In this document: piece by piece, positions 1-64,000 of the stretch
Position numbering within the stretch: the first letter of the stretch is position 1
Layout: each line of letters begins with the position of its first letter
Assembly (NCBI RefSeq): GCF_900168115.1
Contig: NZ_FUZC01000007.1
Span: 124,001 to 188,000 of the forward strand
DNA from: Salegentibacter salinarum
GTDB taxonomy: Bacteria > Bacteroidota > Bacteroidia > Flavobacteriales > Flavobacteriaceae
Length of the DNA: 64,000 nt
Direction: 5' to 3'
Notes under the pieces: model-generated
Databases searched by the model: none
What the model saw: only the letters and a program-made list of their open reading frames with translations
Told to the model about the DNA's origin: nothing
Program-made: the position numbers and the translations under genes

Positions 1-372
1 AACCGGAATTTCCGCAAAATCTACCGATTTGTTTTTTGAAAAAGTTTGCAGCGGATAAAACACCCCGAAATTATCCAAACGTTCCAGAGTTTTTATACTT
101 ACCGCGCCCGAAGTATGTAAAGCAATCCCCGGGATATCTTTTAAATTTTCGGAAATTTCATAAATCACATCATCTTTTAAAGCGAGTAAATAGAAATAGG
201 CCGGTTTTAAATCGCTGATATTGCTTGTAGTATCGGTGTGCTCTTCAAAATATTTTAGGCTTTCTTTCCGGTGATTATATACCTGAATTACCCTGGTGTT
301 TTCTGCTTTAGAAAACGCCTTAAAAAGGTGGAAAGCAACATTCCCGGCACCTAAAATTACCACTTCTGTCAT
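1..372 (-). CDS. DUF2520 / Rossmann-like oxidoreductase-like protein (C-terminus outside window)
   Basis: Reading leftward from ATG at 372 gives 124 uninterrupted codons up to the window edge. The N-terminus MTEVVILGAGNVAFHLFKAF has the GxGxxxxH dinucleotide-binding loop (residues 8-13) of a Rossmann fold, followed by LHTSGAVS and a GVFYPLQTFSK stretch typical of the F420-dependent NADP reductase-like/DUF2520 family. A full protein would be about 250 residues, so roughly half is missing because of the window edge. It diverges from ccsBA across a 122 bp gap. Family assignment is by motif recognition; the substrate is not known. Confidence 0.8.
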   Translation of the reverse strand, partial: MTEVVILGAGNVAFHLFKAFSKAENTRVIQVYNHRKESLKYFEEHTDTTSNISDLKPAYFYLLALKDDVIYEISENLKDIPGIALHTSGAVSIKTLERLDNFGVFYPLQTFSKNKSVDFAEIPV

Positions 373-465
373 TCGGCTAAATTATTAAAAATAATGAGGC
401 AATAAAATTAACATTCGTGTAGGAGAATGTATTGGTTTTTACTGTTTCAAACCGTTAAAATTCCT

Positions 466-473
466 TAAATTTG
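466..473 (+). promoter_or_regulatory. Promoter -7 element of ccsBA
   Basis: TAAATTTG matches the Bacteroidota -7 consensus TAnnTTTG and lies 21 bases before the ccsBA ATG. No TTG is seen at the expected 17-23 bp upstream spacing, so only the -7 half is supported. Confidence 0.5.
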
Positions 474-494
474 CGGGCTTAAAAGAGTTACTTC

Positions 495-3400
495 ATGCAG
501 AATAAAATAGCCTCTGTCATATTTTCTACACGTATAATGGCAGTCTTATTTGTGGTCTATGCAATAGCCCTGGCGTTCGGAACATTTATTGAAAGTTGGT
601 ACAGTATAGAAACCGCAAGAGTGTTAATATATAACGCCTGGTGGTTTGAAGCAATTATGGTGTTTTTTGTGATCAATTTCGCCGGAAATATTAAACGATA
701 TAATCTTCACAAGCGCGAAAAATGGTCTTCACTTTTAATCCATTTATCGTTTGTTTTAATTTTAGTGGGTGCCTTTATTACCCGGTATATTAGTTACGAA
801 GGGGTAATGCCTATTACTGAAGGTGAAACTACCAATATCATGCTTTCAGAAAAAACCTATTTCACCGCCTTTATTGATGGTGAAATTGACGGGGAACCCC
901 GCCGAAGGGTTTTGGAAGAACCGGTGCTTTTTGCTCCGGAAACCGAAAATGATTACGTACTGAATACCGATTATAACGGGCAACCGGTCACGATAGAAGC
1001 TACCAATTTTATTTATGGAGCTAAAGAAGAGTTAGTCCCTGCCGATGATGGGGAAAATCACCTTAAACTGGTTGAAGCCGGGGGTGGTAATCGTCACGAT
1101 CACTATTTAAAAGAGGGCGAAGTTCAAAATATTCATAATGTTTTATTTGCGCTAAATGAACCTACCGATGGTGCAATTAATATAACTTATGAAGAAGAAA
1201 CCGGAAAATACACTATAAACTCTCCATTTGAAGGCGATTATATGCGAATGGCCGACCAGGAGAAAGGAGATTTAGCAAAAGATTCTACCCAGAATTTGAT
1301 GCTGCGTTCTCTTTATAATATAGGGACTATGCAATTTGTAATTCCTGAACCGGTGGTAAAGGGAAAATACGATATTGTAAAAACCCCTGAAAAAACTGAT
1401 GGCCAAAGCGATGCGCTTACAGTTAAGGTCACTTCTGAGGGAGAATTTGAAACCGTTACTATAATGGGTGGGCAGGGAATTCCCAGCGAACCTCATAAAG
1501 TAGAAGTCGCCGGACTGGAATTATTTTTGAATTATGGTAGTAAAGAGATAGAATTGCCTTTTGCTTTAAAACTCAACGATTTTATTGCAAATAGATATCC
1601 GGGGACTGAAAACAGTTATTCTTCATTTAAAAGTAAAGTTGAAATTGTGGAAGAAGGAAAAGAAAATGTTCCCTACGAGATTTATATGAACCACGTTTTA
1701 GATCACAAGGGCTTCAGGTTTTTCCAGGCCAGTTTTATGCCAGATGAAAGCGGAACCGTGCTTTCTGTAAATCACGATTTCTGGGGTACCTGGGTGACTT
1801 ATATTGGCTACTTCCTGCTTTATTTAGGCTTGATGCTAATTTTATTTGATAAAGGCTCACGCTTTGGAAACCTTAAGGATATGCTTGAAAAAGTAAAGGA
1901 TAAGAAGAAAAAATTAACTACCGTTCTTATTTTCTTTATGGCTACCGGCTCTATGTTTGCGCAAATTCCGGGAGACGAGCACGAACACGCTGAATCGGCT
2001 AAAAGGGAGGTTGATTCTATTATTAAAAGCAACGCCATAAGCGAAGAACACGCGGCTGATTTTGGCCGACTCGTGATTCAGGATGCGGGCGGAAGAATGA
2101 AACCCGCTAATACGTATTCTTCAGAATTGCTTCGGAAATTAAGTAAATCTGATTCTTATGAAGGTTTAAATTCAGACCAGATTTTAGTTTCCCTGACCCA
2201 AAACCCTATGATTTGGTATAATGTGCCAATTATTTATGTTGAAAAACATAATGATAGTTTACATAATCTTCTTGGGGTAAAGCAAGGAAAAAAATACCTT
2301 ACGCTAAGTAGTTTCTTTGATGAAACCGGAAATTATAAACTTTCACCACTATTGGAAGAAGCCTACCAGGCAGCCGTTCCTAATAAATTTCAGAAAGATT
2401 TTATCAATACCGATAAAAAGGTGAATTTATTATATCGTGCGCTTCAGGGCAAGATTTTGAGAATTTTCCCAATTCCTGAACACAAAAATAATAAATGGGT
2501 TTCTTATCCGGAATTAGAGGATGAAGAAGGCGCTTTTAAGGGAATGGATTCAGTATATACCAAACAAATCCTTCCGCTTTATATGACCTCTCTTTCTGAT
2601 GCGGTTGAAACTGGGGATTACTCAAAAGCGAATCAGTTTCTGGAAAGTATAAAAGGATTTCAGAAGAAATTCGGTTCAGAAGTATTGCCTTCCCAAGATA
2701 GAATTGACGCAGAGATAGCGTATAACAAATATGATATTTTTAGGAATCTTTTCTGGATGTATATGGTAGCCGGTTTATTTATGCTGGTTATTGTGATTGT
2801 GAAGATTTTTAAAGAAAATAATCTCATTAACTGGCTGGTTAAAATAAGTGCTGGTGTAATAATTCTCCTGTTCGTTTTACACACTTTGGGTTTAATTGCC
2901 AGATGGTATATTTCAGGCCACGCACCGTGGAGTGATGCATATGAGTCTATGATATATGTTGCCTGGGCTACGATGTTCTTTGGGTTGGCTTTTGGAAGAA
3001 AAAGCACTTTAACCATTGCATCTACCGCCTTTGTAACTTCAATGATTTTAATGATCGCACACTGGAACTGGATGGATCCATCTATTGCAAACCTGCAGCC
3101 CGTGTTAGACTCATATTGGTTAATGATTCATGTTTCGGTAATTGTAGGAAGTTATGGTCCATTTACGCTAGGAATGATCCTGGGAGCTGTGGCATTACTT
3201 TTAATGATTTTTACTACGGAAAAAAATAAAAAGAAAATGGATCTCAATATCAAAGAGATCACCATTATTACTGAAATGGCTTTAACCGTTGGTTTAGTAA
3301 TGCTAACTATTGGAAACTTCCTTGGAGGGCAATGGGCTAATGAAAGCTGGGGACGCTACTGGGGCTGGGATCCTAAAGAAACCTGGGCTTTAATTAGTAT

Positions 3401-3683
3401 TATGGTTTATGCATTTGTAATACATATGCGACTGGTTCCTGGATTACGTAGCAGATGGTTCTTTAATTTAATGGCTGTGGTAGCTTTTGCAAGTATTATG
3501 ATGACCTACTTTGGAGTAAACTTCTATTTAGCTGGTTTACACTCTTATGCTAGCGGAGATAAAGTAATTACCCCAACATTTATTTATTACGCAATTGCAG
3601 TAGTAGCCCTGCTGGGAGCAGTTTCTTACTGGAGATTCCAGAAATTTTATGCGAAGAAAAGCAAGAAGAAAATAGAGAAATAA
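495..3683 (+). CDS. ccsBA: Cytochrome c biogenesis protein, ResB-CcsA fusion
   Basis: A 1062-residue membrane protein of the System II cytochrome c maturation apparatus, which exports haem and attaches it to apocytochromes c outside the inner membrane. The N-terminal part has ResB-type membrane segments near residues 13-35, 50-65 and 76-96, then a large periplasmic region. A further membrane segment lies near 430-450. The CcsA half (about 750-1055) has many helices and the tryptophan-rich haem-handling motif WGRYWGWDPKETWALI near residues 951-966. Fusion of ResB and CcsA into one chain is common in Bacteroidota and epsilonproteobacteria. The ATG follows a -7 promoter element at 466-473. It ends before a large hairpin repeat shared with convergent fumC. 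Confidence 0.95.
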   Translation: MQNKIASVIFSTRIMAVLFVVYAIALAFGTFIESWYSIETARVLIYNAWWFEAIMVFFVINFAGNIKRYNLHKREKWSSLLIHLSFVLILVGAFITRYISYEGVMPITEGETTNIMLSEKTYFTAFIDGEIDGEPRRRVLEEPVLFAPETENDYVLNTDYNGQPVTIEATNFIYGAKEELVPADDGENHLKLVEAGGGNRHDHYLKEGEVQNIHNVLFALNEPTDGAINITYEEETGKYTINSPFEGDYMRMADQEKGDLAKDSTQNLMLRSLYNIGTMQFVIPEPVVKGKYDIVKTPEKTDGQSDALTVKVTSEGEFETVTIMGGQGIPSEPHKVEVAGLELFLNYGSKEIELPFALKLNDFIANRYPGTENSYSSFKSKVEIVEEGKENVPYEIYMNHVLDHKGFRFFQASFMPDESGTVLSVNHDFWGTWVTYIGYFLLYLGLMLILFDKGSRFGNLKDMLEKVKDKKKKLTTVLIFFMATGSMFAQIPGDEHEHAESAKREVDSIIKSNAISEEHAADFGRLVIQDAGGRMKPANTYSSELLRKLSKSDSYEGLNSDQILVSLTQNPMIWYNVPIIYVEKHNDSLHNLLGVKQGKKYLTLSSFFDETGNYKLSPLLEEAYQAAVPNKFQKDFINTDKKVNLLYRALQGKILRIFPIPEHKNNKWVSYPELEDEEGAFKGMDSVYTKQILPLYMTSLSDAVETGDYSKANQFLESIKGFQKKFGSEVLPSQDRIDAEIAYNKYDIFRNLFWMYMVAGLFMLVIVIVKIFKENNLINWLVKISAGVIILLFVLHTLGLIARWYISGHAPWSDAYESMIYVAWATMFFGLAFGRKSTLTIASTAFVTSMILMIAHWNWMDPSIANLQPVLDSYWLMIHVSVIVGSYGPFTLGMILGAVALLLMIFTTEKNKKKMDLNIKEITIITEMALTVGLVMLTIGNFLGGQWANESWGRYWGWDPKETWALISIMVYAFVIHMRLVPGLRSRWFFNLMAVVAFASIMMTYFGVNFYLAGLHSYASGDKVITPTFIYYAIAVVALLGAVSYWRFQKFYAKKSKKKIEK

Positions 3684-3700
3684 GTTTGGTATAATAGAAG

Positions 3701-3828
3701 AAGGGCTGTTTGAATGTTTTAAGGAACGTCATCCTGAATTTAATTCAGGATCTAAGTTGTTGTCGAAACACATTAGAAGCTGAACCAAGTTCAGCTTGAC
3801 GAAATAAAACTTCTCAAACAGCCCTTTT
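3701..3828. repeat. Palindromic repeat element, family A, copy 1 (convergent terminator)
   Basis: The element is bounded by a perfect 13 bp inverted repeat, AAGGGCTGTTTGA at 3701-3713 and its complement at 3814-3826, ending in a T-run. Inside are two further hairpins: TCCTGAATT/AATTCAGGA at 3732-3750 and AAGCTGAAC/GTTCAGCTT at 3777-3797. The sequence GTCATCCTGAA...TTCAGGATCTAA recurs at several other places in the window. It separates convergent ccsBA and fumC and could terminate both. Confidence 0.8.
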
Positions 3829-3848
3829 ATTTATCAGAAATATTAAAA

Positions 3849-5246
3849 CTATTTAATATTCCCTACCATATCTTTAGGTTGTACCCACTCATCAAATTGC
3901 TCTTCGGTAAGGTGCCCTAACTCAACAGCAGCTTTTTTAAGCGTAGTCCCATCATGGTGGGCTTTATTGGCAATTTCAGCAGCTTTGTAATATCCGATTT
4001 TTGTATTTAAAGCAGTAACCAGCATTAAAGAATTATTTAAATGTTCTTTGATTCTTGGTGTGTTCGCTTCAATTCCGCGGGCACAGTTAACATCAAAAGA
4101 TACACAAGCATCACCAATAAGTACTGCACTTTGCAATAAGTTAGCCGCCATAACCGGTTTAAATACATTTAATTCAAACTGGCCCTGCATTCCGCCAACC
4201 CCAATCGCCACATCGTTACCCATTACCTGTGCGCAAACCATAGTTAAAGCTTCACATTGGGTAGGATTCACTTTTCCGGGCATAATAGAAGAGCCAGGCT
4301 CATTTGCAGGAATATTGATCTCTCCAATTCCACTTCTTGGTCCTGATGAAAGCATTCTAATATCGTTTCCTATTTTATTCAGGGAAACCGCTATTTGCTT
4401 TAAAGCACCATGAGTTTCCACAAAAGCATCGTGCGCGGCAAGGGCTTCAAATTTATTTCCTGCGGAAATAAATGGTAATTCAGTGAATTTCGCTATGAAT
4501 TCAGAAACACGTTTGGAATATCCCTTTGGAGTGTTTAATCCAGTACCAACGGCGGTACCACCAAGAGCTAATTCGGCTAAATGCGGAAGCGTATTTTCAA
4601 GGGCATTAATTCCGTGGTCAAGTTGGGCAACATAACCGCTAAATTCCTGCCCGAGGGTTAGGGGAGTGGCATCCATAAAATGCGTACGTCCAATTTTTAC
4701 CACTTCTTTAAATTCTTCGGATTTTTTCTTTAAAGTATCGCGAAGTTGTCTTACACCCGGAAGTGTCACTTTCGTAATCTTTTGGTAAGCAGCGATATGC
4801 ATTCCCGTAGGAAAGGTATCGTTTGAAGATTGAGATTTATTTACATCATCGTTTGGCTGAAGGGTTTTATCGCCTTCGCCTAAAGTTTTTCCCGCAAGTT
4901 GGTGTGCTCGGTTGGCAATAACTTCATTTACGTTCATATTGCTTTGTGTACCGCTACCGGTTTGCCAAATTACCAAAGGAAACTGGTCGTCATGTTTTCC
5001 TTCAAGAATTTCGTCACAAACCTGGGCAATATAATCTCTTTTATCTACCGGTAATGCACCTAATTCGCAGTTGGTATAAGCGGCGGCTTTTTTAAGGTAA
5101 GCAAATCCATAAACTATTTCCAGAGGCATACTGGCGGCAGGCCCAATTTTAAAATTATTCCGGGAGCGTTCAGTTTGTGCACCCCAGAGTTTATCGGCCG
5201 GAACCTTCACTTCTCCAATAGTATCTTTTTCTATTCTATAGTCCAT
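3849..5246 (-). CDS. fumC: Class II fumarate hydratase
   Basis: The 465-residue length is standard for the iron-independent fumarase, which interconverts fumarate and malate in the TCA cycle. The family signature [11 protein letters not shown] near residues 315-325 carries the catalytic serine loop. [17 protein letters not shown] and the T/S-rich [15 protein letters not shown] segment are also typical of the fumarase/aspartase superfamily. Aspartase is the main alternative, but the sequence reads as FumC. It is monocistronic: its promoter side faces the divergent small gene at 5429 and its 3' end faces a hairpin repeat shared with ccsBA. Confidence 0.95.
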
Positions 5247-5268
5247 AATTAATATATTAGTTGTGTCA

Positions 5269-5276
5269 CAAATTTA
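5269..5276 (-). promoter_or_regulatory. Promoter -7 element of fumC
   Basis: On the minus strand this reads TAAATTTG, matching TAnnTTTG, 22 bases before the fumC start. No well-spaced TTG -33 element is visible. Confidence 0.5.
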
Positions 5277-5360
5277 CAAGTTAGCGGCTTTTTTAAAGGT
5301 ATAAAAACAAAGAATTTGGCCAGTAAATTTTGTGATTTTCATCAATTGCGTATGAATTTC

Positions 5361-5377
5361 TCACAATTTAATTGTGA
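5361..5377. promoter_or_regulatory. 17 bp palindrome overlapping a -33 element (candidate operator)
   Basis: TCACAAT-TTA-ATTGTGA is a perfect 7+7 inverted repeat. Its right arm contains the TTG at 5372-5374 that serves as the -33 element for the small gene at 5429. A dimeric regulator bound here would block that promoter. It lies about 115 bp upstream of the fumC start, so it could also affect the divergent gene. The regulator is unknown. Confidence 0.4.
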
Positions 5378-5403
5378 TAAGCCGTCAAAGCTTACTATCT
5401 TTG
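5372..5403 (+). promoter_or_regulatory. Complete Bacteroidota-type promoter for the small membrane protein gene
   Basis: TTG at 5372-5374, a 21 bp spacer, and TATCTTTG at 5396-5403 match the TTG-N17-23-TAnnTTTG consensus. The ATG of the 58-residue gene follows 25 bases later. Confidence 0.65.
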
Positions 5404-5428
5404 ACCAGATCAAAAAACTTTTGATATT

Positions 5429-5605
5429 ATGTTCGAATTCGACCAATACCTCGGTTTCCTGGCTTTCCTGGTTATTTTAACTATGGGATTCTGGCTTATG
5501 ATTTTCCTAATGGCTATCTTACCCTATTGGATAGGCGGTTCGGTTGCTGAATTGCTTAAAGAAAAGAAAGAGGCTAGAAAAAAAGCTAAAGAAGAAAAAG
5601 CATAA
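5429..5605 (+). CDS. Small membrane protein, 58 aa, unknown function
   Basis: ATG at 5429 to TAA at 5603-5605 encodes MFEFDQYLGFLAFLVILTMG... with one hydrophobic segment (about residues 8-38, possibly a hairpin because of the internal Pro32) and a highly charged Lys/Glu/Ala tail (residues 41-58). It has a complete promoter at 5372-5403 with an overlapping palindrome, and a T-tailed hairpin right after its stop, so it is a self-contained transcription unit. Topology suggests an inner membrane protein with a cytoplasmic tail. I do not recognise a family. Confidence 0.7.
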   Translation: MFEFDQYLGFLAFLVILTMGFWLMIFLMAILPYWIGGSVAELLKEKKEARKKAKEEKA

Positions 5606-5610
5606 AGAAA

Positions 5611-5636
5611 GGGACAGTTAATGTCCCTTTTTTATG
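5611..5636 (+). terminator. Rho-independent terminator of the small membrane protein gene
   Basis: GGGACA-TTAA-type hairpin (GGGACAGTTAATGTCCC at 5611-5627) followed directly by a run of six T, six bases after the stop codon at 5605. Confidence 0.75.
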
Positions 5637-5660
5637 CTTTGTTTTTAAAAAATAAAATAT

Positions 5661-5690
5661 AAAACCGGCTTATTCAAGCCGGTTTTATTT
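5661..5690. terminator. Terminator hairpin downstream of the outer-membrane receptor gene
   Basis: AAAACCGGCT and AGCCGGTTTT (5661-5670 and 5677-5686) form a 10 bp stem flanked by A and T runs. It can act in both directions and sits nine bases past the stop of the minus-strand receptor gene. Confidence 0.7.
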
Positions 5691-5698
5691 ATTCCCGA

Positions 5699-8227
5699 TT
5701 ATCCTTCAAATCCAGGATCATCAAAATCTTCGTCACTACCACGTCGTTGTTCGCGCTTTTGCTGATTAAATCTATAAATTACTGAAAAATTAATTTGTCT
5801 TTGTCTCCACTGGAATTCACTTTCCCGGTTAAAGAACTCCGTAGAAGTAAAGGATTTTCTTTTTCTAGAGTTTAATAAATCTCTAACGTTTAGAGAAAGC
5901 GTAACGCTCTCATTTAGGATTTCTTTACTCAAAGCTAAATCTATAGAGAAAATCCCTTCGTTTTTAGTTTGAGCGTTTTCCTGAGGACCACGATAAAACG
6001 CATTGGTTTGCCAATCTACAGCTCCCGGGAGGGTTACCTTAGAACTAAATCTTGCAAACCAGCTCGTATTTTTTGCTCCATAATCTATACCGTTAAATTC
6101 ACCTTCAGTTTCAAACTGGAAGAAGTTAAAACTACTGTTTAACCTTAACCAATCTGCAGGGTTATAAAGAATACCAAGCTCTCCACCGGTTCTTTTATTA
6201 GTAGCTAAATTAATAGGAATGGTTCTAATAATATCAATACCATCTGTTGTTTCCTGACCGGTATTTTCTTCAACCCTTTCAAATGAATCGGTTTCGTGTT
6301 GGTAATAAACGGATGTAGTAAAAGTTAGTTTTTCCCAACGTTTTAAGTAACCAATATCGAAGGCACTGGCAAAAGCCGGTTGTAAATTTGGGTTCCCTTG
6401 AAATACATTGGTTCTACTTGAACGAGATGGAAATGGATTAATATACCAACCTCTTGGGCGGTTAATCCTTCTGTTATAACCAACAGTTATATTTTCCTCT
6501 TCCCCGCCATCACTTGACAGTTCGTAAATTAAATTAACCGTTGGAAACAGGCCTAAATAATTATTGTCAAATTCTGTTTGGATTGGGAATCCAAAAGCTG
6601 CTACAAGTTCTTCATCACTTAATCTTGAATCTATATCTCCTTTAAGCTGTGTGTTTTCTAATCTTAAACCTAAAAGGAAAGAGAATTTTCCAAATTTAGT
6701 TCCGTATTGAGAATATAGGGCGTTTACGTTCTCTTCGTAATCAAAAATATTGGTAAGCGTATCGTTGGTTACCAAATTCCCGGTAGCCAAATCTTCCTGT
6801 TGTAAGCGGTAATCTGTAACTTCGTTTTCAAAATTTCCGCGGTAACCGGCTTCAAACCTGGCATTCTCCCCAAGAGGTAATACATAATCGGCCTGGATTA
6901 AATATTCTTTTTGGTCTTCTTCAGTATAAACTTCCTCGCGTTGAAAAGCGCCGGGATTATCCTGATCTGTAGAAATATAATCTTCGTTTATATAAGTGTT
7001 TTGAACTTCGGCATCGTTTTCAAACTGAAAATCGGCGGTAAGTTCGTGACCTTCGTCATTAAATTTATTCTGGTAATTTATAGAAATCTGGTAGCTGTTA
7101 TCTTCTTCGCTCTGCAATTCTCTTCTCAGGGTTTCTTCAACCAAACTACCGCCATTATAACGGTCACTATTGTTTAGTGTTTCGTCCTCATCTTCACCGT
7201 AGCGATAAAATAGACTGGCGGTTAAAGAAGATTGTTCAGTAAGAAAATATTCAATTCCAATATTCCCATTGTAGTTTCTATTTAACCGCTCTGTTTCTCT
7301 TTCCTCGCGAATTCTCTCATATTCCGGCCTTATAATTTCTCCATCAGAATTAAATCTTCTTAAATATTCTGTATCGCTGAAGTTATTTTGGGGAGCATCA
7401 AAATATCGCCATCCAATGTTGGTAAATATATTGAAGTCATTTGTTCTGTAATTCAAATTAGCTGAAAGTCCTGCATTATCTGGATGACCTAAATTTAGAT
7501 TTACCGAACCGTTAAAACCTAAAGTTTCTTTTTGCCTAAGAATGATATTTAAAATACCAGCTGTACCTTCAGCATCATATCTTGCCGAAGGGGAAGTAAT
7601 AACTTCTACACGTTCAATAGCTTCAGCAGGAAGTTGACTTAACACGTTGGTATCTCCAAAACCTGCCATTGCAGAAGGTTTTCCATTAATTAGAATCCTA
7701 ACATTCTGATTTCCTCTAAGGCTAATTCCGCCTTCAACATCTACTGAAACCGAAGGAACGTTATTTAGAGCGTCACTTACGGTACCACCGGCAGTGGTAA
7801 GGTCTTTACCAATGTTATAAATCTTTTTATCAAGTTGAACGCTAACCTGTGTAGTTTCGGCCTGAACTAAAACCTCGTCAAGACTATCTGAATCGAGTCC
7901 CAGGGTGATAGTTCCTAAACTAAGATCTGAATCTACCTTGCGGTCATTGAATCTTTTTGTTTCGTAAGAAATAAATTCAACAATAACATTATAGGTACCT
8001 TCCGGTACTTCTATAGAGAAATTTCCTTGTGAATTTGTTACTACTCCTGTAACATCTGCGGGATCGTTAGCATTAACTATAGAAACGGTTGCAAATTCAA
8101 GAGGAGCATCCATCTCCTCGTCCATTACTTTTCCGGAAACTTTATGGGGCCCAGATTGGGCGAAGCCGCTAAGGCTGAAAAAAAGAAAAAACGCTATACT
8201 GAGCGTACTCAAGATTTTGGTGGTCAT
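5699..8227 (-). CDS. Outer membrane beta-barrel (TonB-dependent receptor-like) protein
   Basis: An 842-residue protein with a signal peptide ending near FAQ (residues 22-24), a carboxypeptidase-regulatory-like beta-sandwich (about 28-115, KVSGKVMDEEMDAPLEFATV), a plug-like region (about 120-235 with IRILINGKPSA-type and VEVITSPSARYDAEG motifs) and a long beta-barrel rich in aromatic-ended strands. Outer membrane beta-barrel/TonB receptors of this layout import or bind unknown ligands in Bacteroidota. There is no SusD partner next to it, which argues against a SusCD polysaccharide locus. The small membrane-anchored gene just upstream on the same strand may be cotranscribed. Confidence 0.85.
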   Translation of the reverse strand: MTTKILSTLSIAFFLFFSLSGFAQSGPHKVSGKVMDEEMDAPLEFATVSIVNANDPADVTGVVTNSQGNFSIEVPEGTYNVIVEFISYETKRFNDRKVDSDLSLGTITLGLDSDSLDEVLVQAETTQVSVQLDKKIYNIGKDLTTAGGTVSDALNNVPSVSVDVEGGISLRGNQNVRILINGKPSAMAGFGDTNVLSQLPAEAIERVEVITSPSARYDAEGTAGILNIILRQKETLGFNGSVNLNLGHPDNAGLSANLNYRTNDFNIFTNIGWRYFDAPQNNFSDTEYLRRFNSDGEIIRPEYERIREERETERLNRNYNGNIGIEYFLTEQSSLTASLFYRYGEDEDETLNNSDRYNGGSLVEETLRRELQSEEDNSYQISINYQNKFNDEGHELTADFQFENDAEVQNTYINEDYISTDQDNPGAFQREEVYTEEDQKEYLIQADYVLPLGENARFEAGYRGNFENEVTDYRLQQEDLATGNLVTNDTLTNIFDYEENVNALYSQYGTKFGKFSFLLGLRLENTQLKGDIDSRLSDEELVAAFGFPIQTEFDNNYLGLFPTVNLIYELSSDGGEEENITVGYNRRINRPRGWYINPFPSRSSRTNVFQGNPNLQPAFASAFDIGYLKRWEKLTFTTSVYYQHETDSFERVEENTGQETTDGIDIIRTIPINLATNKRTGGELGILYNPADWLRLNSSFNFFQFETEGEFNGIDYGAKNTSWFARFSSKVTLPGAVDWQTNAFYRGPQENAQTKNEGIFSIDLALSKEILNESVTLSLNVRDLLNSRKRKSFTSTEFFNRESEFQWRQRQINFSVIYRFNQQKREQRRGSDEDFDDPGFEG

Positions 8228-8345
8228 AGAAAATTTTTATTCTTTGACCCCAGCTTTTGGAAATGGTTTAATGGAAATTGGGTTAAACTCGCGTTAAATC
8301 CATCTTTTAAATGTTAAAAATACGTTTATCCCTGAGAACCAATAC

Positions 8346-8717
8346 TTAAGATTTACGACTGATTTTCTTATTTAATTCAAGATATTTTTCAAACTGCTTT
8401 TTACTCATTAATTTTTGCAGTTTTTTATGTTCAGCTTTCTGAATTTCCTTTAGTTTAAAGATTATTTCATCTTCAGTTAAAGCCGTGGTATTAAGAATTT
8501 CATTTTTCTTAAGCGTATATTCTATAATAAGATCCTCCAGTTTGCCGGTTTGTTCAAAATCCAGTTCTAATTCTCTTTTCCAGGTATAGGCTAGTTCCCT
8601 TGCAATTTCAAGTAGTTCTTTCCTGCTTTTTCTATGCAGGTAAAAATGGGAAAAAATAAATCCCGCCACTAAAAATCCGGCGGCCCCAATTATAGCTATT
8701 TTATGTTGAGTTTTCAT
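8346..8717 (-). CDS. Membrane-anchored alpha-helical protein, unknown
   Basis: The 123-residue product has one N-terminal membrane segment (about residues 7-25, IAIIGAAGFLVAGFIFSHF) and then a Lys/Glu-rich, Cys-free helical domain predicted to face the periplasm. The pattern is vaguely like the Spy/CpxP group of small periplasmic helical sensors or chaperones, but no LTxxQ signature is seen, so I do not assign that family. It lies 28 bp after the ArsC-like gene and 118 bp before the outer-membrane receptor, all on the minus strand. Confidence 0.6.
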   Translation of the reverse strand: MKTQHKIAIIGAAGFLVAGFIFSHFYLHRKSRKELLEIARELAYTWKRELELDFEQTGKLEDLIIEYTLKKNEILNTTALTEDEIIFKLKEIQKAEHKKLQKLMSKKQFEKYLELNKKISRKS

Positions 8718-8745
8718 TTTTTACTGGTTTGAATTACCAAAACTT

Positions 8746-9090
8746 TTATTGTAATAAATCTTCAATTTTAGAACCCGGTCGACCTACAACTGCTTTGTTT
8801 TTAGTTTCTACAATAGGTCTTTCTATTAATTTGGGATTTTTAACCATTACAGTAATTAATTCTTTATCGCTAAGATCTTTATTTTTATATTCTTCCTTCC
8901 AGATCTTTTCGTTTGTTCTAATTAGCTGCATAGGATAAAAACTTAATTTATCCAGAATTTGTTTCAATTCTGCTTCAGAAAGAGGTTCTTTTAAATATTC
9001 TCTCACCTCGTATTCTTTTCCGGTGTTTTTAACGATTTCCAATCCTTCCCGGGATTTTTTACATCTGGCGTTATGGTAAACTGTAATCAT
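8746..9090 (-). CDS. ArsC-family (arsenate reductase-like) thioredoxin-fold protein
   Basis: At 114 residues this matches the ArsC/Spx/YffB thioredoxin-fold group. The active-site loop HNARCKKSR places the conserved Cys at residue 10; canonical ArsC has HNPxCGTSRN, so the proline and glycine positions are altered. Downstream IRTNEKIWKE, LIERPIV and VVGRP carry the arginines expected around the oxyanion site. No arsR, arsB or acr3 gene is adjacent, so a role in arsenate detoxification is unproven. A general disulfide reductase is possible. Confidence 0.8.
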   Translation of the reverse strand: MITVYHNARCKKSREGLEIVKNTGKEYEVREYLKEPLSEAELKQILDKLSFYPMQLIRTNEKIWKEEYKNKDLSDKELITVMVKNPKLIERPIVETKNKAVVGRPGSKIEDLLQ

Positions 9091-9158
9091 TATTTTTGGT
9101 TTTGGCTTCTTAAAATAAACAATAAATTCTAAATCTAAAATTTATGAGCATAAACTTA

Positions 9159-10257
9159 TCAATCTTCCTGCCGTTGTCCCATCATCATTAAAAAAGCTTT
9201 CAAAAATATATCTATATCACCATTCATTACAGCGTCGACATTGCCGGTTTCTTCAGCTGTTCTTACATCTTTAACCAATTTATAAGGATGCATTACATAA
9301 TTTCTAATTTGTGATCCCCATTCAATCTTCATCTTAGAATCTTCAATTTCCCTGCGCTGCGCCTGCTGCTTCTGAAGTTCAATTTCATACAACTGACTTT
9401 TTAGAAGCTGCATGGCTTTGGTTTTGTTTTCCAGCTGAGACCGGGTTTCAGAATTTTCAACAACTATCCCGGTAGGGGCGTGGCGTAACCTAACCGCGGT
9501 TTCAACCTTATTTACATTCTGTCCTCCGGCTCCAGAGGAACGCATTGTTTCCCAAGAAATTTCAGAAGGATTTATGTCAATTTCGATAGAATCATCGGCT
9601 AACGGATAAACGTAGACCGAAGCAAAGGAGGTATGCCTTTTCGCGTTACTGTCAAATGGGGAAATACGTACCAATCTGTGGACACCATTTTCACCTTTTA
9701 ACCAACCGAATGCAAACTCGCCCTCAATTTCAAGCGTCACCGTTTTAATTCCGGCAACATCTCCGGCCTGGTAATTGAGTTCCTTTATTTTAAACTTGCG
9801 CTTTTCGGCCCACATCAGGTACATGCGCATTAGCATTTCTGCCCAGTCGCAACTTTCGGTACCGCCGGCACCTGCAGTGATTTGTAATACCGCGCTTAAT
9901 TTATCACCTTCTTCCGAAAGCATATTTTTAAACTCAAGGTCTTCTATAAGGTCTACCGCCTGCTTATATTTTTCTTCCACATCTTCCTGCGTAGCTTCAT
10001 CTTCCTTATAAAATTCATACAAAACATCTAAATCTTCCACCAAGGTTTCGCCTTTTTCAAATTCGTCTACCCATTGTTTTTCAGTATTGAGATCACGCAT
10101 TAGTGCTTCAGCTTTTTTAGGATTGTCCCAAAAATCTGGAGCAAAGGTTTTTTCTTCCTGGTTGGAGATTTCTATTTTTTTGGCATCAATGTCAAAGATA
10201 CCTCCTTAACGCACCAAGGCGCTCTCTGAGATCTTTGATCTGCTCAGTTGTGATCAT
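9159..10257 (-). CDS. prfB: Peptide chain release factor 2, with programmed +1 frameshift
   Basis: RF2 releases the peptide at UGA and UAA codons. The gene starts at ATG 10257, runs 21 codons (MITTEQIKDLRERLGALRRY then L), meets an in-frame UGA at 10194-10192, and must shift +1 to continue as DIDAKKIEISNQEEKTF... to the stop at 9159. The joined protein is 365 residues, the standard RF2 length. The SPF recognition tripeptide falls at about residues 199-201 and the catalytic GGQ at 244-246. Without the frameshift the downstream frame alone lacks about 52 N-terminal residues. Autoregulation by low RF2 is the established logic for this arrangement. Confidence 0.95.
10191..10206 (-). promoter_or_regulatory. 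prfB programmed frameshift site
   Basis: On the minus strand 10206-10191 reads AGGAGGTATCTTTGAC: a Shine-Dalgarno-like AGGAGG, a three-base spacer, the slippery CTT codon and the UGA stop followed by C. This matches the classical prfB frameshift signal. The downstream frame resumes at GAC (10193-10191), in register with the RF2 body. Confidence 0.95.
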
Positions 10258-10355
10258 ATACTAAATTTTATAAGGTAAAAATAGAATTTAAGACTGCGAC
10301 GGGAAAGTATTTAACGATATTTTTATAGTTTTAGACTTCCTATAAAACCACGTAA

Positions 10356-12767
10356 ATGAAGCAATTTTTACTTATTTTGCTGTTAGTCAGTTTCTCAGTT
10401 CCGGTAACGGCTCAATTTCTTTCTGAAAAAGAAAATCTCCAGGAATATGAAGGCTTTTTCAATTTTCATTATAATGAAGAAAAAGATGAAATTTATCTTG
10501 AAGTAGATAAGCTTGAAACCGAATTTTTATATGTGCATGCCCTAACCAGCGGACTCGGTTCTAACGATATTGGATTAGATCGTGGTCAGCTCGGAAATGA
10601 AGCAGTTGTAAAATTTCAGAAAGCAGGAAATAAATTATTGCTGGTTCAACCCAATCAGAAATACAGAGCTGAAACCGAGAATGAACTGGAAAAGCGAAGT
10701 GTAGAGCAAGCTTTTGCGAAATCGGTGATCTATGGTTTTGAAATAAAAGAGGAGAAAGATTCGGTGTATGTTATAGATTTTACTCCATTTTTGATGGAAG
10801 ACGCTCATGATGTTGCCGTCCGACTTAAAAAAGGCAATTATGGAACATACAAACTCGATAAATCTAAAAGCGCACTTTCCTTAGAACGCACCAAAGCTTT
10901 TCCTGAAAATGTAGAATTTGAAGCGTTGCTTACTTTTGAAGGTGAACCGAAAGGCAGAACTGTACAAAGTGTGGCGCCAAATGCTAAAAATCTTAGTGTA
11001 ATACAGCATCACTCCTTTTTGAAACTACCTGATGATAATTATGAAAAGCGAATTTTTGATCCACGCAGCGGTTCGATTTCTATTTCTTATTTAGATTATT
11101 CTACACCGGTATATGAGCCTATAGAAAAGAAATTTGCTATTCGCCACCGCTTAAAAAAGAAAAACCCCGAAGCTGAAATTAGTGAAGCCGAAGAGTCCAT
11201 TATTTATTATCTGGATCCGGGAACTCCTGAACCGGTTAAATCGGCCTTATTAGAAGGAGCGCGATGGTGGGACCAAGCTTTTGAAGAAATTGGTTACAAA
11301 AACGCTTTCCAGGTTAAAATGCTACCCGACGATGCCGATCCTTTAGATGCACGTTATAATATGATTCAGTGGGTGCATCGTTCCACCCGGGGCTGGAGTT
11401 ACGGAGCCAGCGTGGTAGATCCCAGAACCGGTGAAATTATAAAAGGACACGTGAGTTTGGGGAGTTTGAGAATCCGTCAGGATTTTATGATAGCCCAGGC
11501 TTTACTAAATAAACCTTTTGCTGAAAGTGATAAAAATCACGAAAAGATGATGGAGATGGCGGTCGCGAGAATTCGGCAGCTTTCTGCGCATGAAGTTGGT
11601 CACACCATTGGTTTCGCCCACAATTTTGCGGCCAGTGTAAACGATAATGCTTCGGTAATGGATTATCCGCATCCGCAATATAGGTGGGAGAATGACGAAA
11701 TTAGTATTGATAATGCTTACGATACCGGCATTGGCGAGTGGGACAAAGTCACCGTAAAATATTCTTATGCTGATATTCCTAAAAATACTTCAGAAAGAGA
11801 ATTTCTAAATTCGGTTTTAGAAGAAGCACAGGAAAAAGGACTGCAATTTATCTCCGATGCCGATGCCCGGGCACAGGGCGGTGCACATATTAATGCGCAT
11901 TTATGGGATAATGGTCAAAACGCAACCGAAGAATTAGAAGAAATCTTAAAAATCAGGGAAAAGGGAATTGAAAATTTTTCTGAAGACAATATTAGAACCA
12001 ACGAGGCATATTCGGTTTTGGAGGATGTCTTTGTGCCTTTATATTTTTTACATCGCTATCAGGTTGAAGCCGCGGTCAAGATCATCGGCGGACTCGATTA
12101 TAATTATGCGGTCAAAGGAGGAAAAGATAAGTTGTGGGAAAGTGCTGATTTAAAAATGCAGGATAATGCGCTAAGCTCAATTTTAAAAACCTTAGATGCA
12201 GAAGTAATTACAATTCCGAAGGAAAAACTGGAATTATTTCCACCGCGTGCTTTTGGTTATAATCGCAGCCAGGAATCTTTTAAAAGCAATTCGGGCGTAG
12301 CATTTGATGCTTTAGGTGCGCCGGTAACTGCTGCAAACTTATCACTTTCCTTACTTTTGCATCCGGAAAGAATGGTGAGACTGGTTCAGCAAAAAGCATT
12401 GGATAAAAAACAGATTGGGCCGGAAGAAGTTCTGGAGAAATTAATTAGCGAAACCATAAAAAAGTCGCATCGTGACGAATATTTAAATGAAGTGCAACAA
12501 GCGATAAATTACCAGGTTTTGCTACAGTTGATAAAACTTGCTGAAAATGAATCGGCTACCACAAAAGTAAAAGCGCTTGCCAATGTTCAAATTGATGATC
12601 TGAAAGATTGGTTAAGGAATAAAGATGCGGCTTTGCATCAGCAAATGTTTAGAGAGATTGAGAATTACCGGGAAAATCCCAGTGAGTATAAATCAAAAAT
12701 GAATGTTCCTAAAATCCCTGACGGAAGTCCTATTGGGAGTTTTAGGTGTGAAAGGATGGATTTTTAA
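10356..12767 (+). CDS. Secreted zinc-dependent metalloprotease (DUF5117/DUF5118-type)
   Basis: An 803-residue protein with an N-terminal signal peptide (MKQFLLILLLVSFSVPVTAQ). The metzincin-like zinc motif HEVGHTIGFAH lies at residues 412-422, with SVMDYPHPQY a little later, consistent with a Met-turn. Regions before the catalytic core match the DUF5118/DUF5117 organisation of large Bacteroidota metalloproteases. It ends with no clear type 9 secretion C-terminal domain. Substrates are unknown. It is a single gene, divergent from prfB; the gap has no clear TAnnTTTG promoter. Confidence 0.85.
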   Translation: MKQFLLILLLVSFSVPVTAQFLSEKENLQEYEGFFNFHYNEEKDEIYLEVDKLETEFLYVHALTSGLGSNDIGLDRGQLGNEAVVKFQKAGNKLLLVQPNQKYRAETENELEKRSVEQAFAKSVIYGFEIKEEKDSVYVIDFTPFLMEDAHDVAVRLKKGNYGTYKLDKSKSALSLERTKAFPENVEFEALLTFEGEPKGRTVQSVAPNAKNLSVIQHHSFLKLPDDNYEKRIFDPRSGSISISYLDYSTPVYEPIEKKFAIRHRLKKKNPEAEISEAEESIIYYLDPGTPEPVKSALLEGARWWDQAFEEIGYKNAFQVKMLPDDADPLDARYNMIQWVHRSTRGWSYGASVVDPRTGEIIKGHVSLGSLRIRQDFMIAQALLNKPFAESDKNHEKMMEMAVARIRQLSAHEVGHTIGFAHNFAASVNDNASVMDYPHPQYRWENDEISIDNAYDTGIGEWDKVTVKYSYADIPKNTSEREFLNSVLEEAQEKGLQFISDADARAQGGAHINAHLWDNGQNATEELEEILKIREKGIENFSEDNIRTNEAYSVLEDVFVPLYFLHRYQVEAAVKIIGGLDYNYAVKGGKDKLWESADLKMQDNALSSILKTLDAEVITIPKEKLELFPPRAFGYNRSQESFKSNSGVAFDALGAPVTAANLSLSLLLHPERMVRLVQQKALDKKQIGPEEVLEKLISETIKKSHRDEYLNEVQQAINYQVLLQLIKLAENESATTKVKALANVQIDDLKDWLRNKDAALHQQMFREIENYRENPSEYKSKMNVPKIPDGSPIGSFRCERMDF

Positions 12768-12780
12768 AGTGAAATTGAAA

Positions 12781-12850
12781 AGATTTCCGCTGGTGCGGAA
12801 ATAACCAGAAAGGAATAAATAAAAAAGATTTCCGTCTCCACGGAAATGAC
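12781..12850. repeat. Two copies of a 25 bp palindromic repeat (family B)
   Basis: Copy one at 12781-12805 (AGATTTCCGC...GCGGAAATAAC) and copy two at 12826-12850 (AGATTTCCGT...ACGGAAATGAC) have identical length and flanks, differing mostly in the loop. A third 25 bp copy is at 54528-54552. Each can fold as TTTCCGN/NCGGAAA. They fill the gap between the metalloprotease and the threonine aldolase gene. Confidence 0.75.
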
Positions 12851-12861
12851 AAAGTTATTTT

Positions 12862-13890
12862 ATGAAAGAAATAGATTTAAGAAGTGATACGGTAACCCGC
12901 CCAACCAGCGGAATGTTAAAAGCCATAATGAGCGCTGAAGTAGGCGACGATGTATACAAAGAAGACCCTACGGTAAATGCTTTGGAGGAAAAACTGGCAA
13001 AAATGTTCGGGATGGATGAAGCCTTATTTTTTCCTACGGGCAGTATGGCGAACCAGGCAGCGATTAAATTACATACCCAACCGGCAGAACAACTTATTTG
13101 TGATAAATGGGCGCACGTTTTCAATTACGAAGGCGGTGGCGCTTCTTTTAACAGTGGGGTCTCCTGCAAATTGGTAGATGGGGACCGTGGAATGATCACC
13201 GCTGCTCAGGTAGAAGAAAATATCAATCCGCCGGACTTTTATCATAGTCCGTTAACGAGTTTGGTTTGTTTGGAAAACACTACCAATAAAGGTGGTGGTG
13301 CTTGTTACGATCTGGAAGAAATCAAGAAAGTAAGAAAGGTTTGCAATACCCATAAACTCGGTTTACATTTAGATGGCGCGCGATTATTTAACGCCCTGGT
13401 GGCCAGAAATGAAGACCCGAAAGATTACGGGAAACTTTTTGATACAATTTCGGTTTGTCTTTCTAAAGGACTGGGAATTCCAATGGGATCGGTGCTTATT
13501 GGTGATAAGAAAATTATGAAAAACGCCATTAGGGTGCGTAAAATTTTGGGTGGTGGAATGCGCCAGGTTGGTTTTATGGCGGCTGCCGGAATTTACGCCC
13601 TGGATAATCACGTAGAACGTTTGACCGAGGATCATAAAAGAGCTACAGAAATAGCTGAAACGCTGGATGCAGGGAGCTATGTAGGCGAGGTGGAGCCCGT
13701 AGAAACCAATATTGTGATTTTTTATCTAAAAAATGCTTCTGATGAAACTGCTTTTATGAAGAAACTTCAGCAGGAAAATATCAGGATAAGCAATATGGGG
13801 CAGGGAAAATTAAGAATTGTGACTCATTTAGATTATCCCGAAGAAATGCATCAGAAGTTTTTAAAAGTACTTAGGGAAACGAAATTGTAG
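12862..13890 (+). CDS. ltaE: Threonine aldolase family PLP enzyme
   Basis: A 342-residue fold-type I PLP enzyme that cleaves (allo)threonine to glycine and acetaldehyde. The N-terminus MKEIDLRSDTVTRPT and the FFPTGSMANQAA segment are family hallmarks; LHLDGARLFNA carries the PLP-contacting Asp, and SVCLSKGLGIPMGS carries the Schiff-base Lys (about residue 201). Low-specificity L-threonine aldolase is the usual function; substrate stereospecificity cannot be read from the sequence. The start is the ATG directly after the family B repeats. Confidence 0.9.
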   Translation: MKEIDLRSDTVTRPTSGMLKAIMSAEVGDDVYKEDPTVNALEEKLAKMFGMDEALFFPTGSMANQAAIKLHTQPAEQLICDKWAHVFNYEGGGASFNSGVSCKLVDGDRGMITAAQVEENINPPDFYHSPLTSLVCLENTTNKGGGACYDLEEIKKVRKVCNTHKLGLHLDGARLFNALVARNEDPKDYGKLFDTISVCLSKGLGIPMGSVLIGDKKIMKNAIRVRKILGGGMRQVGFMAAAGIYALDNHVERLTEDHKRATEIAETLDAGSYVGEVEPVETNIVIFYLKNASDETAFMKKLQQENIRISNMGQGKLRIVTHLDYPEEMHQKFLKVLRETKL

Positions 13891-13991
13891 AAAATCGTAG
13901 CAACTACTCTAAAGTTTAACCTAAGGTTATAAAGCTTTTAATATTCCTCGGCGATTAATTTTCCTAATTTACATTAATCAAAAAATGAATT

Positions 13992-14504
13992 ATGAAAAAT
14001 GTATTGCCAAGAAAAGAAGTACCAAGATTAAGAGTTGAAACAACCAGCGGAATGCAATGGGATCTACGCGACCAGAAGACAGAGAATTTTACGATAGTTA
14101 TATTTTATCGCGGTTTGCACTGCCCGGTTTGCAAATCGTATTTAGAGGAATTAAATAAAAAAGCAGAAAAATTTCAGGATAGAGGTGTAGATGTTATTTG
14201 CATTAGCGCCAATAATAAATCCCTGGCAGAAAAAACCGTAAAAGAATGGGATGTAGATAATCTTACTATAGGTTATGATTTTAATCCTGAAGATGCCAGG
14301 AAATGGGATTTATATATTTCTGAAGGAATGAAAGATGAACCCGAAGTGTTCTTTGAACCGGGCTTGTTCCTGATACAACCTGATAATACACTTTACGCGG
14401 CTTCTATTCAAACGATGCCTTTTGCCAGGCCAAAATTTAATGAATTGCTAAAAGCTATAGATTTTATTTTGGATAAAGATTATCCTGCAAGGGGAGAAGC
14501 TTAA
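13992..14504 (+). CDS. Peroxiredoxin-like (AhpC/TSA) protein
   Basis: A 170-residue thioredoxin-fold protein. FYRGLHCPVCKSYLEEL (residues about 36-52) carries a CxxC with the likely peroxidatic Cys in place of the usual TxxC of peroxiredoxins, which is typical of the peroxiredoxin-like/SelU-type family. No signal peptide is seen, so it is cytoplasmic. It probably reduces peroxides or disulfides; the electron donor is unknown. It is monogenic and followed by a hairpin shared with convergent ybaB. Confidence 0.8.
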   Translation: MKNVLPRKEVPRLRVETTSGMQWDLRDQKTENFTIVIFYRGLHCPVCKSYLEELNKKAEKFQDRGVDVICISANNKSLAEKTVKEWDVDNLTIGYDFNPEDARKWDLYISEGMKDEPEVFFEPGLFLIQPDNTLYAASIQTMPFARPKFNELLKAIDFILDKDYPARGEA

Positions 14505-14513
14505 AAATTAGAG

Positions 14514-14543
14514 ACCTCACAGGTTTTTAAGGCCTGTGAGGTT
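14514..14543. terminator. Bidirectional terminator hairpin (family C repeat)
   Basis: ACCTCACAGG at 14514-14523 and CCTGTGAGGT at 14533-14542 form a 10 bp stem between the convergent peroxiredoxin and ybaB genes. A related sequence, CTCACAGATTTTTAAACCCTGTGA, occurs at 51023-51046 in the his leader region, so this is a dispersed repeat as well as a terminator. Confidence 0.7.
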
Positions 14544-14549
14544 ATAAAT

Positions 14550-14873
14550 TTACTTTAACTGGTCTAACCCGGGAATATCCGGCATACCATCTTTAGCGAC
14601 AGCAGCGAGTTCAGCTTCGTGGATATCTGATGCTTTGCTAATTGCCTTGTTTAAAGTCAAAACCAGGTAATCTTCCAGCTGTTCTTTATCTTCCATCAAT
14701 TCATCTGCCACGCTAATATTTTTAATTTCACGTGTAGCGCTAATAGTTACTTTTAGAAGTCCGTCGCTGGATTTTTCTTCTATAGTTACTGTTTTTAGGC
14801 GTTCTTTAGTTTCTTCAACTTTTTGTTGGGTTTCCTTGATTTTATTCATCATACCCATCATATCTCCAAACAT
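14550..14873 (-). CDS. ybaB: YbaB/EbfC family nucleoid-associated protein
   Basis: A 107-residue protein beginning [17 protein letters not shown], the methionine-rich start typical of the family, with a central [19 protein letters not shown] beta segment and a C-terminal helix ending [10 protein letters not shown]. YbaB dimers bind DNA and compact the nucleoid. The start at 14873 is chosen because an upstream in-frame TTG (14903) lies inside the TAAATTTG promoter element. recR, its frequent partner elsewhere, is not adjacent. Confidence 0.9.
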
Positions 14874-14900
14874 AGTCTCTTTTTTAAAATTTAATAAACA

Positions 14901-14908
14901 CAAATTTA
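14901..14908 (-). promoter_or_regulatory. Promoter -7 element of ybaB
   Basis: Minus-strand TAAATTTG, 27 bases upstream of the ybaB ATG. A weak 5+5 palindrome ACAGG-N6-CCTGT at 14915-14930 lies just upstream. Confidence 0.5.
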
Positions 14909-14970
14909 CTAATTACAGGTTTAATCCTGTTAATATGAAGCGACTAATTATGTATTTAGTTGGGAAGCCT

Positions 14971-14978
14971 TACCTTTG
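14971..14978 (+). promoter_or_regulatory. Promoter -7 element of the oligopeptidase gene
   Basis: TACCTTTG matches TAnnTTTG. The TTG at 14976 is part of this element and so should not be read as a start codon. Confidence 0.55.
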
Positions 14979-15002
14979 CAAGCGCTTAAAAATAATGCAG
15001 AT

Positions 15003-17063
15003 TTGAAAAAAGAAATTTTACCGCCAAAAGCTAAGAAAATCCCTAAAACCCTGGAATTTCACGGGGACGTGAGAATAGATAATTATTACTGGATGAACAA
15101 TCGCGATAATCCCGAGGTGATTGATTATCTAAATAAGGAAAATGAATATAACCAGAAAATGACTGCTCATACCAAAGATTTTCAGCAGCGGTTATTTGAG
15201 GAAATGAAGGGCCGGATTAAAGAAGATGATGAATCAGTTCCATATAAATTGAATAATTACTGGTATTTAACCCGATTTGAAACCGGAAAAGATTACCCTA
15301 TTTATTCCAGAAAAAAGCGTGAACTGAATGCTCCCGAAGAATTGCTGTTTGATGTTAATCACATGGCAGAAGGTTTTGAATATTACAGCCTTGGTGGTTT
15401 AAATGTTAGCCCAGATAATAAAATGGTTGCTTTTGGGGTAGATACTTTAAGCCGAAGAAAATATACTATTCAGATAAAAGACCTTCAAACCGGCGAAATT
15501 TATCCTGATAAAATTGAAAACGCAACCGGAGGTTCTACCTGGGCAGCCGATAATAAAACACTTTTCTATACTAAAAAAGACGAGCAAACACTTCGGTCTT
15601 ATAGAATTTACAAGCACATTTTAGGGACAGATTCTGCTGAAGATGAACTGGTATATGAAGAAGAAGATGAAACTTTTAATACCTATGTTTATAAATCAAA
15701 GTCCAAAAAATATATCATAATAGGAAGTCACAGCACCTTGACTACGGAATATCGTATTCTAAAGGCTGATGATCCTTCGGGTGAATTCAAGGTTTTTCAA
15801 CCCAGGGAGCGTGGTTTGGAGTACAGCATTGCCCATTATGAAGGAGATTTTTATGTGATGACCAATAAGGATAAAGCTACCAACTTTAAATTGATGAAAA
15901 CCCCGGTTGATAAAACAACAAAAGAAAACTGGGTTGACGTGATTCCTCATCGGGAAGATTATTTACTGGAAGATATAGATATCTTTAAAAAATACCTGGT
16001 GGTAAGTGAACGCCACAATGGATTGAATAAAATAAAGGTGATTCGCTGGGATGATTCAGAAGAATATTATATTCCTTTTGATAATGAAACTTATACCGCT
16101 TATACTTCTATAAATCCCGCTTTTAATACCGATATTTTAAGGTTTACTTATAACTCTATGACTACGCCAACTTCGGTAGTAGACTTTAATATGGGAACCC
16201 GCGAAAAGACGGTTCTAAAAGAGCAGGAAGTTTTAGATGAAAATTTTGATAAAAATAATTATCTCTCAGAAAGAATTTGGGCTAACGCAAAGGACGGAAC
16301 TAAAATTCCGGTGAGTTTGGTTTATAAAAAAGGAACCAAGTTAGACGGGAATAGTCCCTTGTTACAATATGCCTACGGTTCTTATGGTTCTACCATAGAC
16401 CCTTATTTTTCTACGGTAAGGCTAAGTTTATTAGACCGCGGATTTATTTATGCAATCGCACACATTCGTGGTGGGGAATATTTGGGACGTATTTGGTATG
16501 AAGATGGGAAGCTTTTCAATAAAATGAACACCTTTACCGATTATATAAATGTTTCAGAATATTTAATTCAGGAAAAATATACTTCAGCAGCGCATCTGTA
16601 CGCAATGGGCGGTTCGGCAGGAGGTTTATTGATGGGAGCGGTGATCAATATGGCGCCGCAGCTCTATAACGGAGTTATTTCCGCCGTTCCTTTTGTAGAT
16701 GTTGTAACCACGATGTTGGATGATAGTATTCCTTTAACGACTGGTGAATATGATGAATGGGGAAACCCAAATGAAAAGGATTATTACGAATATATGATGC
16801 AATATTCGCCCTATGATAATGTAGTTGCGCAAGATTATCCAAATATGCTGGTAACAACCGGTTTACACGATTCCCAAGTTCAATATTGGGAGCCGGCAAA
16901 ATGGGTAGCCAAATTAAGGGAATTAAAAACGGATAATAATTTATTATTGTTTCATACCAATATGGATGCCGGTCACGGCGGGGCTTCAGGACGTTTTGAA
17001 GCTTTAAGGGAAGTAGCCGAAGAGTATGCGTTTTTACTGGATTTAGAAGGAATTGACCACTAA
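15003..17063 (+). CDS. ptrB: S9 family serine peptidase, oligopeptidase B-like
   Basis: About 686 residues: an N-terminal seven-bladed propeller region and a C-terminal alpha/beta hydrolase. The nucleophile motif GGSAGG puts Ser at about residue 538, the family Asp lies in the LHDSQVQYWEP segment and His in MDAGHGGASGRFE (about residue 658). Oligopeptidase B cleaves after Lys/Arg in short peptides. There is no signal peptide, so it is probably cytoplasmic. No in-frame ATG precedes the conserved KKEILPPKAKKIP region; TTG at 15003 is the best start because a TTG at 14976 lies in the promoter. Start confidence is moderate. Confidence 0.85.
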   Translation: MKKEILPPKAKKIPKTLEFHGDVRIDNYYWMNNRDNPEVIDYLNKENEYNQKMTAHTKDFQQRLFEEMKGRIKEDDESVPYKLNNYWYLTRFETGKDYPIYSRKKRELNAPEELLFDVNHMAEGFEYYSLGGLNVSPDNKMVAFGVDTLSRRKYTIQIKDLQTGEIYPDKIENATGGSTWAADNKTLFYTKKDEQTLRSYRIYKHILGTDSAEDELVYEEEDETFNTYVYKSKSKKYIIIGSHSTLTTEYRILKADDPSGEFKVFQPRERGLEYSIAHYEGDFYVMTNKDKATNFKLMKTPVDKTTKENWVDVIPHREDYLLEDIDIFKKYLVVSERHNGLNKIKVIRWDDSEEYYIPFDNETYTAYTSINPAFNTDILRFTYNSMTTPTSVVDFNMGTREKTVLKEQEVLDENFDKNNYLSERIWANAKDGTKIPVSLVYKKGTKLDGNSPLLQYAYGSYGSTIDPYFSTVRLSLLDRGFIYAIAHIRGGEYLGRIWYEDGKLFNKMNTFTDYINVSEYLIQEKYTSAAHLYAMGGSAGGLLMGAVINMAPQLYNGVISAVPFVDVVTTMLDDSIPLTTGEYDEWGNPNEKDYYEYMMQYSPYDNVVAQDYPNMLVTTGLHDSQVQYWEPAKWVAKLRELKTDNNLLLFHTNMDAGHGGASGRFEALREVAEEYAFLLDLEGIDH

Positions 17064-17086
17064 TTAAAAAATTTGCCTTAAATTTG
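17053..17086 (+). promoter_or_regulatory. Candidate promoter of the cysteine synthase-like gene
   Basis: TTG at 17053-17055, a 23 bp spacer and TAAATTTG at 17079-17086. The TTG overlaps the end of the oligopeptidase gene. The spacer is at the long end of the known range. Confidence 0.45.
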
Positions 17087-17150
17087 GGGGATTTTACATT
17101 CTTCAAAAGAGTGAAATAGTTAACCCAAATTTTGTAAAGAACTTCGATTT

Positions 17151-18191
17151 ATGAAAGAAGATTTGCAAGTATATGATAACGTATTGCAACTTATTGGCAA
17201 TACACCCTTGATAAAACTGAATAAAATAACCCGGGAATTTAAAGGAGAATTCTTCGCTAAAGTAGAAGCCTTTAATCCTGGACACTCTGCTAAAGATCGC
17301 ATTGCCCTTTATATTATTGAAGAAGCCGAAAGAAAAGGCATTCTTAAACCCGATAGCACAATCATAGAAACTACTTCTGGTAATACCGGTTTTAGTATAG
17401 CTATGGTGAGTGTTATAAAGGGTTATGAATGTATTCTCGCTGTTAGCTCTAAAGCTTCTAACGATAAGATTGATATGCTTAAAACAATGGGCGCCAAGGT
17501 GTATGTTTGCCCGGCGCACGTTTCAGCAGACGATCCCAGGTCTTATTACCAGGTGGCGAAAAGGTTGCATTCAGAAACTAAAGGTTCGGTTTATATTAAT
17601 CAGTATTTTAATGAATTGAATATTGATGCTCATTTTAATTCTACAGGACCTGAAATTTGGAAACAAACCGAAGGAAAAATAACCCACCTTGTTGCCTGTA
17701 GTGGAACCGGTGGAACAATTTCGGGAACCGCAAGATATTTGAAGCAGCAAAATCCCGAAGTGAAGGTAATTGGAATTGATGCTTATGGTTCTGTTTTAAA
17801 GAAATATCACGAAACAAAAGAATTTGATTCGGGAGAAATTTATCCTTACAGAATAGAAGGACTGGGAAAAAACCTAATTCCTTCAGCAACCGATTTTGAA
17901 ATTATTGATCGTTTTGTAAAGGTTAGTGATGAAGATAGCGCGCATACCGCCAGGGAACTTGCAAAAACCGAAGGTTTATTTGTAGGTTACACCAGTGGAG
18001 CGGCCACCCAGGGATTAAAACAACTTGCTGAAGAAGGAGAGTTTGATGAAAACAGTAAAGTTGTGGTGATTTTTCCAGATCACGGCTCACGTTATATGGG
18101 GAAAGTCTTTAGCGACGACTGGATGGAAGAACAGGGCTTTTTTGATACTAAAAATGAAATTGAGGCACAGCCTATAGAATTTATAAAATAA
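17151..18191 (+). CDS. Cysteine synthase/cystathionine beta-synthase family PLP enzyme (candidate cysteate synthase)
   Basis: A 346-residue fold-type II PLP enzyme. [18 protein letters not shown] with the PLP Lys at residue 48, [12 protein letters not shown] and the phosphate-binding [10 protein letters not shown] are all present. These enzymes replace the beta-substituent of serine derivatives with a sulfur nucleophile. The next gene is an alpha-oxoamine synthase, the class that condenses an amino acid with an acyl thioester. Cysteate synthase followed by cysteate acyltransferase is the known logic for capnine-type sulfonolipids in Bacteroidota, so that role is inferred from context. Plain O-acetylserine sulfhydrylase is the alternative. 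Confidence 0.85.
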
Positions 18192-18227
18192 CCAGTATTT
18201 TGAAATTTATTCAGAAATAAAGTTTAT

Positions 18228-18258
18228 AAAAGCATCCCGCGTAGGATGCTTTTCTTTT
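18228..18258 (+). terminator. Terminator after the cysteine synthase-like gene
   Basis: AAAAGCATCC at 18228-18237 and GGATGCTTTT at 18244-18253 form a 10 bp stem with a T-rich tail. Because it lies between the two PLP genes, each appears to have its own transcription unit. Confidence 0.75.
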
Positions 18259-18282
18259 ATTTGAATTTCCTGAATAAATAAC

Positions 18283-18315
18283 TTTGTTCAATTGAGCCAA
18301 TTTTAAGTATTTTTG
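18283..18315 (+). promoter_or_regulatory. Complete promoter of the alpha-oxoamine synthase gene
   Basis: TTTG at 18283-18286, a 21 bp spacer and TATTTTTG at 18308-18315 fit the Bacteroidota vegetative promoter. The ATG follows at 18338. Confidence 0.65.
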
Positions 18316-18337
18316 CGGCTCGACTAAAAAAAGATCG

Positions 18338-19603
18338 ATGAGGGATTTATTTGAAAAAATATATAAAGATAAAGGACCATTAGGAAAATGGGCCGAGCAG
18401 GCTGAAGGATATTTTGTATTTCCTAAGCTGGAAGGGCCAATTTCTAACCGAATGAAATTTAGAGGGAAAGAAGTAATTACCTGGAGTATTAACGATTACC
18501 TAGGGCTTGCCAATCATCCCGAAGTAAGAAAAGTAGATGCTGAAGCCGCAGCAGAATATGGCTCGGCATACCCAATGGGTGCTAGAATGATGAGTGGGCA
18601 CACTCAATTGCACGAAAAACTGCAGGACGAACTTGCGTCTTTTGTTCATAAACAATCGGCCTATCTGCTTAACTTTGGTTACCAGGGTATGGTTTCTACC
18701 ATAGATGCACTGGTTTCAAAAGCCGATGTTATTGTATATGATGTTGATGCCCACGCCTGTATTATTGATGGAGTGAGATTGCATTTAGGTCAGCGCTTCA
18801 CTTATAAGCACAACGATCTTGAAAGTATAGAAAAGAACCTGCAACGCGCTACTAAAATTGCAGAGCAAACCGGGGGAGGAATTTTATTGATTTCTGAAGG
18901 TGTTTTTGGAATGCGTGGAGAACAGGGAAGATTAAAGGAAATTGTTGAGCTGAAGAAAAAATATAATTTCAGGCTTTTTGTTGATGATGCGCATGGATTC
19001 GGAACTCTTGGTAAAACAGGAGCCGGAGCAGGTGAGGAGCAGGGCGTTCAGGATGAAATTGATGTGTATTTTGCCACTTTCGCAAAATCATTGGCTAGCA
19101 CAGGTGCATTTATTGCAGCCGATAAAGAAATTATAGATTATTTAAAATATAATTTACGTTCGCAAATGTTCGCGAAATCATTGCAAATGCAATTGGTGGT
19201 GGGAGCGTTAAAACGTTTGGAAATGCTAAGAACAATGCCAGAGCTGAAAGAAAAGCTATGGGAAAATGTGAACGCACTCCAAAACGGACTTAAAGAAAAC
19301 GGATTTGATATAGGAACCACGCAAAGTTGTGTAACTCCTGTATATTTAAAAGGAAGTATCCCGGAAGCGATGGCTTTAGTGAAAGATCTTAGAGAAAACC
19401 ACGGCGTTTTCTGTTCTATTGTAGTTTACCCGGTAATTCCAAAAGGACTTATTTTATTAAGAATGATTCCTACCGCTACGCATACCCTTCAGGATATTGA
19501 AGAAACCCTAACTGCTTTTTCAGCAATTAGAGAGCGTTTGGAAAACGGAACTTACAAAAGATTATCTGCTTCAGTTTCTGCTGCAATGGCGAGTAAGGAA
19601 TAA
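18338..19603 (+). CDS. Alpha-oxoamine synthase (serine palmitoyltransferase/KBL/AONS-like)
   Basis: A 421-residue fold-type I PLP enzyme. The family motifs are SINDYLGL, VDDAHGFGTLG and the Schiff-base lysine in FATFAKSLAS (Lys about 250). Members decarboxylatively condense an amino acid with an acyl thioester: serine for sphingolipids, cysteate for sulfonolipids, glycine or alanine for KBL and BioF. No bio genes are nearby, and the neighbour is a cysteine synthase-like enzyme, so lipid (sphinganine or capnine) synthesis is the preferred inference. The exact substrate cannot be read from the sequence. The N-terminal extension before the core (about 45 residues) is longer than in BioF. Confidence 0.85.
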   Translation: MRDLFEKIYKDKGPLGKWAEQAEGYFVFPKLEGPISNRMKFRGKEVITWSINDYLGLANHPEVRKVDAEAAAEYGSAYPMGARMMSGHTQLHEKLQDELASFVHKQSAYLLNFGYQGMVSTIDALVSKADVIVYDVDAHACIIDGVRLHLGQRFTYKHNDLESIEKNLQRATKIAEQTGGGILLISEGVFGMRGEQGRLKEIVELKKKYNFRLFVDDAHGFGTLGKTGAGAGEEQGVQDEIDVYFATFAKSLASTGAFIAADKEIIDYLKYNLRSQMFAKSLQMQLVVGALKRLEMLRTMPELKEKLWENVNALQNGLKENGFDIGTTQSCVTPVYLKGSIPEAMALVKDLRENHGVFCSIVVYPVIPKGLILLRMIPTATHTLQDIEETLTAFSAIRERLENGTYKRLSASVSAAMASKE

Positions 19604-19630
19604 GAAATATTTATTCTTAGAAAAATAATA

Positions 19631-19750
19631 AAAGCCGTTTAAAATTCTTTTTTTTAAAGTCATTCTGAACTTGTTTCAGAATCTAATTTGTCTTAAACTA
19701 GACCTTGGAACAAGTTCAGGGTGACAAAAAGTGAAATTTTAAACGGCTTT
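19631..19750. repeat. Palindromic repeat element, family A, copy 2 (convergent terminator)
   Basis: A perfect 16 bp terminal inverted repeat, AAAGCCGTTTAAAATT at 19631-19646 with its complement at 19735-19750, encloses the family core GTCATTCTGAACTTG...CAGAATCTAA and a second hairpin around CTTGGAACAAGTTCAGG. It lies between the convergent alpha-oxoamine synthase and outer-membrane protein genes and probably ends transcription from both sides. Confidence 0.8.
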
Positions 19751-19784
19751 TCTATTCTAAATTTCAGCAAAATCAGGTTCAAAA

Positions 19785-20759
19785 TTATTCATTTGAGCCA
19801 TCATCATCTTCATTTTCCTTATAAAAGCCCGTTTCCTCTAATTCTTCACCACGTTGATTTCGGTCGCCTTCATAAGTGTCTTCAATATATTCATCATCCT
19901 CGTGAAAATCGAATCTATAAGAAACGCCGGCAGCTACCTGCCATCTTGATGGAGTATCTTTAAAATTTACAAGCCCGGAAATATCTACCTGAAAATTTTT
20001 TCCAAATAAATAAGCCGCACCACCTCGAACCAGGTCGTCGGCGTATAAATCGCTTATATAAGTTTGGAATTCCCCAAAAACGGCAAATTTAGGAGTAATA
20101 GCGTGGGTTAAAGTAAAAATTCCCCCGTAAGATGGATATTCTTCTGTGAATTTATCGGCTATAAAATTCATAACTAAAACCCATCGGCCCCAGTTATGTT
20201 GTGTAATTAAAGCGGCTTTCGGGCTAATTATAGATTCGCCCTCAAACATATAGGGATTCTCCCACCAGCTAAAATTCGCGCCTGCATAAACAGAAACAGC
20301 AGGAATTAAACTTCGTAAATTTATACGCTGGTTAGCGTCCCAGCTATATAGGTTTACTTTTCTCTCTTTTACACTAATCCCCGGATCAAAAACTAAGAAT
20401 TTAGCGCCAATAGTATTGCTTCTAAAATTTGTGGTTCTAAACTCATCGGCACCGTTACCCACCGGCACCGAAGTCACCTGGTCCTGAAAAGAGCCAAAGA
20501 AATTAAGTTCCAGGATTTCGGTTAAAAAACCGTATCGTAGTCCATAACTTGCTCCTAGAATATCGGTATCGCTGTTAAACAAGCTGTGCTTATCATTTCC
20601 CAAATAGCCACCTGCTTCTAGGTGTAATACATTTTTACCTACAGCATACGCGCCCTGCGATTCTCCGGGTCTGTTAGAATTAATTGTTTCAGTGTATTGC
20701 GCGTTTGCGCTGAAGATTCCGAGGAAAATAAAAGCGATACCTACTTTTAAATAGTGCAT
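19785..20759 (-). CDS. Outer-membrane transporter-like beta-barrel protein
   Basis: A 324-residue protein with a signal peptide (MHYLKVGIAFIFLGIFSANA, cleavage before QYTETINSNRPGES). The body alternates hydrophobic and polar residues with aromatic strand ends, as in the family annotated as MetA-pathway phenol-degradation transporters (outer-membrane barrels). The C-terminal 40 residues are strongly acidic (EDDEYIEDTYEGD..., then ENEDDDGSNE), an odd tail for a barrel. Start at 20759 is chosen because the TTG at 20783 is inside the promoter. Ligand unknown. Confidence 0.75.
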   Translation of the reverse strand: MHYLKVGIAFIFLGIFSANAQYTETINSNRPGESQGAYAVGKNVLHLEAGGYLGNDKHSLFNSDTDILGASYGLRYGFLTEILELNFFGSFQDQVTSVPVGNGADEFRTTNFRSNTIGAKFLVFDPGISVKERKVNLYSWDANQRINLRSLIPAVSVYAGANFSWWENPYMFEGESIISPKAALITQHNWGRWVLVMNFIADKFTEEYPSYGGIFTLTHAITPKFAVFGEFQTYISDLYADDLVRGGAAYLFGKNFQVDISGLVNFKDTPSRWQVAAGVSYRFDFHEDDEYIEDTYEGDRNQRGEELEETGFYKENEDDDGSNE

Positions 20760-20780
20760 ATTAGATTGGTTTGTTACTTT

Positions 20781-20788
20781 CAAAGATA
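20781..20788 (-). promoter_or_regulatory. Promoter -7 element of the outer-membrane barrel gene
   Basis: Minus-strand TATCTTTG, 21 bases before the ATG at 20759. A TTG at 20783-20781 is part of this element. Confidence 0.55.
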
Positions 20789-20842
20789 GCAGATTTATTA
20801 TTTTTTTAGGAGCCGAAAGCTTCTATTCTCATGGCTTATTTT

Positions 20843-20850
20843 TATTTTTG
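20843..20850 (+). promoter_or_regulatory. Promoter -7 element of the DUF4834-like gene
   Basis: TATTTTTG, 15 bases upstream of ATG 20866. The TTG at 20848 belongs to the element rather than to the coding region. Confidence 0.5.
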
Positions 20851-20865
20851 CAGAAAGTCCTGAAA

Positions 20866-21141
20866 ATGTTAGAAGCTTCTTTTTCCGATGTATTACAAAC
20901 GATTCTAATCATTCTATTAGTATATTTTGCTTTTAAAATGCTAATAAAATGGTTTGGGCCGCTTATTCTGAAATATTTCCTTCGGAAAATGGGCAAACGT
21001 TTTGAAGAACAATTCAGGCAACAACAAGGTCCTGCTTCTCAGAAAAAAGAAGGAAAAGTAAGTATTGATAAAAAACCGAAAAGCGGCAAAAAGTCTAATA
21101 AAAACGTGGGGGAATATATAGATTACGAGGAAATTGATTAA
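20866..21141 (+). CDS. DUF4834-like small membrane protein
   Basis: A 91-residue protein: one membrane helix (about residues 8-32, VLQTILIILLVYFAFKMLIKW), a Lys/Arg/Gln-rich linker and a conserved-looking acidic end NVGEYIDYEEID. This layout matches the DUF4834 family, which in Flavobacteria commonly lies just before a large YfhO-type membrane protein, as here (79 bp before the YfhO gene). Function unknown; cotranscription with the downstream glycan genes is likely. Confidence 0.75.
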   Translation: MLEASFSDVLQTILIILLVYFAFKMLIKWFGPLILKYFLRKMGKRFEEQFRQQQGPASQKKEGKVSIDKKPKSGKKSNKNVGEYIDYEEID

Positions 21142-21220
21142 TTTCGGGATCAATTTTTTATATTGAACCGGGAAGAAGCTGCCCATTCAATTTAACAGAA
21201 AGTGATCTAAAAAATTTCAG

Positions 21221-23638
21221 ATGGCCAATCTTAAAAAGTTTCTACCGCATCTTCTCGTTTTGGTAGGCTTCGTAATAGTTTCTTTATTTTATTTTAGTCC
21301 TGTTCTAGAAGGAAAAAAGATTTTCCAAAGCGATATAGTTCAGTATATCGGGATGGCCAAAGAGCAAAACGATTTTCGCGATCAAACCGGCGAAGAACCG
21401 TACTGGACCGATTCTGCTTTTGGTGGAATGCCAACTTTTCAATTAGGCGCTTATTATCCGCATAACTACGTAAAAAAACTTGATTCTGTCTTAAGGTTTT
21501 TGCCTAGACCGGCCGATTATCTCTTTCTGTATTTTATAGGTTTTTACATTTTATTGCTCTGTTTAAAACTCGACTTCAGGCTTGCATTTTTAGGTGCACT
21601 GGCCTTTGGGTTCTCCACATATCTTATTATTATTCTGGGAGTAGGGCATAATGCTAAAGCACACGCTATTTCTTATATGCCAATGGTTTTAGGAGGAATT
21701 ATTCTCACTTTCAGGCAAAGATATTTATGGGGCTTTTTGGTACTGGCTATTGGAATGGCGCTGCAAATTGGAGCGAACCATTTCCAAATGACATATTATT
21801 TACTGCTACTGGTAATCGTATTGGGAATAGCTTATTTAATTGATGCCTATCAAAAAAATATACTTCCTAAGTTTTTTAAAGCCTTGGGAGTAATGGTAGT
21901 GGCGGTTGTGCTGGCCATTGGAGCTAATGCAACAAACTTGCTCGCCACCCAGGAATATACAGCTCACAGTACGCGTGGAGATACCGGGTTAACCATTACC
22001 CCCGACGGATCTGATAAACCCGCATCTGGCTTAACTTATGATTATATTACCACCTACAGCTATGGGATAATAGAATCGTTGAACCTCTTCGTTCCCAGAT
22101 TTATGGGTGGCTCAAATGCAGAAGATATTGGCCGAGATTCTCAAATTTATGATTCTTTACTTAAACTTGGAGCATCTCCGGCCCAGGCGGCTAATTTTAC
22201 CGAAAATGCACCCACGTATTGGGGCGATCAGCCTTATGTTGGAGGTTCACCATATATTGGTGCGACAGTTTTATTTTTATTTATTTTCGCGCTATACCTG
22301 GTTAAAGGCCGTTTAAAATGGTGGATTGTAGGAGGAAGTATTTTAGCCTTACTGCTTTCGTGGGGGAAAAACTTTGGATTTTTTACTGAATTTTTCATCC
22401 ATTACGTACCGCTTTATAATAAGTTTAGAGCTGTTTCTTCTATCCAAGTAATTATAGAGCTATGTGTTCCGGTTTTAGCGGTTTTCGGGCTTTATAAATT
22501 ATTCGATTCCAAGATTCAGAAAGAGGCGAAAGTTTACGCCTTAAAATGGTCTGGGATAATTGTCGGCGTAATTGGAATTGCTTTGTTGCTTTTCCGTTCG
22601 GTATTGTTCGATTTTAGCGGTGCTGGAGATTCGGCTTTAATTCAGCAAATGGGAGCCGATTTTGTAAGATCGTTAAAAGAAGATCGGAAAGCAATTTACA
22701 CTGAAGATCTTATTCGTTCGCTTATTTTTTCAGCTTTAACTGCGGCCGCACTTTGGTTGTATATTGAAAAGAAAATTACACAAAACTGGTTAGTGCCCGC
22801 TTTGGCGCTCCTGATTTTGGTCGATTTAATTCCGGTAGATAAGCGTTATGTAAATGATGACGATTTTGTAAACGCAAGACAGATGGATCGCCCGTTTCAG
22901 CCAAACGAAGCCGACCAACAGATTTTACAGGATGATGCACATTACCGGGTGTTTGATGTTTCAGCAGATCCCTTTAATTCTTCTCGTGCCTCTTATTTTC
23001 ATAATGCCATTGGCGGATATCACGCTGCTAAACCGGGAAGAATGCAGGATTTATACGATTTCTATATTTCTCAAAATAATATGGAAATCCTGAATATGTT
23101 GAATGCTAAATATTTTATTGTTCCTTCTGAAGAAGGCCAGCCGCAAGCCCAGCAAAACCCGAACGCTTTTGGAAATGCCTGGTTTGTAAATGATATTCTT
23201 TGGGTAGAATCTGCGAATGAAGAAATATTGAATTTACAAGAAGTTGATCTACAAAATACCGCGGTAATTAATTCGGAATTTAAAAATGAAGTTTCCGAAG
23301 ATTTTAATTACTCAGGAAATGCTGAAGTTACCCTTGAAAGTTATCAACCAAATGAGTTGATGTACAAAACCAATGCTTCAGCACCGCAGTTGGCAGTGTT
23401 TTCTGAAATGTATTATCAGCCGGGCTGGCAGGCTTATTTAGATGGGGTAGAAGTAGACCACGTTAGAGCAAATTATGTTCTGCGAGCAATGAATATTCCG
23501 GCAGGAGAACATACAGTGACTTTTAGATTTGAACCTGAAGTTGTAAATACCGGAAGCAGCATTGCCCTGGCAAGTTCTATAATTTTAGTGTTAATTATTT
23601 TAGGCGGATTTTACTATAAATCCCGGAAAAGGGAATAA
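21221..23638 (+). CDS. YfhO-family integral membrane protein
   Basis: An 805-residue protein with around 12 membrane helices in residues 5-530 (first at 8-27), a periplasmic domain of about 220 residues and a final helix (about 775-798) followed by KSRKRE. The DIVQYIGMAKEQNDFR loop and the YQPGWQAYLDGVEVDHVRANY C-terminal segment are features of the YfhO family. YfhO proteins resemble GT-C glycosyltransferases and are implicated in adding sugars to lipoteichoic acid or lipid-linked glycans. The next two genes, eight and four bases apart, are a glycosyltransferase and a flippase, which supports a surface-glycan role. Confidence 0.85.
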   Translation: MANLKKFLPHLLVLVGFVIVSLFYFSPVLEGKKIFQSDIVQYIGMAKEQNDFRDQTGEEPYWTDSAFGGMPTFQLGAYYPHNYVKKLDSVLRFLPRPADYLFLYFIGFYILLLCLKLDFRLAFLGALAFGFSTYLIIILGVGHNAKAHAISYMPMVLGGIILTFRQRYLWGFLVLAIGMALQIGANHFQMTYYLLLLVIVLGIAYLIDAYQKNILPKFFKALGVMVVAVVLAIGANATNLLATQEYTAHSTRGDTGLTITPDGSDKPASGLTYDYITTYSYGIIESLNLFVPRFMGGSNAEDIGRDSQIYDSLLKLGASPAQAANFTENAPTYWGDQPYVGGSPYIGATVLFLFIFALYLVKGRLKWWIVGGSILALLLSWGKNFGFFTEFFIHYVPLYNKFRAVSSIQVIIELCVPVLAVFGLYKLFDSKIQKEAKVYALKWSGIIVGVIGIALLLFRSVLFDFSGAGDSALIQQMGADFVRSLKEDRKAIYTEDLIRSLIFSALTAAALWLYIEKKITQNWLVPALALLILVDLIPVDKRYVNDDDFVNARQMDRPFQPNEADQQILQDDAHYRVFDVSADPFNSSRASYFHNAIGGYHAAKPGRMQDLYDFYISQNNMEILNMLNAKYFIVPSEEGQPQAQQNPNAFGNAWFVNDILWVESANEEILNLQEVDLQNTAVINSEFKNEVSEDFNYSGNAEVTLESYQPNELMYKTNASAPQLAVFSEMYYQPGWQAYLDGVEVDHVRANYVLRAMNIPAGEHTVTFRFEPEVVNTGSSIALASSIILVLIILGGFYYKSRKRE

Positions 23639-23646
23639 ACTCTGGA

Positions 23647-24936
23647 ATGGAGAAAGTGCTCATTATAACTTATTATTGGCCTCCGGCCGGTGGTCCAGGC
23701 GTGCAACGCTGGCTTAAGTTTGTGAAGTATTTAAGAGATTTTGATATAGAACCCGTAGTTTATATTCCTGAAAATCCTAATTATCCTATATTAGATAAAT
23801 CTTTTGAAGCTGAAATTCCTCAGGAAATTATTATTCTAAAAAAATCAATTTTCGAACCTTATCAATTAGCCAGAATATTCGCAAAAGACCAAACCAAAAC
23901 AATTAGCAAAGGAATTATTGCTGCCGAGAAAAATCAGTCAATATTACAGAAAAGCCTTCTTTTTATTCGCGGGAATATGTTTATTCCTGATGCCAGGAAA
24001 TTCTGGATAAAACCTTCGGTTAATTTCTTAAAAAACTACCTGGAAGAAGAAGGCATCAAGAAAATAATAACTACCGGACCGCCGCATAGTTTACACCTTA
24101 TTGGGTTAAAATTAAAGCAAGAATTCGACTTAAAATGGATAGCCGATTTCCGGGATCCGTGGACGCAGATAGGTTATCATAAAAAGCTGAAGCTCACCGA
24201 AACCAGCAGAAAGAAACATTTAAACCTGGAAAAGGAAGTTTTAAGTTCAGCCGATCAAATTATTACAACCAGTTTTACCACGAAAGCTGAATTTACAGCA
24301 AAAACCTGTAAACCCATAAGCGTAATCACTAATGGATTTGACGGAAATTTGAATGAAAAAAGAGGAAGTGATTTGGATAAAAAATTCAGTATTTCTCACA
24401 TTGGCTCTTTACTTTCAGAAAGAAATCCGGAAAATTTATGGTTGGCAATTTCAGAACTTGTAAAGGAAAATTCAAACTTCGCCGAGGATCTTGAACTAAA
24501 ATTGGCGGGAACAGTAAGTGAAGAAGTAATTGCTTCGATCAAGTCGGTCGGGTTAGGGAAGAAGCTTCAGTTACCCGGATATGTAAGTCATACGCAGGCA
24601 ATTGCGCTTCAGCAAAAAAGCAGGTTACTTTTATTGATTGAAATTGATAGCGAAGAAACCCGTGGGATAATTCCGGGGAAATTATTTGAATATTTAAGTG
24701 CTAAAAGACCAATTTTAGCGCTTGGGCCTGAGAAATGGGATGTTCAGCAAATACTAGAAGAAACCGGTTCAGGAGAATTTTTTCAATATTCAGAAAAAAG
24801 CCGTCTTAAAAGCCTAATTTTAAAGCATTACGAGGCTTATAGAAATGGTGACTTCAATTTTTTAAAGGAAAATATTCAGCAATATCATAGAAAAAACTTG
24901 ACTCAGAAACTGGCCAATTTAATAAAGAGCGTTTAG
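23647..24936 (+). CDS. Glycosyltransferase, GT4-like
   Basis: A 429-residue cytoplasmic protein with a GT-B layout. The N-terminus YYWPPAGGPGVQRWLKF contains the glycine-rich donor/acceptor loop of GT4 enzymes. WIADFRDPWTQIG lies near residues 175-187. The C-terminal domain has the EETRGIIPGKLFEYLSAKRP stretch (about 337-356) with the E-x7-E nucleotide-sugar motif. It should add a sugar to a lipid-linked glycan. It is eight bases after the YfhO gene and four before the flippase. Confidence 0.9.
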   Translation: MEKVLIITYYWPPAGGPGVQRWLKFVKYLRDFDIEPVVYIPENPNYPILDKSFEAEIPQEIIILKKSIFEPYQLARIFAKDQTKTISKGIIAAEKNQSILQKSLLFIRGNMFIPDARKFWIKPSVNFLKNYLEEEGIKKIITTGPPHSLHLIGLKLKQEFDLKWIADFRDPWTQIGYHKKLKLTETSRKKHLNLEKEVLSSADQIITTSFTTKAEFTAKTCKPISVITNGFDGNLNEKRGSDLDKKFSISHIGSLLSERNPENLWLAISELVKENSNFAEDLELKLAGTVSEEVIASIKSVGLGKKLQLPGYVSHTQAIALQQKSRLLLLIEIDSEETRGIIPGKLFEYLSAKRPILALGPEKWDVQQILEETGSGEFFQYSEKSRLKSLILKHYEAYRNGDFNFLKENIQQYHRKNLTQKLANLIKSV

Positions 24937-24940
24937 AATT

Positions 24941-26404
24941 ATGGGAATAATAATCAAACAATCTTTTAAAAACTTAATTACTACCTATTTTGGTTTTGCG
25001 ATTGGCGCGATTAATACTTTGTTTCTTTTCACCTATTTTCTAGAACCGGAATATTACGGTTTGATTACCTTTTTACTTTCAGCGGCAAGCTTACTTTGGC
25101 CTTTTATGGGCTTTGGAGTGCACAGCACATTAATAAAGTTCTTTACTTTTTATAAAACCAAAGAAGAAAAAGATAAGCTGCTAAATTTGGTACTGTTTCT
25201 ACCCCTAATAGTTTCACTGATCCTGGGAATAAGCGTGGCTTTTGCTTATTCATTTCTAATTAGCTATTTCACCCAGGGAAACGGATTGGTGCGCCCATAT
25301 ATTTGGCTAATTTTTCTAATAGCTTTAGCTACTGCCTATTTTGAAATCTTTTTCGCGTGGTCGAAACTCTTTTATAAAAGTGTATTCGGAAACTTTATGA
25401 AAGAGGTTTTCCATAGGTTTTGTATTAGTTTATTGCTTTTGGCCGTTTATTTTAACTGGATTACGGTTCATCAATTTATCTATTGTATTGCCGGAGTTTT
25501 TATCTTGCGCCTTATCGCAATGAAGATCTATGCGTTTTCCCTCTATTTACCGCGTTTAAATTTTAAGTTTCCAGATAATTTATCCCCGGTTTTAAAATAT
25601 ACTTCCTTAATTCTAATCGCCGGCTCTGTAGCTACTGCGCTATTAGATCTAGATAAAGTGATGATAGAATATTTTATGCCGATAGAAAACGTGGCTATTT
25701 ACGGAATTGCAATTTATATCGCTACGGTGATTTCTGTGCCGCAAAAAGCGATGCACCAAATTACCAATCCGATGACGGCTGAATTTCTAAATACCAAAAA
25801 CAAAAAAAGTCTTAAAGACCTTTATAAAAAGAGTTCACTGAATTTATTAATCATTAGCCTCCTGATTTTTATCCTCATTCTCACAAACGTAAAACAGCTT
25901 TACGAACTTATTCCAGATGAATATGAACTAAGTGTTTTAGCAGTTTTATTGATCTCGCTGGTGAAGCTTTATGATAATTTGCTCGGCAATAATAACAGCA
26001 TCCTTTTTAATTCAGATTATTACCGGATTGTTCTCTTTATTGGGGTTTTACTGGTCTTTGTGGCTTTTGCTTTAAACCTGGTGTTTATTCCCACCTTCGG
26101 GATAGAGGGAGCAGCGATTGCGAGTTTTATTGCTTATTTTATATATAATTCTTCTAAAATCTGGCTGGTACATAAAAAGTTTAATTTTCTTCCGTTTACT
26201 TCAAAAACCTGGTTGGTACTTTTTACAGGAGTAATTCTATCATTTGGTTTTTATTTCTGGGATTTCAGTTATCATCCTATTTTAAACATTGCGCTTAAAT
26301 CTATTTTAATAGGAATAAGTTATATTGGTTTAGCTTACTTCCTGAAATTCTCTTCAGAAGTAAATGAAATAATCAATAATGTTTTAGGTATAAAAACCTC
26401 CTAA
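24941..26404 (+). CDS. Polysaccharide flippase (Wzx/MVF-type)
   Basis: A 487-residue integral membrane protein with around 12-14 helices, including GFAIGAINTLFLFTYFLEPEYYG at the N-terminus, typical of oligosaccharide flippases that move undecaprenyl-linked repeat units across the inner membrane. Last gene of the YfhO-glycosyltransferase-flippase operon; the following 80 bp contain a T-tailed hairpin. Confidence 0.9.
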   Translation: MGIIIKQSFKNLITTYFGFAIGAINTLFLFTYFLEPEYYGLITFLLSAASLLWPFMGFGVHSTLIKFFTFYKTKEEKDKLLNLVLFLPLIVSLILGISVAFAYSFLISYFTQGNGLVRPYIWLIFLIALATAYFEIFFAWSKLFYKSVFGNFMKEVFHRFCISLLLLAVYFNWITVHQFIYCIAGVFILRLIAMKIYAFSLYLPRLNFKFPDNLSPVLKYTSLILIAGSVATALLDLDKVMIEYFMPIENVAIYGIAIYIATVISVPQKAMHQITNPMTAEFLNTKNKKSLKDLYKKSSLNLLIISLLIFILILTNVKQLYELIPDEYELSVLAVLLISLVKLYDNLLGNNNSILFNSDYYRIVLFIGVLLVFVAFALNLVFIPTFGIEGAAIASFIAYFIYNSSKIWLVHKKFNFLPFTSKTWLVLFTGVILSFGFYFWDFSYHPILNIALKSILIGISYIGLAYFLKFSSEVNEIINNVLGIKTS

Positions 26405-26409
26405 AAACG

Positions 26410-26448
26410 GGAAACCCCCGAAACACTTTCGTATCTCAAGGGGTTTCC
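26410..26448. terminator. Terminator hairpin after the glycan operon
   Basis: GGAAACCCC at 26410-26418 and GGGGTTTCC at 26440-26448 form a 9 bp stem with a 21-base loop, between the convergent flippase and Tyr/Arg-rich protein genes. Confidence 0.65.
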
Positions 26449-26486
26449 AACTAACCAACCAAAAAAATTAAATTATGAATTCTTTA

Positions 26487-27692
26487 TTATCTATTATTCA
26501 CATTTCGTGCCGAACTTCCTCCTCGCGAAGAAGAATTTGAAGTTCTAGCCGAAGATCTTGTATTTGTACTACTTTTTACCGCTCTGGTGTTATTACTTCT
26601 ATTACTACTTCTGGTAGTAGCCTGCGTTTTTCTTGGGCTTGGAGCGGTAGTGGCTCTGCTGGTTTGTCTGGTAGGAGTACTTTTTACAGTTCTACTATTA
26701 CTTGCAGATGAATTTACTTTTGTGTTAGAAGATCTACTGGTGTTTACTGCAGCCCTTCTTGTATTTCCGCTTGAATTTGCTTCAGTCCTGGAGCGGCTAT
26801 TTCTGTTTTTTACCACATCATTATTATTTACACTTCTGGACAATCTCACTGCATTTCCACGTGAATTGGTACTGCTATTCTTTTCTGATCTAATTGTTCT
26901 ACTTCTTTTCGCGGTGTTATTAGATCTTTCAGAATTGGCATTGCTTCTCACATTTCTTGTATTTGAAGCTACACGATTTTCATTACCTCTAATATCTTTT
27001 ATATCACGTCTTTCAGAAGTTCTTCTTCCTTTATTATAAGAAACCGCTTGTTGATTTGGCCTGTAAAAATTTTGATGCACATTATTTGAATAATGATTAT
27101 TGTAATAATTTACATGTTGTACGTAAGTAACGCGGTTTGGCTGATAATAAGCCCTGTAAGGCTGACCAAAGACTATGCTTACACTACTGCGAGGTCTTGA
27201 ATAATACTGGTGCCAGGGCCTGTAAACATAACTGTTGTTATAATGATTTATAAATCCTGAATAATTGGTGATTCGGTTAAAACGGTTGTACTGAATATGT
27301 AAACCTCCAACTCTTGCAATCCGCCCGCGACGGTTATAATCTATAAACACGTCACCGGCCCTGATTATTCTTCCGTAGTAATCATAAAAAACAGGTACGT
27401 TTTCAATTTGAATTACCGCTCCATAATCGTCATACTGCACATAAGCATCATAATTATGCCCTGCGTTATAACTAATATTCATATTTGGAGTGGAAATATT
27501 TACTATACTGGTACTTCTGAATTCGGGGTTAAAATAGAAATCAAATTCCCCGTTCGGATAAACGGCAAACTCAACGCCGTTTTCAACGAAAATAAAGGCA
27601 TTATTATAGGCATTACGTGGCATAGCTTCTGAAGCTGCCGTAGCCGAAATACCAATAAATAAAAAGCTGAATAAAAAGGCGATATTTTTCAT
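26487..27692 (-). CDS. Secreted Tyr-rich protein with Arg/Ser/Asn-rich tail, unknown
   Basis: A 401-residue protein with a signal peptide (MKNIAFLFSFLFIGISATAA). Residues 25-220 are rich in Tyr, Asn and Phe and include imperfect repeats such as YNRRGRIARVGGLHIQYNRF (about 119-138). Residues 221-401 are low-complexity: Arg, Ser, Asn and Thr dominate, with many SNR, TRS and NTR steps and very few acidic residues, so the tail is strongly basic. Start 27692 is chosen because the extended frame upstream begins in hydrophobic non-signal sequence. The tail could bind nucleic acid, polysaccharide or the outer-membrane surface. No known family. Confidence 0.7.
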   Translation of the reverse strand: MKNIAFLFSFLFIGISATAASEAMPRNAYNNAFIFVENGVEFAVYPNGEFDFYFNPEFRSTSIVNISTPNMNISYNAGHNYDAYVQYDDYGAVIQIENVPVFYDYYGRIIRAGDVFIDYNRRGRIARVGGLHIQYNRFNRITNYSGFINHYNNSYVYRPWHQYYSRPRSSVSIVFGQPYRAYYQPNRVTYVQHVNYYNNHYSNNVHQNFYRPNQQAVSYNKGRRTSERRDIKDIRGNENRVASNTRNVRSNANSERSNNTAKRSRTIRSEKNSSTNSRGNAVRLSRSVNNNDVVKNRNSRSRTEANSSGNTRRAAVNTSRSSNTKVNSSASNSRTVKSTPTRQTSRATTAPSPRKTQATTRSSNRSNNTRAVKSSTNTRSSARTSNSSSRGGSSARNVNNR

Positions 27693-27768
27693 GGTTTGCG
27701 TTTTAGTGTTATTAAAGTGACTCTCACTTATAATCAATACATAAAATACAAACGGCGTGCCAAAATAG

Positions 27769-27803
27769 AAAACCTCTAAAAAAAGCATGTTTTTAGAGGT
27801 TTT
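27769..27803 (-). terminator. Terminator hairpin downstream of uvrA
   Basis: AAAACCTCTAAAAA and TTTTTAGAGGTTTT (27769-27782 and 27790-27803) form a long AT-rich stem about 78 bp past the uvrA stop; on the minus strand it is followed by TATTTT. Confidence 0.55.
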
Positions 27804-27880
27804 GTTTTTAAAATTACGGATTTAGCTAAATTATTTATAAAAAACGGGAATAAATTTCAATTTATTTCAGAATAAATTAG

Positions 27881-30667
27881 TTATAGTTTTTCTTTTAAAT
27901 ATTTTGCAGTAAATGATTTTTTAGATTTAACCAGTTCTTCCGGTGTGCCCTGAGCTACTATATTTCCACCTTTCTCACCACCGCCGGGACCAATATCTAT
28001 AATATAATCGGCGCATTTTACTAAATCCATATTGTGCTCTATAACAACCACACTATGGCCTTTATCAATAAGCGCGTTAAATGATTTCAACAATTTTTTG
28101 ATATCGTGAAAATGAAGTCCGGTGGTCGGTTCATCAAAAATAAATAAGGCTTTCTCTTTGGTTGCTCCTTTTACAAGAAAAGAGGCCAGTTTAATTCGCT
28201 GAGCTTCCCCGCCCGAAAGGGTAGAGGAGCTTTGTCCTAACTGAACATAGCCTAAACCAACATCCTGTAACGGTTTTAATTTTCTAACAATTTTATCGAG
28301 ATTATTATCGGCAAAAAAGTTAGTTGCATCGTCTATGGTCATATTTAAAACATCGTCAATATTTTTCCCGGTAAACTGAACTTCTAGTACATCCTTTTGA
28401 AAGCGCTTTCCATTACAGGCTTCGCATTCCAGGTGAACATCAGCCATAAACTGCATTTCTATAGTTACCTCACCTTCTCCTTTACAAACTTCGCAACGCC
28501 CACCTTCAACATTAAATGAAAAATGTTTCGGCTTAAAACCTCGAATATTCGATAATTTTTGATCTGAAAACAGGTTTCTTATATCATCGTAAGCTTTTAT
28601 GTAGGTTACCGGATTTGAGCGAGAAGATCTTCCAATAGGATTTTGATCAATGTATTCTACGCTGCCTAAATTATTAAAATCACCTTCGATATCGGTGTAT
28701 TGTCCGGCTTTTTCTCCATAACCTCCAATTTTCTTCTGAACTGCAGGATAAAGTATTTTCTTAACCAGAGTACTTTTTCCACTTCCGGAAACCCCGGTTA
28801 TTGCGGTAAAAGTTCTAAGAGGAATTGTAACATCTACATTCTGAAGGTTATTTTCGCGCGCTCCTAAAATCCTGATTTCTCCCGAGGCCTTTCTGCGTTC
28901 CTTTGGAACCGGAATTTCTTCTTTTCCATTTAAATATTGTGCGGTAAGGGAATTCGATTTTAAGATTTGCTTTAGTGTTCCGGTTGCTACAACTTCACCA
29001 CCGTGCGTTCCTGCTTCAGGACCAATATCAATAATTTCATCGGCCGCATTCATGATATCTTCATCGTGTTCTACCACAATCACGGTGTTCCCAATATCGC
29101 GAAGATTTTTAAGTACGCCAATTAAGCGCTCTGTATCACGCGGATGCAAACCAATTGAAGGTTCATCTAAAATATACATTGAACCCACCAGACTGCTTCC
29201 TAAGGAAGTGGCGAGGTTAATTCGCTGTGATTCCCCACCGGAAAGCGTATTCGATTTTCGGTTTAAAGTGAGATAATCTAAACCAACTTCCGATAAAAAT
29301 TTGAGTCGATTATTGATTTCTGTTAAAAGCCTTTTAGCAATTTGCTGATCATATTCATTCAATTTTAAATCGGCAAAAAATTCGCGCACTTTATCTAATG
29401 GTTTTCCCACTAAATCGGTAATGCTGTGATCGGCAATTTTCACATATTCGGCTTCAGGTCGTAATCTTTTGCTTTTACAGGTGCTGCAGCGTGTTTTTCC
29501 GCGGTATCGGGAAAGCATTACCCTATTCTGAATTTTATAAGCTTTGCTTTCTAAAAACTGAAAGAAATCGTTTAAGCCTTCAAAATGTTTATTTCCATTC
29601 CAAACCAAGTTTTTTTGCTCGTCGGTAAGTTTAAACCAGGGTTTATGAATTGGAAAATCGAATTTATGAGAATTATTCACCAGTTGATCCCGATACCAGC
29701 TCATACTATCACCGCGCCATGGGAAAACCGCGTTTTCATAAATGGAAAGCCCAGTATTTGGAATTACAAGATCTTCATCAATTCCAATTACATCGCCGTA
29801 ACCTTCGCATTTTGGGCAGGCACCATACGGATTATTAAAACTGAATAAATGTACATTTGGTTCCAGGAAACTTATTCCGTCTAACTCAAATTTGTTGCTG
29901 AAATGTCTCTTTATACCTGATTTTAAATTTTCGATATAAAGTTCTCCTTTTCCTTCAAAAAAAGCAGCATCAGTGGCATCGGCCAATCTATTATAAAAAT
30001 CTTCTTCGTCTTTGGTAATAATTCGGTCAACAACTAATAAAGTATCTTTAGCGTTAATTTTTGTAAGATCAGCTTCGTCTATTCTAAGAACTTCATCTTT
30101 TACTTTAATACGACTATAACCTTGCTGGGCCAATACTTTTATTTTTTCAGTGAGTGTTCTGCCTTCTTCAATATAAATTGGCGCCAGCAATAATAATTTT
30201 TCCCGCTCTTCAAAAGATTTTACGTGATCTATAACATCGGCCACGCGATCGCGTTTTACCTCGTTTCCTGAAACAGGGGAGTAGGTTCGTCCTATTCTGG
30301 CATAAAGTAATTTCAGGTAATCGTAAATTTCAGTAGAAGTTCCCACGGTAGAACGCGGATTGGTAGAATTTACTTTCTGCTCAATAGCTATAGCAGGTGC
30401 AATTCCTTTAATATAATCAACTTTAGGTTTGTTTAATCGGCCTAAAAACTGTCTTGCATAAGACGAAAGGCTCTCTACATAGCGGCGTTGGCCTTCAGCA
30501 TAAAGCGTATCAAATGCTAAACTGGACTTTCCTGAACCGGAAAGGCCTGTAATTACCACCAGTTTATTACGGGGGATAACTACATTTATATTCTTAAGAT
30601 TGTGCAGTTTTGCACCTTTTATGATTATATTTTCTTTAGGATTTACCTTGGCAACGTCAATATTCAT
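27881..30667 (-). CDS. uvrA: Excinuclease ABC subunit A
   Basis: A 928-residue UvrA, the damage-recognition ATPase of nucleotide excision repair. Walker A loops GLSGSGKSS (residues 41-49) and GVSGSGKST (about 625) and ABC signature [18 protein letters not shown] are present in both halves. The C-terminal zinc module [10 protein letters not shown]...CEACNGKRF is complete. In the N-terminal zinc module (about residues 254-290) the first CxxC is absent (FSNKFELDG in its place) while the second, [10 protein letters not shown], is kept; a further CSTC pair occurs later. I believe this is a lineage trait, but did not check it. Monocistronic, divergent from an ECF sigma gene. Confidence 0.95.
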
Positions 30668-30691
30668 GCTTATTTTTCTAGTTCAAGAATG

Positions 30692-30699
30692 CAAAGGTA
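30692..30699 (-). promoter_or_regulatory. Promoter -7 element of uvrA
   Basis: Minus-strand TACCTTTG, 24 bases before the uvrA ATG. No well-spaced TTG and no obvious LexA-like palindrome was seen. Confidence 0.5.
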
Positions 30700-30765
30700 C
30701 TTAATAAGCAGCAGTGTAAAAAGCCATAAAAATCCTATTGTAATGTTAAAAAATTAAACTTTTGT

Positions 30766-30797
30766 TTGCTTTTGTTAAATATATCTTGCTATATTTG
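30766..30797 (+). promoter_or_regulatory. Complete promoter of the ECF sigma factor gene
   Basis: TTG at 30766-30768, a 21 bp spacer and TATATTTG at 30790-30797. The ATG is at 30906, leaving a long untranslated leader of about 100 bases with no obvious structure. Confidence 0.6.
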
Positions 30798-30905
30798 GTC
30801 ATTCAAAAATTTAAAAACCACACCTGCCTATAGCACAAAGTTACTTTTAGAAACTAAATAACCTAACCTCAGGAGCCCCAACCATCCTGAACAAAAGTAA
30901 CTGAT

Positions 30906-31490
30906 ATGAATAACGTTGAAATAACTGACGCTGTTCTTGTGCGTGAATACATGCAAGGAAACGAAATTGCCCTAAGCAAGCTTATTAATAGGCACCAACA
31001 CCGAATTTATAGTTTTATTTTCTCTAAAGTTTTTGACAGGGATGTTGCTGAAGATATTTTTCAGGATACCTTTATTAAAGTCATTAACACGCTTAAACGA
31101 GGGAAATACAATGAAGAAGGCAAGTTTCTTCCCTGGGTGATGCGAATTGCACATAATCTGGTTATAGACCATTTTAGAAGAAATAAACGTATGCCTAAAT
31201 TTGATAATAGTGGCGACTTTAATATTTTTTCGGTTTTGAGTGCTTCTGAATTGAATATTGAAACTCAAATTATTAAAGACCAGATTGAAAATGATGTTAA
31301 AGAGCTCATTAAAGAGCTGCCCGAAGATCAATTGGAGGTTCTTACTATGAGAATCTATAAGGATATGAGTTTTAAAGAAATTTCTGAACGCACTGGAGTG
31401 AGTATAAACACGGCTTTGGGGAGAATGCGCTACGCATTAATCAATCTTAGGAAGATTATTGAAAAACATAATTTGGTTTTAACAAATTAA
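30906..31490 (+). CDS. ECF-type RNA polymerase sigma factor
   Basis: A 194-residue sigma-70 family protein. Region 2 spans about residues 15-90 (DVAEDIFQDTFIKVINTLKRG and WVMRIAHNLVIDHFRR) and region 4 about 130-185, with the helix-turn-helix DMSFKEISERTGVSINTALGRMR. No anti-sigma gene is adjacent, so the regulation is not the usual cotranscribed pair. A 50-residue conserved-looking gene follows. The link to PorX/PorY signalling, known for SigP in Porphyromonas, is only a possibility; porX is about 5 kb away. Confidence 0.9.
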   Translation: MNNVEITDAVLVREYMQGNEIALSKLINRHQHRIYSFIFSKVFDRDVAEDIFQDTFIKVINTLKRGKYNEEGKFLPWVMRIAHNLVIDHFRRNKRMPKFDNSGDFNIFSVLSASELNIETQIIKDQIENDVKELIKELPEDQLEVLTMRIYKDMSFKEISERTGVSINTALGRMRYALINLRKIIEKHNLVLTN

Positions 31491-31549
31491 TCTATAATAT
31501 TCCTCAAAAGATTGCGTTAGAATAAGAAACCAACGCAAAATATTATCTA

Positions 31550-31702
31550 ATGAGGAAACTTTACACTAAAAAACTATCAAAAAAAGATCAGTTTAAGGAT
31601 TTGAAACCCCAAAAAGAAACGGTACAGTTTCTTTTAAATTATTCAAAAGCATTAAGAGTGGTAGAAAATAACGGAATTAAATTCGGTACCATTCTTAATT
31701 AG
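31550..31702 (+). CDS. Small basic protein, 50 aa, unknown
   Basis: ATG 31550 to TAG 31702 encodes MRKLYTKKLSKKDQFKDLKP and ends VVENNGIKFGTILN. It is Lys-rich, cytoplasmic and lacks a signal peptide or membrane helix. It lies 59 bases after the sigma factor stop, in the same direction. The clean start, the charged helical composition and the following terminator-like repeat suggest a real gene. Family unknown. Confidence 0.65.
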   Translation: MRKLYTKKLSKKDQFKDLKPQKETVQFLLNYSKALRVVENNGIKFGTILN

Positions 31703-31714
31703 ATTTTAGAAAAA

Positions 31715-31852
31715 AGGCTGTTTGAAAATTTATTAAGGCCGTCATCCTGAACTTGCTTCAGGATCTAATTTGTTGATATTCAAAACATTTTAGAAGCTGA
31801 ATCCTGAAATTTCGGGACAGCTTGATGAAAAATAGATCATTTCAGACAGCCT
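31715..31852. repeat. Palindromic repeat element, family A, copy 3 (convergent terminator)
   Basis: Ends AGGCTGTTTGAAA (31715-31727) and TTTCAGACAGCCT (31840-31852) are 12/13 complementary. Inside are the family core TCCTGAACTTGCTTCAGGA and TCCTGAAATTTCGGGA. It lies between the convergent small basic gene and nth. Confidence 0.75.
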
Positions 31853-31866
31853 CTTTACTTTTATAT

Positions 31867-32523
31867 TTATTTCTTCTTTTTATAATATTCGCTAACGACA
31901 GATTTTCTACCAATTTCTTTGGTGATTATATCTTTCTCTAAATCCCAGCCTCTTGCCGGTGAATACTGGCGCCCATACCAAATAATTTGTAAATGAAGTT
32001 TGTTCCATAGGTCTTTTGGAAATAAACGCTTCGCATCTTTTTCAGTTTGAATAACATTTTTGCCATTGCTTAAATTCCAACGGTACATTAACCGATGAAT
32101 ATGGGTATCTACAGGAAATGCAGGAACATTAAAAGCCTGAGCCATCACCACACTCGCCGTTTTATGCCCAACCGCGGGTAGAGCTTCAAGAGCTTCAAAA
32201 CTGGCAGGAACTTCACCATTATATTTTTCCAGTAGAATTTCAGATAACCCGTGGATTCCTTTAGATTTCATTGGCGAAAGACCGACCGGTTTAATTATTC
32301 CCCTGATCTCTTCTACTGAAAGTTTTACCATATCCTTTGGGTTATCGGCAATTTCGAAAATTTTGGGAGTAATCTGGTTTACTTTTACATCGGTACTTTG
32401 GGCTGAAAGTAAAACGGCAATCAATAAGGTATAAGGATCTTTGTGATCTAACGGAATTGGAATTTCAGGATAAATATCGTTTAAGGTATCAATTACGAAC
32501 TGTACCTTTTCTTGTTTGGTCAT
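31867..32523 (-). CDS. nth: Endonuclease III-like DNA glycosylase lacking the Fe-S cluster cysteines
   Basis: A 218-residue HhH-GPD protein. The helix-hairpin-helix LPAVGHKTASVV carries the catalytic Lys and VDTHIHRL the catalytic Asp of endonuclease III, which removes oxidised pyrimidines from DNA. The C-terminal loop that normally carries C-x6-C-x2-C-x5-C reads WYGRQYSPARGWDLEKDIIT and has no cysteine at all, so no 4Fe-4S cluster can form. Start 32523 (MTKQEKVQFVIDTLNDIYP) matches the family; a longer upstream frame would overlap the divergent bcp promoter region. Confidence 0.9.
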   Translation of the reverse strand: MTKQEKVQFVIDTLNDIYPEIPIPLDHKDPYTLLIAVLLSAQSTDVKVNQITPKIFEIADNPKDMVKLSVEEIRGIIKPVGLSPMKSKGIHGLSEILLEKYNGEVPASFEALEALPAVGHKTASVVMAQAFNVPAFPVDTHIHRLMYRWNLSNGKNVIQTEKDAKRLFPKDLWNKLHLQIIWYGRQYSPARGWDLEKDIITKEIGRKSVVSEYYKKKK

Positions 32524-32647
32524 ATTGTTTAAATTTACTCGATAAGTGAGATTAAAAGGAATTTCCAATTGATTTATAAATTTCGGAAATTTAATAATTA
32601 ATACCTCAGGGGATACCCGGCGGTTAATCATTGCAAAAATAAGAATT

Positions 32648-33103
32648 ATGACAACACTAGAAGCGGGTGACAAGGCCCCAGAATTTTCAGTAAAAGATCA
32701 GGATGGAAATACAGTAAATTTATCAGATTTTAAAGGTAAAAAACTGGTTTTATTTTTCTATCCCAAAGCCAGTACTCCGGGTTGTACGGCTGAAGCCTGT
32801 AACCTTAGGGATAATTGGGAGCGTTTTCGGGAAAAAGGTTATTCGATCTTAGGTGTTAGCGCCGATACTCAAAAAAGACAGAGTAATTTTAAAAATAAAT
32901 ATGAATTTCCATTTCCGCTACTGGCCGATGAGGATAAAGAAGTGATTCAGGCTTACGGTGTTTGGGGACAAAAGAAATTTATGGGCAAGGAGTATGACGG
33001 AATTCACAGAACTACTTTTATTATTGACGAAGAAGGTAAAATTGAAGAAGTGATCAAGAAGGTTAAAACCAAAGAACATACTGCTCAAATTCTTTCTGAA
33101 TAA
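32648..33103 (+). CDS. bcp: Thioredoxin-dependent thiol peroxidase (BCP peroxiredoxin)
   Basis: A 151-residue peroxiredoxin of the BCP/PrxQ class. FYPKASTPGCTAEACNLRD contains the peroxidatic Cys and, five residues on, the resolving Cys typical of PrxQ. It reduces hydroperoxides in the cytoplasm using thioredoxin. The gene is divergent from nth, so a DNA-glycosylase and a peroxidase gene share one intergenic region (32524-32647), which suits oxidative-damage defence. Confidence 0.95.
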   Translation: MTTLEAGDKAPEFSVKDQDGNTVNLSDFKGKKLVLFFYPKASTPGCTAEACNLRDNWERFREKGYSILGVSADTQKRQSNFKNKYEFPFPLLADEDKEVIQAYGVWGQKKFMGKEYDGIHRTTFIIDEEGKIEEVIKKVKTKEHTAQILSE

Positions 33104-33116
33104 ATTATAAATAAAA

Positions 33117-33174
33117 TGTCACTTCTGGTGCAGTTGAAATGTTTAAAAACCCTTCGACTGTGCTCAGGGTGACA
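33117..33174. repeat. Short repeat remnant with terminal inverted repeat
   Basis: TGTCAC at 33117-33122 and GTGACA at 33169-33174 bound a 58 bp segment containing CCTTCGACTGTGCTCAGGG. It lies between convergent bcp and the 33188 gene and resembles a degraded palindromic repeat of the same general kind. Confidence 0.5.
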
Positions 33175-33187
33175 ATTATTTTCAGAA

Positions 33188-33562
33188 TTAATCCTTTAAA
33201 ACTGCTTTCTGAATCGTAGCTGTGCTATCGCAGTTTTCAATTTGAAGCTCCAGGATAGCTGAATCAACTTCGTTAGTAATCAGGTAAATATTGCAAGGAC
33301 CGGTTTCGGTATTGCTTCGGCTAAAATCAACATCACCATCTTCCAGGCTTAATGAGACTAAAGCCGTATCTAATTTATTATTCTCAAAATAGCTAAAAGC
33401 CTCTTCGGTAAAAACCCGCTCTTTAATTCTAATATTCTTTAAAACGCGGGCATCGGGAGAATAATCACAGGAAGTTTTTTTTCCGCTTAAAAAGAAAAGT
33501 AAAATCATAATTCCGAAGAACAGGCCTACGGAGAAATATCCAATTCTATGAATTAGTTTCAT
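33188..33562 (-). CDS. Membrane-anchored protein of unknown function
   Basis: 124 residues: an N-terminal membrane segment (about residues 8-26, IGYFSVGLFFGIMILLFFL), then a periplasmic domain of about 95 residues with Cys at about 32, 89 and 109. The RVLKNIRIKERVFTEEAF motif and the DGDVDFSRS motif look conserved. There is no lipobox. It lies 39 bp downstream of alanine dehydrogenase on the same strand and is probably cotranscribed. I do not recognise a characterised family. Confidence 0.65.
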   Translation of the reverse strand: MKLIHRIGYFSVGLFFGIMILLFFLSGKKTSCDYSPDARVLKNIRIKERVFTEEAFSYFENNKLDTALVSLSLEDGDVDFSRSNTETGPCNIYLITNEVDSAILELQIENCDSTATIQKAVLKD

Positions 33563-33601
33563 TTAATTATTTTAAGGAAGTGAATTTGATTGAAAATTGA
33601 T

Positions 33602-34801
33602 CTAAAAAATGAGCAAATTAATGTCCCGGTAAGAAAGATCAAACCAATCGGCTATAGATTTGTTGGTTAAAATTCCGTGGTAAAAGTACAAACCATTTCT
33701 CAAACCTTTATTAAATCGTAAGGTGTTTTCGAGTCCGCCTTCTTCGGCAATATGTAAAAGATAAGGTGTAAAAATGTTACTTATTGAAAGTGAGGAAGTT
33801 CTCGCGTACCTGGACGGAATATTTGGAACACAATAATGTAAAATATTATGTTTGGTAAATATAGGTTTATCATGCGTGGTAATTTCGCTGGTTTCAATAC
33901 AACCACCCATATCTATACTTACATCTATAATAACAGCCCCACGTTTCATACTGGTTACCATATCCTCGGTAATTAGAACCGGAGAACGATTTTTGCCGCG
34001 AACTGCACCAATTAAAACATCGCAACGCTTTATGGCTTTGCTTAAATTTTTAGGCTGAATGGTAGAGGTATAGAAAGTTTGATTAAGATTGGTTTGAATA
34101 TCTCTTAACCGGGTAAGCGAACTGTCAAATACCTTAATACTTGCACCAAGACCCAAAGCCGAACGGGCAGCAAATTCACCAACTGTACCGGCGCCAAGAA
34201 TTACTACTTCTACCGGGGGCACACCACTTATATTCCCAAACATTAGACCGTTACCGTTTACGTTATTGCTCATAATTTCTGAAGCAATTAATACAGAAGC
34301 AGTCCCAGCAATTTCACTTAAAGCCCTAACAATAGGATAACTTCCATCATCATCCCGAATAAATTCGAAGCCTAAAGCCGTAATTCGCTTAGAAGCTAAT
34401 TTCTGAAAATATTCTTTGCACTGTGTTTTAAGCTGAAGCGCAGAAATTAAAATGGTTTGGGGATTTATTAAATCCAATTCTTCAATAGATGGAGGTTCAA
34501 TTTTAAGAATAGTAGGGCAGGAGAAAACTTTGCTGGTGTCTTTGGTGATTTCTGCACCGGCATTGGAGTAATCTTTATCGCTGAAACGAGCCCATTTTCC
34601 GGCTCCGGATTCTATCATAACCCTATGGCCGTGAGCAGTGATTGCCGCAACGGCATCGGGACTTAAACAAATGCGTTTTTCCTGGTAAGAGGTTTCTTTA
34701 GGAACGCCAATAAATAGCTGTCCCTTGTTTTTGTAGATTTCCAAGGTTTCTTCCTGCGGAATTAATTGCTCTTTGGTAAAAGGCGAAACCTGTTTGCCCA
34801 T
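33602..34801 (-). CDS. ald: Alanine dehydrogenase/PNT family protein
   Basis: A 399-residue enzyme with the N-terminal AlaDh/PNT catalytic domain (GVPKETSYQEKRICLSPDAV, about residues 33-52) and a Rossmann NAD domain with VVILGAGTVGEFAARSALGLG (about 200-220). It should interconvert alanine and pyruvate with ammonia and NAD. It is somewhat longer than the classical 370-residue Ald because of an N-terminal extension of about 30 residues (MGKQVSPFTKEQLIPQEETL). No pntB is adjacent, so the transhydrogenase alternative is unlikely. Confidence 0.85.
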   Translation of the reverse strand: MGKQVSPFTKEQLIPQEETLEIYKNKGQLFIGVPKETSYQEKRICLSPDAVAAITAHGHRVMIESGAGKWARFSDKDYSNAGAEITKDTSKVFSCPTILKIEPPSIEELDLINPQTILISALQLKTQCKEYFQKLASKRITALGFEFIRDDDGSYPIVRALSEIAGTASVLIASEIMSNNVNGNGLMFGNISGVPPVEVVILGAGTVGEFAARSALGLGASIKVFDSSLTRLRDIQTNLNQTFYTSTIQPKNLSKAIKRCDVLIGAVRGKNRSPVLITEDMVTSMKRGAVIIDVSIDMGGCIETSEITTHDKPIFTKHNILHYCVPNIPSRYARTSSLSISNIFTPYLLHIAEEGGLENTLRFNKGLRNGLYFYHGILTNKSIADWFDLSYRDINLLIF

Positions 34802-34860
34802 AGTTAAATGCTAAAACTTTAGAAAAGGGAAATTACAACTATTTTTAAAAATAGCGGGAA

Positions 34861-35457
34861 TTAAAGTCGGGTATAGTATTCTTCCTGAGTTGGTTCCCAA
34901 TATTCCTCTTCTTCCTGGAAAGATTTTACCTCCCTGCGGTCAGATTCAGAAATAGGAGAAAAAACAGAAACGTCGGTTTCATCAATTTCGCTAAGGTCTA
35001 TACCGTAAATTCTATCAAAAATTTTGATACGGATAAGATAAACTAAGGAAAGAATTATTATAAAAAAAGGGGCAAGATAAATTAGTTGATTGGTATCCAT
35101 AAGATTTACTTCTAAATAAACATCTTCATAAAAAATAGTGACAAGTTGAAAAGAATACATAGAAATCGGAATCAAAATGGTATGATACCACCAATGTTTA
35201 CAGGTGAAAAACCATATAAAAAGTAATATTAAAGGAACTATCTTGCCTAAATATGTCCAAGCGACTGTAAGAACATCTTCATAATATTTACTTTCATAAG
35301 TAAAAAAAGAATTTTCCCAAACGGGACCGCTTGGGAAAATTTCATATAAATAAAAAATATAAGGGGAAAAGGCTATAACTAAGCCTAAAATACTACCCGT
35401 GAGTAGGTACTTTGATCTTTGATCTTTCCACTGCTTGTTCCTTGATAATTGGTTCAT
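34861..35457 (-). CDS. Integral membrane protein of unknown function
   Basis: 198 residues with four predicted membrane segments (about 20-38, 68-86, 92-110 and 128-145) and a highly acidic C-terminal tail (ESDRREVKSFQEEEEYWEPTQEE). It overlaps the 3' end of the small secreted-protein gene at 35393-35545 by 65 bases in another frame, so translation of the two is likely coupled. No family recognised. Confidence 0.6.
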   Translation of the reverse strand: MNQLSRNKQWKDQRSKYLLTGSILGLVIAFSPYIFYLYEIFPSGPVWENSFFTYESKYYEDVLTVAWTYLGKIVPLILLFIWFFTCKHWWYHTILIPISMYSFQLVTIFYEDVYLEVNLMDTNQLIYLAPFFIIILSLVYLIRIKIFDRIYGIDLSEIDETDVSVFSPISESDRREVKSFQEEEEYWEPTQEEYYTRL

Positions 35458-35545
35458 TATTGTTTGTATCGTTATCAGTAGTTGAAGTTACAAAAAAACT
35501 TGCTCCAAAAATTGCTGCTGCGAAAAGTACTGCTTTAAGTTTCAT
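35393..35545 (-). CDS. Small secreted protein, 50 aa, overlapping the next gene
   Basis: On the minus strand ATG 35545 to TAG 35393 encodes MKLKAVLFAAAIFGASFFVT and a polar remainder ending KVPTHG. The first 20 residues look like a signal peptide. A -7 element TAGGTTTG is at 35595-35588. The last 65 bases overlap the membrane protein gene in a different frame. Function unknown; the small size and signal suggest an exported peptide. Confidence 0.6.
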   Translation of the reverse strand: MKLKAVLFAAAIFGASFFVTSTTDNDTNNNEPIIKEQAVERSKIKVPTHG

Positions 35546-35587
35546 AATATTATAGTTTAAATTGTTGTTTCGTTTTGTTTACTGAAG

Positions 35588-35595
35588 CAAACCTA
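35588..35595 (-). promoter_or_regulatory. Promoter -7 element of the small secreted-protein gene
   Basis: Minus-strand TAGGTTTG, 42 bases upstream of ATG 35545. The remaining 35596-35825 region is AT-rich with no gene seen. Confidence 0.4.
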
Positions 35596-35825
35596 TAAAA
35601 TTATAATACACTAAAAATTAATACATTAATCGTACTTTTGCGCCTTTTTTTAAGCAAAAAAATGGCTATTTTTTAGCGGTTTTTACTTTACACTGCTAAA
35701 AATTTAATAGCAAAAATATGAAAATTTTCTAAATCTTCTGGTTTTCTGTTTAATACTGTTTACCAAAACCTTCTAAAGTGCTAACACCGGAGATTTTATG
35801 TAGTTAGAGTTTCTTTAACTTTTCA

Positions 35826-36230
35826 TTAACACAAGTTTAACATTCTTGTGTTTTCACCTTGTATGGAAATTTCAATTTTTTGAAAGTTTTCCTCCAGGAA
35901 TTCCTGTATTTTTTGTGGCCATTCTATTAAAATCCATCCATTAGAATTCAAATATTCTTCCAAACCTATATCGAGGGCTTCATTGGGGTCTTCCAGTCTG
36001 TAAAAATCAAAATGATAAATCGGTTCCCGGGGAGTATGATATTCATTAACTAATGAAAACGTGGGGCTTGATACTCTGTCTTCGCTTCCTAAAGCTTTTA
36101 CCAGAGCTTTTATAAGGGTGGTTTTACCGGCACCCATTTCGCCATAAAATAACAGAACATTATTTTTAGCGTTTTTTATTATGTACTGTACAGCCTCATC
36201 AATTTGGGCTAAATTGTAGGTAACCGGCAT
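35826..36230 (-). CDS. tsaE: tRNA threonylcarbamoyladenosine biosynthesis protein TsaE
   Basis: A 134-residue P-loop ATPase that supports t6A modification of tRNAs reading ANN codons, with TsaB and TsaD. The Walker A motif GEMGAGKTTLIKALVKALG, SSPTFSLVNEY (switch-like) and HFDFYRLEDPNEALDIGLEEY are family hallmarks. The start at 36230 is chosen because the TTG at 36257 lies inside the TATCTTTG promoter element. porX is upstream, 84 bases away. Confidence 0.95.
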   Translation of the reverse strand: MPVTYNLAQIDEAVQYIIKNAKNNVLLFYGEMGAGKTTLIKALVKALGSEDRVSSPTFSLVNEYHTPREPIYHFDFYRLEDPNEALDIGLEEYLNSNGWILIEWPQKIQEFLEENFQKIEISIQGENTRMLNLC

Positions 36231-36254
36231 ATAAATAATAGATTTTTGGCAATA

Positions 36255-36262
36255 CAAAGATA
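36255..36262 (-). promoter_or_regulatory. Promoter -7 element of tsaE
   Basis: Minus-strand TATCTTTG, 25 bases before ATG 36230, located between porX and tsaE. It suggests tsaE can be transcribed on its own. Confidence 0.5.
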
Positions 36263-36313
36263 GGGAATAAATTAATATACCCTATATTATGCTAAAAATC
36301 AGGGATTAATCCC

Positions 36314-37864
36314 CTATTTTGGTTCCAAGACTACAAATGGAATAATCATTTCTTCCAGGGAAACGCCACCGTGTTGATACGTGTTTCGATAATAGCTTAC
36401 ATAGTGATTGTAATTATTAGGATAAGCAAAGAAAAGGTCTCCCTTAGCGAAAATAAAAGAACTACTCATATTAATACTGGGCAGATGTATGCTCTTAGGA
36501 TTTGAAGCCGCTAGTACATCTTTTTCTTCGTAAGTAAGACTTTTACCCGTTTTATACCTCAGATTTAAACTGGTGTTCTTATCTCCAATAACTTTTGAAG
36601 GATTTTTAGCATTTATAGTTCCGTGGTCCGTAGTGAGTATCAATTTAAATCCTAGTTGCCGTGCCTGCTGAATAATATCTAACAACGGCGAATTCTTAAA
36701 CCAGCTATAGGTTAAAGATCGGTAAGATTTATCGTTAGAAGCCAGTTCTTTAATTACTTCCATCTCTGTCTTGGAGTGGGAGAGCATATCTACAAAATTG
36801 TAAACTACAACAGTAAGATCGTTATCCTTCTGTGTTTTGAAGTTTTCTGCCAGTTTTCTTCCGGCTTTTAAACTGGTGATTTTATGATATTCGTGTTTAA
36901 AGCTTTTCCCCAGTCTTTTTAGCTGTTCGTTTAAAAATTCGGCTTCGTGATTATTTTTACCTCCTTCTTCGGTATCGTTTTTCCAGTATTGCGGAAATAA
37001 CTTTTCCATTTCACTTGGCATTAAACCAGAAAACATTGCATTACGCGCGTATTGGGTAGCTGTGGGTAAAATGCTGTAATAAGGTTCTTCCTTTTCTTTC
37101 TTATAATAATTAGCAATTACCGGTTCTAAAGCTTTCCACTGGTCGTATCTTAAATTATCTACCACAACAAGGAGCGTAGGTTGTTTGTCGTTAATTTCGG
37201 GCACCACTTTTTCTTTAAAAATAGTGTGTGACATAATTGGCGCTTCTACACCTTTCTCAAACCAGGACGGATAATTCTTGTCTATAAATTTGCAAAACTG
37301 TGTATTGGCTTCATTCTTTTGAGATTCCAGTATTTCAAACATTCCGCTATCTTCCAGGCCTTCCAGTTGTAGCTCCCAGTAAATTAATTTCTGGTAAAGC
37401 TCAGCCCATTCTTCAAAAGTATTCACCTGGCTCAAATCCATCGCAATTTTCCGGAATTCCTGCTGATAATTCGAAGTAGTTTTTTCAGAAATAAGTCGGG
37501 AGTGATCCAGGTTCTTTTTTATACTAAGCAGAATCTGGTTTGGATTCACCGGTTTAATAAGGTAGTCGGCTATTTTAGACCCAATAGCCTCTTCCATAAT
37601 ATACTCTTCCTCACTTTTGGTAATCATTACAACCGGAAGATTCTCTCTTTTCTCTTTAATTTCAGCAAGGGTTTCCAGGCCGGTAAGTCCCGGCATATTT
37701 TCGTCAAGAAATACTATATCAAAACTTTCTTCTTCAATTTGTTCTAATGCTTCAGTTCCACTTTGGCTGGTAACCACTTCGTAATCCTTAGATTCCAGAA
37801 ACAAAATATGCGGTTTCAGTAAATCTATTTCATCATCTACCCAAAGTATTTTTATCTTATTCAT
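36314..37864 (-). CDS. porX: Response regulator with PglZ-type phosphoesterase domain (PorX)
   Basis: 516 residues: a receiver domain (1-120; acidic pocket D10, D11, phosphoacceptor D54 in VFLDENMPG, Lys103) followed by an alkaline-phosphatase-superfamily PglZ domain. Metal-ligand candidates include the Asp of VVVDNLRYDQW, the HDxx-like LILTTDHGT and NTYQHGGVS near the C-terminus. PorX from Porphyromonas controls type 9 secretion with the PorY kinase, and its effector domain is reported to cleave oligonucleotides. No kinase is adjacent here. The gene precedes tsaE on the same strand. Confidence 0.9.
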   Translation of the reverse strand: MNKIKILWVDDEIDLLKPHILFLESKDYEVVTSQSGTEALEQIEEESFDIVFLDENMPGLTGLETLAEIKEKRENLPVVMITKSEEEYIMEEAIGSKIADYLIKPVNPNQILLSIKKNLDHSRLISEKTTSNYQQEFRKIAMDLSQVNTFEEWAELYQKLIYWELQLEGLEDSGMFEILESQKNEANTQFCKFIDKNYPSWFEKGVEAPIMSHTIFKEKVVPEINDKQPTLLVVVDNLRYDQWKALEPVIANYYKKEKEEPYYSILPTATQYARNAMFSGLMPSEMEKLFPQYWKNDTEEGGKNNHEAEFLNEQLKRLGKSFKHEYHKITSLKAGRKLAENFKTQKDNDLTVVVYNFVDMLSHSKTEMEVIKELASNDKSYRSLTYSWFKNSPLLDIIQQARQLGFKLILTTDHGTINAKNPSKVIGDKNTSLNLRYKTGKSLTYEEKDVLAASNPKSIHLPSINMSSSFIFAKGDLFFAYPNNYNHYVSYYRNTYQHGGVSLEEMIIPFVVLEPK

Positions 37865-38021
37865 ATCTTATATTTTTTCTCATTAACTGAGATTTAATTC
37901 TTCTATGTTTTTTTGACCTTCTATTGATCGTCTTTAATTAATAGTTTTCTTCTGATATTTTGAAAATTGAGGTTTTTTATAACTTAATAATTGCTTTTTC
38001 AACTTCCAAAGTCTATCTATG

Positions 38022-38029
38022 TATCTTTG
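38022..38029 (+). promoter_or_regulatory. Promoter -7 element of the HD-domain gene
   Basis: TATCTTTG, 24 bases before the TTG start at 38054. No well-spaced -33 element. Confidence 0.5.
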
Positions 38030-38053
38030 TTCTAAATTAATACGTTACCAAGC

Positions 38054-39283
38054 TTGACTTCAACTAATAAACTCAAAATATTAAACGATCCAATTTACGG
38101 ATTTATTACCATCCCGAGTGAGCGTATCTTCAGTATTATTGAGCATCCTTATTTTCAACGCCTGCGTAGAATTTCGCAAATGGGAATGTCTTATTTGGTT
38201 TATCCGGGTGCCCATCATACTCGTTTTCATCACGCTATTGGTTGTGTGCATTTAATGCAAAAAGCGGTGCAGATACTTAGGCATAAAGGAGTTATAATTT
38301 CTGAAGCCGAAGAAGAGGCATTGCAAATTGCCATTTTATTACACGATATTGGTCACGGACCTTTCTCTCATGCCATGGAACATAGCATTGTGGAAGGCGT
38401 TGATCACGAAAGTATTTCTTTGCTTTTTATGGAAGAAATGAACCGTGACTTTAACCAAAGTTTAACGCTGGCACTGCAAATTTTCCGCGGAACCTATAAC
38501 CGAAGGTTTTTAAATCAGTTAATCTCTAGCCAGCTTGATATGGATAGGCTGGATTATTTAAAACGCGATAGTTTTTATACGGGTGCGGCTGAAGGAAACA
38601 TAAATAGTGAGCGGTTAATCACCATGCTGAACGTGGTGAAGGATGATTTGGTTATTGAAGAAAAAGGAATTTATTCCGTAGAAAAATTTTTAGTCGCCAG
38701 AAGATTAATGTACTGGCAGGTTTACTTGCATAAAACCAGTCTGGTAGCCGAACAGCTTTTAATCAGAGTTTTAAAACGAGCCAAAGAGCTTGTTGAAAAA
38801 GGTGAAAAACTTAATGCCAGTAAAGCGCTTTCATATTTTCTTTACAACAAAATAGGACCCGAGAATTTTTCTTCGGAAACCTTATCTATTTTTGCCCGTT
38901 TAGACGATTACGATATTATTTCGGCAATGAAAGAATGGCAGGATCACGAGGATTTTGTGTTGAGTAATTTATGCAATATGATTATAAACCGTGATCTTTT
39001 AAAAGTAAAGATCAAGAAGAAAAAACCATCGGTAGCAAAACTTGAAAAGCGTAGAAAGGCACTTCAGGAAAAGGAAAATATTTCAGCAATAGAAGCCGAT
39101 TATTTTGTGTTTAGCGGTGAAGTGACCAATACTGCCTATAAAAGTGAAAATAATAATATTAATATTTTACATAAAAACGGAAAGATTAGCGATGTGGCTA
39201 AAGCATCAGACCAATTGAATTTAAAAGCCCTCTCAAAAACAGTGGTTAAGTATTATATATGCTACCCGAAGGCCAAACATTAA
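38054..39283 (+). CDS. HD-domain phosphohydrolase (dGTPase/SAMHD1-like)
   Basis: A 409-residue protein. RFHHAIGCVHLM and LLHDIGHGPFSHAMEH (H97-D98) are the metal-binding motifs of HD phosphohydrolases; LDMDRLDYLKRDSFYTG matches the dGTPase/SAMHD1-like subgroup. It should hydrolyse nucleotides, possibly dNTPs. A TTG start (LTSTNKLKILNDPIYGF) is used because no ATG precedes the conserved N-terminus and the promoter element lies 24 bases upstream. It is divergent from porX and 24 bases before lpxD. Confidence 0.85.
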   Translation: MTSTNKLKILNDPIYGFITIPSERIFSIIEHPYFQRLRRISQMGMSYLVYPGAHHTRFHHAIGCVHLMQKAVQILRHKGVIISEAEEEALQIAILLHDIGHGPFSHAMEHSIVEGVDHESISLLFMEEMNRDFNQSLTLALQIFRGTYNRRFLNQLISSQLDMDRLDYLKRDSFYTGAAEGNINSERLITMLNVVKDDLVIEEKGIYSVEKFLVARRLMYWQVYLHKTSLVAEQLLIRVLKRAKELVEKGEKLNASKALSYFLYNKIGPENFSSETLSIFARLDDYDIISAMKEWQDHEDFVLSNLCNMIINRDLLKVKIKKKKPSVAKLEKRRKALQEKENISAIEADYFVFSGEVTNTAYKSENNNINILHKNGKISDVAKASDQLNLKALSKTVVKYYICYPKAKH

Positions 39284-39294
39284 CGCTTTTTTTT

Positions 39295-39302
39295 TACTTT
39301 TG
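39295..39302 (+). promoter_or_regulatory. Promoter -7 element directly before lpxD
   Basis: TACTTTTG ends five bases before the lpxD ATG at 39308, so a transcript from here would have almost no 5' leader. Confidence 0.45.
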
Positions 39303-39307
39303 CCAGA

Positions 39308-40336
39308 ATGAAATTTACAGCAGCACAAATAGCAGAGATTCTCGACGGAAAAATTGAGGGCAATCCTGAGGTCGAAGTATCTGAATTAGCTAAAATTGAA
39401 GAAGGCGGTGAAGGTTCTCTTACCTTCTTAAGTAACCCGAAATATACTTCCTATATATATTCTACACAGGCATCTATAACCATTGTAAATAGTGATTTTG
39501 AAGCCGAAGAACCAATTACCACCACTCTAATAAAAGTAAAAGATGCTTATAAAGCATTCTCTAAATTACTGGAATATTACAACCAAATAAAATTAAATAA
39601 ACAGGGAATTGAACAACCAAGCTTTGTCTCAGATTCAGCTGAGTTTGGTGAAAACCTTTATTTAGGTGCTTTCGCATACATAGGTGAAAACGTAAAAATT
39701 GGTAAAAATGTAAAAATTTATCCCAATGTTTATATTGGTGATAATGTAAAAATTGCAGATGATGTTATAATCTTTCCGGGAGTGAAAGTTTATTCTGAAA
39801 CAGTTATTGGTAGTAATTGTGTTTTGCACAGCGGAGTTATAATAGGGGCCGATGGTTTTGGATTTAGCCCGGGAGAAGATGGGATATATTCAAAAGTTCC
39901 GCAAATTGGAAATGTGATTATAGAAGATAATGTAGATATTGGGGCCGGTACCACAATAGACAGGGCAACACTGGGTTCTACCATTATAAGAGAAGGAGTA
40001 AAACTGGATAACCAAATTCAAATTGCCCATAATGTGGAAATTGGCTCTAACACTGCCATAGCTGCACAAGCTGGGATTGCAGGTTCTACCAAAATTGGTG
40101 AGAATTGCTTAATTGGTGGGCAGGCAGGAATTGCAGGACATTTGCAAATTGGTGACAGGGTGAAAATTCAAGCGCAATCCGGGATTGGTCGAAATGTGAA
40201 AGACGATGAAATGTTGCAGGGTTCTCCCGCATTTGGCTATGGAGATTTTGCCAAATCTTATGTTCATTTTAAAAACTTACCTAAAACCATAGATACACTT
40301 AACCAATTAGAAAAAAAAATTAAAAATGGCTTATAA
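39308..40336 (+). CDS. lpxD: UDP-3-O-(3-hydroxyacyl)glucosamine N-acyltransferase
   Basis: A 342-residue left-handed beta-helix acyltransferase for the third step of lipid A synthesis. An N-terminal uridine-binding domain (about 1-100) is followed by hexapeptide repeats of the IGxNVKIG type (110-320); QIAHNVEIG contains the catalytic His. It overlaps the next gene (lpxC-fabZ) by 11 bases, so they are translationally coupled. A second lpxD paralogue is at 43285. Confidence 0.95.
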
Positions 40337-41726
40337 ACAGGCGAAACAACATACCATAGATAAAGAGATTTCTCTTGAAGGGGTTGGGCTGCATACCGGG
40401 CAGAAAGTGAAAATGACTTTTAAACCTGCTGCAGAGAATACCGGTTATGTTTTTAAAAGAATGGATCTTGAAGGAGAACCCGAGATTGAGGCAGATGTAA
40501 GTTATGTGGTAAATACCCAAAGAGGTACTAACCTGGAGAAGAAGGGGGTGAAAATTCAAACTTCAGAACACGTCCTTGCCGCTTGTGTAGGTATGGATAT
40601 AGATAATATTGTAATTGAATTAAATGCTTCTGAACCTCCAATAATGGATGGTTCTTCAAAGTTTTTCGTTGAAGCTTTGGAAAAGGCTGGTGTGGTTGCA
40701 CAGGAAGCCGAGCGTGAAGAATTTGTGGTAGAGGAGGTAATTACTTACCACGACGATGAAAGCGGAAGCGAAATTATTGTGATGCCCGCCGATGAATACC
40801 AGGTGACCACTATGGTAGACTTTGAAACAAAGGTTCTGGGGACACAAAACGCAACCATTTCTCGTCTTTCTGAGTTTAAAGACGAAATTGCAAATGCTCG
40901 CACCTTCAGCTTTTTACATGAGCTTGAAACTCTATTAGATCACGGTTTAATTAAAGGAGGCGATCTAAATAATGCTATTGTTTATGTAGACAAAGAAATA
41001 AACGAAGAAACCTTTAAAAAACTTCGTATTGCCTTTAATCGTGATAATATTTCGGTTAAGCAAAATGGAATACTGGACAATTTAACCTTACATTATCCCA
41101 ATGAAGCTGCAAGGCACAAACTTTTAGATGTTGTTGGAGATCTTGCATTAGTAGGGACCAGGATTCGTGGAAAAGTTATTGCCAATAAGCCTGGACATTA
41201 TGTGAACACCCAATTCGCCAAAAAACTGGCGAAAATAATTAAAGCTGAAAAACGGAATAATGTTCCAAAAATAGATTTTGATCAAAAACCATTAATGGAT
41301 GTGACCGATATAATGGATATATTGCCGCATCGTTCTCCGTTCCTTTTGGTAGATAAAATTTATAGCTGTACGGATACCTGTGTAATTGGTTTAAAGAATG
41401 TAACCATGAACGAGCCTTTCTTTGTGGGTCATTTCCCGGGAAAACCGGTAATGCCCGGGGTACTTCAGGTGGAAGCTATGGCTCAAACTGGGGGTATTCT
41501 TGCTTTAAAATCGGTGCCAGATCCAGAAAATTACCTTACTTATTTTATGAAAATAGATAATGTAAGATTTAAACAACAGGTAGTGCCTGGAGACACATTA
41601 ATATTCAAATTAGAATTACTTGCGCCTATTCGCCGCGGAATTTGCCAAATGCAGGGCTATGCTTATGTGAATGGAAAACTGGCTACCGAGGCCATTCTTA
41701 TGGCGCAAATTGTAAAATCAAAATAA
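40326..41726 (+). CDS. lpxC: Bifunctional LpxC deacetylase / FabZ-type dehydratase
   Basis: 466 residues in two parts. Residues 1-305 are LpxC, the zinc deacetylase that commits to lipid A, with [10 protein letters not shown] (zinc His), [11 protein letters not shown] and [14 protein letters not shown]. Residues about 320-466 are the hotdog dehydratase FabZ, with [11 protein letters not shown] and [20 protein letters not shown], carrying its active-site His and Glu. The fusion is standard in Bacteroidota. It starts at ATG 40326 inside the end of lpxD. Confidence 0.95.
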
Positions 41727-41731
41727 AAAAT

Positions 41732-42517
41732 ATGAACCAGCCTTTAGCTTACGTACATCCGGGAGCCAAAATTGCTAAAAACGTAGTGATAGAACCTTTT
41801 ACTACAATTCATAATAATGTAGTAATTGGCGAAGGAACCTGGATAGGATCTAACGTAACTATAATGGAAGGTGCCCGAATTGGAAAGAATTGCAGTATTT
41901 TTCCGGGAGCCGTTATTTCTGCTATTCCGCAGGATAAAAAGTTTGACGACGAAGATACCATTACGGTTATTGGAGATAATACTACAATTAGGGAATGTGT
42001 AACCATTAATCGTGGTACCACAGACCGAATGAAAACGGTGATAGGGGAAAATTGCTGGATTATGGCTTATTGCCATATTGCTCACGATTGTATAGTGGGA
42101 GATAATTGTATCTTCTCTAACAATAGTACCCTGGCCGGCCATATAAATGTTGGAGATTACGTGATTCTTGCAGGAATGGCAGCAATTCAGCAGTTTTGTA
42201 GTATTGGGAGACATGCCTTTGTTACCGGCGGGTCTTTGGTAAGAAAAGATGTTCCTCCGTTTGTAAAAGCGGGAAGAGAACCACTCTCTTATGTTGGTAT
42301 AAATTCTATTGGCTTACGCCGAAGAGGATTTACAACTGAAAAAATTCGTGAAATTCAAGATATTTATAGAATTTTATATCAGAAAAACTATAACAACTCC
42401 CAGGCTGTTGCAATAATTGAAGCTGAAATGCAGGCAACCGCAGAAAGGGACGAAATTTTAGAATTTATTAAAAACTCACAGCGAGGTATCATGAAAGGAT
42501 ACTTTAGCTCTAATTAA
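41732..42517 (+). CDS. lpxA: UDP-N-acetylglucosamine O-acyltransferase
   Basis: A 261-residue beta-helix acyltransferase for the first step of lipid A synthesis. The N-terminus MNQPLAYVHPGAKIAKNVVI and IAHDCIVGDNCIFSNNSTLAG, containing the catalytic His, are typical; the C-terminal helical domain is complete. ATG 41732, five bases after the fabZ stop, is the start; an earlier in-frame codon lies inside lpxC-fabZ. Confidence 0.95.
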   Translation: MNQPLAYVHPGAKIAKNVVIEPFTTIHNNVVIGEGTWIGSNVTIMEGARIGKNCSIFPGAVISAIPQDKKFDDEDTITVIGDNTTIRECVTINRGTTDRMKTVIGENCWIMAYCHIAHDCIVGDNCIFSNNSTLAGHINVGDYVILAGMAAIQQFCSIGRHAFVTGGSLVRKDVPPFVKAGREPLSYVGINSIGLRRRGFTTEKIREIQDIYRILYQKNYNNSQAVAIIEAEMQATAERDEILEFIKNSQRGIMKGYFSSN

Positions 42518-42526
42518 AACAAAATA

Positions 42527-43093
42527 ATGGCTAGTACAAGTGACATTAGAAACGGATTGTGTATTCGTTACAACCACGATATTTATAAGATCACTGAATT
42601 TTTACACGTAAAACCGGGAAAAGGACCTGCTTTTGTAAGAACCAAACTAAAAAGTGTCACCACGGGAAAAGTTATTGAAAATACATTTTCTGCGGGTCAT
42701 AAAATTGAAGATGTTCGTGTAGAAACCCATAAGTTTCAGTATTTATACAATGATGATGAATTTTATCATTTTATGAATGTTGAAGATTACACTCAAATTC
42801 GTCTGACAGAAAATGCATTAGATCAGCCAAAACTTTTAAAGGAAGGTGAAGTGGTTACCGTTATTATCAATACTGAAGATAATGCGCCACTTTCGGTAGA
42901 AATGCCTGCTAGTGTTGTGTTAGAAGTAGCTCATACTGAACCCGGAGTTAAAGGAAATACAGCTACAAACGCTACTAAACCGGCAACGGTTGAAACCGGG
43001 GCTGAAGTGAATGTTCCTTTATTTATCAATGAAGGCGACAAAATTAGAATTGAAACCGAAAAGGGTACATATAAAGAAAGAATTAAGGAGTAG
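42527..43093 (+). CDS. efp: Elongation factor P
   Basis: 188 residues with the three beta domains of EF-P, which relieves ribosome stalling at polyproline. The tip loop HVKPGKGPAF places the potentially modified Lys at residue 32. It sits nine bases after lpxA, continuing the lpx operon. No modification gene (epmA, ymfI) is seen. Confidence 0.95.
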   Translation: MASTSDIRNGLCIRYNHDIYKITEFLHVKPGKGPAFVRTKLKSVTTGKVIENTFSAGHKIEDVRVETHKFQYLYNDDEFYHFMNVEDYTQIRLTENALDQPKLLKEGEVVTVIINTEDNAPLSVEMPASVVLEVAHTEPGVKGNTATNATKPATVETGAEVNVPLFINEGDKIRIETEKGTYKERIKE

Positions 43094-43125
43094 CTTTTTA
43101 AGAACGATTCATTGAAAAATTTTAA

Positions 43126-43243
43126 AATCGTCATCCTGTCCCGAAGTTTTGGGATATTTCAGAGCTTGCTCCGAACTTATTCGGAGATCTAAGCTATTTA
43201 CAATTAAAACATTTGAGAAGCTGAAACAAGTTCAGCTTGACGA
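43126..43243. repeat. Palindromic repeat element, family A, copy 4
   Basis: ATCGTCA (43126-43132) and TGACGAT (43237-43243) are the ends. Inside are TCCTGTCCCGAAGTTTTGGGA, CTCCGAACTTATTCGGAG and AAGCTGAAACAAGTTCAGCTT, all self-complementary. It lies between efp and the second lpxD, both on the plus strand, and could end the lpx-efp transcript. Confidence 0.7.
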
Positions 43244-43284
43244 TAACGGAACTTTTCAGGTAGTTTTTATTAATATTAATCAAT

Positions 43285-44214
43285 ATGAAATTCCCACAAG
43301 AACATACGCTGCAGCAAATTGCCACTATTATTGATGCACAATATATTGGTGATGCCAATTTCCCGGTTTTGGGAATGAATGAAATTCACGTGGTAACGCC
43401 CGGCGATATTGTTTTTGTAGATCATCCAAAATATTACGATAAAGCTTTAAATTCGGCCGCGACCGTAATTTTGATCAATAAGAAAGTTGATTGTCCTGAA
43501 GGTAAGGCTTTACTTATTTCAGAAAATCCTTTTTCAGATTTTAATAAACTAACCCAATATTTTAAACCTTTTAAAAAAGCGGAAAAATCTGTTTCAGATT
43601 CGGCACAAATAGGGGAGGGCACGCATATTCAGCCAAATACTTTTATCGGACATAATGTGAGAATAGGCAGTAACTGCCTTATTCATTCCAATGTAAGTAT
43701 ATATGATAATGCCGTTATTGGTAATAACGTGATTATACATTCCGGTACCGTTTTGGGTGGCGATGCTTTCTATTATAAAACCCGGCCGCAAGGTTTTGAT
43801 AAATTAAGATCTGGTGGCCGAGTAGTTATAGAAGACAATGTGGAAATTGGTGCAAATTGTACCATAGATAAAGGCGTTACCGGGGATACCACCATTAAAG
43901 AAGGTACAAAACTGGATAATTTAATTCAGGTTGGGCACGATACTGTAATTGGAAGAAAATGTCTAATTGCGAGCCAGGTAGGAATAGCCGGTGCTGTCAC
44001 TATTGAAGACGAGGTTACCGTCTGGGGCCAGGTTGGAATGCGCAGCGGGATAACCGTGGAAAAAGGCGGCGTACTTATGGGAAAAGCCGGAATAACGAAA
44101 TCTACCAAAGCAAATAAAATCTATACCGGAAATCCGGCAATGGAAGCCAGGGCAAAATTAAAAGAGTTGGCGCTCTTAAGGCAATTACCTAAATTGCTGG
44201 AAAAATTAAAGTAA
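43285..44214 (+). CDS. LpxD-like acyltransferase, second copy
   Basis: A 309-residue LpxD-family beta-helix protein, clearly diverged from the copy at 39308. It retains the N-terminal domain, hexapeptide repeats and the LIQVGHDTVIG motif with the catalytic His. The C-terminal helix is shortened. A second acyl-chain specificity or a role in a different glycolipid is possible. It is preceded by a palindromic repeat and followed, six bases on, by an NTF2-like gene. Confidence 0.85.
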   Translation: MKFPQEHTLQQIATIIDAQYIGDANFPVLGMNEIHVVTPGDIVFVDHPKYYDKALNSAATVILINKKVDCPEGKALLISENPFSDFNKLTQYFKPFKKAEKSVSDSAQIGEGTHIQPNTFIGHNVRIGSNCLIHSNVSIYDNAVIGNNVIIHSGTVLGGDAFYYKTRPQGFDKLRSGGRVVIEDNVEIGANCTIDKGVTGDTTIKEGTKLDNLIQVGHDTVIGRKCLIASQVGIAGAVTIEDEVTVWGQVGMRSGITVEKGGVLMGKAGITKSTKANKIYTGNPAMEARAKLKELALLRQLPKLLEKLK

Positions 44215-44220
44215 AAGACT

Positions 44221-44616
44221 ATGGGCTTAAAAAGTAAAGAGATTGTTGAGAAATTTTATACTTCCTTATTTAATGATGAAAAGGGAACATTAGACAATTT
44301 TTTGCATCCCAATGTAGACCTCACGTGGTACGGCACTACCGGACTTAAAAAACTGGATTTTGATGAGATCCTGGCCATTAGAAATGATATGGCTAAAAAC
44401 TATGAATCGCTTAAAGCCGAAATTGAAAAGACGGTTGAGGAAGATCATCAAATCGCTATTCAGTTTACTTATCACGTAAAAACCATAGAAAATCCTGATG
44501 AAGAAATGCCACTTGCGCATTTTATGGCTATTTGGGAATTAAAGGATGAGAAGCTTTTTAAAGGAGTACAAATCTCACAACTTGGCGAAGAGATAGATGA
44601 AAGTCCCTGGTCTTAA
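44221..44616 (+). CDS. NTF2-like/SnoaL-like protein
   Basis: A 131-residue cytoplasmic protein whose predicted alpha-beta pattern (VEKFYTSLFNDEKGTLDNFL, then ...VDLTWYGTTG...) matches the NTF2/SnoaL cone fold, used for binding or isomerising small ligands. Six bases after the second lpxD, so probably cotranscribed. Function unknown. Confidence 0.75.
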   Translation: MGLKSKEIVEKFYTSLFNDEKGTLDNFLHPNVDLTWYGTTGLKKLDFDEILAIRNDMAKNYESLKAEIEKTVEEDHQIAIQFTYHVKTIENPDEEMPLAHFMAIWELKDEKLFKGVQISQLGEEIDESPWS

Positions 44617-44726
44617 TTTTTAGACATTCGCATTAATTAAAGGTTTTGAGTTAAAACTTTAATTCAATTTTAAGAGTACAAGCCCAATAAACCACCAAAA
44701 AACTTTAGGTTTTATATTTAAAAACC

Positions 44727-44734
44727 TACTTTTG
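44727..44734 (+). promoter_or_regulatory. Promoter -7 element of sucD
   Basis: TACTTTTG, 23 bases before the sucD ATG. Confidence 0.5.
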
Positions 44735-44757
44735 TAATCGCAAAAATCAAAAAATTT

Positions 44758-45633
44758 ATGAGCGTTTTAGTCAATAAAAATTCAAAAATAATAGTTCAGG
44801 GATTTACCGGTAGCGAAGGTACTTTTCACGCTGAACAGATGATAGAATACGGAACCAATGTTGTTGGAGGGGTAACTCCCGGAAAAGGAGGTCAAAAACA
44901 CCTTAACCAACCAGTTTTCAATACAGTTTCTGATGCTGTTGAAAAAACAGGAGCAGATGTTTCGATAATCTTTGTACCGCCGGCGTTTGCTGCAGATGCA
45001 ATTATGGAAGCTGCCGATGCCGGGATTAAAGTAATTATTACAATTACTGAAGGTATTCCTGTTGCCGATATGGTAAAAGCTTACGATTATATTCAGGATA
45101 AAGATTGCCGTTTGGTAGGCCCTAACTGCCCGGGTGTAATTACTCCGGGAGAAGCAAAAGTTGGTATTATGCCAGGTTTTGTTTTCAAAAAAGGAAAAGT
45201 AGGGATTGTATCCAAATCGGGTACATTGACTTATGAAGCTGCAGATCAGGTTGTAAAACAAGGGCTTGGAATTACTACCGCTATTGGAATTGGTGGAGAT
45301 CCAATTATTGGAACTACAACTAAAGAAGCCGTAGAATTATTGATGAATGATGATGAAACCGAATGTATCGTAATGATTGGTGAAATTGGTGGCCAGTTAG
45401 AAGCAGATGCTGCAAAATGGATTAAAGAGAACGGAAATAAAAAACCGGTGGTAGGTTTCATCGCTGGAGAAACTGCACCGGCTGGCCGTACTATGGGTCA
45501 CGCGGGAGCAATTGTTGGCGGAAGCGAAGATACCGCTCAGGCTAAGAAAGCTATTCTTAAAGAAAATGGAATTCACGTTGTGGATTCTCCAGCAGAAATT
45601 GGCAAGAAAGTAGCCGAGGTTATGAAAGGCTAA
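44758..45633 (+). CDS. sucD: Succinyl-CoA ligase subunit alpha
   Basis: 291 residues. The CoA-binding N-terminal Rossmann domain ([21 protein letters not shown]) and the ligase domain with the phosphohistidine loop [10 protein letters not shown] (His about residue 248) are intact. It makes ATP or GTP from succinyl-CoA in the TCA cycle together with SucC. sucC is not adjacent here, which is common in Bacteroidota. Confidence 0.95.
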
Positions 45634-45654
45634 ATTCATATTAAGTGATATTTT

Positions 45655-45702
45655 AATCCTCCTTGATTTGGTGTAAATGCTAAATACAGGAGGATTTTTT
45701 AT
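45655..45702 (+). terminator. Terminator after sucD
   Basis: AATCCTCCT at 45655-45663 and AGGAGGATT at 45688-45696 form a 9 bp stem, followed by a T-run. Confidence 0.75.
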
Positions 45703-45722
45703 TTCTTAGCTTTTGCTTTTGT

Positions 45723-45730
45723 TATATTTG
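45723..45730 (+). promoter_or_regulatory. Promoter -7 element of fabG
   Basis: TATATTTG, 34 bases before ATG 45765; sits just downstream of the sucD terminator. Confidence 0.55.
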
Positions 45731-45764
45731 GAACTAATAAATTAACATCAATCTTTTTACAAAT

Positions 45765-46511
45765 ATGAAATTATTAGAAGGAAAGAATGCTATAATAACC
45801 GGTGGGAGCCGTGGGATAGGAAAAGGAATCGCAAAAGTATTTGCTGAACACGGTGCCAATGTTGCTTTTACTTATAATTCATCTGCCGAATCTGCAAATG
45901 CACTTGCCGAAGAATTAAGTAAACTGGGAGTAAAGTCTAAAGCTTATCAGTCTAATGCAGCCAGTTTTAAGGAAGCAGAACAATTAGTGAAAGATGTAGC
46001 TGCCGATTTTGGTGAAATTGATATTGTGGTTAATAATGCCGGAATCACCAAAGACAATTTATTAATGCGAATGAGCGAAGAAGATTTTGATAAGGTGATT
46101 GAAGTAAACCTGAAATCTATCTTTAATATGACCAAAGCGGTGCAGCGAACTATGCTAAAACAACGCAAAGGAAGCATTATTAATATGAGTTCGGTGGTTG
46201 GAGTAACCGGGAACGCGGGACAGGCAAATTACGCCGCTTCAAAAGCCGGAATTATAGGTTTTTCTAAATCTATGGCGCAGGAACTTGGTTCCAGAAATAT
46301 TAGAACCAACGTGATCGCTCCTGGGTTCATAGAAACCGAAATGACTGAGAAACTGGACGAAAAAGTTGTGGACGGCTGGAGACAGGCTATCCCTTTAAAA
46401 CGTGGCGGCGCTCCCGAAGATATAGCAAATGCCTGTGTTTTCCTTGGTAGTGATCTTAGTTCTTATATCACCGGCCAGGTACTTCACGTAGACGGTGGAA
46501 TGCACACTTAG
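45765..46511 (+). CDS. fabG: 3-oxoacyl-[acyl-carrier-protein] reductase
   Basis: A 248-residue SDR enzyme of fatty acid elongation. TGGSRGIGKGIAKVFA is the cofactor loop, NNAGIT and the Ser of NMSSVVG with YAASKAG complete the catalytic site, and IAPGFIETEMTEKL is a FabG hallmark. It reduces beta-ketoacyl-ACP with NADPH. It is followed at 52 bp by a VWA membrane protein, an unusual neighbour. Confidence 0.9.
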   Translation: MKLLEGKNAIITGGSRGIGKGIAKVFAEHGANVAFTYNSSAESANALAEELSKLGVKSKAYQSNAASFKEAEQLVKDVAADFGEIDIVVNNAGITKDNLLMRMSEEDFDKVIEVNLKSIFNMTKAVQRTMLKQRKGSIINMSSVVGVTGNAGQANYAASKAGIIGFSKSMAQELGSRNIRTNVIAPGFIETEMTEKLDEKVVDGWRQAIPLKRGGAPEDIANACVFLGSDLSSYITGQVLHVDGGMHT

Positions 46512-46563
46512 AAAGTTAGTAGTTATAAGAATTGCTATTAACTTTTATCTCGATTTTCCATAA

Positions 46564-48594
46564 ATGAATATAAGCACCATCATACTCATAGCCCCGGCCA
46601 TAATTATTGCGCTGGGGTTTGCTTTTTTTCAGTACCTCTTTAAGAATAAAAACAAGAGTAGGGAAACTTACATCTACCTTGCTTTACGTTTTCTCTCTGT
46701 TTTTATACTTCTTTTGTTGCTTATTAACCCTAAGATCACTTCCACAACTTACGAACTCCAAAAACCTAATTTAATTCTTGCTGTAGATGACTCTGAATCT
46801 ATTGCACATTTAGAGCAGGCAGATACAGTTCAGAATATTTTAGAAGAATTAAAGTCTAATGAAATAATTCAGGAACGTTTTGAGCTAATTCAATATAATT
46901 TTGGAAATGAATTATTGAATTCAACTACACCTGAATTCAAAGCTACTCAAACCAATATTAGCGCTTCTCTGGAAGCGGTAAAGGAGTTTTCTCGAAAAAA
47001 ACCTACCGCCGTATTGCTCATTTCCGACGGAAATCAAAGTACCGGTAGAGATTTTCGTTATTTCAAACCGGGAAATAACCAGGAAATTTATCCTGTGGTC
47101 GTTGGCGATACCACACAATATTCAGATTTAGAATTATCTCAATTAAATGTAAATACCTATGCTTTTTTAAATAATCGTTTTCCGGTTGAAGCCTTCATTT
47201 CATATTCAGGAGAAGAACAGGTAGATTCAAAATTCATAATTAGATCTGGGGAGAATGTAATTTTATCTGAAGAAATTTCACTTGATTCAGAAGATAATTC
47301 CGCAGTGATTAGGGCTGAACTTCCTGCTTCAAGCTTGGGTGTTCTTTCTTATGAAGCCGAAATTATTCCGTTAGAAAATGAAAAAAACAAAGCAAATAAC
47401 ACCGTACAGTTCGCAGTAGAAGTTATTGACGAACGCAGTAAGATTCTACTGATAAGCGCTGCCCCACACCCCGATATTGGAACTTTTAAAAAGTCGATAG
47501 AAACTAATAAGCAACGACAACTCGATATAAAATATCTCGAGGATGATTTATCGAATTTAGAAGAATATCAGCTAATTATTTTATATCAGCCAGCTTCAGG
47601 TTTTACTCCTGTTTTTGAAGATTTAGAAGAAAATAATCAAAACTACCTGTTAGTTTCGGGCACACAAACCAATTGGAATTTTCTTAATAGAATCCAGGAT
47701 TTTGTGAAAAAAGATTTTGCCAATCAGCTCCAAGAAATTTTCGCTGTAAAAAACCCGAATTTTAATCAGTTTCAATTTGAGGAAACCGGGTTTTCGGAAT
47801 TTCCGCCGTTGGAAGATAAATTTGGAAATATTAGCGTTCAGAATAATAATTTTGAAAGTATTTATTTTCAGGAAATTGAAAATTTGGGAACTTCACAGCC
47901 CTTAATGGGCATCGCCGGGGAAGGCCAGAATAAATATGCCTTTATTTTTGGAGAAAATATCTGGAGATGGCGCTCCAATACATATTTAGAGAATAAATCG
48001 TTCGAAAAATTTGATAATTTTATTGGTAAGCTGGTTCAAAATATCACTTCAACACAACAAAGAGAGCGATTAACCATAGATTATAACTCATTTTATTATG
48101 AAAATGAAGCTATAAAACTAACCGCAAATTTTTTCGATCAAAATTATCAGTTTGATCCCAATGCCGATTTGGTGATTGCCGTAGAATATTCAGAAGAGCG
48201 TATAGAATCTCAATTGGTTCTAAAACATAACGGTTATGAAGTAGATTTAGGCAATTTACCGGCCGGAAAGTATGATTTTAAAATTACTGAAACAGGTTCT
48301 CAAATAGCACGTTCCGGCAGCTTTGAAGTAATTGCTTACAATATTGAGCAACAGTTTATTTCGGCCAATAAAAATGCGATGGAAGCCCTGGCAGAAAATT
48401 CAGGCACACAGGTTCATTATCAGAATCAACTTCAGCAATTAAGTAATGCACTTCTAAGTAACGATAAATACAAACCCGTTCAAAAAAGCCGTCAAAAAAT
48501 TGTACCTTTGATAGACTGGTATTACCTTCTATTTCTGCTTGTTTTGATACTCGCCGCAGAATGGTTTTTCAGAAAATACAAAGGATTAATTTAA
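46564..48594 (+). CDS. VWA-domain membrane protein, unknown
   Basis: 676 residues. Two N-terminal membrane helices (about 5-23 and 37-57, with the Phe/Leu-rich LRFLSVFILLLLLINPKI) and one C-terminal helix (about 651-668) flank a large extracytoplasmic part. Residues about 70-170 resemble a von Willebrand A domain with LILAVDDSES and LLISDGNQSTG. A glutamine-amidotransferase-like middle region is possible but not sure. The related BatA/B and CglB-type proteins have roles in stress or aerotolerance, so the function is only inferred. It precedes a prohibitin gene by 14 bp. Confidence 0.7.
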   Translation: MNISTIILIAPAIIIALGFAFFQYLFKNKNKSRETYIYLALRFLSVFILLLLLINPKITSTTYELQKPNLILAVDDSESIAHLEQADTVQNILEELKSNEIIQERFELIQYNFGNELLNSTTPEFKATQTNISASLEAVKEFSRKKPTAVLLISDGNQSTGRDFRYFKPGNNQEIYPVVVGDTTQYSDLELSQLNVNTYAFLNNRFPVEAFISYSGEEQVDSKFIIRSGENVILSEEISLDSEDNSAVIRAELPASSLGVLSYEAEIIPLENEKNKANNTVQFAVEVIDERSKILLISAAPHPDIGTFKKSIETNKQRQLDIKYLEDDLSNLEEYQLIILYQPASGFTPVFEDLEENNQNYLLVSGTQTNWNFLNRIQDFVKKDFANQLQEIFAVKNPNFNQFQFEETGFSEFPPLEDKFGNISVQNNNFESIYFQEIENLGTSQPLMGIAGEGQNKYAFIFGENIWRWRSNTYLENKSFEKFDNFIGKLVQNITSTQQRERLTIDYNSFYYENEAIKLTANFFDQNYQFDPNADLVIAVEYSEERIESQLVLKHNGYEVDLGNLPAGKYDFKITETGSQIARSGSFEVIAYNIEQQFISANKNAMEALAENSGTQVHYQNQLQQLSNALLSNDKYKPVQKSRQKIVPLIDWYYLLFLLVLILAAEWFFRKYKGLI

Positions 48595-48608
48595 ATACAA
48601 TTACATAG

Positions 48609-49427
48609 ATGGAAAGATTACCTAAACTCGGAATTCCTATTATTATAGGAATCGTACTTTTAATAATATTTGTTGCAAAATCGACTGTTACCATAGGTTC
48701 TGGTGAGGCCGGCGTGCTTTATAAAACTTTTGGAGGTGGAGTAGTTACAGATGAACCACCGCTAAATGAAGGTTTTCACCTGGTAGCTCCCTGGAACAGA
48801 GTTTTTGTTTACGAAGTAAGACAACAGTCGCTTGAAGAACAAATGCAGGTTTTAAGTTCTAACGGACTTGAGATCAATATTGATGCTTCTACCTGGTTTC
48901 AACCTTCTTACGCAAACCTTGGAAGCCTGCACCGTGAAAAAGGTGAGGAATACATAAGGCGTTTACTTCAACCCGCAGTAAGATCGGCTGCAAGGGCGGT
49001 TGTGGGTAGATATAACCCAGAGCAATTGTATGCCAGTAAAAGGGAAGCTATTCAGAAAGAAATTTTAGAAGAAACCCAAATTTTACTTCAGGATCAATAT
49101 GTTCAGGTGAATGAAGTTTTGGTGCGAGATGTTTCACTTCCCGATAATATTAAAGAAGCTATTGAGCGTAAATTACGCCAGGAACAGGAATCTTTAGAAT
49201 ACGAATTTAGGTTGACCAAAGCTACCCAGGAAGCCGAACGTCAGCGTATTGATGCCGAAGGTAAGGCGCGTGCAAACGAGATTTTGAATGCCTCTTTAAC
49301 TCCTAACATTTTAAAGGAAAAAGGTATCCAGGCCACGGTTGAGCTTGCCAAGTCTAATAACGCCAAGACGGTTGTTATAGGTTCTGGCGAAGGGGGATTA
49401 CCTTTAATTTTAGGCGGATCAAATTAA
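48609..49427 (+). CDS. Prohibitin/SPFH-family membrane protein
   Basis: 272 residues: an N-terminal membrane helix (about 8-25), an SPFH/PHB domain (STVTIGSGEAGVLYKTFGGGV and EVLVRDVSLPDNIKEAIERK) and a coiled C-terminal helical segment rich in Glu/Arg/Ala. SPFH proteins form ring or cage scaffolds in membranes and often restrain the AAA protease FtsH. It is 14 bp after the VWA gene and five before the serine hydrolase. Confidence 0.9.
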   Translation: MERLPKLGIPIIIGIVLLIIFVAKSTVTIGSGEAGVLYKTFGGGVVTDEPPLNEGFHLVAPWNRVFVYEVRQQSLEEQMQVLSSNGLEINIDASTWFQPSYANLGSLHREKGEEYIRRLLQPAVRSAARAVVGRYNPEQLYASKREAIQKEILEETQILLQDQYVQVNEVLVRDVSLPDNIKEAIERKLRQEQESLEYEFRLTKATQEAERQRIDAEGKARANEILNASLTPNILKEKGIQATVELAKSNNAKTVVIGSGEGGLPLILGGSN

Positions 49428-49431
49428 AATA

Positions 49432-50736
49432 TTGAAAATGAGATCTATTTTCTTAAATATTGCAAGGCTTTCTATTTTTATAGGAAGCCTTGCAATTTCA
49501 GCACAAACCAGTTCGATTAATAATTCAGGAACACTTGAAACAGCTGCTCCTGCTGAAGTAGGAATGTCTTCAGAAAGAATTTTGAAGATTGAAGAAATGC
49601 TGAAATCGGCAATTGATGAAAACCAGATTCCGGGAGCTGTAGCTTTAATAGCCCGCGATGGGAAAATTGTTTTTCACGAAGCTTATGGTGAAGCAGATGC
49701 TTCAGGAAAGGAACTCGAAAAAGATGCCATTTTTAGATTGGCCTCGCAAACAAAAGCGATAACAGCTACAGCCGTAATGATGCTTTGGGAAGAAGGGAAA
49801 TTCCGTTTAGATGATCCTGTTTCAAAATATATTCCTGAATTTAAAGATCCTAATATTCTAAAGGATTTTAAAGAATCTGACAGCACCTTTACTACTACGC
49901 CGGCTGAAAATGAAATTACCATTAGGCATTTGCTAACGCATACTTCCGGACTTGGTTACGGGATGATTGATAGTGATGATCGTATCAAAAAGATTTACGC
50001 CAAGGCCGGAATCACCGAATTATTCACTGAAGACGAGGTGAGCATTGGAGAAAATGTAAAGAAACTGGCGACTTTACCATTACACCACGAACCCGGGGAA
50101 AAATTTACGTATAGTTTAGGTTTGGATGTGCTTGGTTATTTTATTGAAGTAATTTCAGGACAGGATTTTGATGAATTTCTGAAAAAAAGAATCTTCGATC
50201 CACTTCAAATGGATGATACAAGGTTTTATCAGCCTTCAGAAAAAAAGGATCGCTTAGTGGCGGTACAGCATAAAAAAGAGGGAGAATGGGAAAATTATCC
50301 AAATACATTTTATAATACTAATTATCCGTTAGCCGAAAACGGTTCTTTCTTTTCCGGTGGCGCCGGTTTATCGGGAACTGCTGAAGATTATGCTAAATTC
50401 CTTCAAATGTATCTAAACGGAGGAGAATACAATGGTACACGCTTATTAAGTCGAAAAACGGTAGATATTATTATGGGAAACCAATCGGGTGAGAAATTTA
50501 ATTATCCAAATCAGTACTACGGTCTTTCGTTCGGAATTGTAAGTGAAACCGGAGAAATTGCAGGAGGGCAGGGTAGTGCCGGCACATTTGATTGGGGCGG
50601 TTATTTCAACACGCAATATTTTGCAGATCCCGAAGAACAAATAATCGGTATTTTGTTGAAGCAAACCCAAGGCAACACCGGTGATGAAACCGGCTGGAAA
50701 TTCAGGCAAATGCTTTTTAGTGCTGTAGATGATTAA
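49432..50736 (+). CDS. Secreted serine hydrolase, class C beta-lactamase fold
   Basis: 434 residues with a signal peptide (MKMRSIFLNIARLSIFIGSLAISAQ). SQTK at 105-108 carries the nucleophile Ser; YSL at 227-229 stands where beta-lactamases have YxN, and GGAGLSGTAEDYAKF supplies a later loop. The changed third residue of the YxN triad suggests an esterase or peptidase rather than a true beta-lactamase. It is five bases after the prohibitin gene. Confidence 0.85.
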   Translation: MKMRSIFLNIARLSIFIGSLAISAQTSSINNSGTLETAAPAEVGMSSERILKIEEMLKSAIDENQIPGAVALIARDGKIVFHEAYGEADASGKELEKDAIFRLASQTKAITATAVMMLWEEGKFRLDDPVSKYIPEFKDPNILKDFKESDSTFTTTPAENEITIRHLLTHTSGLGYGMIDSDDRIKKIYAKAGITELFTEDEVSIGENVKKLATLPLHHEPGEKFTYSLGLDVLGYFIEVISGQDFDEFLKKRIFDPLQMDDTRFYQPSEKKDRLVAVQHKKEGEWENYPNTFYNTNYPLAENGSFFSGGAGLSGTAEDYAKFLQMYLNGGEYNGTRLLSRKTVDIIMGNQSGEKFNYPNQYYGLSFGIVSETGEIAGGQGSAGTFDWGGYFNTQYFADPEEQIIGILLKQTQGNTGDETGWKFRQMLFSAVDD

Positions 50737-50844
50737 GAAAAAGCCCGCTGTAGGCCCATAAATAATTACTTTCCGAGAAGGTAACATTTTTGTATAATTC
50801 CGATTATCGCATAAAACAATTCATAAAAAAGCAGAAAGCTGTTT

Positions 50845-50873
50845 TGCAGTTTAAAATTTATATTTAGATTTGT
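50845..50873 (+). promoter_or_regulatory. Promoter of the histidine operon
   Basis: TTG at 50845-50847, an 18 bp spacer and TAGATTTG at 50866-50873. Transcription should begin a few bases later, so the leader peptide ATG at 50881 lies at or very near the 5' end of the mRNA. Confidence 0.6.
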
Positions 50874-50880
50874 ATTCACA

Positions 50881-50937
50881 ATGAAGAAGTTTCAATTACA
50901 TCACCATCATTTTTACAACTGCGCTCAGGCGAGGTAA
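50881..50937 (+). CDS. hisL: His operon leader peptide (18 aa, four consecutive His)
   Basis: ATG 50881 to TAA 50937 encodes MKKFQLHHHHFYNCAQAR. Codons 7-10 (50899-50910) are four His codons (CAT CAC CAT CAT). It sits 7 bases after the promoter -7 element, upstream of a terminator hairpin and 128 bases before hisG. This is the layout of amino acid attenuation control: low charged tRNA-His stalls the ribosome at the His codons. The match of His count, position and terminator with hisG is strong. A very short ORF by chance is the alternative. Confidence 0.9.
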   Translation: MKKFQLHHHHFYNCAQAR

Positions 50938-51003
50938 ATTTGGTGTGTTGTAATTTCCAGCATATTTAAGACCCGTTTGAGCTATTCAAACGGGTTTTTT
51001 TGT
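50913..51003 (+). promoter_or_regulatory. His attenuator: alternative RNA pairings and terminator
   Basis: Three pairings can be seen. TTACAAC (50913-50919) with GTTGTAA (50947-50953) forms a 7 bp early stem. GCTCAGG (50923-50929) with TTTGAGC (50976-50982; two G-U) would block the 5' arm of the terminator. The terminator is ACCCGTTTGA (50971-50980) with TCAAACGGGT (50986-50995), a perfect 10 bp stem with a T-run to 51001. A ribosome stalled at the His codons would cover the first arm and allow the antiterminator; one that reaches the stop codon would cover 50923-50929 and allow termination. Confidence 0.8.
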
Positions 51004-51022
51004 TTTATAATCAAAACCAAGC

Positions 51023-51046
51023 CTCACAGATTTTTAAACCCTGTGA
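51023..51046. repeat. Family C repeat between attenuator and hisG
   Basis: CTCACAGATTTTTAAACCCTGTGA is a variant of the hairpin at 14514-14543 (TCACAG pairs with CTGTGA). It lies between the his terminator and the hisG ATG at 51066. Confidence 0.6.
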
Positions 51047-51065
51047 TTTATAAAAAAAAATTAAA

Positions 51066-51929
51066 ATGAGTCAGGAAAAATTAAGAATTGCTATTCAAAA
51101 ATCGGGTCGATTAAATGAAGATTCGCTCAAAATATTAAAAGACGCAGGAATTTCTGTAGATAACGGAAAAGAGCAACTAAAAGCTTCTTCTCGTAATTTT
51201 CCTTTGGAAGTGATGTATTTGCGAAATGGGGATATCCCGCAGTATTTAAGAGATGGTGTGGTAGATGTCGCTATTATTGGTGAAAATGTATTAATCGAAA
51301 AAGGAAAAGATATTATACAGGGAGAAAAACTCGGATTTTCAAAATGCCGTGTTTCACTTGCAGTTCCAAAGTCGATGAAATATACGGGAATTGAAGATTT
51401 AGACGGAAAAAAGATTGCCACTTCCTATCCCAATACGGTAAATGAATTTCTTGAAAAGAAAGGAATAACTGCCGAATTGCATATTATTAATGGCTCAGTT
51501 GAAATCGCTCCAAATATTGGCCTGGCCGATGGGATTTGTGACATTGTTTCCAGCGGAAGCACACTTTTTAAAAACGGCCTCAAAGAAGTGGAAGTAATGC
51601 TGAAAAGTGAAGCAGTGCTCGCTATTTCTCCTAAAATTTCATCGGAAAGAAAAACGATTCTTGAGAAATTACAATTCAGGCTAAAATCGGTTTTAAATGC
51701 ACGGACTTCAAAATATATTCTCTTAAACGCTCCAAATGATAACCTGGATAATATCATTAAATTGCTACCCGGGATGCGCAGCCCAACGGTTTTACCGCTT
51801 GCTGATAAAGGTTGGAGTTCAATTCACACCGTAATCAATGAAGAACGTTTTTGGGAGGTTATTGACGAATTAAAACAAAACGGTGCCGAAGGAATTTTGG
51901 TAGCGCCAATTGAAAAAATGGTACTTTAA
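51066..51929 (+). CDS. hisG: ATP phosphoribosyltransferase (long form)
   Basis: 287 residues, so the long, self-sufficient HisG that does not need HisZ; the last 75 residues are the ACT-like regulatory domain that binds histidine. The PRPP loop DIVSSGSTLFKNGL is present. First step of histidine synthesis. Start ATG 51066 follows the attenuator and the family C repeat. It ends one base before hisD. Confidence 0.95.
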   Translation: MSQEKLRIAIQKSGRLNEDSLKILKDAGISVDNGKEQLKASSRNFPLEVMYLRNGDIPQYLRDGVVDVAIIGENVLIEKGKDIIQGEKLGFSKCRVSLAVPKSMKYTGIEDLDGKKIATSYPNTVNEFLEKKGITAELHIINGSVEIAPNIGLADGICDIVSSGSTLFKNGLKEVEVMLKSEAVLAISPKISSERKTILEKLQFRLKSVLNARTSKYILLNAPNDNLDNIIKLLPGMRSPTVLPLADKGWSSIHTVINEERFWEVIDELKQNGAEGILVAPIEKMVL

Positions 51930-51930
51930 A

Positions 51931-53220
51931 ATGAAAAAGTTTTACAATCCCACCAGATCAGAATGGTCCGAAATTTTAAAAAGACCCACACAAACCGTAG
52001 AAGATATCGAAGAAACAGTGAATCAGGTCTTTGCTGAAGTAAAAGCGAAAGGCAATGATGCCGTTTCAAAATATACCGAACTTTTTGACGGGATCAACCT
52101 TGAAGAAACCCGGGTTTCTAAGGAAGAAGTGAGTTCGGCTGAATTTCAAATTTCTGAGGATTTAAAGCAGGCGATAAATTTAGCTAAAACGAATATAGAA
52201 AAATTCCACAGCGCTCAAAAAACGGAGAGAATTGAAGTAGAAACTACAAATGGTGTAAAATGCTGGCAGGAGAAAAGACCAATTCAAAAAGTCGGATTAT
52301 ATATTCCCGGGGGCAGCGCTCCTTTGTTTTCAACCATTTTAATGCTTGCCGCTCCGGCCAATATCGCAGGCTGCAAAGAGATTGTACTTTGTACGCCACC
52401 CGATAGAGAGGGAAATGTGCATCCCGCTATTCTTTATACAGCTGCGCTATGCGGAGTCACGAAAATCTTTAAAATCGGAGGCATCCAGGCTATTGCCGCT
52501 ATGACTTTCGGTACGGAGAATGTGCCAAAAGTTTATAAGATATTTGGCCCCGGAAATCAATTTGTAACCGTAGCAAAGCAATTGGCTACCCGTCATAATG
52601 TTGCAATCGACATGCCGGCTGGCCCTTCAGAACTATTGGTTTTTGCTGATGATACAGCAAATGCTGCTTTTGTGGCTTCCGATTTATTAAGCCAGGCAGA
52701 ACACGGCACCGATAGCCAGGTTATTTTAGTTTCTAACTCCAAAGAGCTTATAGAAAATGTTGAAGCTGAAGTTGAAAATCAATTAAATGATTTACCCCGA
52801 AAAAGTATTGCGGAAAAAGCTATTGCACATTCCCGTCTTATTTATACTGAAGATAAAAATGATGCACTGGAATTAATAAACGAATATGGCCCGGAACATT
52901 TTATAATTTGTGCTGAAGATGAAACTTTTTATACTGAAGGGATTCAAAATGCAGGTTCGGTTTTTATTGGCAATTACACGCCAGAAAGTGCCGGCGATTA
53001 CGCTTCAGGAACCAACCATACTTTGCCAACAAATGGTTATGCAAAACAATACAGCGGAGTGAATCTGGATAGTTTTATGAAGAGTATGACTTTTCAGAAA
53101 ATATCTGAAAATGGAATTCGTGAAATTGGTCCGGCTATAAAACTAATGGCAGAAGCCGAAGGTTTACAGGCCCATAAAAATGCAGTGAGTTTACGTTTAA
53201 AGGAATTAAGAACTAAATAA
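51931..53220 (+). CDS. hisD: Histidinol dehydrogenase
   Basis: 429 residues. Zinc enzyme making histidine from histidinol in two NAD steps. IYIPGGSAPLFSTILMLAAP, GPGNQFVTVAK and SDLLSQAEHG (zinc His) are characteristic. Start ATG 51931 lies one base after the hisG stop. Downstream a family A repeat separates it from hisC. Confidence 0.95.
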   Translation: MKKFYNPTRSEWSEILKRPTQTVEDIEETVNQVFAEVKAKGNDAVSKYTELFDGINLEETRVSKEEVSSAEFQISEDLKQAINLAKTNIEKFHSAQKTERIEVETTNGVKCWQEKRPIQKVGLYIPGGSAPLFSTILMLAAPANIAGCKEIVLCTPPDREGNVHPAILYTAALCGVTKIFKIGGIQAIAAMTFGTENVPKVYKIFGPGNQFVTVAKQLATRHNVAIDMPAGPSELLVFADDTANAAFVASDLLSQAEHGTDSQVILVSNSKELIENVEAEVENQLNDLPRKSIAEKAIAHSRLIYTEDKNDALELINEYGPEHFIICAEDETFYTEGIQNAGSVFIGNYTPESAGDYASGTNHTLPTNGYAKQYSGVNLDSFMKSMTFQKISENGIREIGPAIKLMAEAEGLQAHKNAVSLRLKELRTK

Positions 53221-53249
53221 ATTTGGTAGTCTGGAAAAGCTGTTAAGTC

Positions 53250-53330
53250 GTCATTCTGAATTTATTTCAGAATCTAAGATTTTCAATTAGTTTCGAACTA
53301 GACCCTGAAACGAGTTCAGGGTTACGTCCT
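53250..53330. repeat. Palindromic repeat, family A, copy between hisD and hisC
   Basis: The core GTCATTCTGAATTTATTTCAGAATCTAA (53250 onwards) is followed by ACCCTGAA-ACGAG-TTCAGGGT, a perfect 8 bp stem at 53302-53322. It fills the 134 bp hisD-hisC gap. No T-run follows, so it need not terminate. Confidence 0.7.
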
Positions 53331-53354
53331 GATTCCACAAGACCATAAAAAAGA

Positions 53355-54401
53355 ATGAAAAATTTCAACATAAATAACCTGGTACGGCCCAATGTTGCAG
53401 GTTTGAAACCTTATTCATCGGCCAGAGACGAATATCAATCTACCGGATCAGAAATGGTTTTTCTAGATGCTAATGAGAATCCATTCCAAACTGATGTTAA
53501 CCGTTATCCAGATCCGCAGCAACGCAGTCTTAAGGTTGAATTGGCAAAGCTAAAAAATGTGGTCCAGGGGAATATTTTACTCGGTAACGGGAGCGATGAA
53601 GTTTTAGATTTACTTTTTAGAGCGTTTTGTGAACCGGGAAAGGATAATATTATCACTTTGCCTCCAACTTATGGGATGTACAAAGTGTTGGCAAATATCA
53701 ATAATATTGAAAACAGGGAGGTTTTGCTAAATGCAGATTTTGAACCCAATGTTGAAGAAATTCTGAAATGGGTAAATCAAAACACGAAAATGATCTTCTT
53801 ATGTTCCCCCAATAACCCAACCGGCAACTCTTTTTCAGAAGAAAATGTTTCAGAAATTTTAAACAATTTCAACGGTTTAGTTATTATTGATGAGGCTTAT
53901 ATTGACTTTTCAGCACAAGAAAGTTGGTTGAATAAACTGGAGCAGTACCCAAATTTAGTGATTACGCAAACCCTTTCTAAAGCTTACGGGATGGCGGGGA
54001 TTCGCCTGGGAATTTGTTATGCTTCCGCAGAAATTATCGGGATTTTAAATAAAATTAAACCCCCATATAATGTAAACGAATTAACCCAACTAAGAGCTTT
54101 AGATCGCGTGCTAAATTCTGATAAAGTAAATTCCGAAGTGTCTGATTTACTTGAAGAAAGAGATGCTGTAGGTAAAGCTTTAGTTGAAGTAAAGTTTATT
54201 GAAAAAATTTATCATTCTGATGCTAATTTTATCCTTGTAAAGGTTGATAATGCCAATAAACGTTACGACCAATTAATTCAAAAAGGAATCGTAATTAGAA
54301 ACAGAACTACCCAACCTCTTTGCGAAAATACATTGAGGTTTACGGTAGGAACTGAGGCTGAGAACAGAAAGTTAATAGAAGTTTTAAAAAGTATAGAATA
54401 A
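53355..54401 (+). CDS. hisC: Histidinol-phosphate aminotransferase
   Basis: 348 residues, fold-type I. The Schiff-base Lys is residue 209 in TLSKAYGMAG; MIFLCSPNNPTGNSF and VIIDEAYIDF are typical. It converts imidazole acetol phosphate with glutamate to histidinol phosphate. Flanked on both sides by repeat-filled gaps. Confidence 0.95.
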   Translation: MKNFNINNLVRPNVAGLKPYSSARDEYQSTGSEMVFLDANENPFQTDVNRYPDPQQRSLKVELAKLKNVVQGNILLGNGSDEVLDLLFRAFCEPGKDNIITLPPTYGMYKVLANINNIENREVLLNADFEPNVEEILKWVNQNTKMIFLCSPNNPTGNSFSEENVSEILNNFNGLVIIDEAYIDFSAQESWLNKLEQYPNLVITQTLSKAYGMAGIRLGICYASAEIIGILNKIKPPYNVNELTQLRALDRVLNSDKVNSEVSDLLEERDAVGKALVEVKFIEKIYHSDANFILVKVDNANKRYDQLIQKGIVIRNRTTQPLCENTLRFTVGTEAENRKLIEVLKSIE

Positions 54402-54420
54402 GTAATAAAAACTTTTAGGC

Positions 54421-54552
54421 GTCATCCTGTCCCGAAGTTTCGGGATTATTTCAGGCTCTAAGTTGTTAGAAAATGTTATTTAAAGGACGGGATGCTGAAA
54501 ACCCAGCTTTGGAGTTAAAATTAATATAGATTTACGCGAAGGCGGAAATGAC
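54421..54552. repeat. Composite repeat between hisC and hisB
   Basis: Begins GTCATCCTGTCCCGAAGTTTCGGGA (family A, as at 43130), passes through TTTAAAGGACGGGATGCTG, which resembles 57298-57320, and ends with the 25 bp family B copy at 54528-54552. No ORF. Confidence 0.7.
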
Positions 54553-54564
54553 TAAGAATAAGTT

Positions 54565-55707
54565 ATGAAAAAAGTATTATTTATAGATCGTGACGGGACT
54601 TTAATTCACGAGCCGGAAGATTACCAGGTAGACAGTATAGAAAAACTGGAATTCTACCCCGAAGCTCTTTATTATTTAAAGAAAATTTCATCTGAATTGG
54701 ATTTTGAGTTTGTAATGGTTACCAATCAGGATGGCTTGGGATCTGAAGCTTATCCGGAAGAAAAATTCTGGCCTATTCAAAATTTTATACTACAAACCTT
54801 TAAAAATGAAGGCGTAGAATTCAGTGAAATTTTAATGGATCGCACATTTGCCAAAGAGAACTCTCCAACCCGAAAACCCAACACCGGGCTGTTAGAGGAA
54901 AAGTATTTAAATAATGAAAAGGAATACGATCTTAAAAATTCTTTTATGATCGGCGACCGGCTTACAGATATTGAATTCGCTTACAATTTTGATGGAAAAG
55001 GGATTTTTATTGACACCCACGAAGATCTTGCAACCGATGAAGTACAGAACGATCAGGAGAAGGTTAAAAGAACCATTGCTTTAAAAACCGATAGTTGGAA
55101 GAAGATTTATGAGTTCCTGAAGTTGAACGACAGGACTGCCGAAATCTCCCGGAAAACCAATGAAACCGATATTTTTATTCGGCTGAATCTGGACGGAACG
55201 GGGAAATCAGAAATTAGCACCGGGATTGCATTTTTTGATCATATGCTGGATCAAATAGCCCGTCATGGCCAAATGGACCTTATAGTTGATGTTAAAGGTG
55301 ATTTAGAAGTTGATGAGCATCACACTATAGAAGATACAGCTATCGCCCTGGGAGAAGTGTTCAGTAAAGCTTTAGGTAACAAATTGGGAATAGAACGCTA
55401 CGGGTTCTGTTTGCCAATGGACGATTGCCTGTCTCAGGTAGCCATCGATTTTGGCGGAAGAAACTGGATTGTTTGGGAAACTGAATTTAAGCGGGAAATG
55501 GTTGGAAAAATGCCAACTGAAATGTTCTACCATTTCTTTAAATCCTTTACCGATGGTGCAAAAGCAAACCTAAACGTAAAAGCCGAAGGCCAGAACGAAC
55601 ATCATAAAATCGAAGCGATTTTTAAAGCTTTTGCGAAAGCTATTAAAATGGCAGTAAAACGAGATGCTGAAAAGATGATTTTACCTTCAACAAAGGGAAT
55701 GCTATAA
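54565..55707 (+). CDS. hisB: Bifunctional histidinol-phosphatase / imidazoleglycerol-phosphate dehydratase
   Basis: 380 residues. Residues 1-165 are a HAD phosphatase (FIDRDGTLI with Asp8 and Asp10). Residues 190-380 are IGPD, with [30 protein letters not shown] and [12 protein letters not shown] carrying the manganese His ligands. Both activities are in histidine synthesis. The bifunctional form is usual in Bacteroidota and gammaproteobacteria. Confidence 0.95.
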
Positions 55708-55784
55708 AAGATGATAGACATGAGTATTGAGTAATGAAATATATGGAAGAACAGCACTCAATACCAACTACTGAATAAAAGAAA

Positions 55785-56369
55785 ATGAACATTGTAATAA
55801 TAGATTATGGCGCCGGGAATATCCAAAGCATAAAGTTCGCAATAAAGCGTCTTGGCTACGATGCAATTCTTAGCAGCAATGCGGAAGAGATCAGGTTGGC
55901 AGATAAGGTGATTTTTCCGGGTGTGGGAGAGGCGAGTAGCGCTATGAAAATGCTGAAATCCACCGGATTGGATAAAGTGATTCCTACCTTGAAACAACCG
56001 GTTTTGGGAATTTGCCTTGGTATGCAATTAATGTGTACCTATTGCGAGGAAGGCGATACCGACGGACTTGGGATTTTTCACGCCAATGTGGTTAAATTCG
56101 ATAATAAACTTAAAGTACCACAAATTGGCTGGAACCGTATTTATGATTTAAAATCGGAATTATTTACCGGAATTTCAGAGCAGGAATTCGTGTATTTGGT
56201 GCATAGTTTTTATGTAAAGGAATGCGAAGAAACCATCGCATCGACAGAATATGGTGTGGAGTATACTTCGGCAATCCAGAAAGATAATTTTTATGGTGTA
56301 CAGTTTCACCCGGAAAAGAGCAGTGATGCAGGAGAAAAAATTCTTGAGAATTTTTTAAAAGCCACGTAA
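55785..56369 (+). CDS. hisH: Imidazole glycerol phosphate synthase, glutaminase subunit
   Basis: 194-residue class I glutamine amidotransferase. The nucleophile lies in LGICLGMQLM and the His/Glu of the triad in VQFHPEKSS; the N-terminal IDYGAGNIQSI is typical. It supplies ammonia to HisF. Confidence 0.95.
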   Translation: MNIVIIDYGAGNIQSIKFAIKRLGYDAILSSNAEEIRLADKVIFPGVGEASSAMKMLKSTGLDKVIPTLKQPVLGICLGMQLMCTYCEEGDTDGLGIFHANVVKFDNKLKVPQIGWNRIYDLKSELFTGISEQEFVYLVHSFYVKECEETIASTEYGVEYTSAIQKDNFYGVQFHPEKSSDAGEKILENFLKAT

Positions 56370-56386
56370 GTAGATTTCAATAGAAC

Positions 56387-56484
56387 GCGTCATTGCGATG
56401 GAGGCACGACTGAAGTGATCCTCTAATCTGGAAAAAATCTATCGAAGGATTACCACGCTCCTTTGTCGCTCCCTCGTAATGAGG
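56387..56484. repeat. Repeat element between hisH and hisA (CGTCATTGCGA type)
   Basis: Ends GCGTCATTGCGATGGAGGC and CCTCGTAATGAGG are loosely inverted, with GATCCTCTAATC...GGATTACCACG inside. This is a distinct dispersed-repeat type from family A. It fills most of the 182 bp gap. Confidence 0.55.
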
Positions 56485-56551
56485 TAGAGAAGCAAGAATA
56501 AATATTAGTGAATTTGTGGCTAAATAATAAATACTAATTAGATACTTAAAA

Positions 56552-57289
56552 ATGAGAATAATTCCGGCTATAGATATTATTGAAGGTAAGTGCGTAAGAC
56601 TTTCCAAAGGTGATTATAATACCAAGAAAATTTATAATGAAAATCCGTTGGAGGTGGCTAAAAACTTTGAAGCACACGGAATTCAGAATTTACATTTGGT
56701 AGATTTAGATGGCGCAAAGTCAAAGCACATCGTGAATCACAAAATCCTGGAAGAGATTGCTTCAAAAACCGGTTTGAAAGTAGATTTTGGCGGCGGACTT
56801 AAAACCGATAAAGACCTGAAAATTGCTTTTGAATGTGGCGCAAATCAAATTACCGGTGGAAGTATCGCGGTGAAGGATCCAGAAACTTTTAAAAGCTGGC
56901 TTCAGAAATTTGGTTCAGAAAAAATAATTCTGGGCGCTGATGCAAATAACGAAAAGATCGCGGTGAGCGGCTGGCAGGAAGAATCCACCAAAGAACTCAT
57001 TCCTTTTATCCAGGAATATCAGCAGGAAGGTGTAAATTATGTAATTTGCACCGACATCTCTAAAGATGGAATGCTTGAAGGCCCGGCATTTGAACTTTAT
57101 CAAAGAATTTTAAAAGAAACTACTTCAGAAGATAAAGAGTTAAATTTAATCGCTTCCGGAGGGATTTCAACTTTTAGTGAACTACCCAAACTGGCTGAGC
57201 TGGGCTGCGAAGGAACCATAATCGGAAAGGCGATTTATGAAGGCCGTATTCAGCTAAAAGAACTGGAGAAATTTATTTTAAATAACTAA
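56552..57289 (+). CDS. hisA: ProFAR isomerase (HisA)
   Basis: 245-residue TIM barrel. [21 protein letters not shown] with Asp8, [16 protein letters not shown] and IASGGISTF are the HisA motifs. Isomerises ProFAR to PRFAR. It is 102 bp before hisF. Confidence 0.95.
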
Positions 57290-57391
57290 GTGTTCCCATT
57301 TAAAGGAGGGATGCCTGGAAGGCGGGCGGGTGAGTCACTTCAAACTTTCGAAACTTCTTTTAAAAATAAGAAGGAACTTAAAATATAAAAA

Positions 57392-58147
57392 ATGCTTACA
57401 AAACGAATTATACCCTGCCTGGATATCAAAAACGGAAGAACCGTAAAAGGCGTGAATTTCGAAGATTTACGCGATGCGGGTGATCCTGTAGAGTTGGCTG
57501 AGATCTATGCGAAATCGGGGGCAGATGAACTGGTTTTTCTTGATATTTCAGCTACAGAAGAAAAACGGAAAACCCTGGCCAATTTGGTGCGAAGAGTAGC
57601 CGAAAAAGTAAATATCCCATTTACCGTTGGTGGTGGAATTTCCTCGGTGGAAGATGTAGATATTTTACTAAAAAATGGTGCCGATAAGGTTTCGGTAAAT
57701 TCTTCTGCGGTGAAAAATCCTGATTTGGTTAATGAACTTGCGGCGAAATTTGGGAGCCAGTGTATTACCGTCGCAATCGATGCCAAGGAGATAAACGGCG
57801 AATGGATGGTACATTTAGTTGGTGGGAAAGTTCCAACCGATTTAAACTTATTTCAATGGGCCAAAGAAGTGGAAGAACGCGGTGCGGGAGAAATTCTATT
57901 TACATCAATGAATAATGATGGCACTAAGGCCGGATTTGCCAATAAAGCATTAGCGGTTTTATCTTCAGAATTGAACATTCCAGTAATTGCTTCAGGCGGA
58001 GCCGGGAATATGCAGCATTTTTGCGATACCTTTATTGAAGGAAAAGCAGATGCCGCACTTGCAGCCAGTGTTTTTCATTTTAAGGAAATCGAAATTAAAG
58101 ATTTAAAGGAAGAGCTTCGCAGGAATGGGGTGGAAGTTAGACTTTAA
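57392..58147 (+). CDS. hisF: Imidazole glycerol phosphate synthase, cyclase subunit
   Basis: 251-residue TIM barrel with [20 protein letters not shown] (Asp11) and [13 protein letters not shown] (Asp about 130). Uses HisH-derived ammonia to make IGP and AICAR. Followed by a 241 bp repeat-rich gap before hisIE. Confidence 0.95.
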
Positions 58148-58194
58148 AGAGATAAGAATAAAAAGACAGGATTCAAGAAAAGAGAGAAAAGAAA

Positions 58195-58386
58195 ATAGAA
58201 TAGAGAAATCTTTATTCTTTGCTCTTTCATCTCTATTCTATATCAACAAAAATATTAGTTCCTGAAATAATTCAGGATGGCATGCACTACCTCGGAGCAA
58301 GCTCACGGGGCATTCATTGGGAACATTGTTTAATTTCCGAGCCAAGCCTCGGAGAAATTAATCTCGATTATCGAGTAAAAAAATAA
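58195..58386. repeat. Repeat-rich region between hisF and hisIE
   Basis: A perfect 12 bp inverted repeat, ATAGAATAGAGA at 58195-58206 with its complement at 58230-58241, lies within a purine-rich then pyrimidine-rich tract. It is followed by CCTGAAATAATTCAGG, CTCGGAGCAAGCTCACGGGG and TCCGAGCCAAGCCTCGGA hairpins and a final AATCTCGATTATCGAG. No ORF of note. Confidence 0.6.
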
Positions 58387-58388
58387 AT

Positions 58389-59006
58389 ATGAATATAGAT
58401 TTTAATAAAAATAACGACGGTTTAGTACCTGCGATAATTCAGGATGCATCTACTAAAAATGTTTTGATGCTGGGCTATATGAATGAAGAGGCTTTTTTGA
58501 AAACTAATGAGACTAAAAAAGTTACTTTTTTCAGCAGGACTAAAAAGCGCCTGTGGACTAAAGGCGAAGAAAGCGGCAATTATCTTCATTTGGTGAATAT
58601 TAAAAATGATTGCGATAATGATGCCTTATTGATCTCGGTAAATCCTAAAGGACCAACCTGTCATAAAGGAACTGATACTTGCTGGGGTGAGAAAAACGAA
58701 CCAAATTTTGGGTTTCTGACTAAATTGGAAGGAATTATTGCGAAACGTAAAAGAATGAGCGAAGTGGAGCCTGAACTTCGGGAAGATAAAAACTCTTATG
58801 TAGTGTCACTTTTTGATGCCGGAATGAATAAAATAGCCCAGAAAGTAGGTGAGGAAGCTGTAGAAACTGTTATTGAAGCTAAAGATGATAACGCAGAATT
58901 ATTTTTAAATGAAAGTGCCGATTTACTTTTTCATTACCTCATTTTACTAAAAGCTAAAGGATATTCTTTAAAAGATATTAGCGAAGTTCTGGAAAAAAGA
59001 CATTAA
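58389..59006 (+). CDS. hisI: Bifunctional phosphoribosyl-AMP cyclohydrolase / phosphoribosyl-ATP pyrophosphatase
   Basis: 205 residues. The N-terminal HisI part has NVLMLGYMNEEAFLKT and the zinc cysteines in KNDCDNDA and GPTCHKGTDTCWG; the C-terminal HisE part has NKIAQKVGEEAVETVIEAKD. It catalyses steps two and three of histidine synthesis. Last gene of the operon. Often written hisIE. Confidence 0.95.
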   Translation: MNIDFNKNNDGLVPAIIQDASTKNVLMLGYMNEEAFLKTNETKKVTFFSRTKKRLWTKGEESGNYLHLVNIKNDCDNDALLISVNPKGPTCHKGTDTCWGEKNEPNFGFLTKLEGIIAKRKRMSEVEPELREDKNSYVVSLFDAGMNKIAQKVGEEAVETVIEAKDDNAELFLNESADLLFHYLILLKAKGYSLKDISEVLEKRH

Positions 59007-59010
59007 AAAA

Positions 59011-59139
59011 AGGCCGCCAAGAAAGATCAAATTTCATCAGTTATAACTTAGTTCAGTTTCTAAAATGCTTTAATTTTAAGCATCTTAGATTCTGAATTTG
59101 GTTCATAATGACGAATTTTAGTATCCTTCAGACGGCTCA
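59011..59139. repeat. Palindromic repeat, family A, reversed copy (convergent terminator)
   Basis: On the minus strand 59112-59087 reads GTCATTATGAACCAAATTCAGAATCT, the family A core. A hairpin ATGCTT...AAGCAT lies at about 59066-59083. Ends AGGCCGCC and GACGGCT are partly complementary. It sits between convergent hisIE and the GlcG-like gene. Appears decayed. Confidence 0.6.
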
Positions 59140-59144
59140 TTTAT

Positions 59145-59543
59145 TTAGATACTTTCGGCGGCAAAAGTTGCCACTGCGTGATCATTATCCACGCTGCTAC
59201 CCGAAACGCCAACCGCGCCTATAATGTCTCCACTTTTATTTTTTAAAGGCACTCCGCCGGGAAAAGTTATAAGTCCGTTGTTGGAATGCTCAATATTAAA
59301 AAGTGCTTCGCCGGGTTGTGATAATTTTCCAATTTCCCCGGTGTTCATATCAAAGAATCTTGCGGTTTCGGCTTTTTTAATGGCAATATCTACCGAGCCC
59401 AGCCAGGCACCGTCCATCCTGGCAAAAGCTGTTAAGTTTGCGCCAGAGTCTACCACCGCAATATCCATTTTCACATCTAATTCTTTCGATTTCTTTTCGG
59501 CAGCAGCAATAACTTTTTGCGCCTGTGCTAAAGTGATATTCAT
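59145..59543 (-). CDS. GlcG/HbpS-family heme-binding-like protein (DUF336)
   Basis: 132 residues. [37 protein letters not shown] and [22 protein letters not shown] are the DUF336 motifs. Members include HbpS, which binds haem, and GlcG; the cellular role in this lineage is unknown. Single gene, no close partner. Confidence 0.85.
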
Positions 59544-59622
59544 AATTTAAGGTTTTAAATTTCCCCTAGATTATAGAATGAAAAATGGAATTTATTGATT
59601 TTAAGAGGAATATAACGAATAT

Positions 59623-60363
59623 TTAATCTTTGTTGCGGACGTAAATTAATTTGAATTTACTGCTTTGATTGGTACGTGATTCAATTTCAAATTTATCTAT
59701 AGAATGAATCATTGGGGTGAGTTTTTGAAAGCCGTAATTACGGGAATCAAAATTGGGTTGTTTTTTCTGAAGTAAGCTTCCCACATCGCCAAGAAATGCC
59801 CAACCGTCTTCATCGGCAACATCTGAAATTGTTTGGGAAATAAGCCGAACCACTTTTGGAGTAATTTTATCTACGTTTTTCTTTTTGGTAGTTTTCCCGC
59901 CTTTTTCGGTTTCCTGTTCGCTATCTTTTTCAGAATTCTTTAAAATTTCAATATAAATAAATCGGTCGCAGGCAACGATAAACGGTTCAGGAGTTTTCTT
60001 TTCACCAATACCAATAACATTTTTTCCGGCCTCTCTAAGTCTGGTGGCTAATCTTGTAAAATCGCTATCGCTGGAAACCAGGCAAAAACCATCTACTTTA
60101 TCTGAATACAAAATATCCATGGCATCGATGATCATCGCAGAATCTGTAGCATTTTTTCCTTGCGTATAACCATATTGCTGAATGGGATTTATAGCGTTTT
60201 CCAGTAAAACATTCTTCCATTTAACCAAATGGGGTTTTGTCCAGTCGCCATAAATTCTTTTAATAGTTGGATTGCCGTATTTGGCAATTTCTTCCATCAT
60301 TTCTTTAATATAGGCAGATGGAATGTTATCACCATCTATTAATACCGCAAGATTTGTATCCAT
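59623..60363 (-). CDS. NYN-domain protein with C-terminal LOTUS/OST-HTH domain
   Basis: 246 residues. The N-terminal NYN (PIN-like) nuclease domain has AVLIDGDNIPSAY (Asp10, Asp12 region), NATDSAMIIDAMDILY and LVSSDSDFTRLA, the acidic metal-binding residues of the LabA/DUF88 group. After a Lys/Glu-rich linker, residues about 167-246 (ITPKVVRLISQTISDVADEDGWAFLGDVG...) match OST-HTH/LOTUS, an RNA-binding winged helix. It is expected to act on RNA. Same strand as, and 183 bp downstream of, the release-factor-like gene. Confidence 0.9.
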   Translation of the reverse strand: MDTNLAVLIDGDNIPSAYIKEMMEEIAKYGNPTIKRIYGDWTKPHLVKWKNVLLENAINPIQQYGYTQGKNATDSAMIIDAMDILYSDKVDGFCLVSSDSDFTRLATRLREAGKNVIGIGEKKTPEPFIVACDRFIYIEILKNSEKDSEQETEKGGKTTKKKNVDKITPKVVRLISQTISDVADEDGWAFLGDVGSLLQKKQPNFDSRNYGFQKLTPMIHSIDKFEIESRTNQSSKFKLIYVRNKD

Positions 60364-60496
60364 AAAACTTTAAATTAAGTGGTAAAGATACTTTTTTTAC
60401 TCGATAATAAAGATTAAATGCTCCCGGGCTTATCTCAAAAATTGAACAATTGGTCATTATGAATATCTCTTTTTACTCGCATTTTTAGTTACTAGA

Positions 60497-60519
60497 AAAG
60501 ACGGCTCGTGGCCGTCTTT
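60497..60519. terminator. Terminator hairpin between the baeRF and NYN genes
   Basis: AAAGACGGC (60497-60505) and GCCGTCTTT (60511-60519) form a 9 bp stem with a 5-base loop, about 28 bp past the baeRF stop. Confidence 0.7.
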
Positions 60520-60546
60520 CCTATTTCTTAGATTAAAATGCTTTGT

Positions 60547-61707
60547 TTAATTAAAGCGATAAAGCGCATTCATTTTTGATTGTTTTTCGGGCATTTGTGC
60601 GCCAGGAATTAGAAAAACATTTCCTCCCTGTCTTAAAACTTCTTTTGCGGCCCAATTCATTAAAGAATAGTTCTGACTCGTTTGCTCATCGTCTATACTT
60701 ACATTCATATTATCATTATTGTAAGTACCCCAAATTTCGCTTCTGTTTTCAAGGAATAATGTATCTACTTTTCCCTGTTGAATTGCGGGTAGAATATCGG
60801 TAACTGAAGTGCCGGTGTTATCGGTATTGTTCAGTTCTTCGAATTTCTTCATTTTCTCCCTTTTAGTCTTTTCAAGATACGGCTCTATAGTTTGTAGTGC
60901 CTTTTCGTGCAAGCCAAACATATCTGTATCTGCAGGGTTTCCGGGAACTACTTTATCAAACAAATGCTTATAAGTGTTTACATCTTTATAGATTGGGAAA
61001 AGGTAATCTTGTGTAGATACCACCAATGGAACATTTTCATCGTGTAAAATTGTTTCCAGGCCTTTATCTATTGCTCTAAAATACTTTAGAATTTCCTCTT
61101 TTCTTTCTTCTTCGCTACCACTGCCGTGCCCGTGGAATATCGTTTTTTCTCCCCCGGAACCCTGGGTTCTAAAATCTAAGTGTTTTTGTTTATAATCAAA
61201 GCCTACACGTTCTTCGAGGCGGGTAGGGGTTAGATCGTCTACCTCTACTTTACCTATACTGTATTTGGTAGCTTCATATAAAACCACATCTTCTAATTGA
61301 AGAGCCAGTAGATAAAAACGGGTATCTTCAGAAAACATTGGAACCAGAGGTTTTATATAAAATTCATTGGAAATATAAGAATGCGTTTCAAAGTTTACCG
61401 GCAGGGTGTATTTTTCAAAAAAACCTTCAGCGGCAAAAATTGCGAGTCCGTCGCTTTGATGGCGCCAAAAAGATTTATCGTTTAGAAGTTCTTCAATTGG
61501 TTTCCCAATTTCCTGAATTTTTTCCTCGGAAATTTCTTTTTTCTTAAGCTCGTTGCCAACTTCTTTCCAAAGCGATTTCAGATGGGTTTTATTCTTTTCT
61601 TCCAGTACTTCCTTCCCCGCTCTTTGAGTTGGAATAAAAATAGAAATACAGGTTTTATTGTCTTGGGTGCTTAATTTTTGCAAGTCTTTTTCATTAATCA
61701 AACTCAT
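60547..61707 (-). CDS. Bacterial archaeo-eukaryotic release factor (baeRF) family protein
   Basis: 386 residues. The N-terminus TCISIFIPTQRAG and the middle RFYLLALQLEDVVLYEA segment match baeRF-type proteins, relatives of archaeal/eukaryal release factor 1 and Dom34. A classical GGQ is absent; the corresponding loop may be GSGGEKTIFHGHGSG (about 192-206). The C-terminal VDTLFLENRSEIWGTYNN...EVLRQGGNVFLIPGAQMP domain looks like the L7Ae-type third domain. Proposed roles are ribosome rescue or quality control, but members are uncharacterised. Confidence 0.8.
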   Translation of the reverse strand: MSLINEKDLQKLSTQDNKTCISIFIPTQRAGKEVLEEKNKTHLKSLWKEVGNELKKKEISEEKIQEIGKPIEELLNDKSFWRHQSDGLAIFAAEGFFEKYTLPVNFETHSYISNEFYIKPLVPMFSEDTRFYLLALQLEDVVLYEATKYSIGKVEVDDLTPTRLEERVGFDYKQKHLDFRTQGSGGEKTIFHGHGSGSEEERKEEILKYFRAIDKGLETILHDENVPLVVSTQDYLFPIYKDVNTYKHLFDKVVPGNPADTDMFGLHEKALQTIEPYLEKTKREKMKKFEELNNTDNTGTSVTDILPAIQQGKVDTLFLENRSEIWGTYNNDNMNVSIDDEQTSQNYSLMNWAAKEVLRQGGNVFLIPGAQMPEKQSKMNALYRFN

Positions 61708-61805
61708 CTTATTAATTTTTTGGTTAACTGAATACTCAAGATAAGTTGATTTCGCTTTATTTCAAAGGGGTTTAGCAGGGCTTTAACGCTAATCTTAAGA
61801 AGATG

Positions 61806-62696
61806 TCAAGAAACAGGTTTAGCAAAATCATCAGGTTCAACGTGAATTAGTACGTCATAAATTTCGGGGAAGTGGGCCAGGAGTTCGTTTTTTACATTGT
61901 GGGCAATATCGTGACCTTCTTTTACGCTAATTTCAGCATTTACGGTTATATGAAGGTCTACGTGGTAGGTCATTCCTGTTTTTCTTACGTAACATTTTTC
62001 GGTATCTAAAACTCCGGGAACCCGGCCAGAAATTTCTCTAATATCACCAATCATATCATCGTACATATGCTCGTCCATAACTTCGCCAAGCGCGGGCCGT
62101 AAAATAAGATAGGCATTATATAAAATGAAACCGGATGCAAAAAGCGCAGCCCAATCATCGGCTGTTTCGTAACCTTTTCCCATAAAAAGTGCGATAGAAA
62201 TTCCTATAAAAGCCATTAAAGAAGTAATGGCATCGCTGCGATGGTGCCAGGCATCAGCCTTTAGTGAGGTGCTTTTTGTTTCATCTCCTTTTTTAGAAAC
62301 TTTTCTATAGAAATATTCCTTAATAATTATAATTACGGCAAGTACGATAAGCGTATAAGGCTCGGGAACTTTATGCGGAGTTCTAATGTGTTGTATACTT
62401 TCGTAAGCGATCACGGTGGCCGACACCACTAAAAATCCCACTACGGCAAATGTCATTAAGGGTTCGGCCTTGCCGTGGCCATAGGGATGATTTTTATCTG
62501 GAGGGCGACTCGAATATTTAAGCCCTAATAATACTAAAAACGACGAAAAAACATCGGTGGTAGATTCAATGGCATCGGCGATTAAGGCGTAAGAATTCCC
62601 AAAAACCCCGGTTATAAATTTCGCAATAGCCAATAAAGCATTTCCTATAATGCTAAGCCAGGAGGCCTTTATTGCTTCATTGGTGTTTTGATCCAT
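61806..62696 (-). CDS. Cation diffusion facilitator (CDF) transporter
   Basis: 296 residues: six helices in residues 12-205, with YALIADAIESTTDVFSSFLV (about 31-50) and LKADAWHHRSDAITSL (about 150-165) supplying the divalent-metal ligand residues (D-x3-D and H-x3-D types). A C-terminal cytoplasmic ferredoxin-like domain of about 80 residues follows. It exports Zn2+, Fe2+ or similar; the metal is not predictable. Confidence 0.9.
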   Translation of the reverse strand: MDQNTNEAIKASWLSIIGNALLAIAKFITGVFGNSYALIADAIESTTDVFSSFLVLLGLKYSSRPPDKNHPYGHGKAEPLMTFAVVGFLVVSATVIAYESIQHIRTPHKVPEPYTLIVLAVIIIIKEYFYRKVSKKGDETKSTSLKADAWHHRSDAITSLMAFIGISIALFMGKGYETADDWAALFASGFILYNAYLILRPALGEVMDEHMYDDMIGDIREISGRVPGVLDTEKCYVRKTGMTYHVDLHITVNAEISVKEGHDIAHNVKNELLAHFPEIYDVLIHVEPDDFAKPVS

Positions 62697-62716
62697 TGGG
62701 TGTGTGGTTCAGACTG

Positions 62717-62724
62717 CAAATTTA
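62717..62724 (-). promoter_or_regulatory. Promoter -7 element of the CDF transporter gene
   Basis: Minus-strand TAAATTTG, 20 bases before ATG 62696. Confidence 0.45.
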
Positions 62725-62777
62725 ATGGGAATAATATTATTCTCTGGGAATTAACCAGTGTTTCTTAAAAATCGTTT

Positions 62778-63608
62778 CTACCACCAAACGACAAAAAGCC
62801 GTTCAAATTTATGGCCGGGTTTTTTTACCCAGATTAATGGTGCTTTTTTTCTTTGGAATGAATTTTCAATTTTAGTAATTATATCTGAATGATTTACCCA
62901 GTTTTCACCGTGTTCCGGTAACATTGGCCAGTCTTGCTTTCTAGGGGCGTAAAACTGAAAATCGCGATATTCAGCTGAAATAAAATCTTTAAGATGAAGC
63001 CATATCCCCGCGACACAATCATTATTGATTTCCTGGAACTGTTTATCCTGAAGATGTTTGGGCACAAATAAACTGGCTTTAAAACAGGTTTGCTGAAGTA
63101 TTTCTTCCGCTTTTAATCCTAATGAATTTAATAGGTCTTTGGTGTCAGGTTTATAAAGTAAGGGAAACTGCTTTTCTCTTAGCTTTTCAGTTTTTTGCAA
63201 TAAAGTATCGCGGCGGTTGGGGCCTATCCAGCGCTTCATTTCTGTTGAAAAAGAAGGATCGTAAACATAAAATTTATAAACCATTTCAATATGAAAGACC
63301 TGCCGGGTAATTAAGTCTTCAAGCAGAAAATCGAGCTCTCCCAGGGTGATTTTATTGCGACTTATTTGCATATTTTCAGCCAACAATTTATAATTCAGGT
63401 TTTTTCTAATTATCCATTCAAAGAATCTTTCTACCCGCTTTCCCATTACAAAATTGGATGCAAGTGAAGGTAAATCTTCGGTGATGGGTTGCTTTAAAGG
63501 TTCTTCGATTTCAGGAAGTAAAAATTGATCTATCTTCAGAAATGAGTTCGTCCAAAGTGGAGGGGTTTTTAAAAATCCTTCAAATTGCTTAGCTGCACGA
63601 TTTTGCAT
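62778..63608 (-). CDS. DUF1853 family protein
   Basis: 276 residues. LGELDFLLEDLITRQVFHIE then MVYKFYVYD resembles the D-...-E-x-K arrangement of the PD-(D/E)XK nuclease superfamily (ELD near residue 90, E-x2-YK near 107), and WIGPNRRDTLLQKTEKLREKQ matches DUF1853. The exact role is unknown. It is 81 bp upstream of the CDF gene on the same strand. Confidence 0.8.
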   Translation of the reverse strand: MQNRAAKQFEGFLKTPPLWTNSFLKIDQFLLPEIEEPLKQPITEDLPSLASNFVMGKRVERFFEWIIRKNLNYKLLAENMQISRNKITLGELDFLLEDLITRQVFHIEMVYKFYVYDPSFSTEMKRWIGPNRRDTLLQKTEKLREKQFPLLYKPDTKDLLNSLGLKAEEILQQTCFKASLFVPKHLQDKQFQEINNDCVAGIWLHLKDFISAEYRDFQFYAPRKQDWPMLPEHGENWVNHSDIITKIENSFQRKKAPLIWVKKPGHKFERLFVVWW

Positions 63609-63651
63609 TCATATTATTTAGAGACCCGAAATAGTTTTGGAAGATTTAAAT

Positions 63652-64000
63652 CTAATCTTTCTCCTCATCTGTGCTCAATAGATATCCAAAAGGCTCTAAG
63701 GCAGGAACGTGATTAAAGACTACATTTAAAATTCCCAAAACCGGAATTGCCAGAATCATTCCCATAACACCCCAAATCATATTTCCCAAAATTATTGCCA
63801 GGATCACGAAAAACGGATGAATATCTACCTTATCTCCTACAATAAAGGGCTCTAAAACATAACTTTCAATAAATTGAACGAGGGTAAAAGTGAGGATTAC
63901 CCCAATTAAAATACTGGTTTCACCTTGTGTAAGGTAACCAAATATCAGGGCCAGTCCCATCCCGATAATATTTCCTATAAAAGGTATAAGAGTAAGGAAG
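63652..64000 (-). CDS. AI-2E family transporter (N-terminus outside window)
   Basis: The minus-strand frame is open from the window edge to the stop at 63652, with FLTLIPFIGNIIGMGLALIF (beginning beyond the methionine at 63960), then LVQFIESYVLEPFIVGDKVD and the C-terminal EEKD. The P-x-I-G-N region and the E-x-Y-x-L-E-P helix are hallmarks of the TqsA/AI-2E exporter family. It should be about 350 residues; about 115 are in view. The methionine at 63960 is internal, not the start. Confidence 0.9.
   Translation of the reverse strand, partial: FLTLIPFIGNIIGMGLALIFGYLTQGETSILIGVILTFTLVQFIESYVLEPFIVGDKVDIHPFFVILAIILGNMIWGVMGMILAIPVLGILNVVFNHVPALEPFGYLLSTDEEKD

Follow-up and report, generated by a model that had tools for sequence, protein, structure and literature searches.

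The window, that is the whole stretch of 64,000 nucleotides that was analysed, contains a gap of 329 bases which has a serine-hydrolase-like gene (49432-50736) on one side and hisG (51066-51929, plus strand; TIGR00070) on the other. hisG is the first gene of the operon that would be regulated, a complete his operon with the order hisG-D-C-B-H-A-F-IE, in which hisD, hisC, hisB, hisH, hisA, hisF and hisIE (51928-59006, plus strand) each have at least one NCBIfam match over the cut-off. A -7 promoter box, a leader open reading frame and an intrinsic terminator follow one another in the gap, and the whole element, read from the plus strand, occupies positions 50865-51001.

The leader peptide and its conservation

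The leader ORF (50881-50937) codes for MKKFQLHHHHFYNCAQAR and ends with the stop codon TAA at 50935-50937. As the initial annotation had claimed, it contains four consecutive His codons, CAT CAC CAT CAT (50899-50910), putatively regulatory, and a short ORF carrying codons for the operon's own amino acid, one of the features that define an attenuator, is thus present at the his locus. An exact His-run pattern, CATCACCATCAC, had 0 matches in the genome of the window and was rejected; the actual run has a different codon order.

For comparison, up to 400 bases upstream of each hisG were taken. The gene was present in 44 of 60 genomes, including that of the window (16 had no match), and 43 of these were used, hisG of G052 being split; a further 80 hisG loci were kept from 172 relatives found in a contig search. 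An ORF of 8-44 residues that starts with ATG and contains HH or H.H was found 5' of hisG in 123/123 loci, 112 of which were distinct, so the conservation in Flavobacteriaceae that had been proposed as a check was found. This loose rule was also passed by 10 of the 112 opposite strands and by 35 of 918 own-genome tiles. A strict rule, requiring three consecutive His residues or a total of four, was satisfied by 109/112 of the hisG upstream regions compared with 0/112 opposite strands, by 6/918 own-genome tiles (9 on the other strand) and by one of 182 stretches near trpE, ilvD, homoserine dehydrogenase and prephenate dehydratase genes. The longest His run was at least three in 223 of 237 distinct leaders. 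The nearest relatives are Salegentibacter species, with HisG 91-97% identical in 14 genomes of this genus, and identical upstream regions occur among several of the genome loci and the named records.

Terminator, antiterminator and competing helices

The intrinsic terminator (50971-51001) lies between the leader and the first gene, as is expected of an attenuator, and consists of a stem (50971-50980 with 50986-50995) and a U-tract reaching 51001. The perfect 10 bp stem described in the initial annotation is present; 13 pairs were predicted by folding and 14, counting G-U, by the terminator scan. Two terminator-like sites were found in 50700-51100 against 0.2 expected, one of them on the opposite strand and elsewhere. 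Pair counts were made on alignment A1, comprising 36 of 45 representatives, the divergent L023, L032, L034, L036-L038 and L040-L042 having been left out beforehand. For the terminator, 99.7% of the cells were paired and 10 were double-change cells, and 0/500 shuffles were as high on either measure. A hairpin with a T-run was recognized by a simple rule in 109/112 relatives, that of L116 not being the expected one.

The putative antiterminator pairs GCTCAGGCG(a)GGT at 50923-50935 with ACCCGTTTGAGC at 50971-50982, the latter arm including the 5' arm of the terminator. The helix has 12 bp with one bulged A (A50932) in its 5' arm, GCTCAGGCGAGGT, and a predicted energy of -16.4 kcal/mol. The pairing of 50923-50929 with 50976-50982 proposed earlier is real, but it is only one end of this longer helix. 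The best duplex of 50881-50970 with the terminator 5' arm had an energy of -17.4, which was reached by 0/2000 dinucleotide shuffles (mean -7.0, sd 1.8). In the alignment 92.1% of the antiterminator cells were paired, compared with 25-50% when the 3' arm was slid, and 8 were double-change cells (5/500 shuffles as high); the number of pairs with double changes was not above that in shuffles (213/500 as high), because the 3' arm is constrained by its pairing in the terminator as well.

Covariation was also assessed by a partner swap, in which the duplex energy of a leader's own arms was compared with that of arms swapped between species. The test used 43 of the 45 representatives, two having no terminator by the rule, and in 11 of the 43, which had no arm motif, the arms were cut by position; related sequences were counted as independent. 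Own partners were favoured for the antiterminator (z -8.2), and 0/5000 permutations were as low. For two further helices the same test was applied to the segment from the ATG to the His run against the stretch after the arm motif (helix A), and to the first half of that stretch against its second half (hairpin P2). The values were z -6.1 for helix A and z -3.9 for P2, again with 0/5000 permutations as low in each case. The leader's own partner was in the best tenth in 10/43 representatives for helix A, 10/43 for the antiterminator and 6/43 for P2. A pair count for helix A on a fixed MAFFT alignment was left out because its register shifts between lineages.

According to the fold and the swap test, helix A joins a 5' arm extending from the codons immediately preceding the His run into the run itself (50894-50904) to a 3' arm past the leader stop codon (50945-50955), with the antiterminator arm in its loop. 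Hairpin P2 (50942-50966; 50942-50950 with 50958-50966) is nested in the antiterminator and overlaps the 3' arm of helix A, so that the two helices share this side. The initial annotation had proposed another competing helix, between TTACAAC (50913-50919) and 50947-50953. The two segments are exactly complementary and the helix is weak (-5.1 kcal/mol). When the segment between the His run and the arm motif was swapped against the stretch after the motif, z was -2.3 (23/2000) and -1.6 (273/5000), some signal which is far below that of helix A. It was rejected as a conserved competitor, helix A and P2 fitting the relatives better. The suggested search for covarying stems in Flavobacteriaceae was positive for the antiterminator, the terminator, helix A and P2.

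The spacing of the parts was determined in 191 leaders, a set which itself required the arm motif, so that 46 of the 237 leaders lie outside the count. The distance from the last His codon to the antiterminator arm varied little, being 15 nt in 100 of the 191 and 9 nt in 80, the leaders with the shorter spacing having a further His one residue later. The stop codon lay 12 nt past the start of the arm in 172/191. It lay inside the arm, with the motif kept, in 7/191 (L025, L029, L032, L070, L071, L111 and L355), suggesting that the RNA, rather than the peptide, is the reason for the conservation of the arm. In L070, L071, L111 and L355 (and in L025 and L029) CUCAGG is changed to CUUAGG (or CUUAAG/CUUAAA), which creates the stop while the pairing to G is kept. 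By eye, the terminator arm differs in distant members and the upstream arm apparently does too (CCGTCTGAG in L034 and L041, GGCTGTGGT in L038). In the Salinimicrobium loci L016, L079, L080, L082, L083, L089 and L090 the two middle bases of the arm (CTCTTGCG) are unpaired with an unchanged terminator arm, which suggests that a 2-nt internal loop in the antiterminator may be tolerated.

A covariance model built from 36 representatives matched 273 of 299 Flavobacteriaceae genomes of at least 90% completeness, covering 186 of 203 genera. A His leader was found in 138 of the 139 model-matched loci that were examined, L330 having none by the rule. From a draw of 392 genomes across the phylum 65 matched, of which 45 belong to this family; a further 7 share the order and 4 the class, and 9 are more distant. 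Two of the nine distant matches were strong, G476:C3:7475-7602 (E 9.9e-16) and G575:C37:15593-15713 (E 1.9e-14), and could be due to transfer of the his region or to misplaced contigs; the remaining distant matches (E 1e-6 to 9e-4) may include chance ones.

Promoter box and predicted transcription start

The -7 box TAGATTTG (50865-50872) is of the Bacteroidota TAnnTTTG type (consensus in PMC9723704), and a T-rich upstream promoter element, TTTTG (50842-50846), can be read 18 nt 5' of it. A promoter of the sigma-70 type (TTGACA/TATAAT) was also searched for and rejected, with 1 match against 1.9 expected. The distance from the box to the ATG at 50881 is 8 bases, not 7 as originally annotated. 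Promoters of Flavobacterium johnsoniae with 4-5 nt between the -7 box and the start are taken as probable in PMC6847099, and the -7 box of Flavobacterium psychrophilum is given as spanning -12 to -5 in PMC9723704. These spacings would therefore place the transcription start at 50877 or 50878, leaving a 5' untranslated region of 3-4 nt.

Among the 237 distinct his leaders, a sample which leans towards close relatives of the window, a TAnnTTTG or TAnnTTTA box was found 4-10 nt before the ATG in 111 (68 with TTTG, 43 with TTTA; one of the 111 also has a further box), hereafter the near class. With the same box rule, seven other bins of equal width held 2-25 leaders each. In the near class T is present in 95% at the columns 21 and 22 nt 5' of the box. 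By the strict rule 23 of the 237 leaders had no box, and 15 of those had TAnnTTTG 24-35 nt away. A near box was present at 66 of 69 distinct named loci, representing 11 genera and loci without a genus: Christiangramia 16, Gillisia 10, Maribacter 9, Flagellimonas 6, Salinimicrobium 4 (of 7), Zunongwangia 3, Allomuricauda and Pricia 2 each, Aurantibacter, Cellulophaga and Croceitalea 1 each, and 11 with no genus given. A hisG tree was computed with FastTree from the 151 of 164 loci with a long enough HisG; three of the 151 had no class, and a box 24-36 nt from the ATG was assigned to the far class. The box arrangement changes 4 times among the 148 labelled rows (shuffled mean 45; 0/500 as low), and the near arrangement thus looks old and bound to clades, although few branches of this tree (28 of 148) are well supported.

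The near-leaderless start of the his leader, as put forward in the initial annotation, accordingly looks conserved as regards the spacing of box and ATG in relatives, while the start itself is deduced from that spacing. The most serious alternative, although an unlikely one, is that the attenuator is real and the leader an ordinary leadered ORF, TAGATTTG not being a working -7 box and transcription starting further upstream. This would agree with the looser box NAnnTTTG found 12-23 nt before the ATG in 103/237 leaders, with the weaker match of TAnnTTTA, 43 of the 111 near boxes, to the consensus, and with the genome of the window itself, where TAnnTTTG lies at 9 nt or less in just 8 of the 49 genes having a box within 70 nt. 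It would leave unexplained the excess of near boxes over every other bin, their presence at nearly all named loci and their few changes on the hisG tree, and the same arrangement recurs in the trp leader.

That arrangement was found when 463 kb of the own genome were scanned for a box, 3-23 nt, an ATG, a short ORF and a terminator. Three places were obtained: the his leader, the trp leader MKNRIANTWWWKNLRQTS, where the gap is 5 nt, and a third that is probably due to chance. The gap implies that the trp leader transcript, too, would start at or beside its ATG. Together with a 12-bp terminator this leader forms a putative trp attenuator in front of trpE at L125, L234 (own genome, contig C35) and L124-L138. 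Within the scanned stretch TGGTGGTGG was present at 13 of 15 Salegentibacter trpE loci; in 7 of these the box and the ATG are 5-6 nt apart, in 5 an insertion has moved the box away, and in 1 no box is present there. Across the family, 30 trpE loci were listed, of 79 genomes with a match, and 29 of the 30 are preceded by an ORF containing WW, which in one case is probably spurious. The box lies 4-11 nt before the Trp-run leader in 20 of these 30 loci and further away in 7; two fell into neither group (one with the probably spurious ORF) and one had no leader. In many genomes, then, the his and trp attenuators alike have a near box.

Not all candidate leaders have a near-leaderless start. A Thr/Ile-containing ORF, MKITESNNFSTSKSVFNVGISGMTIIRITPFGV, which reads MKITESNNF...TIIRITPFGV, is found 5' of thrA on contig C15 of the own genome and may be the leader of a threonine attenuator; its box is about 20 nt from the ATG, and no clear U-tract terminator was seen at this candidate. 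No ilvD leader was found by the leader rule.

In flavobacteria only a minority of transcripts have no leader or a very short one: 5.5% of F. psychrophilum leaders are reported to be leaderless (PMC9723704), and 87% of F. johnsoniae leaders to exceed 10 nt (PMC6847099). It is tentatively suggested, with somewhat less than even confidence, that in Flavobacteriaceae, the mRNAs of which have no Shine-Dalgarno sequence, the his and trp leaders in a large part of the family are kept near-leaderless for a purpose, immediate loading of the first ribosome, which would then keep pace with the polymerase, taking the place that a strong ribosome-binding site has elsewhere.

Attenuation model and related systems

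The comparison supports the leader, the His run, the antiterminator, the terminator, helix A and the spacing of box and ATG, and more weakly P2. The conserved His run, the covarying stems and the matches of the covariance model in Flavobacteriaceae speak for the histidine attenuator recognized in the initial annotation, and the element is very probably a ribosome-mediated transcription attenuator of the his operon. The RNA motif CTCAGGCGAGG is kept even where the peptide ends before it, as might be expected of a protein- or metabolite-sensing riboswitch or of a plain terminator with a fortuitous ORF. Such an explanation is highly improbable, given the His run at every hisG locus examined, a repeated residue which is the product of the operon, and the WW-containing ORFs at the trpE loci. 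Rfam families did not match the element at the gathering threshold, which also argues against a riboswitch; RF00514 (His_leader) was absent even among 25 weak matches up to E 10, which included Thr_leader and Trp_leader, both far below their cut-offs. The idea that ORF and hairpins are fortuitous and without function, for which no supporting point was found, is practically negligible in view of conservation and covariation.

For the attenuator the following course is predicted, including the start point, the ribosome positions and the response to histidine. Transcription would start 3-4 nt before the leader ATG, and a ribosome would load once the start codon leaves the polymerase. When charged histidine tRNA is scarce, the ribosome would stall on the His codons (50899-50910), masking the 5' arm of helix A yet ending short of 50923. 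During the stall P2 and the 12-bp antiterminator could form before the 3' arm of the terminator exists, and transcription would continue into hisG. With plentiful histidine the ribosome would reach the stop codon (50935-50937) and mask the 5' arm of the antiterminator, so that the terminator would form.

The footprint of a ribosome at the fourth His codon, covering up to 50920, was assumed from general knowledge. With this ribosome in place and the terminator 3' arm not yet made, a constrained fold gave the antiterminator with P2 inside it (-25.3 kcal/mol). When the ribosome was placed at the stop codon, covering 50917-50947, other structure of only -2.4 kcal/mol was left at this stage of transcription, and the terminator would then form. 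An antiterminator which excludes the terminator, free at the stall and covered at the stop, was thus found by sequence and folding with the assumed footprint. Without a ribosome, helix A may form first, keeping the antiterminator arm in its loop and favouring termination; in this least certain step of the model helix A would be an anti-antiterminator of untranslated RNA, like H1 of the Corynebacterium glutamicum ilvBNC leader. The naked full-length RNA folds into helix A and the terminator (-37.9). The ribosome-free state is uncertain because naked RNA cut at 50985, without the complete terminator 3' arm, already prefers the antiterminator (-26.0).

Attenuation by leader peptides is textbook knowledge, and the enterobacterial his leader has seven His codons and an A-F ladder of helices. 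The element shares with that leader (RF00514) a His-rich peptide and an antiterminator competing with a terminator before hisG, and differs in having four His codons, no start led by a Shine-Dalgarno sequence, fewer competing helices and no match to the covariance model. A leaderless leader peptide, considered unusual in the initial annotation, is so in comparison with enterobacteria, but it has been reported elsewhere (PMC7298713, PMC11857589), and the switch is accordingly of a known kind, leaderless attenuators being in print for other phyla. The likeness is to the trpL of Sinorhizobium meliloti, an attenuator RNA which is described as beginning at the leader ATG, a small leaderless mRNA (PMC7298713); it differs in responding to tryptophan and in being alphaproteobacterial, and its 5' end is given there from earlier data (reference 35 of that paper). 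The ilvBNC leader of C. glutamicum is treated as leaderless in PMC11857589, with H1 as an antiantiterminator, as is suggested above for helix A; it concerns branched-chain amino acids in Actinobacteria and was tested by mutation. The title of a work cited in PMC13236596 names a leaderless polycysteine attenuator of mycobacteria.

Of the same bacterial family and the same class of mechanism are the leaders of amino-acid operons of F. psychrophilum, for which transcriptome data gave clues to attenuation by leader peptides (PMC9723704); the word histidine does not occur in the main text of that paper, and its passages on these leaders give neither helices nor a leaderless start. The his attenuators described for the Bacillus cereus group, Eubacteriales and Erysipelotrichales have 3-5 consecutive His codons before a terminator/antiterminator, and belong to Bacillota, 17 genomes in all (PMC9413887). 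Small ORFs of Bacteroides thetaiotaomicron are called 'reminiscent of leader peptides' (PMC7366714), and a terminator survey of 2010 does not contain 'Bacteroid' or 'Flavobacter' in its main text (PMC2965389). No named Flavobacteriaceae his attenuator was found in the open-access literature by title and beginning of the abstract. The comparative survey of Lopatovskaya et al. in 2010, a reference in PMC4833913, may include Bacteroidetes cases.

New here are the corrected RNA model, the distribution across the family and a near-leaderless start that appears to be conserved. A histidine attenuator which is present throughout a family and absent from Rfam would belong to a phylum in which such switches are little described, and the covariance model detects it. 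The near-leaderless his leader could serve as a test bed for the question of how ribosomes initiate on leaderless mRNAs where Shine-Dalgarno sequences are missing, and of how transcription and translation stay synchronous in such bacteria.

The insertions in the trp leaders of Salegentibacter amount to a natural experiment on leader spacing. In L124, L128, L132, L134 and L135 about 30 nt with a GCC...GGC inverted repeat lie between the -7 box and the trp ATG. By eye, all of these except L128 retain an ATG at the old near-leaderless place; in L134 and L135 this ATG shares the frame of the WWW leader, and in L124 its ORF ends in an ATGA overlap with that leader.
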